Virus record (IMG/VR): IMGVR_UViG_3300042474_000722
Span: 1-37,688 of that record
DNA from: a virus
Reading direction: 5' to 3' (one strand)
DNA: 37,688 bases
Shown here: in pieces, positions 1 to 37,688 of the stretch
How the letters are laid out: the number at the start of each line of letters is the position of its first letter
How positions within the stretch are numbered: position 1 is the first letter of the stretch
Made by a program: the position numbers and the translations under genes
The notes under the pieces: generated by a model
What the model saw: the letters and a program-made list of their open reading frames with translations, nothing else
The model's database searches: none
Told to the model about the DNA's origin: nothing

Positions 1-28
1 GCAGGAGACAATCCCTGCGAGACGGAGC

Positions 29-52
29 GGAGCGGGATGCCATCCCCGCTCC
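29..52. other. GC-rich hairpin beyond the end of the leftmost gene
   Basis: GGAGCGGG (29-36) and CCCGCTCC (45-52) form a perfect 8-bp stem around an 8-nt loop. It lies just past the stop codon of the minus-strand gene ending at 64, so it could close that transcript. No T-run follows it on the minus strand, so it is not a classical intrinsic terminator; a processing or stability hairpin is equally likely. Confidence 0.35.
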
Positions 53-63
53 GTCCGTTTCGG

Positions 64-699
64 CTAGTCTCGGCTAGAGTGTGCACCGCCCTCGGTGCGT
101 GCTTTCGCACGATTCACCGCTACCCGCACCGCGTTGGCGGTGGTGCGGATCCCTCGTGCGCGCAGGTTCGCAGCGACCTTCGCAGCGTACCCGTAGTGAG
201 CACCGCCCACCGCTTCCAGTTCGGCGAGAATCGCAGCATCGTTCGCCACGCCTCGCGCACCGTTTGCAGCGCCTCGCGCTGCCAGTTCTGCACCGTGTGC
301 AGCGACCGTGTGAGAGTGGCGCACCGCCGCCACCGCTGCGACCAGTGCGCTGCGCTCCGCATCCGCACCGCGCACCGCGTGCGCATTGTCTGCGACCTGA
401 TCGGCCAGCACGGATCCAAGATCCGTCATCTCGCCATCCTTCCCGCTCACCGCTTGCGAAAGATAAGAGAAGCGCACCGCTGCGCCATCCCCTAGCCTCT
501 CCTCACGGTTCGCATTGTACGCAGCGCGCACCGCTGCAGCGACCGTAGCAGCGGGATCCGTTGCGAGAATCATGAGCGCATCCTGCGCCATATCCTCACG
601 ATCGGCATACCCTCTGAGGCTGCCAGTATGGAGCGCAGCGACCGCCGCTGATACCTGACGGATAATCTCCGCCGTGAGCCTATTGTGAGACATGTTCAT
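64..699 (-). CDS. Ala-rich protein, possibly a degenerate sigma-like or HTH DNA-binding protein
   Basis: A 211-residue protein, extremely rich in alanine, encoded by DNA much higher in GC than the rest of the window (recurrent GCACCGC/GCAGCG words). Near residues 30-45 the segment YADREDMAQDALMILA resembles region 2 of sigma-70 family proteins (acidic residues followed by Q-D/E-A). Residues about 92-115 recall a 'LADxxADN...ERSAL' linker, and the C-terminal helix pair around GIRTTANAVRVAVNRAKA could be a helix-turn-helix. This is pattern recognition only; the family is not established. Two ATG codons (699 and 693) lie behind a double purine ribosome site, so the start is uncertain by two residues. 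The gene stands alone, divergent from the late operon, a position typical of a regulator. The composition suggests separate ancestry or strong amino-acid bias. Confidence 0.6.
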   Translation of the reverse strand: MNMSHNRLTAEIIRQVSAAVAALHTGSLRGYADREDMAQDALMILATDPAATVAAAVRAAYNANREERLGDGAAVRFSYLSQAVSGKDGEMTDLGSVLADQVADNAHAVRGADAERSALVAAVAAVRHSHTVAAHGAELAARGAANGARGVANDAAILAELEAVGGAHYGYAAKVAANLRARGIRTTANAVRVAVNRAKARTEGGAHSSRD

Positions 700-710
700 G
701 TCTCCTTCCT

Positions 711-732
711 CCCCTGATAAGAGCAGCAGGGG
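711..732 (-). promoter_or_regulatory. Inverted repeat abutting the ribosome site of the leftmost gene
   Basis: CCCCTG (711-716) and CAGGGG (727-732) are perfect inverted copies separated by 10 bases. In the minus-strand transcript the 3' arm runs straight into the GGGGAGGAAGGAG ribosome site of the gene starting at 699, so pairing could occlude it. Alternatively it is a small operator. The geometry is seen; the role is inferred. Confidence 0.35.
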
Positions 733-975
733 ACTGCAGCAGATCGGAGACCCGACCTGATGCGATCAGTATACCTCAGATGCAAGATGCGCGTTTTCGT
801 GAATATGCATCAGGTTTCGTGCTTAATATTCATAAAAAAAGCAGAATATGCACCCCCTTCGCACCGCTCCACGACAGGCGTGCGGACACCTATTAAGTAC
901 CTAGAGGAAATATATACAGAATCTGAAATATTATATAAGTAAGAACTTATGTTGTAGACGCAAAGACACCTAATC

Positions 976-1187
976 TAACCCAGGTCGACCGTGGGGAAAC
1001 TCTGCGGAACTCTCTCTGGAACTCTGCTCCTACCCCTCCTCCTCTAAGAAAATAACCCAGGCTAACCTGGTACATGTTATAAAATATAAGTGGTACTATT
1101 ATATGAGACCAAAATATCCTCAAAAAGCGCGTATAGAGTGAAGGGTAAATTTCTTACCAGTAAGATAATCTAACCCAGTTAACCCAG
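976..1187 (+). repeat. Four TAACCCAG direct repeats (iteron- or operator-like)
   Basis: TAACCCAG occurs exactly at 976-983, 1053-1060, 1171-1178 and 1180-1187, with a related TAACCTGG at 1063-1070. Copies two and the variant form the dyad CCAGG-CTAA-CCTGG (1057-1070). The last two copies are nearly contiguous, 26 bases before the first gene of the late operon. Clusters like this are typical of operators, replication iterons or terminase recognition sites; which of these it is cannot be decided from sequence alone. Confidence 0.6.
995..1029 (+). repeat. Three-unit tandem repeat, about 12 bases, GGAACTCT core
   Basis: Units GGAAACTCTGC (995-1005), GGAACTCTCTCT (1006-1017) and GGAACTCTGCTC (1018-1029) follow head to tail. 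It lies between the first and second TAACCCAG copies and is the most pyrimidine-rich part of the intergenic region (plus strand). It is probably part of the same control or packaging element. Confidence 0.5.
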
Positions 1188-1212
1188 CTAATGAGTATAT
1201 GGGAGTATATCT

Positions 1213-1683
1213 ATGAGACATCCAGATTGGTTTTCCAGTCTACCATTTAAGGTGGTATGCGGGAAAGGCATGACAAAGGATTATCTCAAGCGATATAAGC
1301 CAGCTCTACTTATTATAGCGAGGGCGGTCACAGACCATAAAATTTTTTTGCGCCAGGTCAGCCTGCATTACCACGCTGACCAGATGTGCCGCGACGCGGG
1401 GTTCGCCGAGGACTGGGTACACAAGCTCACCCTTTGCTCCGCCGATATCGACACCGCGCTCCACGAACTAGCCCACGTCGCTACCCGCTCGGAACATTCC
1501 AAGCGGTGGGCGAAGTACCTGTTCCGACTGCATAAGCAGTATATGTCACCGATTCAGTGCCGACGCTGGGACTTACGGGTTGCCCGTGACTATCCAGTAG
1601 CCGTGCGCTACTATAAGCGGCGATACAAGCGGGACCCAAGCCCGCTTCGCAAGCGACCAAGAAAAGAGACACCAGATGTCTGA
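1213..1683 (+). CDS. Putative zinc metallopeptidase-like protein with HELAH motif
   Basis: A 156-residue protein with a clear zincin motif, HELAH at residues 84-88, followed by H95 in EHSKRW. HExxH with a nearby third histidine and tryptophan resembles SprT-like and WLM-type metallopeptidases, in which the two motif histidines and a downstream residue bind zinc and the glutamate is catalytic. The rest is basic, especially the C-terminal 35 residues (RRYKRDPSPLRKRPRK), suggesting nucleic acid or nucleoprotein contact. The start is supported by GGGAG seven bases upstream. It is the first gene of the late operon and its stop overlaps the next start (ATGTCTGA), so it is translationally coupled to the terminase genes. 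It could trim a DNA-bound or capsid protein, or be a catalytically idle relative; substrate unknown. Confidence 0.75.
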   Translation: MRHPDWFSSLPFKVVCGKGMTKDYLKRYKPALLIIARAVTDHKIFLRQVSLHYHADQMCRDAGFAEDWVHKLTLCSADIDTALHELAHVATRSEHSKRWAKYLFRLHKQYMSPIQCRRWDLRVARDYPVAVRYYKRRYKRDPSPLRKRPRKETPDV

Positions 1684-2239
1684 TGAGACGATCGTTTCCA
1701 AGACCCAAGGGCAGCTCCGTCGTGGGCGACCCTCTGGGGCAAGAAATAAGCCAAAGCTTGATACTAAGCAGCTCAACGAGCTCAAGGACAAGGTTGGCAG
1801 GTTCCTCCCGCAGGCAGACTGGAACTACCTCGCAGGCGTGCTCGAGGGTACGGATAAGCCAGTTCTTGAGAAAGACCTGGACATCTTCCTTACCCTCCAG
1901 CTTAAAGCCCTCTTGCTACAACTGGCGCAAGAGATTGAGGGTGGACAGCTGACGAAGGAGGCGACACAGCGCTCGAGCACGATCAAAGAACTTCTCGCGT
2001 TGCGATTCCAAATGGAAAAACATGAGAAGGGCGAAGATACGCCGAATGCCGTGACGTTTATACAAAATGTCTTTGAATCCAGAGGAATTGACCAAGCTCG
2101 GCTCGCAACTCTCGCAGGAGGATTTGGCGGGTCTATTGAAGGTTTCGCCAGCGCTGTACCTGGAACTGCTCACGCAGACGAAGGGGGAGCCGACGAAGCT
2201 GGAGCCATACCAGATCAACTTCCTGAACGATCGGAGTAA
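1676..2239 (+). CDS. Putative terminase small subunit
   Basis: A 187-residue protein whose N-terminus carries an AT-hook-like basic patch (RRGRPSGARNKPK, about residues 15-27). A helical middle (about 30-130) is followed by a Gly/Ala/acidic tail. Position directly before the large terminase, size and DNA-binding character fit a small terminase, which recognises the packaging site and hands DNA to the large subunit; no sequence motif proves it. It overlaps the upstream gene by eight bases. Its last 58 codons overlap the start of the large terminase in another frame, which is unusually long; codon choice in the overlap looks more like the phage norm in this frame. Confidence 0.5.
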   Translation: MSDETIVSKTQGQLRRGRPSGARNKPKLDTKQLNELKDKVGRFLPQADWNYLAGVLEGTDKPVLEKDLDIFLTLQLKALLLQLAQEIEGGQLTKEATQRSSTIKELLALRFQMEKHEKGEDTPNAVTFIQNVFESRGIDQARLATLAGGFGGSIEGFASAVPGTAHADEGGADEAGAIPDQLPERSE

Positions 2240-3488
2240 GTTCCGTCTTGTCGCCAAGTCGCGGCAGATCGGCTTTTCCTATATCATCTCAGGAGAGGGT
2301 CTGCACCGTGTTGCTACCTCAGCTGGCAAGAAGGTCAACTACGTTTCCATCAATCAGAAGGAAGCGTCAGACAAGATCAATTACGCCAAGCAATTTTACT
2401 ACTCAATCCCAGATAAGTCTGGATTCAAATCTCCCGTATACACGTCGGCAGAGTTTGAGTTCAGCCTTCACGACCACCCCAATACGTCATACATGATCAG
2501 CCAGCCCGCTTCTGCAGCGGTCCGTGGCGGCGAAAAAGATGTCTATTTCGACGAGTTCGCCTTCGTGCGAGACGCTCGAAAGCTCTACGACGCTGCTATC
2601 CCCGCGACCACTCGAGGCGATGGTCGGCTGACCGTTGTATCTACACCTCTCGGACAAAGCGGTCTCTTCTTTGAGATGGCGAACGATCGGGCTCGCTACC
2701 CAGAATACTCAGTGCACATTGTGCCCTGGTGGGAATGCTCCATTATGTCCATCGCTCCAGCCGAGAGCACGGCGCTTGCGCCAGACTTTGATACCGACCA
2801 GCGCGTGAAGCGTTGGGGCACGGATTCAATTAAGTCAATTTACAATAACATGGGTCTCGACGCGTTCCAACAGGAGTACGAGTGCTCCTTCGCGGATGAG
2901 TCGGTCAACTTTTACCCATGGGGTTTGATTGTTAACTGTGTAGACGACGAACTAAACCAAAAAGACTACGACCCTAATCTCAGTTACGTTATCGGAATTG
3001 ACATCGCCAAGAAAATCGATAAAACAGTAGTCACTGTGGCTACTGTTGACGACGAGACTGGCAACATCACAATCCATAAGACATTTGAGACACAGGATGA
3101 CTATAGCAAACAAGTTGAGTTTTTCAACAAACTTATTGCAGACATTAAACCTAACCGAGTTACCATTGACGCTACTGGCGTTGGTGGCGTTATTGCGGAG
3201 CAGCTAGTTTCTAAGCATGGCGGGATCGTTGAGGCTGTGACCTTTACGAACTCCAACAAAGAGCGCTGGGCAACCACGTTCAAAGGTGACATGCAGATGG
3301 GCAAGGTTCGCTTCCCTCGCAAGCGCGAGCTTCTCGCGGAGATCCACGCCATTGAGCGCAAGAAGACCGAGGCTGGTAACTACCAGTTCAAAGCTCGCTC
3401 TGATGGGCACGACGACTATTTCTGGTCGGCGATGCTCGCAATTTACGGTATGGGTCGCAAGGCTCCTGCCATCAACTTTGCATGGTGA
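2067..3488 (+). CDS. terL: Terminase large subunit (packaging ATPase and nuclease)
   Basis: A 473-residue protein with the full large-terminase plan. The ATPase half has a variant P-loop KSRQIGFS (64-71), Walker B DVYFDE (158-163) and a coupling motif around STPLG (192-196). The RNase H-like nuclease half has acidic residues D312 (GIDIAKK), D368 (IDATGVG) and D449/D450 (HDDYFWSAM). It pumps DNA into the prohead and cuts the concatemer. ATG 2067 has no good ribosome site; AGGAGG at 2116-2121 lies 14 bases before an in-frame TTG (2136), so a shorter form is possible. The segment LEPYQINFLND before the P-loop is conserved in the family, so at least part of the overlap with the upstream gene is genuinely coding here. 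Confidence 0.95.
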   Translation: MSLNPEELTKLGSQLSQEDLAGLLKVSPALYLELLTQTKGEPTKLEPYQINFLNDRSKFRLVAKSRQIGFSYIISGEGLHRVATSAGKKVNYVSINQKEASDKINYAKQFYYSIPDKSGFKSPVYTSAEFEFSLHDHPNTSYMISQPASAAVRGGEKDVYFDEFAFVRDARKLYDAAIPATTRGDGRLTVVSTPLGQSGLFFEMANDRARYPEYSVHIVPWWECSIMSIAPAESTALAPDFDTDQRVKRWGTDSIKSIYNNMGLDAFQQEYECSFADESVNFYPWGLIVNCVDDELNQKDYDPNLSYVIGIDIAKKIDKTVVTVATVDDETGNITIHKTFETQDDYSKQVEFFNKLIADIKPNRVTIDATGVGGVIAEQLVSKHGGIVEAVTFTNSNKERWATTFKGDMQMGKVRFPRKRELLAEIHAIERKKTEAGNYQFKARSDGHDDYFWSAMLAIYGMGRKAPAINFAW

Positions 3489-3582
3489 CGGGCTGCTCTC
3501 CGAGCATTGCAAGGGCGCAGGGTAACGGTTGAGACGCGTGGTCTCCCCCCGTCCACCAACACATATAGACAGAAGGTGCAGG

Positions 3583-3792
3583 ATGCCGAATTCGGTGAAG
3601 TGCGCGCACTGCGGTTCACTCTTCGGTATCGAAGGTGAGGACGGAGTACTGCGCATCAAGTTTAAGGATCTCTATCGAGAGATTGAAGGTCGAGTCAGCG
3701 GTCCATGTCGCAAATGCGCAATGACCGTTGTCTGGCCCAATGAGGATGTAATCCTTGTTGCAAAGAAGACCAAGGAGGAAAGCCGTGGCTAA
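3583..3792 (+). CDS. Small zinc-ribbon protein, Com-like
   Basis: 69 residues with two Cys pairs, CAHC near the N-terminus and CRKC near residue 44, spaced as in small zinc ribbons such as the Mu Com protein, which binds mRNA. ATG 3583 is chosen because AGAAGG precedes it at a suitable distance; a longer in-frame extension to 3529 lacks one. The stop overlaps the portal start by eight bases, so translation is likely coupled. A small zinc ribbon between terminase and portal recurs in phages; its role here could be RNA binding or a packaging accessory. Function not proven. Confidence 0.7.
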   Translation: MPNSVKCAHCGSLFGIEGEDGVLRIKFKDLYREIEGRVSGPCRKCAMTVVWPNEDVILVAKKTKEESRG

Positions 3793-5053
3793 CATCGAGC
3801 GAATCCCCGTAGTCCGTTCCCAGACTCCACCTCGGATCGAGGGGAATCAAAACCGCGAGACACCATTTAAGTCTCACTCAACTTACACGCGAATGTACAA
3901 GCAGCACCCTATTGTCCGTGCTGTTATTGACAAGATTTCGCGCACTGCCGTTGCGACTGGCTATCAGCTGTCCCCCGTTGATTCAAAAGACGAGCTGAAC
4001 GAGTCAAACGCCCAGAAGATAGACCTGACTTTCCGTCGGTCAAAGATTATCTCACTTCTGCGCCAGACCTACCAAGATCTTCTGATCTACGGTGATGCGT
4101 TCTGGTATATTCTCCCAGCGCGTGATGGCGTTCCGTTCCGATTCTATCGTATCGCGCCACAGCAGGTAAACCTTGTCATCGATACTGAGACCCGTGAGGT
4201 GATGAGCTACATCACCCGTGATCCAAAGAATGGACGCGAGACTCAGTACGAGCCAGATGAGTTCCTGCACTTCAAGATCGCCGACCCAGACAACGACTTC
4301 TACGGGCTAAGCCCGCTTGAGTCGCTTGGCTCAACCGTCGCGCAAGATCTTTTCGCGCAAACCTACAACGAATCATTCTTTGCTAACTCAGCCCAGACAG
4401 GCATTGTCTTCAACATGAAGAATGCCTCGAAGGAAGAGGTCGAGCGCAACCGAGAGTTCCTTAAGAAGGAATACACTTCGGCTGCGAACGCACACAAGCC
4501 GCTCCTTTTGGAGGGCGATGTGGAAGTCAGCAAGTCCGTTTCCTCACCTGCAGAGATGCAGTTTATCGAGGGTCGTCGTCAACTGACGATGGAGATCCTT
4601 GCGGTCTTCGACCTACCATACACCAAGCTCGGCGGAACCTCTGAAAGCGCAAACCGCTCACAGAGTGCTGAGAATGACAAGACCTATCGAACGGAGACAA
4701 TCTCTCCCTTGCAAGGTATTGTTGAAGAAGTCATTAATGAAAACTTAATCCTCACAACGTTTGGTATTGATGACGTGATGTTTGAACATCGTGAAGTTGA
4801 TACTCGAGACGAAGCGACCCAGATGAAGTTGTATATTGATGCACTAACTCATGGAATCTACGACTTGAACTACATTCGTAACCAGCTAGGATTGGCTGCA
4901 ATTCCGAACGGAAACGAGCCGTTTATTCAAACCTCAACTGGTATCTTGCCAGTATCTCAGCTTCTTGGTGGAGCTCCGCAGCCAAACACGCCAGCCCCAG
5001 CAGAACCTGTTGGAGATGCGACTGACGATGTAGCGGAGGACCCTGATGTCTGA
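3785..5053 (+). CDS. Portal protein, HK97 family
   Basis: 422 residues from a GTG start with AAGGAGG six bases upstream. The sequence follows the HK97/Phage_portal family throughout: an N-terminal 'HPIVRAVIDKIS' helix, the 'FYRIAPQQVNLV' strand, 'DEFLHFKI...YGLSPL' loop, 'KPLLLEGDVEVS', and the 'GRRQLTMEILAVFDLP' helix before a tunnel-loop region rich in Ser/Asn. It forms the dodecameric ring at the capsid vertex through which DNA passes. The C-terminal 30 residues are Pro/Ala-rich and disordered-looking. It overlaps both neighbours by eight bases, giving a tightly coupled terminase-portal-protease unit. Confidence 0.95.
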   Translation: MANIERIPVVRSQTPPRIEGNQNRETPFKSHSTYTRMYKQHPIVRAVIDKISRTAVATGYQLSPVDSKDELNESNAQKIDLTFRRSKIISLLRQTYQDLLIYGDAFWYILPARDGVPFRFYRIAPQQVNLVIDTETREVMSYITRDPKNGRETQYEPDEFLHFKIADPDNDFYGLSPLESLGSTVAQDLFAQTYNESFFANSAQTGIVFNMKNASKEEVERNREFLKKEYTSAANAHKPLLLEGDVEVSKSVSSPAEMQFIEGRRQLTMEILAVFDLPYTKLGGTSESANRSQSAENDKTYRTETISPLQGIVEEVINENLILTTFGIDDVMFEHREVDTRDEATQMKLYIDALTHGIYDLNYIRNQLGLAAIPNGNEPFIQTSTGILPVSQLLGGAPQPNTPAPAEPVGDATDDVAEDPDV

Positions 5054-6839
5054 GATCGAACGAGCAGAATCATACAGTCCTCCAGAGGGCGTTCGGGCAG
5101 CTGCAAAGCGTGCACTGAAGTGGATCGAAGAAGGAAAAGCTGGAAGCGGCTTTACTGACGTAGGTCGAAAACGCGCAGCAGATCTTGCTCGTGGAGCAGA
5201 GATCTCTGTTGCAACACTTGGACGAATGAAATCGTTCTTCGCTCGACACGAAGTTGACAAGAAAGCTACAGGCTTTAGTTCAGGAGAAGAGGGATACCCC
5301 TCTCCTGGTCGAGTTGCTTGGGACGCTTGGGGCGGAGACGCTGGTCAATCGTGGGCTAATAGCATCGTTAAAGACGAAAGGTCCCAAGACGATGAGAAAG
5401 AGCGTGCAATGGCAGGAGAAGTAAAAGAAGGCGATTTTGTCAGTTGGTATTCACCATCTGGTCTCGCTAGTGGTCGGGTAGAACATGTAATGCTTGACGG
5501 CATTTATGGTCTTCCAGACTCAAACTTTGCGCTCCCAGCAAGTCCAGAAAACCCAGCACTGGCAATTAGGATTTATCAGCCAGCTGGTGAGGGATGGATT
5601 GAAACTGAAATGAGCATCGGCAAGAAAATGTCTGATGTCACAAAGATCAATCCTCTTATGAGCATGCGCTCTGAGGAGCCACAAATGACAACTAACAACT
5701 GGAAAATCACTATCCCAGTCGATCGTGCCGAAGAGCAGGATGGCGGACTGTTCCTCTATGGACAGGCATCAGGTCCCGAGCGAGATTCTCATGGGACTGA
5801 GATGGACCCCACTGCGATTCAAGACTTCGCGGATCAGATTGTATCTCGCACAAACGATGGTGATCCACTACCTTACCTAGACCATCACATGAAAGATGGT
5901 GTCCTCCGCGAACTTGGAGAAGTTGTGGATGGCTCTGTTTCTAGCGACTATAGGTTGAACATCAAAGTTCGCCTACACCCAGATAACCCTGCAGCGGCGT
6001 ATCTACATAGCCGAATTAAGCAAGGTAAAAAGTATGGGATGTCGATCGCTGGAGATGGTGTCCAGTACCGCATGATTGATGACCCCTCCTCTGGAGAAAA
6101 GGTTATCCGATTCCTCAAGATTAAGTTGAAGGAAATTAGTAACACGACGCGCCCCTCGTGGGTACCGTCGTTCGGCACTGTACTCGCTCGCTCTATTGAG
6201 GGCGAGGAGATTGGAGAAAATATGGCAGAAGAGCTCGTTAAGAGCGACGCAACCGAAGTGGTTGATAACGTCGTAGCAAATGAGTCTGCGGAACCCGTTG
6301 CCGCTCAGGTGACCGAGCAGACCGAAGCCCCCGTTGTTGACGCATCAGCCGCTCCTGTTGAGGAGGCACCAGCTGTTGAAGCTGCTGCTCCCGCAGAGGA
6401 GAACGGCGAAGTCGAGCGCGCAAGAATCGCCAAGCGCGATGCGCAGAAGCTCGTCGACGCGTTTAACGCACTCAAGGGGCAACTCGAAACGCTCGGGGTA
6501 TTTGAGCCCGACGCACCGCAGGCTGCAGAGGAAGCACCAGTCGCTAAGACTGAAGATGCTCCTGCAGATGAAAACGTGGACTTTAATGGGGTTTCGGTTC
6601 GCCGCGACCTCGCTGAGGCTATTACCGCCTTTGTCACCTCTAAGGTTGACGAGAGCACGGCAGTCCTCCGCGAGACAGTCGAAAAGCAGGCTGAATACAT
6701 CAAGAAGCTCGAAGAGCTTCCTGCTGGCAAGTTGCCTGCTGCCGTTGTCCGCGAAAAGTTTGAGACTGGACTTCCAGACCTCGGCTCAATGAGCAATGAG
6801 GATAAGTTGAAGTACGCTCTCGGTAATATCTACAAGTAA
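5046..6839 (+). CDS. Prohead protease fused to N-terminal accessory domains and a C-terminal scaffold
   Basis: 597 residues with four parts. Residues about 10-108 form a domain with 'PPEGVRAAAKRALKWIEEGK' and 'GYPSPGRVAWDAWGGDAG', which I know from actinophage and other phage protease-type proteins. Residues 125-202 resemble a small Tudor-like barrel (DUF2945 type: 'GDFVSWYSPSG', 'WIETEMSIGKKM'). Residues 218-378 are the head maturation protease, with H280/H281 (LDHHMKDG) and S333 (YGMSIAG) as likely catalytic residues and a KLKEIS strand. Residues about 393-597 are Ala/Glu-rich with coiled-coil character, as in a scaffold or delta domain. Good ribosome sites precede in-frame ATGs at 5685 (M214) and 6222 (M393), so shorter products are likely. 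Confidence 0.85.
   Translation: MSEIERAESYSPPEGVRAAAKRALKWIEEGKAGSGFTDVGRKRAADLARGAEISVATLGRMKSFFARHEVDKKATGFSSGEEGYPSPGRVAWDAWGGDAGQSWANSIVKDERSQDDEKERAMAGEVKEGDFVSWYSPSGLASGRVEHVMLDGIYGLPDSNFALPASPENPALAIRIYQPAGEGWIETEMSIGKKMSDVTKINPLMSMRSEEPQMTTNNWKITIPVDRAEEQDGGLFLYGQASGPERDSHGTEMDPTAIQDFADQIVSRTNDGDPLPYLDHHMKDGVLRELGEVVDGSVSSDYRLNIKVRLHPDNPAAAYLHSRIKQGKKYGMSIAGDGVQYRMIDDPSSGEKVIRFLKIKLKEISNTTRPSWVPSFGTVLARSIEGEEIGENMAEELVKSDATEVVDNVVANESAEPVAAQVTEQTEAPVVDASAAPVEEAPAVEAAAPAEENGEVERARIAKRDAQKLVDAFNALKGQLETLGVFEPDAPQAAEEAPVAKTEDAPADENVDFNGVSVRRDLAEAITAFVTSKVDESTAVLRETVEKQAEYIKKLEELPAGKLPAAVVREKFETGLPDLGSMSNEDKLKYALGNIYK
5673..5687 (+). promoter_or_regulatory. Internal translation start for the protease-scaffold form
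   Basis: GAGGAG (5673-5678) lies six bases before in-frame ATG 5685 (residue M214). Translation here would omit the PPEGVR and Tudor-like domains and begin exactly at the protease domain (MTTNNWKITIPVD). The domain boundary and the ribosome site coincide, which argues against chance. Confidence 0.55.
6213..6224 (+). promoter_or_regulatory. Internal translation start for a scaffold-only form
   Basis: GGAG (6213-6216) stands five bases before in-frame ATG 6222 (residue M393), at the boundary between the protease and the Ala/Glu-rich scaffold-like part. Translation here would give about 205 residues of scaffold alone, as lambda makes Nu3 from within gene C. Confidence 0.5.
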
Positions 6840-6860
6840 TAATAATTAAGGAGACTTTCA

Positions 6861-7736
6861 ATGGCTGACATTGAGCGAGCTCTTAGCACGTCAGTTGCGT
6901 CTTCAGGTGCATACCTCCTCCCAGAGGTTGTTGATCCTGTAATCCGCGATTACGTTACTAAGGCTACACCTGTTCTTAGCGTTGTGACCCGCGTCAACTG
7001 GCCGACCCAGACCTACTGGATCCGCAAGCGCACCGCGCTCCCAACCGCCGCCTTCAGCACTGATGGTGGTTCGCTTCCAGCTGCGTCGGATTCGACGTAC
7101 GCCAAGGTTGCAAAGACCGTCAAGTACCTGTACACCCGTGGTGAAGTCACTGGTCCGCTTATCGCGGCTGCTGGTGGCGTTGTCAACGCGCTGCAGGAAG
7201 AGATTCGCGTTCACTCGAGCGTGATTGCTGAGCGACTCGCCACGGCGATTTGCGTAGGCGACGGCACCGAAGATACCAATGCTGGTATCGTTGGTATCAA
7301 GCACCAGATCAATACCTCTACCCCAGGCAACGAAGGTGGTACGACGGACGCTTCGGCTGCCGCTCTTACCCTTGCGATGCTTGACAAGGCTCTTGACGAC
7401 ACGAAGGGCGAAGGCGACGTTATCATGACGAGCCGCGCAGTTCGTCGTAAGATTAGCGCCCTGCTTCAGGGTCAGCAGCGCTTCCTCGACCGAGTTGAGG
7501 TTGGCGCTGGCTTCCGCGTCCTTTCGTACGACGGCGTGCCGATCGTCACGGATGACCACTACGAGGAGAACGAGATTCTCGTCTTCCGACGTGCTGACGC
7601 GAAGCTTATCGTGAACCAGGACTTCACGATGGAGATGCTTGCTAAGACGAAGGATGCTGAAGACTTCTACATTAAGGGGTACTTCGGCTTCGCTCTTGAG
7701 GGTCGCCCAGTGCGCCTCAAGAACTTCACGATCTAA
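6861..7736 (+). CDS. Major capsid protein, HK97 fold
   Basis: 291 residues, the usual length for a processed or short HK97-fold shell protein. The start has AAGGAG eight bases upstream. Features typical of the fold are seen in order: N-arm 'GAYLLPEVVDPVIRDYV', E-loop region around 'TYWIRKRTALPTAAFSTDGG', spine helix 'VVNALQEEIRVHSSVIAERLATAICVGDG', and A-domain and C-terminal strands ending in 'FALEGRPVRLKNFTI'. It assembles the icosahedral shell, with the upstream protease-scaffold as partner. A hairpin without a T-run follows the gene and may stabilise this highly expressed message. Confidence 0.92.
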   Translation: MADIERALSTSVASSGAYLLPEVVDPVIRDYVTKATPVLSVVTRVNWPTQTYWIRKRTALPTAAFSTDGGSLPAASDSTYAKVAKTVKYLYTRGEVTGPLIAAAGGVVNALQEEIRVHSSVIAERLATAICVGDGTEDTNAGIVGIKHQINTSTPGNEGGTTDASAAALTLAMLDKALDDTKGEGDVIMTSRAVRRKISALLQGQQRFLDRVEVGAGFRVLSYDGVPIVTDDHYEENEILVFRRADAKLIVNQDFTMEMLAKTKDAEDFYIKGYFGFALEGRPVRLKNFTI

Positions 7737-7761
7737 TTTTTTAGCGTGAACTAGGTGCTGC

Positions 7762-7789
7762 TAGGGGGGTGGAGAAATCCATCCCCCTA
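7762..7789 (+). other. G-run hairpin with GAAA tetraloop after the capsid gene
   Basis: A 12-bp stem (7762-7773 with 7778-7789, one G-T wobble) closes a GAAA tetraloop, a very stable GNRA loop. There is no T-tract, so it is unlikely to terminate transcription; it could block 3' exonucleases and protect the capsid mRNA, or reduce translation into the next gene 27 bases downstream. Confidence 0.6.
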
Positions 7790-7815
7790 CCACACCATAT
7801 AGAAGGAGGCACATG

Positions 7816-8052
7816 ATGCCAAAGGCTAAGAAAACTAGTATTGAGTTTATTACAGGAGATCTTGACAAGAGTCCGACACAGGACCGAGAAGGTTTTATTA
7901 AGATGGTTGCTCCAGAAAACTGGGCAAAAGTTAACTGTCTTGAAACTTTCTATGACGGAGAGGTCGAAGTAGTAGATGGAGTCGCCTACATTCCAGCTGA
8001 GAATACCCATTGGGTTAATCGGATGCGAATGAACGGGTATGAAGTAGCATGA
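7816..8052 (+). CDS. Small conserved-looking protein between capsid and glycosyltransferase
   Basis: 78 residues from ATG 7816; ATG 7813 is also possible but leaves only three bases to the AAGGAGG site (7803-7809), whereas 7816 leaves six. Not recognised. It is mixed alpha/beta, acidic in the middle, and ends 'AENTHWVNRMRMNGYEVA'. Its stop overlaps the next ATG (ATGA), so it is coupled to the glycosyltransferase. Its position just after the capsid gene would suit a decoration or head-completion factor, but nothing in the sequence proves that. Confidence 0.7.
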   Translation: MPKAKKTSIEFITGDLDKSPTQDREGFIKMVAPENWAKVNCLETFYDGEVEVVDGVAYIPAENTHWVNRMRMNGYEVA

Positions 8053-9233
8053 AGATCCTCATGCTCGGTGATTCACCATTTTTAAAGACTGGTTTTGGAA
8101 TCGTAAACTCAGTTGCTGTAGAGCACTTGAAGTCTGTCGGTCATCAGTTGGTGGTCATTGGAGGTCAGGACACGCAGAAGCGTGATCTTGGAAAAGGTCA
8201 TCACTACTATCCGATTGAGTCAATGCTGAAAGATGCGATTGGCTGGAAGAATGTATCAGTCACGCTTAAAAGGCATAAGATTGATGCAGTACACATCATT
8301 GCAGATCCAGCGACGGTAGTCATGTGGCTACTACGCCGAGATCTGATTAAGTACCCGATTACGGTTTACATGCCGATTGAGGGTGCTCCAATGAACTACA
8401 ACTGGGTTCAGGTGCTACAGCAGACACCGAACTTAAAAATCATTACATGCTCGCAGTATGGCGTAGATGAACTCAAGCGCAATGGACTTGAGTCAACGAT
8501 GGCATACCATGGAGTTTCTGATGACTTCTACCAGTATGAGCCAGAACACCGACGATTCCTTCGGGAGTCCGTAGGCTGGGACGACAAGTTTGTTGTTATG
8601 AATGTTGCTCAAAACGTTGAGCGTAAGCAGTGGCCTCGGCTATTCGAGGCGATCAAGATTGTAGCTTCTAAGCACCCGCAAGTGGTGCTCTACGCGCACA
8701 CCGTGCCGTTTGACAACTACCATCTTGGTGGACACGATCTCCCTCAGCTTGCTCACCAACTCGACATCGTGAATAACGTGCTCTTTTCTGGAAAGCACGC
8801 CAAGCACAATGACGCAGTTGCACTTACTTCCCATAACTATCCTGGTCTTGTTGATCTTTACAACATGGCTGACTGCTTCGTGCTGCCTTCGCAGGTCGAG
8901 GGATTCGGTCTCCCGATTGTTGAGGCAATGGCATGTGGTCTTCCTGTCGCACACACAAACTACGGCGCTGGCGCTGAAGTGATAGGTGACGCTGGGATTC
9001 TAATAGAGCCATATGACTGGGTAGTTAACAAGAGCCATAGCCGATACGCGAATCTCAGCCCTGAGTCAATCGCGGCAGAGATTGAGAAGATGTTCCTAAG
9101 TCCGTCTCTGCGAGAGCAGATGCGGGCTAAGGGAATGCAGCGTGCAAAGCATTTCTCATGGGACGACTACCGCACATCACTATGGAGGGCATTCAATGGC
9201 GAAGTTAAGACCCTTTCTAAAAACAACCAATAG
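8049..9233 (+). CDS. Glycosyltransferase, GT-B fold, GT4-like
   Basis: 394 residues. The N-terminus 'MKILMLGDSPFLKTGFGIVNS' is the beta-strand/loop of a GT-B Rossmann domain. The C-terminal donor domain shows 'VVMNVAQNVERKQWPRLFEA' and the E-x7-E signature EGFGLPIVEAMACGLPV (about residues 283-299), which binds the nucleotide-sugar donor. It would transfer a sugar from an activated donor to an acceptor in the cytoplasm. It lies in the head gene cluster, coupled by ATGA to the preceding gene, and overlaps the next gene by 38 bases. That context suggests it modifies a virion protein, perhaps the capsid, rather than DNA or cell surface; this is inference. Confidence 0.88.
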   Translation: MKILMLGDSPFLKTGFGIVNSVAVEHLKSVGHQLVVIGGQDTQKRDLGKGHHYYPIESMLKDAIGWKNVSVTLKRHKIDAVHIIADPATVVMWLLRRDLIKYPITVYMPIEGAPMNYNWVQVLQQTPNLKIITCSQYGVDELKRNGLESTMAYHGVSDDFYQYEPEHRRFLRESVGWDDKFVVMNVAQNVERKQWPRLFEAIKIVASKHPQVVLYAHTVPFDNYHLGGHDLPQLAHQLDIVNNVLFSGKHAKHNDAVALTSHNYPGLVDLYNMADCFVLPSQVEGFGLPIVEAMACGLPVAHTNYGAGAEVIGDAGILIEPYDWVVNKSHSRYANLSPESIAAEIEKMFLSPSLREQMRAKGMQRAKHFSWDDYRTSLWRAFNGEVKTLSKNNQ

Positions 9234-9402
9234 GCGAAGACTTACTCGTAAGTTTGCCATTAATAAAAAGTTTTCTATTTCACCAAGACGAAGAATTGCA
9301 TTCAAGCGACGAAGACTGCGTTTAATAACCAGAGCACGACTTGCTGCTGCAAAGTTAATTCCTATTTCGTTTCGTAATAAGAAAAAGCGGAAAGCAACCT
9401 AA
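9196..9402 (+). CDS. Very basic small protein
   Basis: 68 residues, roughly 40% Arg/Lys and almost free of acidic residues, with clusters such as RRRLTRK, RRRIAFKRRRLR and KKKRKAT. ATG 9196 has GGAGGG upstream and overlaps the end of the glycosyltransferase by 38 bases. A longer in-frame extension upstream lies wholly inside the transferase gene and lacks a ribosome site. The composition resembles nucleic-acid-condensing peptides or ribosomal-protein-like tails. In the head module it may be a packaged DNA-binding or internal head protein. No family recognised. Confidence 0.65.
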   Translation: MAKLRPFLKTTNRRRLTRKFAINKKFSISPRRRIAFKRRRLRLITRARLAAAKLIPISFRNKKKRKAT

Positions 9403-9411
9403 GGAGGCATA

Positions 9412-9978
9412 ATGGCGCGGAAGTACATCACCGCTACAGAGTTTAAGGATAAGCCTCTAGGCATTGCGCTGCGCCAGTACTCCAGCGACCAGTTGGACTC
9501 ATTGATTGAAATCGCAACCGAACAGGTTGAGACATTCTGCGAGCGTGTCTTTGAGCAGACAACCTACACGGAGACGTTTGTTGGGGATGGTAGCAATACC
9601 TATCTGACACTACAATATCCACTTGTCTCGGTCACGTCGATCACTGAAGTAACAATTGAAACTACACCAACGACGCAGACCGTAACACCAAATACTCTGG
9701 TTCGCACGAGCGAAACTGACAAGTTTGGTAAAGTCCGACTAGGACCAGCCAGCGAAGCAACGATTTTCTCGCCGAATTCCAAGTACACAATTGTTTATAC
9801 CGCTGGGTACGCAACGCTACCGCCAGCTATCAAGCATGCCACTGCACTCTTTGTGAGCGAGTTGGTAAAGCCTGACTACGGTGGAGCGCAAGACAGCACT
9901 CCAGAGATCATTCCTCTCAGCAGCCAACAGATCGCTGACTTGCTCAGCATCTACCGCCGCCGAAGGATTGGTGTCTAA
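9412..9978 (+). CDS. Head-tail connector (adaptor), gp6-like
   Basis: 188 residues with AAGGAGG six bases before ATG. The helical N-terminus 'QLDSLIEIATEQVETFCERVFEQTTYTETFVGDG', central beta strands beginning 'YLTLQYPLVSVTSI', and the helical 'PPAIKHATALFVSELV' C-terminus match the gp6/gp15-type head-tail connectors of HK97- and SPP1-like phages. Such proteins form the ring beneath the portal. Its stop overlaps the next ATG by one base (TAATG), so the neck genes form a coupled set. Confidence 0.85.
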   Translation: MARKYITATEFKDKPLGIALRQYSSDQLDSLIEIATEQVETFCERVFEQTTYTETFVGDGSNTYLTLQYPLVSVTSITEVTIETTPTTQTVTPNTLVRTSETDKFGKVRLGPASEATIFSPNSKYTIVYTAGYATLPPAIKHATALFVSELVKPDYGGAQDSTPEIIPLSSQQIADLLSIYRRRRIGV

Positions 9979-10736
9979 TGGCTTATACTCGTGGTCAAAA
10001 CGTACCAGCATTTGGCATCCAGCTGAAACCTTCATTTGTTAACGAGAGGATGAGAAGGTTCTTTGGAGTATCTATCGAACGAGAAGTTATCAAGTACAAT
10101 AAGGGAAAACATCTTAACGAATTTAAAGAAAACCTAAGACTATTTTCTTATTCTGCTTTTGAAGATCTTTCAAGATATATTGGTTTAAAAGTAGATGATT
10201 CTATTCGATATAGTAAAGATGCTACAACTGGGGCGAAGTTTAAACCACTTGCAAGAAAAACTATTGCTGCTAGAGCAATGGCTAAAGGCAAACATGCAAA
10301 AAATAATGTGCCACTTGCGCTTACTGGTAAACTTCACGAAATCGCAACTGGTCGTAGGATAAAGAATGCTGGCGGTAATGCTTCCAGCGGTAGCGTCCAA
10401 AAAGACGGAATTCGCTTACAGCAGCGGGTTAACTATCAGCCTGGAGAATCACAACCTGTTGGTTCATTCTATTGGCAGCTTAGCGGTCCTAAGGTACGAC
10501 ATTTATACGGATATAATCAGGTATTTAATAACGTTCGCAAGGGCGGTAAGAATAAAGGCAAATCAATGCCATTTGAGGCTAAAGTTCCAGCTCGACCATT
10601 CGTGCCAAAGTTTACGAATAGTTTTTTTAAGATCTGGAAATCTCAATTGGATAAAGACTTTAAAAAGATTATTAACGCTTCCGTACAAGGGTCTAAGCCA
10701 ATTATCAAGAGCTACGGGTACGTTGACAAATTCTGA
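9978..10736 (+). CDS. Probable neck/tail-completion protein
   Basis: 252 residues, strongly basic. 'PLALTGKLHEIATGRRI' (near residue 113) and 'ARPFVPKFTNSFFKIW' (near 212) resemble the 'pLxxTGxLxxS' and 'ARPFxG' motifs of HK97 gp10-like tail completion and Mu virion-morphogenesis proteins. The N-terminal 100 residues are unrecognised. The order connector, this gene, tail terminator, tail tube is as in HK97-type phages. Codons are noticeably AT-richer than in the neighbouring tail-tube gene. Confidence 0.6.
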   Translation: MAYTRGQNVPAFGIQLKPSFVNERMRRFFGVSIEREVIKYNKGKHLNEFKENLRLFSYSAFEDLSRYIGLKVDDSIRYSKDATTGAKFKPLARKTIAARAMAKGKHAKNNVPLALTGKLHEIATGRRIKNAGGNASSGSVQKDGIRLQQRVNYQPGESQPVGSFYWQLSGPKVRHLYGYNQVFNNVRKGGKNKGKSMPFEAKVPARPFVPKFTNSFFKIWKSQLDKDFKKIINASVQGSKPIIKSYGYVDKF

Positions 10737-10748
10737 TAGGAGACACCC

Positions 10749-11219
10749 GTGGAAGAAATTGTTGACCGTCTTATTGAAGAGATCAAAACATTGACGAGCT
10801 TGACTCGCGCCGACGGTGGTCTCGCAGATGTCCTAGAAGTAAAGTCAGTCTATTTTGGAGATCCTGGCATCATCCCACAAAGCCTTATGCCTTGTGTGAT
10901 GGTTGAGCCAATTGCTGAGTCTCCAAATGGAGAGACAACCTCTTATGACAAGAGGTTTATGGAGATCAACATCCTTTTGATGCTTGATGCTCGAGAGTAC
11001 TTTGAAGTGGACGCTGAAGAGGCAATGGGAGATCGTAAACTTGTCCAGTCTGCCGCGCTGGTCTCCCGATATTTTAGGTCTCAGGACAAGCGACAGCTTG
11101 GCGGACTAGTCAATGACATCATGGTGAATGATACCACCTATGATATCCAAGATCGTGGTAACGCGATCGTCAAAACAGCAAGGGTCAACCTTCAAATCAT
11201 GAAGGCGTTTACCCGCTAA
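10749..11219 (+). CDS. Probable tail terminator protein
   Basis: 156 residues from a GTG start with GGAG six bases upstream. The mix of an N-terminal helix (VDRLIEEIKTLTSL), central strands (MPCVMVEPIAESP, MEINILLMLDAREYF) and a late helix fits the lambda gpU/SPP1 gp17-type fold that caps the tail tube and joins it to the head. The assignment rests mainly on position before the tail tube gene and on length. Confidence 0.55.
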   Translation: MEEIVDRLIEEIKTLTSLTRADGGLADVLEVKSVYFGDPGIIPQSLMPCVMVEPIAESPNGETTSYDKRFMEINILLMLDAREYFEVDAEEAMGDRKLVQSAALVSRYFRSQDKRQLGGLVNDIMVNDTTYDIQDRGNAIVKTARVNLQIMKAFTR

Positions 11220-11230
11220 GGAGAAAATAC

Positions 11231-12238
11231 ATGGCTAACAACATTGGCGTTGGCGCTCTAGGGTATATCGCCTACGGTAAGGAGTCCACTGAGGGCACCT
11301 TTATCACAGCGACTAAGTTCCTCGCTGCCAACAGCTTTAACTTCGACGACACAAACGAATACCTCAGCCCGATGACGATTCGCGGTACTAAGGATATGAC
11401 TCTTGCTATGCCTGCTCCGTTCAACGTGACGGGTACGCTTGAGATGCCTCTTGTGCCAGACGACATCGAGTTGCTTCTTAAGTCTGCGTTCTCGGCTTCT
11501 ACGGTTACAACCGCTGGGGCATCGAGCAGCTATTCACACGTCTTTACCCCTGGCGCTATCTCTCCAACGTTTACGTTTGAGGGTTACACGGGTGGTAGCG
11601 ACGGTCTCACCACGGACGGCTTGATTCGCCAGTACGGTGGTGTTCGCGTGAACACGCTTGAGCTCCGCGCATCCTTCGGTGAAATCGTAACGGCTTCATT
11701 CGGTCTCGACGGTTCAACCCGACAGACAAAGCCGCTTTCTGGTGGAAACCTTGATCCACTCACGCCTAGCTACGCTGCAACGTCGCTTCAGCCTTTCCAC
11801 TTCAATGGTGCAAAGGTTCAGTTTGACGGTACTGACAAGGCAACTGTGAAGGATCTTACCTTCTCGATTAATAACAATGTGGAGCACATCGGTACCCTCC
11901 GACAGACCCGCAACTTCAGCCGTGTTGCCTCTGGCGCACGCGAAATTACGATGTCGATGTCCATGGACTTCCAGGACACAAGCGACTATCAGGCTCTCCT
12001 CGACGAGGACGAGTTTGGCGTAACGCTGGTATTCCGTGGCTCCCTTGTTGGCGGCTCGGTATACAACCAACTTACTGTTGACCTTCCACGCGTAAAGTTC
12101 CGCCGAGTCGGTGTGCCGATCTCTGCTGGCGACTTTATTACCCAGGATGTTGAGTGCACGGTTCTTAAGCCGAATGCATCAAACATTGCTACGGTGACGC
12201 TGGTCAACGGCAAGAGCGCTGCTCTCGCTGGTCTTTGA
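11231..12238 (+). CDS. Major tail tube protein
   Basis: 335 residues starting behind AAGGAG. The N-terminus 'GVGALGYIAYGKESTEGTF' and repeated beta-strand segments ('TLEMPLVPDDIELLLKSAF', 'SHVFTPGAISPTFTFEGY', 'ASFGEIVTASFGLDG') are typical of Phage_tail-type tube proteins, which polymerise as hexameric rings around the tape measure. It is somewhat longer than minimal tube proteins, so an added C-terminal domain is likely. It stands before the tail chaperone pair, as expected. Codon use is the most biased in the tail region, consistent with high expression. Confidence 0.85.
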   Translation: MANNIGVGALGYIAYGKESTEGTFITATKFLAANSFNFDDTNEYLSPMTIRGTKDMTLAMPAPFNVTGTLEMPLVPDDIELLLKSAFSASTVTTAGASSSYSHVFTPGAISPTFTFEGYTGGSDGLTTDGLIRQYGGVRVNTLELRASFGEIVTASFGLDGSTRQTKPLSGGNLDPLTPSYAATSLQPFHFNGAKVQFDGTDKATVKDLTFSINNNVEHIGTLRQTRNFSRVASGAREITMSMSMDFQDTSDYQALLDEDEFGVTLVFRGSLVGGSVYNQLTVDLPRVKFRRVGVPISAGDFITQDVECTVLKPNASNIATVTLVNGKSAALAGL

Positions 12239-12274
12239 TCTAATATAGTATAAGAAAGAGGAGTTAAGACTTCC

Positions 12275-12649
12275 ATGACTGAAAATACTTCAAAGTTCCT
12301 TCGTCCTGTTGATAAGACGTTGACGAAGCGATACGAACACGACTCTGGCGATTGGATTGAACTTCGCCAGAATCTCTCAAAGCGTGAGGTTAACGCAATC
12401 CTTCGCGTCATGCCAACTGATGTTGCTGACAGCACGAAGGAAAAGAGCGGGGCTGAAATGGTAGACGTTCTTACGTCTGTCGCAGAAACCCTGTTCACAA
12501 ACCTCGTTGTCGGCTGGTCAGTCGACGACTCTCCCAAGGTAGAGACCTACCTTTCCCTTCCAAGTGATGCTGCTAACTGGGTTGATAAGATTCTGTTTGA
12601 GCACTTCAACGGTCAGTCACTAAGTGGTGACGAAGCGGGAAAGCAGTAG
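12275..12649 (+). CDS. Tail assembly chaperone, short form (gpG-like)
   Basis: 124 residues, acidic and largely helical, with 'DWIELRQNLSKREVNAILRVMP' near the start and ending 'SGDEAGKQ'. Position between tail tube and tape measure and the slippery heptamer at the 3' end identify it as the zero-frame member of the chaperone pair that coats the tape measure during tail assembly. GAGGAG stands about 11 bases before the ATG, a longer gap than usual. Confidence 0.85.
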   Translation: MTENTSKFLRPVDKTLTKRYEHDSGDWIELRQNLSKREVNAILRVMPTDVADSTKEKSGAEMVDVLTSVAETLFTNLVVGWSVDDSPKVETYLSLPSDAANWVDKILFEHFNGQSLSGDEAGKQ

Positions 12650-12945
12650 ACCTCGCTAAGGCGGCGGCGGAAGGATACACAAGAGGAAATATTTTCCAAA
12701 AGTATCCACGTTTAGCTGAGGCGTACGCCCTATTTGACCAATGCCGAGTACGGCAACTAGTAGTTCATGAAGTACCGAAGCCTGGAGGCAAACAAACGGA
12801 GATCCGAATGGTCTATGTACCAGTCGGATACTCCTTCTTGCCATACCAGGGAGGACTGCTCGATCAGCCTTCTTATATTGTTGATGCCTTTTCCCAGTTT
12901 ATGCATGGGGAACGTATAGCATCCAATAAATCGCTGACGAAGTAG
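12275..12945 (+). CDS. Tail assembly chaperone, frameshift fusion (gpGT-like)
   Basis: A -1 slip on GGGAAAG (12637-12643) takes the ribosome past the stop at 12647 into an open frame resuming at 12643 (AVDLAKAAAEGYTRG...). It stays open for exactly 100 codons to a TAG at 12943-12945, giving about 223 residues. The extension has 'YAPLAEAYALFDQC'-like helical and 'QTEIRMVYVPVGYSFLPYQGG' segments and contains no usable start of its own. This is the lambda G/GT arrangement; the T part is known to bind the tail tube protein. The terminator stem starts six bases after the stop. Confidence 0.88.
12637..12643 (+). other. Slippery heptamer GGGAAAG for -1 frameshifting
   Basis: The heptamer is in the correct register (G GGA AAG in the zero frame), four codons before the zero-frame stop counting the GGA codon as first, and is identical to the lambda G/GT slippery sequence. 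Both tRNAs can re-pair after a -1 shift. No strong pseudoknot is obvious by eye downstream. Confidence 0.88.
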
Positions 12946-12950
12946 CCACT

Positions 12951-12989
12951 AGATGCCCACACAGGCTCCCCCTGTGTGGGCATCTTTTT
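12951..12989 (+). terminator. Strong intrinsic terminator inside the late cluster
   Basis: A perfect 15-bp stem (12951-12965 with 12971-12985, loop CTCCC) runs straight into TTTTTATTT. It sits between the chaperone fusion stop (12945) and the tape measure ribosome site (about 12998-13004). As written it would stop much transcription before the tape measure, so tail-tip and fibre genes must depend on readthrough, antitermination or another promoter. Confidence 0.88.
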
Positions 12990-13006
12990 ATTTCTCTGGA
13001 GGTGAA

Positions 13007-16000
13007 ATGGCAGACGTAAAATTTAATGCGCGAGTAGAAGCGGATCTAAGTCCTCTTTCCCAGGCAGCATCTAATATGGCTGGGATCTTTGCAAAATTCG
13101 CCCCGAAGGATCTGAAGAAGCAGTATGAAGAACTTGGTCGATTTATTGGTAAAGCTCTTGACCCACAACAGGGTCTAAAGAACGTACCAATTTCTGGTCG
13201 AGTAAAGATTGGATCTGAAATTGCCAAGGGCATGGGTGAGGCGGAAAAAACCGTCAACAGTCTGGCAAGAAGCCTTGGTGGTAAACTCGGCAAAGAGTTC
13301 GAGTCTGTTAATACTACTGCAAACAAAGTTAAGCGAACTACAAAAGACCTTGAAGCTAAAGCCCTTGAAAGAACGCTGCGGAATTCTGCTAATGAAGTTC
13401 CAAAGATTAGCACCGCGCTCTTTAAGGTTAACGGAGTATGGCGACAGATTTCTGCTGAGGCAGAAGGATACCGAAAAAAGCTTAAGGATCAAGGTACTCA
13501 AGTAAGCGAAGTTCGTAAGCGAGTTTCTGATCTTCGCAAAGAATACGATCTTCGTGTTCCTCTTGCGACTAATGCAGCTGGCGTTAAAAAGCTTGGTGAA
13601 ACCCAGCAACGTCTTAAGCGAGCAGAAGCCGAACTTACTAAACTTGTTACTAGATATACCGCTGAACAAAAAGCTCAAGAAAACGAACGAAACCGTATTC
13701 TTGGAACAATTAATAATTCACTTACTGCTGGTCTCTCTACTCTTAAACTAACAAAAGCAGAAGAGGCTAAGCTCACAACAAGCGAGAAGCTTCGGCTTGT
13801 TACGCAAAAGCAAATTACTGAAGAGCAAAAGCGTCAAACAGAAATTGCAACTCGTCAGGCTGCAATTGACCAAGCTCGTAGGCAAGCATATGCTCTAACC
13901 ATTGCTGGTGGTCAGCTCAAGAACTACGGCGATCAGCTACAAGCTCTTGGTCGACAATCATCTCAGGCATTTGGAGACGTTGAGTTCCAAGTCCTTCGCG
14001 CTGCAGCTGCAACAAGCGGCTCGAGGGATATGGTCGTAGAAATGACTGAAGAGTCAAAGCGACTATCTGAGCAAATGGGATATTTTAAGTCCGAAGAAAT
14101 TGCCAGGGGCATGTACTTCTTCGCATCGACGACTGGATCTGCAGTAAATAGCGTCGAAGAACTAAGCATAATGATGGGTCAACTTACGCCTATCATGCAA
14201 GCTGCTGCTATTACACAAAGCGACATGGAAGCAACGATTAAGGGTGTCTACGGAATCCTTAATCAGTTTAGTCGACCCATGGAAGACGCAGCATCAGTAA
14301 CTGAGATGCTCTACTATGCAGCGCAAAAGACTGCAGCAGAGCTTCCAGATTTCGTTGAATCTTTGAAGATGCTTGGTCCTGTGGCAGCACAGGCTGGGGT
14401 AAGCTTCGAAGATACCCTAAAAGCGCTTGCAATTCTTGCAGACAACGGAATTCGTGGAACAATGGCTGGACGTGCTGTTCGCCAAATGTTCCTTCAGCTA
14501 AACGATCCAGCAGCAAGGGCAACCAAAGCGCTGGACAAAGCAGTAAAATCACAACTTGGTTTAAACAAGAGCTTTAAACAGCTCGTGTTCCCAAAGGGCG
14601 AATTTATTGGTATGGCTGGTTACATTCGCACACTTGCGAAAGTAACTGCAAATATGAACGACGAGCAAAAAGGTAACATCATTGGTGTTATCGCAACTGC
14701 TGCAGAAGTTCCAGCACTTACAAAGCTTATTGAAGTTGAAACCGAAGCAATGAAGCGTGGTACAAGTGCCATTAGTGATAACACTAAGGGCGTTGGAGAC
14801 GCAACAAGAGCTCGTGAACTATTTGCACAATCAGTAGATCTTGTTTCGCAGTCTACAAAGGCTGCTCTCGGCAGGATCGATAACGCAATTCAAAATATTA
14901 AAGCAACGTTTGGTGAGGCACTAGCCCCAGCAATTGAAGATCTATCATTCCGACTAGCAGGTATTGCTAAGAGGTTTGACGAATTTTCAAGAGCAAACCC
15001 AGAATTGCTTAAAACTGTAGCAACACTTACTGTTCTTGCAGGAGTTGCAATGACAGCTGGAGGAGCAATCCTCGGTCTTGTCGGAGCTATCCTGCTGGTT
15101 ACGCGAGTAGCATTTAAGGAAATCGCACTGCTTGTTGGCGGTGTGTCTAAGGTTGGTCCAGCAGCAGCTGGTGCAGCTACTGCAGCAGAAGGAATGACAA
15201 GCGTTGCGGCTGGCGCAATTAACGCCACTCGCGCAATGAATCCCTTTACTGCTACATTTAAGTTCCTTAGTGGACTTGTTACAGGACTAGGAAATAAGAT
15301 TAAAGCTCCGTTTGTCGCACTAAGCGGAGGAGCAAAAGCTTCTACTGGCATTATGGCTGGTTTGGGGAAGACGTTAAGTGGCTTCCTTGGTGGAATTACC
15401 AAGTTTGCACGGTTCATTTCTATCACATGGCAAGCATTCCTAACGATTGCTGCTGGTATTTTTGTCGGGTTCTTCCAGGCAATTAGCGGTGGAAAGAAAG
15501 AGACTGACGCACTTTCAGGCGCTGTAAGTGTCCTTGGAGAAGTGTTCAAGTTTGTTAGCGGTGTTCTTGATGTCGTTACAGCTGGCTTTGGCTTGCTGTT
15601 TGAGGCTGCAAGATTTGTAGGAATTCAGCTTGGAAAGATGTTTGGACCAGATGGTCCTCTTGGATTCCTTCCAGGTCTTATTGGCACAGTGTTTGGCGGA
15701 ATCGGAGACCTTCTTGGTCATATCGGTAATGCAATCAATACTGTTACAGCTGAGTTTAAGAAACTAAACGACGACTCGCTTGACCCTAATAAAGAAAAAC
15801 TTAAAGAAATTGAACTACAGATTGCTTCTTTGACGGAGCAGTCTTCAAGGTTCTACGGAGCTGCAGCAGAAGATAATGCTGCTAGGATTAAGCAACTCGA
15901 GAATGAAAAGAAGTATCTTGAAGATCTAATCAGCTCTACGTCTAGAACTGCTTTGGAGCAAGAGAAGAGAATCTCTCAAGCTAAAGAGATTCAAACGCAG

Positions 16001-17674
16001 ATTGATGTCCTTACCGCGTCGATTAAGAGTCTTCGTGGTGAAGAAAAGAAAGCTGCAGAAGCTAGGATTACCGCTCTTAACCTTGAGCGCGGTAAGTTAC
16101 TTGCAATTGTTGAAGCAACTCGCCTAGCGAACGCAGAGCGCACCTATTTCCTTGGTGGAAACCAGGATATCGTTGCAGCCAGAGAACGAGCAAACCAAAA
16201 TCTGCTCGGCGGTGGCGGTGGCGGTGGCGGTGGCGGTGGAGGCGGAGGCGGTGGCGAGCAAAAGACAGCACGAGAGAAAGCTCTTGAGCTGGCTCAGCAA
16301 GCTGCAAGTCTTGCCGAAGCACTCTACAAGATCGAAGGAATTAACCTTAAGGAACTGATTAGGAAGACCATGGGCAAAGTGGCGGAAGCCATGAAGCTTG
16401 CGATCAAGCTAACTGCTCCTTACGCTAAGGCGTTTAAGACAGCCACTCTCGAGAAGGTAGGAAATTTTGCTGGTGCTGTAGGAAGCGTTGCTTCCGCAGT
16501 TGGTGGCATGGTTGATGCAGCTGAAAAGCTTGCTACCTACAAATCTCCAAGCGCGGCTAACCTGAAAAAGATTATCTCAGATATGTCTGTCGCAATGAAG
16601 TACATGATTGCCGAGGCGAAGAAGTTCGCTGGCAGTCAGGTGATTGCGGTTGAGGCATATTCTACTGGCGCTCAAGCAGTTGTTGGATCTATTGCAGCTG
16701 CTGTTGATGCATTTAACTCGATGGCAACTGGTGTCTACCAACCGCCTGAGCGTGTGCTTAGGCAAGTTGCTGAAGACATTAGCAAAGCAGTGCAGGCTTT
16801 CGTAAGCAAGCTTAGCTCCGCGCCGACACAGCCAATGCTAGACAAAGCAAAGGCATTCGCTGAGGCAGCAAACGCTGTTCTTGGCACTATCGGTAGTGCT
16901 ATCAGCTCGTTTAAAGATCTACGAAACTACGTCAAGCCGCTTGCAAGTGATCTTCAGGCGGTTGTAAACACCATTGAAACTGCTGTTCGACAGATGCTTG
17001 TTTCGATGGGTAGGTTCTCGCTGAACAAAGATCAATGGGAAGTTGTCAACACGTTCGCAAATGTAGCTAAGGCGATTGCTGATGCAGTCGGCGGAACTTA
17101 TGATGCGTTCGTAAAACAGATGGACTTCGTTGATCAGTTCAGGGAAGAAATCGATTACGATAAAGTCTTTGGATGGATCGAAGACGGTATTCGCAAGATG
17201 GCGGATATCGCTTCTTCTATGCCAGTTGGAATGGTTGCAATGGCAAGAGATGCCGCAGACGCTGCTAAGGCTATCGCCGAAGCGCTTGAAGCATTCTTTA
17301 ACCTAGCAGTCAACACTGGTGGAGACCCAGCATTACTTGCTGACTCACTCCAGGGAGCCGTAAATTCAGTACTATCAATTATTGAAGCGTTTGCAGCGAC
17401 AAGTCAAATTGTCGGAGCACACTTTGTTGATAGTCTCATTGTGGGAATGCAGTCCCGTGAGTCTGCACTCGCAGCTGAGGCTAATCGGTTGACTCAGATT
17501 ATGAGTGGGGCTGGAACGTCGATTACTCGACAGAACAACAACACCATGACAATCAACCATGTGGTCACTGACCCGAACGGCGTTCTCAAGAATGCTTCGG
17601 CTCAGGAAGTCGCAAGCCTGTTGAGCGGGGATGTATTTATTAACAACCTCGTTCACAGTATCAAAACGCAGTAA
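13007..17674 (+). CDS. Tail tape measure protein
   Basis: 1555 residues from ATG 13007, which has GGAGGTG upstream; the in-frame ATG at 12953 lies within the terminator and is rejected. N-terminal 300 residues are coiled coil. About 318-600 is the TP901-type tape-measure core ('FGDVEFQVLRAAAATSG', 'IARGMYFFASTTGS', 'ILADNGIRGTMAGRAVRQMF'). Hydrophobic segments near 668-700 and 803-828 could insert in the host membrane at DNA entry. A run of 16 glycines (about 1068-1083) links to a helical repeat-rich C-terminal third. It sets tail length; at about 0.15 nm per residue this implies roughly 230 nm. No lytic or peptidase domain was recognised. Confidence 0.95.
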   Translation: MADVKFNARVEADLSPLSQAASNMAGIFAKFAPKDLKKQYEELGRFIGKALDPQQGLKNVPISGRVKIGSEIAKGMGEAEKTVNSLARSLGGKLGKEFESVNTTANKVKRTTKDLEAKALERTLRNSANEVPKISTALFKVNGVWRQISAEAEGYRKKLKDQGTQVSEVRKRVSDLRKEYDLRVPLATNAAGVKKLGETQQRLKRAEAELTKLVTRYTAEQKAQENERNRILGTINNSLTAGLSTLKLTKAEEAKLTTSEKLRLVTQKQITEEQKRQTEIATRQAAIDQARRQAYALTIAGGQLKNYGDQLQALGRQSSQAFGDVEFQVLRAAAATSGSRDMVVEMTEESKRLSEQMGYFKSEEIARGMYFFASTTGSAVNSVEELSIMMGQLTPIMQAAAITQSDMEATIKGVYGILNQFSRPMEDAASVTEMLYYAAQKTAAELPDFVESLKMLGPVAAQAGVSFEDTLKALAILADNGIRGTMAGRAVRQMFLQLNDPAARATKALDKAVKSQLGLNKSFKQLVFPKGEFIGMAGYIRTLAKVTANMNDEQKGNIIGVIATAAEVPALTKLIEVETEAMKRGTSAISDNTKGVGDATRARELFAQSVDLVSQSTKAALGRIDNAIQNIKATFGEALAPAIEDLSFRLAGIAKRFDEFSRANPELLKTVATLTVLAGVAMTAGGAILGLVGAILLVTRVAFKEIALLVGGVSKVGPAAAGAATAAEGMTSVAAGAINATRAMNPFTATFKFLSGLVTGLGNKIKAPFVALSGGAKASTGIMAGLGKTLSGFLGGITKFARFISITWQAFLTIAAGIFVGFFQAISGGKKETDALSGAVSVLGEVFKFVSGVLDVVTAGFGLLFEAARFVGIQLGKMFGPDGPLGFLPGLIGTVFGGIGDLLGHIGNAINTVTAEFKKLNDDSLDPNKEKLKEIELQIASLTEQSSRFYGAAAEDNAARIKQLENEKKYLEDLISSTSRTALEQEKRISQAKEIQTQIDVLTASIKSLRGEEKKAAEARITALNLERGKLLAIVEATRLANAERTYFLGGNQDIVAARERANQNLLGGGGGGGGGGGGGGGGEQKTAREKALELAQQAASLAEALYKIEGINLKELIRKTMGKVAEAMKLAIKLTAPYAKAFKTATLEKVGNFAGAVGSVASAVGGMVDAAEKLATYKSPSAANLKKIISDMSVAMKYMIAEAKKFAGSQVIAVEAYSTGAQAVVGSIAAAVDAFNSMATGVYQPPERVLRQVAEDISKAVQAFVSKLSSAPTQPMLDKAKAFAEAANAVLGTIGSAISSFKDLRNYVKPLASDLQAVVNTIETAVRQMLVSMGRFSLNKDQWEVVNTFANVAKAIADAVGGTYDAFVKQMDFVDQFREEIDYDKVFGWIEDGIRKMADIASSMPVGMVAMARDAADAAKAIAEALEAFFNLAVNTGGDPALLADSLQGAVNSVLSIIEAFAATSQIVGAHFVDSLIVGMQSRESALAAEANRLTQIMSGAGTSITRQNNNTMTINHVVTDPNGVLKNASAQEVASLLSGDVFINNLVHSIKTQ

Positions 17675-17679
17675 TATAT

Positions 17680-17705
17680 GGGGGAGGGGCTTTGGCTCCT
17701 CCCCC
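17680..17705 (+). other. G-run hairpin between tape measure and minor tail gene
   Basis: GGGGGAGGGGC (17680-17690) pairs with 17695-17705 (one G-T wobble) around a TTTG loop, beginning five bases after the tape measure stop. It lacks a following T-run, so it resembles the hairpin after the capsid gene rather than a terminator. An mRNA-stabilising or translation-limiting role is likely. Confidence 0.6.
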
Positions 17706-17719
17706 TAATGGGGGTAGAA

Positions 17720-20677
17720 ATGCCAGGTCCTTATAGTTGCTCAGAAGACGCAACCGCGATTAATAATCCAAATGGGTCTGGCTACACATCAGACTGGAAT
17801 GCCAATGGCGTGATGTCTCCTATTGGGGTAAACACTAATGGCACAATTCTGTTCCGAGCACGGATGCAATTTACTGGCTTTTCCAGTACTGGAATCCAAA
17901 GCGTTACAAATGCTAAGCTAAAATTGTATTACTATCATAGCGGAACTTCCTCAAACAATGCTGGAAATTCTGGCACTAGTACAAATCGTATAGTGCAAGT
18001 ATACTTAGCAAACAGTACAAATAGTATCGTGGACACTGGCGGGGGAACCCCATTTCCAGCTTCTGGATGGACAAGCAAAAGCGGATACAACTGGGAAACG
18101 CAATTTGCTAACGGAACATACTATTCTGGTATCTCTGCTACAGAGACAATTAGCGGGGTAACCGCTAACGGCACACTTGTAGAAATTGACGTTACCAATC
18201 TTATTCAGTACCTTATCGCCAATCCAGGATTTACTTTCCGAGGATTTTTGCTAAAGCTTGATGCCGAGGGCGCTAGCAATACAAACTCTTTTGTTCAGTT
18301 TTATTCTAGGAACTCTTCATTCCCTCCAGTTCTTGAAACAACAGAAGTAACAAATGTTGCACCGAATGCACCAGTAAATCTCTCACCTACTGGTGGAGCT
18401 ATTGTTACATCTAAGGTATTAAGCGGCACTTTGAGTGACCCTGACAATTCAGATTCACTCTCAGCGGTGCAAGTTCAGATTGCAAGTGATTCTGGATTTA
18501 CATCGATCGTTTATGATTCAGGAACAGTATCGGATACTGGGACTACATTTTCAGTAACTCATAATGCTTCATTAACATATAACACCACTTATTACTGGCG
18601 AGCTCGAACAAAAGACCTTGCTGGTATCTGGGGTCCATATTCCTCTGGTGATACGTTTAAGCAGAATACAAAGCCAAACACACCAAGTGGTCTTACACCT
18701 ACTGGCGGAGTTGTTGTTCCAACTCTTACACCGACGTTTAGCGGTCAAGGGTCAGATCCTGATCCAGGCGACTCAATTGCTACAGCAAGAATCCGAGTAT
18801 ACCGCACCAGTGACAACACGCTGATGTGGGACAGTGGAGACTTTGCTTCTGGGGTTGCTTCGTTCACTAAGCAGTACGGAAACGGTGGAACTGTTTACTT
18901 TAACTTGAGCTACGGTACATCGTACTACTGGAATGCAACGGTCAAAGACACAAACAGTGCTTCTTCATCGACATCTTCGTCATCCACATTTGCAACAGAT
19001 ATCGCTGGTGTTACAGGCATGACACCTAACATTAGCAATGGTGTTACTGGTTGGGTTAAGACACTAACTCCAGCATTTAACTTCGTAACTCCAGCAAATA
19101 TGAATCAGTATACGTTAAAGATTTACGATACAAATAATACTCTTATTCGCACAATTGGACCAACGGCGGTGAGCCCAGTCGCCACAACGCTGGCAACTGA
19201 TTACACCTATAGCGGTTCGCCAGTCCTAGAGTATGGCACAAGATACCAATGGACTGTAACTTGGAGGGATACTTCAAATGTAACCCAGCCAGAATCTGTA
19301 AAAGCTGCGTTCTGGACGAATGCTGCACCAGTTTCAAATAACATCAGCCCGACAAATAACCAGGCCATTACGTCAATTAATCCTGTTATTCAAGCAGCTT
19401 TTGCCGACCAGGATCTTGCAAACGGATTTGAAGATTCTCCAACAGCTCTGTCTATTGAGGTTAGCGCTACGGACGGAACTGTTATGTACACTATGGCTAA
19501 AACAGCATCTCTGGAAAGCGGTGTTAATGGGCTGTCGCAAGGCGCTTCTGGGGTAACTACTACCGCTGGAGCTGGTGGTACTACACTTACTAAGAACGTT
19601 CAATACCGTTACCGAAGTCGTTACACCGATAACTCTGGCGCATCAAACGCACAGGGTTCGTATACCGACTATGTGTTTTTTAAGCCAACAGACGGTCCTA
19701 CAATTTCTTCCCTTGCGGTAGATGCGAGTGACCTAACAACTGGAAAAATCAATAACTCAATTCCTCTTCTAAGCTACACATATACTGCGGCGTTTGGTAA
19801 GGCTCAAAAAAGCCGACGTTTAAGGATTATTGAAACAAGTTCTGGAAACTCTGTTCGATACGACAGTGGGTTCATTCTGACTGCGGATGCATCGTTTGAT
19901 GCGCCAGCTGATATCATCCTTAACAACGCTACCTATAAGTTCGAAGTAACAGTACAGGATAGCGACGACATTGAGTCCTCTACGATTTCTGTAACTTACG
20001 TTGCTTTGTGGAATGCACCAGCAGTTATTACTGGGCTTAGCATTGAGCAAGGAAACGGAACTTTAAAGTTGACATGGGACCAGTCAGCTGATGCATCTTT
20101 CACAAAGTACAATGTGTACCGTCGAAACTACGGTAGCTCTGTACCCTATGAATTCATTACAAGCATTCAGGATATTGGAACAGTAAACTACACAGACTTC
20201 TCTGCTGGAATTGGTGCAAGGTATGAGTATAAAGTTACTCAGACCTCCACACCTGTAGGGTCCAACCCAGTTGATTCTGATATTGATGCCACAACCCTTA
20301 CTGTTGGAGCGTCAATCTATGACAACTGGTTTATTGTCTACGAAGGCAATGAAGCTCTTGGGGTAGAATTGTATGTAGACTCAGAAGACCGAACAAACCC
20401 ATACCAAGAAGAGATCTTTGAACCCTTTGGTCGATCCAAAAAGGTTGTGGTCCGATATGGTCAGTATGGTGTAGAGGGAAACATTTCAGCATACATTCCT
20501 AATGATGAGGCTGAGGTTAAGCTATCAAAGATCAAGCAGCTTTTTGAGCTGAGTGTTCCTCTTTACCTAAAGACACCATTTGGTGATGTGTACAAGGTTT
20601 ATTTTAGTACTCCATCCTACCAGTACGCAACTGGTGGAACTGTAAAAATTTCAGTAGGATATATTGAGGTTGACTAA
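17720..20677 (+). CDS. Minor tail protein, Dit-like C-terminus with Ig/Fn3-type repeats
   Basis: 985 residues if started at ATG 17720; earlier in-frame ATGs at 17708 and 17678 are possible but lie beside or within the hairpin, and none has a strong ribosome site. About 1-210 is a beta-sandwich resembling DNRLRE/carbohydrate-binding modules. About 212-860 holds repeated Ig/Fn3-like domains, with recurring 'PNAPVNLSPTGG', 'YYWRARTKDLAGIWGPYSSG' and 'SYYWNATVKD' signatures. The last 120 residues ('WFIVYEGNEALGVELYVDSED', 'LYLKTPFGDVYKVYF') resemble the end of distal tail proteins. It follows the tape measure, the normal place for Dit, and joins the next gene by TAATG. Sugar binding at the tail tip is inferred. 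Confidence 0.8.
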   Translation: MPGPYSCSEDATAINNPNGSGYTSDWNANGVMSPIGVNTNGTILFRARMQFTGFSSTGIQSVTNAKLKLYYYHSGTSSNNAGNSGTSTNRIVQVYLANSTNSIVDTGGGTPFPASGWTSKSGYNWETQFANGTYYSGISATETISGVTANGTLVEIDVTNLIQYLIANPGFTFRGFLLKLDAEGASNTNSFVQFYSRNSSFPPVLETTEVTNVAPNAPVNLSPTGGAIVTSKVLSGTLSDPDNSDSLSAVQVQIASDSGFTSIVYDSGTVSDTGTTFSVTHNASLTYNTTYYWRARTKDLAGIWGPYSSGDTFKQNTKPNTPSGLTPTGGVVVPTLTPTFSGQGSDPDPGDSIATARIRVYRTSDNTLMWDSGDFASGVASFTKQYGNGGTVYFNLSYGTSYYWNATVKDTNSASSSTSSSSTFATDIAGVTGMTPNISNGVTGWVKTLTPAFNFVTPANMNQYTLKIYDTNNTLIRTIGPTAVSPVATTLATDYTYSGSPVLEYGTRYQWTVTWRDTSNVTQPESVKAAFWTNAAPVSNNISPTNNQAITSINPVIQAAFADQDLANGFEDSPTALSIEVSATDGTVMYTMAKTASLESGVNGLSQGASGVTTTAGAGGTTLTKNVQYRYRSRYTDNSGASNAQGSYTDYVFFKPTDGPTISSLAVDASDLTTGKINNSIPLLSYTYTAAFGKAQKSRRLRIIETSSGNSVRYDSGFILTADASFDAPADIILNNATYKFEVTVQDSDDIESSTISVTYVALWNAPAVITGLSIEQGNGTLKLTWDQSADASFTKYNVYRRNYGSSVPYEFITSIQDIGTVNYTDFSAGIGARYEYKVTQTSTPVGSNPVDSDIDATTLTVGASIYDNWFIVYEGNEALGVELYVDSEDRTNPYQEEIFEPFGRSKKVVVRYGQYGVEGNISAYIPNDEAEVKLSKIKQLFELSVPLYLKTPFGDVYKVYFSTPSYQYATGGTVKISVGYIEVD

Positions 20678-21927
20678 TGTATAGTGGTATCCAGAATCTG
20701 AGCGAGTTCAAAGAAGCGCTTCTCGCGCCAATACGAGACGTTAAGATTAAGGTTACTGCTTTGGATAGCAGCCTTGTCCCGATTGAAGATGTAACCGCAT
20801 CTACTATCGAAGGCACTGTCTTTGTCGATACGTCCAGAGCGACACGCCGAACGTGTCAGCTGCGACTTATCGACAAAGATGGGCAGTATACTCCAAAAGA
20901 TGCTAGCTCAGTATTTTACTGGGACAAACTAATCAAAATTCAATATGGTCTAAAGATTGGCGCTGACTACGTTTATGTTCCGCTAGGAGTTTTCACGATC
21001 GACCGATCTGAGGTCATCGCAGAAAACGGTGCTGCCGTTATTAATATCGACGGAAGCGACCAATGGGATGTTTTCTCAATGGCAAGTTTTGCAGAAGACG
21101 GCTATGGTTGGCCGTCTGGAACTTTGATTAATACCATTATTTCAGAGGTCGCACAATATCTTGGTAGCTTCACTGCGTACACAGATAAAAGCAAAACATT
21201 TACTGCTGTTCCTAGTAACAGGATTACTTTAGACCCTCTTGCAGGTAGGTCAAGCCCAGAAAAGCAGATCAACGTTGCTTACGAGTATAAAGCTGGTGAC
21301 AACATTGGGCAAAAGCTAAAAGATTGGGCTCAGGACTGGTCAATTGATATCTATTTTGATGTTAATGGCAACTTGGTTACCCATGATATGACCCTGCCGC
21401 CGTACACTGGAACCTCAAATAGTGCACCTGATGCGTCATTCTCTGCAGGAGATAACGCAATCATGCTTGGTATTCAAAAAGCTCAGTCGTCTCACTCAAT
21501 TTATAATCACATCGTAGTTACTGGTGACAATGGAAATGGAACCGCTGCGGTCAGGGGAGAGTATCTTGAGGGGACTGGCACAAATGTTAACACGTCAACG
21601 TTGAAGAGAACTTACAATCAAAGGTCTAACACTGGACTCACAGTTCAGGAGCTTGGGGCTAAGATTCTTGTAATTCGAACGACTACTCTTAAAACAGCGC
21701 AGCAATGCTTAGACCGAGCTAAGGTTGAACTTGCTAAAAATCTTGTGGTAGAGGAAACAATTCAACTTCCTACAATTGTAAACCCGCTATTTGAAGGTCA
21801 CGATGTCATAGAGATTACTGAAGAAAACACTGGTCTTCAGCAGCAAAAGTACACACTTGATTCGTTTGACATCCCAATGCGATCGAGCAGACAAGTTCTA
21901 AACGTCAAGAAGATGAGGGCATTGTAA
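20677..21927 (+). CDS. Baseplate/tail hub protein (gp27/Tal-like)
   Basis: 416 residues. The pattern 'EGTVFVDTSRATRRTCQLRLID', 'YVPLGVFTIDRSEV', 'INIDGSDQWDVF' and 'KLKDWAQDWSIDIYFDVNGNL' is that of phage tail-associated hub proteins built of gp27-like barrels. 'AQQCLDRAKVELAKNLVVEETI' matches their conserved late helix. It would form the trimeric hub closing the tail tube. No enzymatic extension is present, unlike the long Tal proteins of many Gram-positive phages. One-base TAATG overlaps on both sides tie it to its neighbours. Confidence 0.85.
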   Translation: MYSGIQNLSEFKEALLAPIRDVKIKVTALDSSLVPIEDVTASTIEGTVFVDTSRATRRTCQLRLIDKDGQYTPKDASSVFYWDKLIKIQYGLKIGADYVYVPLGVFTIDRSEVIAENGAAVINIDGSDQWDVFSMASFAEDGYGWPSGTLINTIISEVAQYLGSFTAYTDKSKTFTAVPSNRITLDPLAGRSSPEKQINVAYEYKAGDNIGQKLKDWAQDWSIDIYFDVNGNLVTHDMTLPPYTGTSNSAPDASFSAGDNAIMLGIQKAQSSHSIYNHIVVTGDNGNGTAAVRGEYLEGTGTNVNTSTLKRTYNQRSNTGLTVQELGAKILVIRTTTLKTAQQCLDRAKVELAKNLVVEETIQLPTIVNPLFEGHDVIEITEENTGLQQQKYTLDSFDIPMRSSRQVLNVKKMRAL

Positions 21928-22982
21928 TGGCAGAAATTGGCGACAAGTCTTTTACGACAGATATGATCCAGTTGATTAAAGATGCTGTCAAAGCAGAGCT
22001 TGGAACAAATGCGTTTGTTAACAGGTATCTTGCTGAAGTAACTGCCGTTGACTCGACAACTTCTGCAATCTCAGTAAAGCTTTCTGGATCTGATGAGGTA
22101 TCTAGCTCGTTTCGTTCAAGAGGGCTACAGCTTCCTTCGGTTGGCGATCAAGTAATTGCTTGCATTGACGGGCAGGACCGCTGGATTGAATCCGTGGTTC
22201 GCCCAGCAACAAGTACACCATATCTGCAGATCTCCTCTGGTGCTATTACTGGGGTATCTGGAGCCCCAACTGGAGCAGTCATGGGCTGGCTCACAGCAAC
22301 GGCTCCTACGGGCTGGCTTTTCTGTGATGGCACTTCATACGCATATAACACCTACCCAGCCTTAGGAGCGCTCCTAGGTGGGTCTGCGGGGGGAAATTTT
22401 ACCGTCCCAGACATGAGGGACAGGTTTCTTGGGTCTCTAGGGACTGTTGGGGCTTGGTCAAATACCACTGGGACTATCGGACCGAACTCGACAATTACCA
22501 ACGACCGAGCGCACACGCACTCAACTTCTCATACTCATACATTTAGCGGATCATTTAGCGGTTCAGGTCATACACATGGTGCAACTGGGTTAAACCCTAC
22601 GGCAACAACAATTGGATCACTATCAACCACTCAAGCTGGTTTACATAGCCACACGGCTCCAATCGTTACTGAATCTAGCGGTTCGCCGTCTTCAGTGGTT
22701 AACAGGGACTCTGGAGGAACGGCAGCTTCAACTGCATCTTCAACACACACACATAGTTTTTCCGCTGGCTCATGGACAACAACAACTGCAGTTTCTCATG
22801 ACCATGATGTAACAGTTCCTTCTCACGATCATGGAATTAACGGCGATACAGCTAGCGCGACTGCTGACGGTACAGTTTCTGGAACAGTAGGAACTGATAC
22901 AACGGCAACTGGTGCAGCAACCTATGGAGGTTCTGCAATTTCGCCAAAAGCCACAAGGCTAAACTTTATTATTAAAACCTAA
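21927..22982 (+). CDS. Baseplate spike/collar protein with HxH metal-binding motifs
   Basis: 351 residues. About 30-90 looks like an OB-fold needle domain ('NRYLAEVTAVDSTTSAISVKLSG', 'LPSVGDQVIACIDGQDRW'). About 112-170 is a phage tail collar domain ('APTGWLFCDGTSY', 'FTVPDMRDRFLGSLG'). The rest is Ser/Thr/Gly-rich with at least seven HxH motifs (HTHS, HTHT, HTHG, HSHT, HTHS, HDHD, HDHG), the hallmark of iron-coordinating T4 gp37-like needles. It ends with 'ATRLNFIIKT', the usual last strand of collar proteins. It is probably the trimeric tip or a short central fibre. Confidence 0.88.
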   Translation: MAEIGDKSFTTDMIQLIKDAVKAELGTNAFVNRYLAEVTAVDSTTSAISVKLSGSDEVSSSFRSRGLQLPSVGDQVIACIDGQDRWIESVVRPATSTPYLQISSGAITGVSGAPTGAVMGWLTATAPTGWLFCDGTSYAYNTYPALGALLGGSAGGNFTVPDMRDRFLGSLGTVGAWSNTTGTIGPNSTITNDRAHTHSTSHTHTFSGSFSGSGHTHGATGLNPTATTIGSLSTTQAGLHSHTAPIVTESSGSPSSVVNRDSGGTAASTASSTHTHSFSAGSWTTTTAVSHDHDVTVPSHDHGINGDTASATADGTVSGTVGTDTTATGAATYGGSAISPKATRLNFIIKT

Positions 22983-22991
22983 GGAGGGCTT

Positions 22992-23345
22992 ATGCCTGCT
23001 GGAAAGCACGACATTATTATCGAGCAAGGGGCTACCTTCCGACGGGTTATTACCTGGAAGGACTCTGCTGGTGTCCCGATCAACCTAACTGGTTGGTCTG
23101 CTAAAATGCAAGTTCGGGAAAGGGTTCGTGATTCAGATGTTGTACTTGAGTGCAGCACTGCAAATAGTCGCATCACACTTGGTGGATCTGCTGGTACTAT
23201 CACGATCGTAGCTCAAGACGAAGTAACTGCGCCACTTTCTGAAATGCCGAAAGCAGTATACGATCTTGAGCTTACTTCGCCTGGCGGAGAGGTCACTCGA
23301 CTTCTTCGTGGTTCTGTGGAAATTATTGGAGAAGTAACAAGATGA
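22992..23345 (+). CDS. Small Ig-like baseplate protein (BppU N-terminus-like)
   Basis: 117 residues starting behind AAGGAGG. The layout 'HDIIIEQGATFRRVITWKDSAGVPINLTGWSA' followed by 'ITLGGSAGTITIVA' and 'AVYDLELTSPGGEVTRLLRGSVEII' is a common phage beta-sandwich seen in baseplate upper proteins and many prophages. It is probably an attachment module between baseplate and fibres. It overlaps the next gene by ATGA. Confidence 0.75.
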   Translation: MPAGKHDIIIEQGATFRRVITWKDSAGVPINLTGWSAKMQVRERVRDSDVVLECSTANSRITLGGSAGTITIVAQDEVTAPLSEMPKAVYDLELTSPGGEVTRLLRGSVEIIGEVTR

Positions 23346-23701
23346 GTACGAACACTACTATTGAGCAGCCAGCCAATGTAGTGGTCGTAGACGAAGAGAA
23401 TATTACCGTTGAAGTTCAGACAAATGCCTTTGAGGTAGTGCTAGCTGAAGTTGGTCCGCAAGGAGTTACTGGACCAACTGGACCACAAGGTCCTTCGGGT
23501 GCTTCGCACGCTACATACATTCATAATCAAAATGCACCGTCCACAACGTGGACAGTTACACATAATCTTGCTTGCTTTCCTTCCGTTTCGGTGGTTGATA
23601 GCGCAAGTAATGTTGTTTATGGAGAAGTTAATTACATCTCCAATAACAGCTTAACTCTTACCTTCTCTGGGGCTTTCTCAGGGCAGGCATTTCTGAACTA
23701 A
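23342..23701 (+). CDS. Short collagen-like fibre protein
   Basis: 119 residues. The N-terminal 35 residues form beta strands; then six Gly-X-Y triplets (GPQGVTGPTGPQGPSGAS, about 40-57) form a short collagen-like stem. The C-terminal 60 residues ('WTVTHNLACFPSVSVVDS', 'LTLTFSGAFSGQAFLN') are a fibre-tip domain found widely in phage structural proteins. Likely a small trimeric appendage. An N-terminal 'NVVVVDEENITVEVQTN' strand may dock to the preceding protein. Confidence 0.8.
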   Translation: MSTNTTIEQPANVVVVDEENITVEVQTNAFEVVLAEVGPQGVTGPTGPQGPSGASHATYIHNQNAPSTTWTVTHNLACFPSVSVVDSASNVVYGEVNYISNNSLTLTFSGAFSGQAFLN

Positions 23702-23710
23702 GGAGTACAC

Positions 23711-25162
23711 ATGGCTACCAAATTTCTTGCCAATCTAAACCTGAGCCAGAATGAGCTTCAGAATGCCCGCATTCAGAACCTCACGACGACTCAGATCGAT
23801 GCAATCTCTTCACCAGTCGACGGTCAGATCGTTTTTGATACGACTACTGATAAACTTAAATACTACAATGGAACTGCATGGGTTGCTGTAGATGACGGCG
23901 CTATCAAGACAGTTTCTGGTACTGCTCCTATTCAGGTCAGCACCTCTGGTTCTACCGCTACAGTTTCTATCGACGCAGCAGATGCAGATAGCGCTGGATC
24001 GATGTCCTCGACGCACTTCAACCTGGTTGACGGTGCAACGAACTCGAACACGGTTTCAACAATTGTTAAGCGAGACTCTAGCGGAAACTTTTCTGCTGGA
24101 ACGATCACCGCTGCGCTTACTGGTACTGCCTCTAACGCGAGCCAGCTAAATAACCAGAACGCATCGCACTACCTCGACCGAACAAACCACACTGGAACTC
24201 AGGCATCGAGCACCATCTCTGACCTTGCAACAACGGTTAAGGGATATCGACTTGATGAGTTTGCAACCCCAAATACGAACGTTGCATTTGGTAGCAACAG
24301 GATTACTGGTCTTGCAGATCCTCAGAATGCTCAGGACGCTGCAACCAAGGCATACGTTGACGCTTCACGACTTGGACTTGATATCAAGGATAGCGTGCGA
24401 GTTGCGACGACTGCGGCGGTCGTTCTTTCCTCTGAGCTAGAGGCTGGCGATACGCTCGACACAGTAACGCTGGTTGCTGGCAACCGAGTACTCGTTAAGA
24501 ATCAAGGCACTGCTTCTGAGAACGGAATTTACGTTGTTCAGGCAACTGGTGCTGCTGTCCGCGCTACGGACTTTGACTCTACCGCCGAAGTAACCCCTGG
24601 AGCATTCGTCTTCGTTGAAGAAGGATCTCAGGGTGACAGCGGGTGGGTTGTTACAACCGACGGCACTATCACCGTTGGATCAACTGCAATTGCATGGGCT
24701 CAGTTCTCTGGCGCTGGTCAGATTACTGCTGGCTCTGCTCTTAGTAAGTCTGGCAATACGCTTGATGTCAACGTTGATAACTCAACGATTGAAGTCTCAA
24801 GCGATGCTCTCCGCGTCAAGGACGCTGGCATCACTGCTGCAAAGCTTGCTGTTTCTGCAGTTGACCTTGCAACCTCAACGGTAACTGGAACGCTTCCTGT
24901 ACTAAACGGTGGTACTGGAGCAACGACTGCGGCTGGTGCTAAGACGAGCCTCGGGTTTATGACCCGATACACTGAGACGATCACGGCTGTGGCGAACACG
25001 CCATACACTGTGACCCATTCTCTTGGAACAAAGAACGTGATCGTAAATGTCTACGACACCAGCGACGCGATGGTAATTGCAGACATTGTAACAACGTCCA
25101 CAAACGCAATCACTCTTACCAGCAGCCTGGCTGCTGACTATCGCGTAGTAGTTATCGGCTAA
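23711..25162 (+). CDS. Tail fibre protein
   Basis: 483 residues. The N-terminus ('NLNLSQNELQNARIQNL', 'SSPVDGQIVFDTTTDKLKYYNG') is a virion-attachment module recurring in phage fibres. The middle has 'YLDRTNHTGTQASSTISDL' and 'DPQNAQDAATKAYVDASRLGLD', standard fibre-repeat signatures. The C-terminal 70 residues ('YTVTHSLGTKNVIVNVYDTSD') are a tip domain related to that of the preceding collagen-like protein. Strongly Thr/Ser/Ala-rich, as expected of a trimeric beta-fibre. No enzyme domain seen. Confidence 0.85.
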   Translation: MATKFLANLNLSQNELQNARIQNLTTTQIDAISSPVDGQIVFDTTTDKLKYYNGTAWVAVDDGAIKTVSGTAPIQVSTSGSTATVSIDAADADSAGSMSSTHFNLVDGATNSNTVSTIVKRDSSGNFSAGTITAALTGTASNASQLNNQNASHYLDRTNHTGTQASSTISDLATTVKGYRLDEFATPNTNVAFGSNRITGLADPQNAQDAATKAYVDASRLGLDIKDSVRVATTAAVVLSSELEAGDTLDTVTLVAGNRVLVKNQGTASENGIYVVQATGAAVRATDFDSTAEVTPGAFVFVEEGSQGDSGWVVTTDGTITVGSTAIAWAQFSGAGQITAGSALSKSGNTLDVNVDNSTIEVSSDALRVKDAGITAAKLAVSAVDLATSTVTGTLPVLNGGTGATTAAGAKTSLGFMTRYTETITAVANTPYTVTHSLGTKNVIVNVYDTSDAMVIADIVTTSTNAITLTSSLAADYRVVVIG

Positions 25163-25180
25163 TAACCTAAGGAGGTTAAG

Positions 25181-25891
25181 ATGCCCAAGTTTACAGCCTC
25201 ACTAAACGTACCGAAGTATTCATCCGAGCCACCTTCCGCTCAGAATGGCGACATCTATTACAACAGTACTACGAATATCCTTTACGGGTACATCGGCGGT
25301 ATTTGGACTGATCTCGCTGGGGGCGGAGGAGGCGGCGGTGGTGGAGGATCTCTAATTGCAGAGTCCGTTCGAGCCTCGGTAAGAAACGTTAGTGGTTCAC
25401 AGATTTTGAAAGGCTCAATTGTCCGACTCTCAGGAGTAAACGGAGAAAAACCAACTGTCCTAAAGGCTATCGCAACTGCAGATGAATTTTCTGCAGAAAC
25501 GTTAGGATGGGCTGAGAACAACATCGACAATAACTCTGATGGGTATGTCACGACTTTTGGAATTCTTAACAATGTGAATACTCAAGGGTTCGCAGATGGA
25601 GATTATCTATATCTCTCTGGAACAACTGCTGGCTCTTACACAAATGTTAAACCGTATGCGCCAGTTCACAACGTCACTGTTGGCTTTGTTGTGAAGGGTG
25701 GATCAGTCGGAGCTGGTCAAGTATTTGTTATGATAAAGAACGGATTTGAGCTAGAAGAACTGCATAACGTTGATGCGCAGTCTCCTGCAGATGGTCAAGT
25801 TCTTACATACGATTCTACAACTTCACTATGGAAGCCACAAACACCTTCTGAAGGAACCCAAATCGCAATGGTTTGGTGGATGGGGTCATAA
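25181..25891 (+). CDS. Tail fibre/baseplate accessory protein with glycine hinge
   Basis: 236 residues with AAGGAGG upstream. The N-terminal 45 residues ('SSEPPSAQNGDIYYNSTTNILYGYIGGIWTDL') share the attachment-module pattern of the previous fibre. Ten consecutive glycines follow, then a compact beta domain (about 57-195), then 'ELHNVDAQSPADGQVLTYDSTTSLWKPQ', a second, C-terminal copy of the docking motif. Docking modules at both ends suggest a connector between fibres. It overlaps the next start by one base. Confidence 0.8.
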   Translation: MPKFTASLNVPKYSSEPPSAQNGDIYYNSTTNILYGYIGGIWTDLAGGGGGGGGGGSLIAESVRASVRNVSGSQILKGSIVRLSGVNGEKPTVLKAIATADEFSAETLGWAENNIDNNSDGYVTTFGILNNVNTQGFADGDYLYLSGTTAGSYTNVKPYAPVHNVTVGFVVKGGSVGAGQVFVMIKNGFELEELHNVDAQSPADGQVLTYDSTTSLWKPQTPSEGTQIAMVWWMGS

Positions 25892-26211
25892 TGTCACTTA
25901 TTACTAGACTAGCTATTTCCAATCCAGCCGACGACACAGAAACCGTTGGGTTTACCTCAACGTCGACGTATCTCGTTTCGGTTATTGCGACAAACAAAAG
26001 TGGATACGAGTCATCTCGTATTTATATCTGGATTGCTCCATTAAATGATAATACAGAAGGAAATAGGGGATATGTTGCTCACAACATTACCCTTGATCCT
26101 TCGAACAGTTACGAAACATTTAAGTTTGCAGTAATTAACACCGACAAAATCTACGTCAAGGCAACAAATGGTCACACATCGTTTGTTATCAATGGCGTAA
26201 ATCAGCTATAA
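25891..26211 (+). CDS. Small fibre-region beta protein
   Basis: 106 residues from ATG 25891, which overlaps the previous stop (TAATG); a six-residue-longer start lies inside the previous gene. The pattern 'STYLVSVIATNKSGYESSRIYIWIAP' and 'SYETFKFAVINTDKIYVKATNGHTSFVINGVNQL' matches a small beta-sandwich protein seen beside fibre genes in environmental phages. Function unknown; probably a fibre-associated structural protein. Confidence 0.75.
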   Translation: MSLITRLAISNPADDTETVGFTSTSTYLVSVIATNKSGYESSRIYIWIAPLNDNTEGNRGYVAHNITLDPSNSYETFKFAVINTDKIYVKATNGHTSFVINGVNQL

Positions 26212-26220
26212 GGAGTATCT

Positions 26221-26484
26221 ATGGCGTACGCAAAAACTAAAGAGTCGCTTACCCCGATCCTTATCGCTGGCGGTAAGAACGTCCTGGGCAAAGCGTTTTA
26301 CGGATTTCGCCTTGAAGACGATGGCACGTTGACTGTCAACAAAATTGCTGATGGTACAGCAGTATATCTACCAGAAAACGGTCTTACCAATCGGTCGTCA
26401 GATTACGACCAGTGGGTGTGGACACAAAATAAGCTGGTGTTTTCTTTTAGTAACTCAGGACATCTTTTAATGGAGGTAAAGTAA
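26221..26484 (+). CDS. Small fibre-region protein, unrecognised
   Basis: 87 residues, starting behind AAGGAG. Contains beta-type segments 'FYGFRLEDDGTLTVNKI' and 'QWVWTQNKLVFSFSNSGHLLMEV'. It is one base from the next gene's ATG and part of the fibre operon. Not recognised; a small structural or fibre-chaperone role is possible. Confidence 0.7.
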   Translation: MAYAKTKESLTPILIAGGKNVLGKAFYGFRLEDDGTLTVNKIADGTAVYLPENGLTNRSSDYDQWVWTQNKLVFSFSNSGHLLMEVK

Positions 26485-26485
26485 C

Positions 26486-28270
26486 ATGGCAGAACTGATC
26501 GATCTTGGTAAAATTAGGTTTGATTTCACAGGCGCATATAGCTCTGGAACAACCTATGAGCGCAATGATGTAGTGCTATATAACGGAAGCTCATATGTTT
26601 ATAAGAACGCAACATCTGCATCTGGAAATCTTCCTACAGATGTAACGTACTGGGATAAGCTTTCTCAGGGGGTAAATGTTAGCGCTGGCGACAGTGGGTA
26701 TATTCTTACCAACAATGGAACTTCAACTACCTGGACAACGAATCCATCCGTCACTACTGTCACTGCAAGCGGAGATATTACTGCTGGCGATGACCTGATT
26801 GCTTCTGACAGCGTTCTTGCTGGGTCTGGCGCGTCAACATTTTATGACAGCCTAACTAATCCTAAAACTGTTATTCAGACTTCTGCAACTGACTACGCAC
26901 AGGTTGCTTTCCGAAATACTGGAAACAGCGCAGATTCATCTACTGACTTTATTGCGTATGCAAACAATGGTACAGATGACGCTGGCTGGATCGACATGGG
27001 GATTACTGCCGCAAACTTTTCTGACGAAGAGTTCACTATTACTGGTGGTCATGACGGATATATTTTCCTAGAAGCTCCTGCTGGCACGTCTGGAAGTGGG
27101 AACCTGGTTCTTGCTACTGGCGCGAATGGTACTGAAAACAGGATTGTTTTTGCTGCTGGTGGTCTGTCAAGCGACAACACGCAAATGATTATTATCCCAG
27201 ACCAGAATATCCACATTGAAATCCCTACCGCTTCTACGAGCCCAACGACTGGCGCTCTTACTGTAGTTGGCGGAGTTGGTATCCAGGGAGATGTCAACAT
27301 TCAGGGCGCGATTTCATTCGGCGGATCTGGCACTTCGGTAACAACCGACAACCTTGCCGTAGAAGACGCAACGATTACTGTTGGATCTAACAACGTAACA
27401 GATGTTGTTGACCTTGGTCTTGTTCTTGAATACGGCATTGCAGCTACGCCATCAACAAAAACAATTACAAACAAAGCACTCACTTCAAATGTTGCAACCC
27501 TTACCACTGGCACTACCCACGGGTATGCAATTGGCGATATTGCAGTAATCACTGGTGTTGATGCAACCTTTAACGGAACGTATCCAATTGCGAGCGTTCC
27601 TACGACGACGACGTTTACCTATGCTAAGACAGCAGCGAACGTCACGTCTGCAGCTGTTTCACCTGCTGGGTCCGTTACGGTCTCGGCAAAGCGCCGATTC
27701 GGTGGAATGGTCAGGGATGCTTCTGATGGTGTTATTAAGGTATTCGAAGAGGCAACAACTAAGCCATCCAACACCGTTAACTTCAGTGAAGCTGGTCTTG
27801 TTAATGGAGACTTCCAGACTGGCGCACTTACAGCATCAACAATTTCTGCCAGCGGACTGGTAACATTTACTGGTGGATCTTCATTCACTGGAACCACAGA
27901 TGTCCAGGAAATGCGTGAACAAGTTGTAGATGTAACACTTTCTTCAAACGTCGGAACACTGAACTGGACATCGGGCAACATTTATTACATCGCTACTGCG
28001 CCAACTGGTGCAATGACGTTTAACGTAACGAATGTGCCAACCACAGCATCCCGAGTAATGACCATTAACGTGTTCGTAACTCAGGGATCTACTGGATATA
28101 TCCCAACAACGTTCCAAATTGACGGATCAAGCCAGACTCTTAAATGGGCTGGTGGATCTACGCCATCTGCAACAAACGGAGCTGGAAAAATTGACGTTTT
28201 CACCTTTACAATGATGCGCACAAGCGGCGGATCTTGGATCGTATACGGCGGAGCAATGAACAACTTCTAG
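26486..28270 (+). CDS. Tail fibre A with carbohydrate-binding-like N-terminus (cassette 1)
   Basis: 594 residues. About 12-60 ('FTGAYSSGTTYERNDVVLYNGSSYVYKN') looks like a CBM5/12-type chitin-binding fold. The long middle is Thr/Ser/Gly-rich fibre; 'GGVGIQGDVNIQGAISFGG' repeats are typical of trimeric shafts. The last 125 residues ('LNWTSGNIYYIATAPTG', 'TQGSTGYIPTTFQIDGSSQ', 'SGGSWIVYGGAMNNF') closely match the end of the later fibre at 29380. It is followed eight bases later by a Gly-rich adhesin, forming a two-gene unit that recurs downstream. Confidence 0.85.
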   Translation: MAELIDLGKIRFDFTGAYSSGTTYERNDVVLYNGSSYVYKNATSASGNLPTDVTYWDKLSQGVNVSAGDSGYILTNNGTSTTWTTNPSVTTVTASGDITAGDDLIASDSVLAGSGASTFYDSLTNPKTVIQTSATDYAQVAFRNTGNSADSSTDFIAYANNGTDDAGWIDMGITAANFSDEEFTITGGHDGYIFLEAPAGTSGSGNLVLATGANGTENRIVFAAGGLSSDNTQMIIIPDQNIHIEIPTASTSPTTGALTVVGGVGIQGDVNIQGAISFGGSGTSVTTDNLAVEDATITVGSNNVTDVVDLGLVLEYGIAATPSTKTITNKALTSNVATLTTGTTHGYAIGDIAVITGVDATFNGTYPIASVPTTTTFTYAKTAANVTSAAVSPAGSVTVSAKRRFGGMVRDASDGVIKVFEEATTKPSNTVNFSEAGLVNGDFQTGALTASTISASGLVTFTGGSSFTGTTDVQEMREQVVDVTLSSNVGTLNWTSGNIYYIATAPTGAMTFNVTNVPTTASRVMTINVFVTQGSTGYIPTTFQIDGSSQTLKWAGGSTPSATNGAGKIDVFTFTMMRTSGGSWIVYGGAMNNF

Positions 28271-28278
28271 GAGGAGTT

Positions 28279-29364
28279 ATGCCTCTACTTTCAACAGTTC
28301 GAGGGTCATATGGACCACAAGGGAGATTTCAAGCAAAAGGACAATTGTATTCGTTTACAACGCATACATTTACAAATGCTGGAAAGTTCGGTAGGTTTGG
28401 TCCGACTTTAGCGCAAATGCTTTCTGCTTATTCTGCAGCTTCTTGGACAACAAATAGTGAATATTTTAATATTGGCAGAGCAGACGGATATCAATTGTGG
28501 ACAGTTCCAGCAACTGGGATCTACTCCATCACTGCTCGGGGTGCTCAGGGAAGCTACGGAAACCAGACTGATCCAGGTCTTGGAGCTGTTATTACGGCAA
28601 GATTTAACTTAACAGTTGGTCAAAAACTAGAAATGGTTGTTGGTCAAGCACCTGGCAATACTGCAGATCAACAAATTATCGCAGCATCTGGCGCAGCTGC
28701 TGGTGGCGGAGGATCATTTGTATGCCTTGGATCAACAAATACCCCACTTCTGATCGCTGGTGGCGGAGGGGGGCAATATACCACTAATGTTGGTCGTGAA
28801 TATCGAGACGGTCAAAATAGGCGACAGCCAATTTGGGTAGGAGGCTATAGCCCAGCTTCATCAGGAACCCACCCAGTAAACGGCTATGGCGGATCTGGAT
28901 ACCATGCTGGCGGTGGCGGCGGTTTGCTTGGCGCAGGAATTGCATATCCAGGACGGACAGTTGCCGATGCAAGCGCTATTACTGATACAAGAGGTCAGCA
29001 ATATACGCTCGGAGGATCATTTAGCGGTTCTAGCGAATTCGGAACCTGGTATGCAACTGGTGGTGGTATGTCTGGCTATACAAACGTTGGCGGTGGATTC
29101 GGTGGCGGTGGCGGCGGTCACAGCGGAAACAACGCTGCAGGCGGTGGCGGTGGCTACTCTGGTGGTCATGGCGGTCAAACGACCCTTGGTGGAACTTTTA
29201 ATGATGGTATTGGAGGCGGTTCATTTATTGACTCAACCGCAACAAATGTTGCTACCAATACAGGATTGTACGATGGCTCAAGCACATTCAATGGCGTAGC
29301 CATCACTAACAATAATTTGTTCAATACCCTTGATGGAAGTATTATAATTACTCTAATTTCCTAA
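28279..29364 (+). CDS. Glycine-rich tail-tip adhesin (cassette 1)
   Basis: 361 residues from ATG 28279, which has AGGAGG upstream and follows the previous stop closely. The N-terminus 'MPLLSTVRGSYGPQGRFQA' is shared with the second cassette. A beta domain follows (about 75-130), then repeated glycine tracts ('AAGGGGSFVCLG', 'LLIAGGGGG', 'GGGFGGGGGGHSGNNAAGGGGG'). Such tracts pack as polyglycine-II sandwiches in S16/T2 gp38-type adhesins and vary at their loops to set receptor choice. Assignment rests on composition and position. Confidence 0.8.
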   Translation: MPLLSTVRGSYGPQGRFQAKGQLYSFTTHTFTNAGKFGRFGPTLAQMLSAYSAASWTTNSEYFNIGRADGYQLWTVPATGIYSITARGAQGSYGNQTDPGLGAVITARFNLTVGQKLEMVVGQAPGNTADQQIIAASGAAAGGGGSFVCLGSTNTPLLIAGGGGGQYTTNVGREYRDGQNRRQPIWVGGYSPASSGTHPVNGYGGSGYHAGGGGGLLGAGIAYPGRTVADASAITDTRGQQYTLGGSFSGSSEFGTWYATGGGMSGYTNVGGGFGGGGGGHSGNNAAGGGGGYSGGHGGQTTLGGTFNDGIGGGSFIDSTATNVATNTGLYDGSSTFNGVAITNNNLFNTLDGSIIITLIS

Positions 29365-29379
29365 GAAGTGGAGATACAA

Positions 29380-30252
29380 ATGGAAGCAACGGTAAATTTC
29401 TTTCTAAGCCCGCAGGACCAGGAAGCATCTCTACAGATTCGTCGTGCGACCTCGAGCCAATGGGATGCAGATAATCCAGTGCTTCTTGAGGGTGAACTAG
29501 GGGTCGACACTACGACTGGCTTTATTAAGGTCGGGAATGGTGTCGACGGCTGGTCCTCTCTTCTGCCACAGGCACAACTAACAAACGAAATTAATAGCAC
29601 CTCTACAACCGTTGGGGCAAGCGCTCTTGCGGTAAAGACTGCCTATGACCATGCAGCGAGTGCAATCCGTCCTTCAATCATTGACGCAAAGGGCGATCTC
29701 ATCGTTGGATCTGCAGCTGATACAGCTGTAAATGTACCAATCGGCTCGGATAACAGCGTTCTAGTTGCAAACTCTTTGGCTGCTTCTGGTGTATCGTGGT
29801 CTCCTTCAATTTCTCTTGCTGGAGCAGCAACATTTAATGGCGCATCAGTTTTCAATAACTCTGCAACTTTTAATGGAACATTAAATGCACAAGAGCTTTC
29901 AGAAACTGTAGTCCCAGTAACGCTTTCTTCAAATACTGCTTCTCTTGATTGGTCATCTGGAAATGTATATTACATCTCCGTTGCACCGACTGGCAATATG
30001 ACATTTAACTTAACTAATGTTCCAGTTGAACAAAATACAATTAAAACAATAAATGTCATTGTAACACAGGGAAGTACTGGCTATATCCCAACGTCAATTA
30101 ATATAAATAGTTCATCGCAAACCATTCGGTGGTCTGGTGGACTTGCAGCGAATCCAACTTCTTCATCTGGGAAGATTGATATCTTTATAATTTCTCTACA
30201 CCGTACAGCCAGTGCATGGATCGTTTACGCCTCAGCAGCTAATAATTTCTAA
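29380..30252 (+). CDS. Tail fibre B (cassette 2)
   Basis: 290 residues from ATG 29380 (GGAG six bases upstream). Residues about 18-65 ('LQIRRATSSQWDADNP', 'GELGVDTTTGFIKVGNGVDGW') resemble the N-terminal docking domain of phage major-tropism-type fibres. The C-terminal 125 residues correspond to those of the fibre at 26486, more than half identical by eye, including 'VTQGSTGYIPT' and a 'NNF' end. The shaft between is much shorter than in cassette 1. Confidence 0.85.
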   Translation: MEATVNFFLSPQDQEASLQIRRATSSQWDADNPVLLEGELGVDTTTGFIKVGNGVDGWSSLLPQAQLTNEINSTSTTVGASALAVKTAYDHAASAIRPSIIDAKGDLIVGSAADTAVNVPIGSDNSVLVANSLAASGVSWSPSISLAGAATFNGASVFNNSATFNGTLNAQELSETVVPVTLSSNTASLDWSSGNVYYISVAPTGNMTFNLTNVPVEQNTIKTINVIVTQGSTGYIPTSININSSSQTIRWSGGLAANPTSSSGKIDIFIISLHRTASAWIVYASAANNF

Positions 30253-30260
30253 GGAGATAT

Positions 30261-31199
30261 ATGCCACTACTTTCTAGCGTACGAGGTTCATTTGGTCCTC
30301 AAGGAAGATATACAGCTGGTTCAAAAATTTTTGCTACTGGTGGAGATATTGTAGGCTCCTATGATGGGTATCGATATCACATTTTTAATAACTCTGGAAC
30401 GTTGACAGTAACTCAGTCCTCAACTACAGCGCCTGTACAAATTATCCTTGTAGGCGCTGGAGGAAATGGAAACTCTGGATCTTCATCTGGTCCTGGCGGT
30501 GGCGCTGGTGCATTGTACTGGAGAACTAATTTTCTTATTACTGCAACTGGGGATTACCCGATAGTTATCGGGCAGCCAGGTGCTACTCGGTATACGAACA
30601 CTAGCGCTTCTACATCTAGTACTGATGCTCGAGGCGGAAATACAACTGCCTTTGGCATTATTGCATATGGAGGTGGCGGAGCAGGATGGGCTGACGGCAC
30701 TTCAAGTGCTGGTCCATTTGGAAACCTAACTCAATCAATTATGGGTGACGGTGGCTCTGGTGCTGGTGGGTATAATGGTGCAAATATTAACGCACACCCA
30801 GACGGATCTGGTACTTATTTGTTTGGGCGATCTGTAGTAACTGGTCTTCAATACTATTACGGTAATAACTCTGGCGACGGCGGCAGTTCATCTGGCGGCG
30901 GCGGCGGCGGAGCTGGCGCAGTCGGAGACAATGAAGGTCCAGCTGGCTCAGGTGGAGCTGGCGGAGCGGGAATGTCTTTTAACTGGACAGGAACAACGCA
31001 GTGGCTCGCTGGTGGTGGCGGCGCAGGCGGCGGGACTAATGGTCGAACGGGAGGATCTGGTGTCGGCGGAAACGGCGGATCTGGTGCGGTAAGCGGTACA
31101 AACGGAGTTGCAAACACAGGATCTGGCGGCGGCGGATCTGGATCTGGTACACCAGGATTCGGTTCGGCTGGAACAGTCTGGATTAGGTACTCAGCATAA
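30261..31199 (+). CDS. Glycine-rich tail-tip adhesin (cassette 2)
   Basis: 312 residues; AAGGAG stands before the ATG. It begins 'MPLLSSVRGSFGPQGRYTA', nearly identical to the first cassette's adhesin, and has the same beta domain followed by glycine tracts ('GGGGAGWADGTSSAG', 'SSGGGGGGAGAVGD', 'AGGGGAGGGTNGRTGGSG'). The two adhesins differ widely in their inter-glycine loops, where receptor contacts would lie. It is the last fibre gene before the lysis region. Confidence 0.8.
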   Translation: MPLLSSVRGSFGPQGRYTAGSKIFATGGDIVGSYDGYRYHIFNNSGTLTVTQSSTTAPVQIILVGAGGNGNSGSSSGPGGGAGALYWRTNFLITATGDYPIVIGQPGATRYTNTSASTSSTDARGGNTTAFGIIAYGGGGAGWADGTSSAGPFGNLTQSIMGDGGSGAGGYNGANINAHPDGSGTYLFGRSVVTGLQYYYGNNSGDGGSSSGGGGGGAGAVGDNEGPAGSGGAGGAGMSFNWTGTTQWLAGGGGAGGGTNGRTGGSGVGGNGGSGAVSGTNGVANTGSGGGGSGSGTPGFGSAGTVWIRYSA

Positions 31200-31210
31200 A
31201 GGAATCAATA

Positions 31211-31396
31211 ATGACTAAAGATAATTTATCTCAGATCATTGAGCGGCTCGACCGCATTGAGAAAGATCTTAACGACATTAAACTAGAGATGGCAGAGACA
31301 CGCGGGGCATACCGACTTGCTAAGTTTGTGATTGCCCTACTGGGCTTGAGCGGACTTGGCGGTATCACCGCATGGCTTGCAGGGCAGGGTAAATAA
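31211..31396 (+). CDS. Holin-like / XhlA-like small membrane protein
   Basis: 61 residues: an N-terminal charged coiled coil ('LSQIIERLDRIEKDLNDIKLEM', 1-28) then one hydrophobic segment ('FVIALLGLSGLGGITAWLAG', about 39-58). This is the layout of XhlA-type proteins that help holins release endolysin. It overlaps the next ATG by one base (TAATG). Confidence 0.65.
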   Translation: MTKDNLSQIIERLDRIEKDLNDIKLEMAETRGAYRLAKFVIALLGLSGLGGITAWLAGQGK

Positions 31397-31644
31397 TGAC
31401 AACAGAAGTAACGTGGTGGGTAACTTACCACGATGACTACCCTGGAAAAGAAGGCATAATGCATGGATACTTTGCCAATGCAGATTGCGGGACTAGCAAA
31501 CTAAGAAATTGTGTTATTGAACTTCATCCAGCAAGTGGATGTCTAATTGACCATGAGTCAAGAATTTCAGACGTAGAAGTTCCAGAATGGATTAAGACCC
31601 ATTTACATCGAACCCATTGGGAGAACGAAAACAACAACTCGTAA
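31396..31644 (+). CDS. Small unrecognised protein in the lysis region
   Basis: 82 residues, soluble-looking, Trp/His-rich ('VTWWVTYHDDYPGK', 'WIKTHLHRTHWENENNN'), with two cysteines in the middle. Coupled by overlap to the XhlA-like gene. No family recognised. Confidence 0.6.
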   Translation: MTTEVTWWVTYHDDYPGKEGIMHGYFANADCGTSKLRNCVIELHPASGCLIDHESRISDVEVPEWIKTHLHRTHWENENNNS

Positions 31645-31665
31645 ACATACCCTGAGGAGGTGCGT

Positions 31666-32883
31666 ATGAACCGACTCAGAGTTACTATAGTAACCACGAT
31701 TATCTTTACTGCCGCGTTTACTGCGGCACTATTCTCCGCCACCCCAGTCAAGGGACTGGAAGATGCGGATAACTGGGATCAGCAGGTTGATGCTAACGGC
31801 ACGATTACGCTGACCGATGGAACGATTCTTATTGAAGGCAGCAACTACCCAAGTGGTGTTGGATTGCCAGATCAACTGTGGCAGAACACTGTCACAGGAA
31901 TCACGACTGATTCTTCGCAAGGAGAGACGGTCACATTCGCATGGTCATACTGGACAACCGATAACGCATACTTTGACCGACCACAAATGCTTCTTGATGG
32001 GGCATGGTCAGACCTCGCTAATGGCGTGCAGTCTGCTGGCGGTACGGTCCAGGTCTATGTTACGGCAAGTGGCGCTTTCGGATTTAGAGTCCTCTCATTG
32101 GACTCATGCTGTGGCGCTGGCTACCTACAGATCTCGGATACCTCTTGGGTAATCGGGTCTCCCGTAGAGCCTAGCCCAAGCCAAGAACCAACCCCAGAAC
32201 CAACCCCAGAACCAACCCCGACTCCTGAGCCGACACCAGAGCCAACGCCTGAGCCGACACCGACTCCTGAGCCTACGCCTGAGCCCACGCCAGAGCCAAC
32301 ACTGCCACCTACTCCTGAGCCCACGCCAGAGCCAGAACCAGAGCCGACTGTAGAGCCGACTCCTGAGCCTGAGCCTGAGCCTGAGCCAGAGCCAACGGCA
32401 GAACCAAGCGAGGAGCCGTCAATTGAACCAGAACCAGAGCCAGAGCCGTCTACCGAACCCGAACCGTCGCCCGAAGAAACAGAGGAGCCTGAAGAGTCTC
32501 CTGTGGTATCTCCTGATCCCACTGATGTACCTGATCCTGAATCCGAATCCTATTTGCCAGATCTAGGCGACGTAGGAGAAGCGGTTGAGGCTGTGGCAGA
32601 GGCTATCGGAGAAACATTCGAGGCTATCGGAGAAACATTCGGAGAGACTTTAGAAGCGGTGGTAAATCTTGGCGATGACCTTTCCGAAGAGGAGAGAGAA
32701 GAAGTCCAAGCACCAATTGTATCAGCGATTATCGTAACGCAAGTCGCTCAAGCGGCTGTCTCGATGGCTATTGCTGCACGACCAACACCTCCAAGCGCAC
32801 CAACCCCAACGCCTTCAGGCGGTGGCGGAGCGCCTGTCGGTGATGCAAAAAGTAGTGGATCAACGAAGAGGAGCCGTCAATGA
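31666..32883 (+). CDS. Secreted protein with Pro/Glu/Thr rod and C-terminal hydrophobic segment
   Basis: 405 residues from ATG 31666 (GAGGAGG five bases upstream). Residues 1-30 are a signal peptide ('[20 protein letters not shown]'). About 38-160 is a beta-sandwich-like domain with a vicinal CC pair ('[13 protein letters not shown]'). About 167-295 is a rod of EPTP/EPEP repeats. About 300-345 is acidic helix with a [17 protein letters not shown] repeat. About 347-373 is hydrophobic ('[21 protein letters not shown]') and may span a membrane. The tail is basic. The plan could bridge the cell wall, as spanin-type or wall-anchoring proteins do. It sits between holin candidates and overlaps the next gene by ATGA. 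No lipobox seen. Confidence 0.75.
32161..32500 (+). repeat. Degenerate short tandem repeats coding Pro-Glu-Thr rod
   Basis: The DNA is built of CCNGAGCC and CCNACNCC units repeated with silent variation across about 340 bases. It encodes the rod of the secreted protein and could expand or contract by slippage, changing rod length. Confidence 0.8.
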
Positions 32884-33050
32884 TTAAGAAGATTATTAAT
32901 GAAATCGTAGCAACTGGCTGGACTGTTTTTGGTCTTGCTATTGCATGGGCAGTTCTGCCCGATGGAGCAACCCGCGACTTTGTTGGCGCGACTCTGTTGT
33001 TCCTGACACTAATCTGGGGTCTTACGATGCCCCTTCGCATCAAGGAATAG
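32880..33050 (+). CDS. Small two-segment membrane protein, holin candidate
   Basis: 56 residues ([16 protein letters not shown]...LRIKE), starting in an ATGA overlap with the secreted protein. Two hydrophobic stretches ('[13 protein letters not shown]', about 14-27, and '[17 protein letters not shown]', about 34-50) are separated by a charged turn (PDGATRD). It lies ten bases before the peptidase gene, the normal place for a holin or antiholin. Confidence 0.65.
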
Positions 33051-33059
33051 GAGAGACTC

Positions 33060-33674
33060 ATGAAGTTTAAGGTCAAGTCACAACTCGACCACGTTGAAAA
33101 GGGCGGCATTCTGGATGACTGTGGTCCTTCTAGTGCCGCTGCCGCTGTTGCTTGGGCGACCAAGTACAAGTTGGACCCAAGTGCTGGAGACGGCATCAAG
33201 GCAAAGGAGAAGGCAACTGGCTTCGTTGAGAAGCAGGGCGTATCCGACAACGGTTCGTCTCTCGGCGACCTCGTTAAGACGGTCAAGCACCTTGGTGCAA
33301 CCGCCCGACCTGCAAAGTCTTGGGATGATGTTGTCGCATCTGCCGCTCGCGGTGCTGCGATAATCGTCTGGGTACAACAGGCTGTTGGATATCCAGATGT
33401 GGAGATCTCAGAGTGGCACAAGAAGTGGGCGAACTACTGGAAGAAGTCTGGTCCATCACACATCAAGGAAGGCTACGGTCACATGACTGCGGCTGGCTTT
33501 GATGCGGTGGAAGGCTGGCAGTGGGCATGCCCGACTCGCTCAGGCAAGGGCAAGGAAAAGTTTGCCGTGAAGGTGACGGAAGCGCAGTTGAAGGCTATCG
33601 CAGACTCCAAGAGGGTCGCTGGCAAGGACAAGGCTCTTCCTCACAAGCACGTCGTCATTGTAGAAGTAAAGTAG
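33060..33674 (+). CDS. Probable endolysin, C39-like cysteine peptidase
   Basis: 204 residues. The segment 'DDCGPSSAAAAVAWAT' (Cys about residue 21) matches the catalytic Cys motif of C39/papain-like peptidases. 'GYGHMTAAGFDAVEGW' (His near 141, Asp near 147) supplies the expected His and Asp. Such enzymes cleave peptide bonds, in this context probably peptidoglycan cross-links. There is no signal peptide, so release would need a holin; membrane proteins lie on both sides. No separate wall-binding domain is evident; the C-terminal third is basic. Confidence 0.75.
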   Translation: MKFKVKSQLDHVEKGGILDDCGPSSAAAAVAWATKYKLDPSAGDGIKAKEKATGFVEKQGVSDNGSSLGDLVKTVKHLGATARPAKSWDDVVASAARGAAIIVWVQQAVGYPDVEISEWHKKWANYWKKSGPSHIKEGYGHMTAAGFDAVEGWQWACPTRSGKGKEKFAVKVTEAQLKAIADSKRVAGKDKALPHKHVVIVEVK

Positions 33675-33683
33675 GAGTATTGA

Positions 33684-33977
33684 ATGTATCAAGATATTAA
33701 GAACGGTATTCGCTGGGTTATTGATAACACTGGAGTTGATGAGGCTCTCATTGAGTTCTTCCGAACGTTTATCACCGTATCAATCTCAGTTGCGCTCGGA
33801 CTCGGCATCCCTCTGCTTGACATTACGGGTGGAGACTTCCGCACTGTCCTGTCGGCTGGCATTGCTTCTGGTCTTCAGGTTCTAGTAAAGTTCCTTGACC
33901 CAAAGAACTCCGCGTTCGGCATCAAGGATAAGTCTGCTGGCGCTGAAGTGGATGACGACAATCAGTTCAAGATCTAA
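33684..33977 (+). CDS. Holin, r1t-like
   Basis: 97 residues with two hydrophobic segments ('FITVSISVALGLGIPLL', about 30-46, and 'VLSAGIASGLQVLVKFL', about 55-71) and a charged C-terminus. The 'DFRTVLSAGIASGLQVL' stretch resembles actinophage r1t-type holins. Position after the endolysin fits. It is the last plus-strand gene before the bidirectional terminator. Confidence 0.7.
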   Translation: MYQDIKNGIRWVIDNTGVDEALIEFFRTFITVSISVALGLGIPLLDITGGDFRTVLSAGIASGLQVLVKFLDPKNSAFGIKDKSAGAEVDDDNQFKI

Positions 33978-33987
33978 TTAAAAACAG

Positions 33988-34029
33988 AACTCGCCCCTCT
34001 CAGGCTTCGTGCTTGAGGGGGGCAGTTTT
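33988..34029. terminator. Bidirectional intrinsic terminator between convergent operons
   Basis: A 13-bp stem (33993-34005 with 34011-34023, two G-T wobbles, loop TTCGT) is extended by AACT/AGTT across a one-base bulge. A T-rich run follows on the plus side, and AAAAA at 33980-33984 gives a T-run on the minus side. It ends both the late lysis transcript and the early minus-strand operon. The stop codon of the methyltransferase lies inside the stem. Confidence 0.85.
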
Positions 34030-34650
34030 GTGTTTCCTGTAGATAAAGAAGCGCCCGACCCAATCTGTTCCGTCAAATGATTCATCAAGTGCCACTTCGC
34101 TTCGGTGAATAGGAAGCCACTGTGGATGACGTTCGGCGATGGTCTTTTCCCACCACTCACGGCTTTTCATTGTGATATGCGTTGCATCAGCATCGTCGTG
34201 TGCCGATGCTCCGTCTGACAAGGCAATCCTCAGCCAGATTTCCCCGCCGACCTTTGCCACGCGGTTCATGTCGTCAAGTATGTCATTGATCTTGCCCTCT
34301 GGGATGTGCTCAAAGAATTCCCATGATGAGACAATATCAAAAACATTGCTTGCGTATGGCAAGCCATATTCCACGTTGGCAACAGTGAGTGCACCCTTAG
34401 CCATCGGAGCGCAGTTGTCTACGGCATAGCGGCTTATGTCTACGCCAAGTGCCTCGTGCCCACGCATATTGCAATGGTGCACGAACCAGCCCTTTGCTGC
34501 CCCTACATCAAGGATGGTAAGACCGCGCATGCCATGAGGCTCTTCAATGAGGTTGATAATCTCATTCCAGCGCGGGTCGTCAGAGTAGTTCTTATAGTTA
34601 GAGCCTTCTGCGCGCTCAAAGTACCCTTCGCCGTATTGCTCATTAGCCAT
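34000..34650 (-). CDS. SAM-dependent methyltransferase, class I
   Basis: 216 residues from ATG 34650, which overlaps the stop of the upstream ribbon gene (TAATG). Motif I 'ILDVGAAKGWFVHH' binds SAM; 'ALGVDIS' supplies the acidic residue for the ribose; 'FDIVSSWEFFEHIPEG' matches motif IV of Methyltransf_11/23 proteins. The type commonly acts on small molecules, lipids, sugars or proteins; no DNA-methylase motif (NPPY/DPPY) is seen. Last gene of the minus-strand operon. Substrate unknown. Confidence 0.85.
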   Translation of the reverse strand: MANEQYGEGYFERAEGSNYKNYSDDPRWNEIINLIEEPHGMRGLTILDVGAAKGWFVHHCNMRGHEALGVDISRYAVDNCAPMAKGALTVANVEYGLPYASNVFDIVSSWEFFEHIPEGKINDILDDMNRVAKVGGEIWLRIALSDGASAHDDADATHITMKSREWWEKTIAERHPQWLPIHRSEVALDESFDGTDWVGRFFIYRKHKTAPLKHEA

Positions 34651-34835
34651 TAGTCTTCCCTTCTCCTGTCCTTCTTTGCCCACCCTTCGCCCTTGTACCT
34701 AACTGCAGGTACAGAGAAGATGCGCTTCATTTTTGTGTTGTCGTCTGGACAACGGACTTCTTTTACGACGCTCATTGAGTGCTCCTGCTCTATGATCAGG
34801 TCGCACTTCTTGCAGATGTATTCGTATGTTGGCAT
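34650..34835 (-). CDS. FmdB-type zinc-ribbon protein
   Basis: 61 residues beginning 'MPTYEYICKKCDLIIEQEHSM', the typical FmdB opening, with 'VRCPDD' later and a late 'AVRYKGEGWAKKD'. Two Cys of the first knuckle are present (CKKC) but the second knuckle reads CPDD, lacking the usual second cysteine; Asp may substitute or zinc may not bind. No clear ribosome site; it begins two bases after the small membrane protein stop, so translation is probably coupled. Confidence 0.8.
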   Translation of the reverse strand: MPTYEYICKKCDLIIEQEHSMSVVKEVRCPDDNTKMKRIFSVPAVRYKGEGWAKKDRRRED

Positions 34836-34836
34836 A

Positions 34837-34998
34837 TTATTTTATATTAATTAGAGCGGCCAATGTTACAATATGAATCACCAGAGCGGTGTTCCTTGCA
34901 GCCAAAGATTCTCCTTCCTTGTGCTGCATGTATGCCCTAGCAAAGCCGATGCTCTGGAATAGCCAAATAATAACTAGCCATGCATACCAAAAATTCAT
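34837..34998 (-). CDS. Small membrane protein
   Basis: 53 residues (MNFWYAWLVIIWLFQS...NIK). Two hydrophobic stretches ('FWYAWLVIIWLFQSIGFA' and 'ALVIHIVTLAALI') flank a charged middle (MQHKEGESLAARN). GGAGG stands seven bases before the ATG, which overlaps the upstream stop (ATGA). It is coupled to the secreted double-psi barrel gene and may be its membrane partner; inferred from context only. Confidence 0.7.
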   Translation of the reverse strand: MNFWYAWLVIIWLFQSIGFARAYMQHKEGESLAARNTALVIHIVTLAALINIK

Positions 34999-35507
34999 CG
35001 TGGATCCTCCATCTTATCCAGAATCGCCAGAGTGATCTTCATAACCCCACGACTCCTAGGAACGCCCAGTGCGTCCCACACCTCTGGCGCGAGGTCAATA
35101 AGGCGCTCGTCTCCCTTGACCCTGCGCCCCTCGCACTCACAATAATCCACTACCCATACCAACACACTGCGTTCTGTTAGAAGCGAGGTGACGAGAACTG
35201 GATATGGCTTCATTGCGAACCTGAAGTTGTGATGTAGCCGAAGTTCAGGACCAGCCGCACCATAGAAATAGTATGGACCTTCGTCCTGATTGCGTGCTGG
35301 ACCTCCCCCCTCTCGTGTGTACCACGCATTGTTTAACTTGGCATTGTAGTGCGTGGCGAGACCCTTGAGCACCACGATCTCCCTCATCGTAGGCTCTGCG
35401 GTCGGCGTTGGTGACGGCTCTACTACTGCTGGCTTCGGAAGCACGATCGTTCCCGACAGTGCGACTACAAAGATCGCGGTGAAGAGCGCGTTCAGCAAGA
35501 ACCTCAT
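34995..35507 (-). CDS. Secreted double-psi beta-barrel protein, RlpA/expansin-like
   Basis: 170 residues from ATG 35507, which overlaps the upstream stop (TAATG); ATG 35528 in the same frame lacks a ribosome site. Residues 1-25 are a signal anchor ('FLLNALFTAIFVVALSGTIVL'), then a Pro/Thr linker ('PSPTPTAEPT'). The globular part has 'GLATHYNA', 'YYFYGAAGPELRL', 'VLVWVVDYCECEG' and 'RLIDLAPEVWDALG', in the order of RlpA/expansin double-psi barrels (G-A-T-Y, V-x-D-x-C, I-D-L). Those bind or cleave peptidoglycan. The catalytic His/Asp of lytic RlpA is not certain here. Early expression points to a wall task before lysis. Confidence 0.75.
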   Translation of the reverse strand: MRFLLNALFTAIFVVALSGTIVLPKPAVVEPSPTPTAEPTMREIVVLKGLATHYNAKLNNAWYTREGGGPARNQDEGPYYFYGAAGPELRLHHNFRFAMKPYPVLVTSLLTERSVLVWVVDYCECEGRRVKGDERLIDLAPEVWDALGVPRSRGVMKITLAILDKMEDPR

Positions 35508-35863
35508 TAGTCGCTGAACCCTTGCCATGACGGAGTATCAATCTTCTCTACGAATACTGGCATACATGCACCATCCTTTGCTGCATATGCCCCAGCAACA
35601 TTGAAGTCAAAGTATTCCTCTGCCTCCAATCGGAAGTCCCGATCCACCCCATCAAAGGGGAACGAGTCTTTTGTACTCTCGCGGAACTCCTGCTCAAGCA
35701 TATCTATGATCTTGTCACGGTCGTAGATTGCCACATTCTGGTGACCGTGGGTTGCCGTAAAGTGGCTACCGAAGCCGATCAGCGCCTCACGGAAGTCCTC
35801 CATGATAACTGTACCAGCATACTGCTCGTGCAGATCTTTCTCTCGCTCAGTCTGCTCAGTCAT
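35507..35863 (-). CDS. Conserved phage hypothetical protein
   Basis: 118 residues from ATG 35863, chosen because GGGAG precedes it by about seven bases; longer in-frame starts overlap the regulator gene upstream. 'VAIYDRDKIIDMLEQEF' and 'EAEEYFDFNVAGAYAAK...MPVFVE' follow a pattern common in small phage proteins of unknown function ('eeAxEyfxfNvxGAyvGexTPvFv'). Acidic, cytoplasmic, no membrane segment. The insertion 'KDGAC' replaces the usual glycine turn. Confidence 0.75.
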   Translation of the reverse strand: MTEQTEREKDLHEQYAGTVIMEDFREALIGFGSHFTATHGHQNVAIYDRDKIIDMLEQEFRESTKDSFPFDGVDRDFRLEAEEYFDFNVAGAYAAKDGACMPVFVEKIDTPSWQGFSD

Positions 35864-35864
35864 G

Positions 35865-36317
35865 CTAGATCTCCCTGCGCTTGTATCGCGGAGCCTGCTC
35901 GTCCTCTCCATAGAGGTCTTCAATGGAGATGTTCAGAATCTCAAGCAGGGCTGGGATCATGTTAGAGCGTGGCGTAGTTCGCCCATGCTCCCACAAACTC
36001 AACGCTGCCTGAGTGATTCCAAGAGAATCTGCAACCTGCTTCTGCGATACATTTGCTGTCTTTCGGTACTTTCGGATATTGTTTCCAATCGTCGTAGCTG
36101 TTTGAGCAACGTCAAGGGATCGCACCCGATACTGCGGAGTTTCGTATCCCTTGACCTGATCTGTGTTTACAACGACTGGATCTTTTGACCCTGCGATTCG
36201 AACGACATAGTAATCCACAGAAGCACCATCTTCAGTAGTTGCAGTCATTCGCTCCTTCAGGATCTCCGCCCGAACGGAAACGATCTTCCCGCTCTTAAAT
36301 GAAAAGTCTACGGACAT
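35865..36317 (-). CDS. XRE-family HTH regulator with an unknown N-terminal domain
   Basis: 150 residues. About 76-135 is a Cro/C1-type HTH ('IGNNIRKYRKTANVSQKQVADSLGI', 'TQAALSLWEHGRTTP'), with the recognition helix at SLWEHGR. The first 70 residues form a beta-rich domain ('VDYYVVRIAGSKDPVVVNTDQVKG') not usual in phage repressors, possibly a sensor or dimer part. It stands in the middle of the early operon and probably controls it or the switch to late genes. Weak AGG ribosome site. The dyads near 800-1165 are possible targets. Confidence 0.85.
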   Translation of the reverse strand: MSVDFSFKSGKIVSVRAEILKERMTATTEDGASVDYYVVRIAGSKDPVVVNTDQVKGYETPQYRVRSLDVAQTATTIGNNIRKYRKTANVSQKQVADSLGITQAALSLWEHGRTTPRSNMIPALLEILNISIEDLYGEDEQAPRYKRREI

Positions 36318-36334
36318 CTAGTGCCTCTCTTTCT

Positions 36335-36658
36335 CTACCAACGGAATGTGTGCGTCTCTGGGTATCCATCCACTTCGGTTGTCGGAGTTGGTCGGATGCC
36401 CCTAGCGTACCTGAAAATCTGATCCATTGCTTCTTCTTGCGCGACATAGTTCTTGTGACCTTCTGCCTCAACGGACAGCGCCCACACGAAATCAATCGGG
36501 TCTACCTTGCCAAGAGGATCCCAGTCCTTTGCGAACCCGAGACAATACTGCTTGGTGATATGACCATCGTATGTCTTTCCGTTAATGTAACTGCGCTTTG
36601 AATCCCTGACCTTGATGTATCCGTTGAAGACAACGTTCACGAAGTCTTTCACGAACAT
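36335..36658 (-). CDS. Small early protein, unrecognised
   Basis: 107 residues from ATG 36658. AAGGAG five bases upstream supports this start; the open frame extends upstream to 36982, but that part overlaps the zinc-ribbon gene and has off-pattern codon use. Contains 'MFVKDFVNVVFNGYIKVRDSK' and 'LGKVDPIDFVWALSVEAEGHKNYVAQEEAMDQIFRYARG'. No family recognised. Soluble, mixed charge; probably an early regulatory or accessory protein. Confidence 0.7.
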   Translation of the reverse strand: MFVKDFVNVVFNGYIKVRDSKRSYINGKTYDGHITKQYCLGFAKDWDPLGKVDPIDFVWALSVEAEGHKNYVAQEEAMDQIFRYARGIRPTPTTEVDGYPETHTFRW

Positions 36659-36686
36659 CTGTTCTCCTTCCGCTTCTCTCGCGGCT

Positions 36687-36977
36687 TTATGAAGATCCGC
36701 TATCGTCGCCTTCCCGCTCGTCACCCTCGTCCGAATACGAGATGCCATATCCGAGAGATAAGCCAAGCGCTTCTTCTGTTCGTCGGTAAGCGGCATCAAG
36801 ATCTTCAAATCGCCCAACAGTCGTCGGACTTCCGCAAGTGACGCGGGGACACCATGCCCATGATCCGTCACCACGACTTTTGGCAAGGACGTAGGTGTTG
36901 TCTCCGCAGACCGAACAAGCGGGACCGTCGCCGAGTTGCCGAACTTTAAGTTTTCGCTCATGCTTAACAATCTCCAT
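36687..36977 (-). CDS. Zinc-ribbon protein with acidic tail
   Basis: 96 residues, GAGG six bases before ATG 36977. The motif CSVC (about 21-24) and WCPRVTC (about 42-48) form a four-Cys ribbon, followed by a helix ('FEDLDAAYRRTEEALGLSLG') and an acidic tail ('DEGDEREGDDSGSS'). Likely nucleic-acid or protein binding. Codons in this frame match the rest of the phage, unlike the competing frame that overlaps it. It overlaps the upstream Cys-rich gene by 14 bases. Confidence 0.75.
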   Translation of the reverse strand: MEIVKHERKLKVRQLGDGPACSVCGDNTYVLAKSRGDGSWAWCPRVTCGSPTTVGRFEDLDAAYRRTEEALGLSLGYGISYSDEGDEREGDDSGSS

Positions 36978-37200
36978 CGCAATCCTCGTTACTGCAGTTG
37001 TTCGTGCATTCCCATGCGCAATCTACTTCTAGATTCCAGTCACAGGCTACGCAATCACACTGCTTAACTTTGACGACTGGCTGCTCGTCCAATTCCTCCA
37101 CTGGGGATTCCTTGGACGAGCGCCGCCCTTCATCTTCCTCAGCAACGACAGCAATGATTACTTGCTCGTCGTCTAGACTGAGTTCAGACCAATCAGTCAC
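36964..37200 (-). CDS. Acidic cysteine-rich small protein
   Basis: 78 residues from a GTG start overlapping the previous stop (GTGACTGA). The first 45 residues are strongly acidic (LSLDDEQVIIAVVAEEDE...). The last 32 carry nine cysteines in a CDCVAC-x7-DCAWEC-x2-NC-x3-DCDGDC pattern. This spacing could bind zinc or an iron-sulphur centre; it is not a family I recognise. No signal peptide, so disulphides are unlikely in the cytoplasm. Confidence 0.6.
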   Translation of the reverse strand: MTDWSELSLDDEQVIIAVVAEEDEGRRSSKESPVEELDEQPVVKVKQCDCVACDWNLEVDCAWECTNNCSNEDCDGDC

Positions 37201-37687
37201 CGTTCACCAGAGAGGCGACAGCCGCAGCATACGCTGGGTCAATCGTCGGTGAGGTGTTTGTTGGAGACTGGCTAATCTCCGCAGACGCTCCGCTTCGGCG
37301 ACCGCCAAGTGGCTTAATCGCAACGACACGGTTCTTCTGCTTGCCGTCGTTCTTTCCGAGGTAGACAATCAGCGAGAGGCGAACCTCACGACCGACCAAC
37401 TCCTCCGTATCTCCTGAAGGAATCTTGGAGTTGAGATCCGCAATGCCATTTGCTGCGAGGAAGAACTGGCGAGCAATGCTTGCCGTGCCATCCTGCTTGA
37501 ACCCCATGCGGGTTGGATCAACATCCTTCCAGATCCAGCGTGACTCAACCTTATTGCCGTCAATGTCCTCAATCGGAGCACCGTCAGCGAATGAAAGGAT
37601 GTCAAACTTAATGGTGAAGACATCAATGATCTTCCCCTCAAAGTTTGGCTTTGCCTGCTGCTTGATCTCAATGATCTTGGCACGATA
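37193..37687 (-). CDS. Early protein cut by the window edge, possibly ssDNA-binding-like
   Basis: At least 164 residues are open to the window end, so the N-terminus is missing. It reads 'YRAKIIEIKQQAKPNFEGKI', 'VFTIKFDILSFADGAPIED', 'SRWIWKDVDPTRMGF', 'QFFLAANGIADL' and 'REVRLSLIVYLGKNDGKQKN', ending with a Ser/Thr/Pro-rich tail. The strand-rich body with a disordered acidic-ended tail recalls phage single-stranded-DNA-binding or recombination accessory proteins. That is a guess from general shape; ATG 37507 is internal, not the start. Confidence 0.75.
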   Translation of the reverse strand, partial: YRAKIIEIKQQAKPNFEGKIIDVFTIKFDILSFADGAPIEDIDGNKVESRWIWKDVDPTRMGFKQDGTASIARQFFLAANGIADLNSKIPSGDTEELVGREVRLSLIVYLGKNDGKQKNRVVAIKPLGGRRSGASAEISQSPTNTSPTIDPAYAAAVASLVNGD

Positions 37688-37688
37688 G

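Follow-up and report, generated by a model that had tools for sequence, protein, structure and literature searches.

Two fibre–adhesin pairs in the window

The window, the whole 37,688-nucleotide stretch of IMG/VR virus record IMGVR_UViG_3300042474_000722 that was analysed, contains four consecutive, co-directional genes on its plus strand that encode two putative distal fibre proteins, each followed by a Gly-rich adhesin. Fibre protein A (fibA, 26486–28270, 594 residues) is made up of an IDLG/CBM_5_12-like N-terminal module, for which the match is weak (CBM_5_12, E = 7e-4, below the cut-off), a shaft and, at its extreme C-terminus, a candidate socket domain of ~130 residues (27878–28267), termed here the type-I C-terminal domain (CTD), which belongs to phrog_5906 (unknown function). 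In the downstream adhesin A (adhA, 28279–29364, 361 residues), residues 1–16 (28279–28326, MPLLSTVRGSYGPQGR) define a putative docking tag, and residues 23–125 match the TNF-like/Gly-rich ectodomain of ALK/LTK. Fibre protein B (fibB) starts either at ATG 29380 (29380–30252, 290 residues) or at GTG 29368 (294 residues) and is composed of an Mtd_N anchor (E = 2.4e-12), a Phage_fiber_2 repeat, a short shaft and a type-I CTD (29860–30249). It is followed by adhesin B (adhB, 30261–31199, 312 residues), in which the tag (residues 1–16, 30261–30308, MPLLSSVRGSFGPQGR) is joined to a Gly_rich_2 body (E = 8.8e-12). Both fibre–adhesin gaps are 8 nt, and the Shine–Dalgarno sequence of adhA overlaps the fibA stop codon.

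The alignment of fibA with fibB covers their very C-termini (residues 452–594 and 143–290; 149 columns, 53.7% identity, E ~1e-48), and that of adhA with adhB is confined to the first ~48 residues (39.6% identity, E = 1e-7), within which residues 1–16 are nearly identical. The two adhesins have the consensus start MPLLS(T/S)VRGS(Y/F)GPQGR and little else in common. The preliminary description had noted two pairs with common fibre segments at 27893–28267 and 29876–30249 and common adhesin starts; the pairs are real, both segments falling inside the aligned C-termini, and the remaining parts differ, the N-terminal modules of the fibres being unrelated and the adhesin heads not close. As fibA and fibB begin with different modules, the doubled part comprises only the fibre CTD and the adhesin start. 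A repeat finder applied to the DNA did not detect this shared part, which is too diverged at that level, so that the conservation lies in the protein, where it is far beyond chance.

Elsewhere in the window, genes for a terminase (nearest record only ~32% identical), portal, major head protein, head–tail adaptor and tape measure were found, and no sheath is present among the proteins scanned; a siphovirus morphology is plausible. A third fibre-like or decoration protein without a type-I CTD is encoded upstream of the pairs (23711–25162; phrog_2647, E = 2e-57), and a 407-residue protein that contains a long Pro/Glu/Thr repeat of the PTPEP type and has no PHROGs match lies just past the adhesins (31660–32883). 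A glycosyltransferase-like gene (8049–9233; phrog_2170, E = 1.6e-31) sits amid the head/connector genes, and a methyltransferase-like gene (34000–34683, minus strand; phrog_27380, E = 1.5e-39) is oriented opposite to the structural genes.

The fibre C-terminal domain and its relatives

Searches with the fibA CTD retrieved 15 viral contigs, a CTD profile retrieved 80 loci (with overlap), and tblastn retrieved 21 phage records, mostly of cyanophages; none of the bacterial genome contigs encoded a relative. The CTD of locus L003, 75% identical to that of fibA, is predicted to be an all-beta domain with pLDDT >90. This fold had no significant match in the PDB, the best being T4 gp10 (E = 0.045), and has many predicted viral relatives, several of which are named tail fibre. 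Fibres of cyanophages and roseophages (S-BM3, Syn30 and CRP-3) and of phage DSL-LC01 carry a CTD related by both tblastn and fold and, as in the window, a nearby next gene with an MP-type start. They differ from the window pairs in CTD identity (≤45%) and in their diverged tags, and the heads of this group include SPRY-annotated and YHYH proteins.

Linkage and covariation of tag and CTD

Among nonredundant CTD ends with E <1e-35 and a following open reading frame (n = 75), the tag stands at the start of the next gene in all 75, including L047, where the adhesin starts with GTG. The spacing ranges from −1 to +23 nt, mostly 7–12 nt, and in 52/75 cases the Shine–Dalgarno sequence directly adjoins or overlaps the stop codon of the fibre gene. 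For CTDs with E >1e-35, which are mostly from isolates, the MP-type starts are looser; the departures are L100, in which a short open reading frame intervenes after the CTD fibre, L101, and the first L105 copy, in which another CTD protein comes next. In L072 (from 1269), the tag follows the CTD but the adhesin reading frame is soon interrupted, which reflects either decay of the adhesin or a fault in the assembly.

The linkage was also examined in reverse, with a degenerate DNA pattern for MPF[IV][SN]S[VI]RG[ST][FY]G applied to viral contigs blind to the CTD. This tag-only pattern gave 35 sites, 30 of which have a CTD stop codon 4–23 nt upstream; four others (L116, L119, L130 and the second L117 site) are later adhesins of tandem rows, and the remaining one (L132) lies on a contig cut 57 bases upstream. 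The contigs of the forward and reverse tests largely overlap, and the two are therefore not independent samples.

The information content of the tag is high at residues 2–16 and lower beyond. With five-fold cross-validation, 55 of the 69 unique tags scored >10, approximately half of the lowest-scoring ones coming from distant CTDs, and the 11 control gene starts (n = 185) that scored >10 are all themselves tag adhesins, the others scoring −4 or less. Tag similarity follows CTD similarity (rho 0.51, or 0.46 as a partial correlation given the adhesin body), whereas similarity in the remaining adhesin sequence shows no such trend (partial correlation of CTD and body given the tag, 0.03); shared descent could be a partial cause of this covariation. 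No paper describing the tag was found in a literature search, many journals being outside its coverage.

A second CTD–tag type and rows of adhesins

In two loci, L007 (76–2761) and L008 (1–3382), a fibre with a second CTD type, ending in ...LLIGNLAA, is encoded in phages that also have a type-I pair. This second fibre, which is encoded upstream, has a shaft like that of fibA and no type-I CTD, and the gene after it starts MPLL(L/F)GNTA instead of with the type-I tag. Scanning for the type-II C-terminus revealed additional examples, in which the next genes have hydrophobic starts of loose similarity, such as MPLLLGVIAASG and MTYPILFGVMAGQGG; all of these are negative under the type-I tag profile. 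Most of the more distant type-II fibres have no adjoining adhesin gene; those of L149, L150, L152, L153 and L155–L157 are followed instead by a noncoding stretch that these loci have in common (AACCTAAACTTAAGGTT...) and that may be a terminator or promoter.

Both heads of L007 are Gly-rich, yet their tags differ, each matching its CTD. Conversely, related heads occur under both tags, the type-II head of L027 resembling the type-I heads of L027 and L052, and the type-II head of L145 resembling the type-I head of L011. The second type, together with the heads shared between types, is the strongest argument that the tag belongs to the CTD rather than to the head.

Two or three tag adhesins stand behind a single CTD fibre in L009 (5388–7331), L022 (3403–6362)/L024, L036 (3401–5325), L047 (3401–5874), L071 (3389–5436) and L084. 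The heads in the L022 row differ from one another.

Adhesin heads

The bodies behind the type-I tag form 38 blastp-unlinked groups, a number that overcounts the folds because Gly-rich sequence was filtered. Most bodies are Gly-rich; the others include He_PIG Ig (3e-14; L044 and L070) and fn3 (1.5e-11; L087) domains, and further heads have weak Fibrinogen_C (L027 and L047) or YHYH (L099) matches. Mapped onto the CTD tree, the Gly-rich state requires 12 changes, at least 6 of which are forced by well-supported branches.

In adhA and adhB, Gly accounts for 23–29% of residues, and the stretches that vary relative to the near-identical phage L001 lie between Gly motifs. By sequence, adhA matches ALK with E = 1e-8, and the Pfam family ALK_LTK_GRD with 5e-4, below the cut-off. 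The model of adhB (pLDDT 77.7, ~49 in the tag) has as its best match among solved structures the TNF-like/Gly-rich head of the Pam3 fibre gp24 (7ypx, E = 1.5e-5, probability 1.00), with modest TM-scores of 0.40–0.48; the next matches are the Bxb1 tail-tip protein (9d93_Qa, E = 9e-5), LTK (1.5e-3) and ALK.

Divergence from a near-identical phage

The comparison with L001, a single genome pair on which both the island and the dN/dS values below are based, showed ~95–99% identity in the fibA–adhA region and 97–100% just downstream of adhB, whereas identity drops to 63–85% in an island at ~29650–31170 (plus strand). This island extends from approximately residue 97 of fibB almost to the end of adhB, with its left edge between 29593 and 29670 and its right edge at ~31166–31195. 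Within it, dS is 1.33 in fibB residues 96–290 and ~1.0 in adhB residues 49–312, compared with values near 0 to 0.07 in fibB residues 1–95 (which have no synonymous change), fibA and the upstream genes. We read the island as a probable block exchange of CTD and adhesin together; a search for donors of the B allele found only the diverged copy in L001.

In cassette A, dN/dS is 0.13 for fibA (~12 nonsynonymous and 28 synonymous changes) and 0.99 for adhA (40 and 14), a contrast with Fisher p = 3e-5 for the whole of adhA and ~1.6e-6 for its head. The head by itself (residues 131–361) has dN/dS of 1.62 (31 to 7), not significant versus neutrality (p = 0.18). The two cassettes appear to diversify in different ways, B through the exchange of a block and A through point changes within its Gly-rich head. 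Diversification of adhA by an Mtd-type diversity-generating retroelement was rejected, as the changes are not adenine-restricted and 21/54 differences from L001 involve no A; phase-variable inversion was likewise rejected, the region having only weak inverted repeats (71–75%). The comparison depicts one phage with two different heads, each diversifying, and the two receptor specificities suggested in the preliminary description are plausible.

That the cassettes arose by tandem duplication, as had also been suggested, is not established and, as a statement about whole cassettes, was rejected, the junction alone being common to both. A simple tandem duplication within this phage lineage followed by divergence would account for the same CTD type and the same tag in A and B, and the AU test does not reject a tree constrained to unite the two CTDs (p = 0.31). 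We nevertheless consider it unlikely, given the unrelated N-terminal modules, the distance between the adhA and adhB heads, and a 66-row CTD tree in which the A and B CTDs are not sisters but form separate branches, both already present in L001.

Comparison with known adhesin systems

As in the gp37–gp38 system of T2 and S16, whose distal fibre is capped by a polyglycine adhesin with hypervariable loops, the adhesin gene of each pair lies directly downstream of a distal fibre gene, and a conserved adhesin N-terminus precedes a variable Gly-rich head. In this system, gp38 interacts through its N-terminus with gp37, and function is restored by chimeras (PMC12892980); its attachment domain has three helices with conserved tryptophans, and S16 gp38 is present as a single copy on the trimer (PMC6851490). 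The T2/PP01 gp38 chimera swapped 113 N-terminal residues, whereas only ~16 are conserved in the window adhesins, which have no Trp in residues 1–25, and no helix is predicted for the adhB N-terminus. Heads behind the type-I tag are often not Gly-rich, unlike those of T2/S16 gp38. Moreover, gp38 is absent from the PDB sequence matches and from the listed fold matches of adhB, and the fibre CTD has no PDB sequence match to gp37. The gp37/gp38-type system proposed in the preliminary description therefore stands as a likeness of layout and not as membership of that family, the tryptophan-bearing three-helix domain being absent and the PDB sequence and fold searches giving no gp37 or gp38 match.

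Pam3 gp24 is a trimer whose chain also includes a helical domain for docking to the baseplate (PMC9608196). Its head is TNF-like and Gly-rich, as in the adhB model, and its docking domain is replaced in the window adhesins by the tag and a separate fibre; because gp24 is trimeric, such a head could conceivably sit as a trimer on a trimeric fibre. The Bxb1 tail-tip Gly-rich protein and the ALK/LTK ectodomain are alike in head fold only, their context being different.

A proposed plug-and-socket model of head attachment

The best explanation, and in our judgement a likely one, is that a distal fibre with a socket CTD is capped by the adhesin, the 16-residue tag being the plug and the rest the receptor-binding head. 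Each pair would then consist of a distal tail fibre and the adhesin capping it, the type-I CTD would form a conserved socket at the fibre end, and adhesin residues 1–16 would plug into this socket, leaving the remainder of the protein as the head. As the tag alone would have to match, heads of unrelated fold would be exchangeable on one fibre type. The different N-terminal anchors of fibA and fibB, combined with the same socket type, suggest that virions probably display two heads.

It had been proposed that the conserved parts are those that dock fibre to adhesin. Structure prediction gave a confident CTD, and in a single tethered chain of the L003 CTD and tag, read through the stop codon, the tag was disordered (pLDDT ~40) and made no contact; since a monomer cannot show docking on a trimer, this model is neither contrary to docking nor support for it. 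By comparison among loci, the idea finds good support and extends further than first proposed, the two-way linkage, the covariation and the second CTD–tag type all pointing to a matched socket and plug. We infer physical docking, the presence of the adhesins in virions and receptor binding; the two pairs may be able to cross-match.

The absence of contact in the prediction would also fit a tag that attaches the adhesin to a different part of the virion, the baseplate or another fibre, the link to the CTD being one of gene order only. Tag similarity tracks CTD similarity, and two tag types within one phage sort with the CTD immediately upstream, making this very unlikely. Gene position, and the precedent of Pam3 gp24 with its chaperone gp25 (PMC9608196), would suit downstream proteins that act like T4 gp38/Tfa as fibre chaperones, contacting the CTD through the tag while it folds and leaving afterwards. 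The bodies have a variety of folds used in host recognition (Gly-rich, fn3 and Ig, with lectin-like ones under the second tag), adhB resembles the fibre head and not gp25, and the adhA protein evolves much faster than fibA, unlike a conserved chaperone; we regard such a role as decidedly unlikely.

A recombination or translation-coupling sequence at the junction, with the tag kept for its DNA sequence rather than as a binding peptide, would explain why the fibre stop so often meets the Shine–Dalgarno sequence and why the block exchanged relative to L001 takes in the junction. It seems barely credible in view of the strong divergence of the A and B CTD DNA with the protein kept, the recurrence of the tag in second and third adhesins away from any CTD, and the way in which tag type follows CTD type.

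Extending the socket-and-plug reading beyond the window, we give even odds to a plug-and-socket system of aquatic phages with at least two CTD–tag pairs, side by side in some, in which heads of any fold are exchanged, adhesins stand in rows and virions are maybe mosaics of heads. If the proposed docking is correct, a 16-residue sequence would be enough to recognise, regardless of fold, the receptor-binding heads of many uncultured aquatic phages, which are currently annotated as hypothetical proteins. The model would also offer an explanation, open to direct testing, of why fibres and adhesins remain matched despite head turnover and of how one phage may have several heads.
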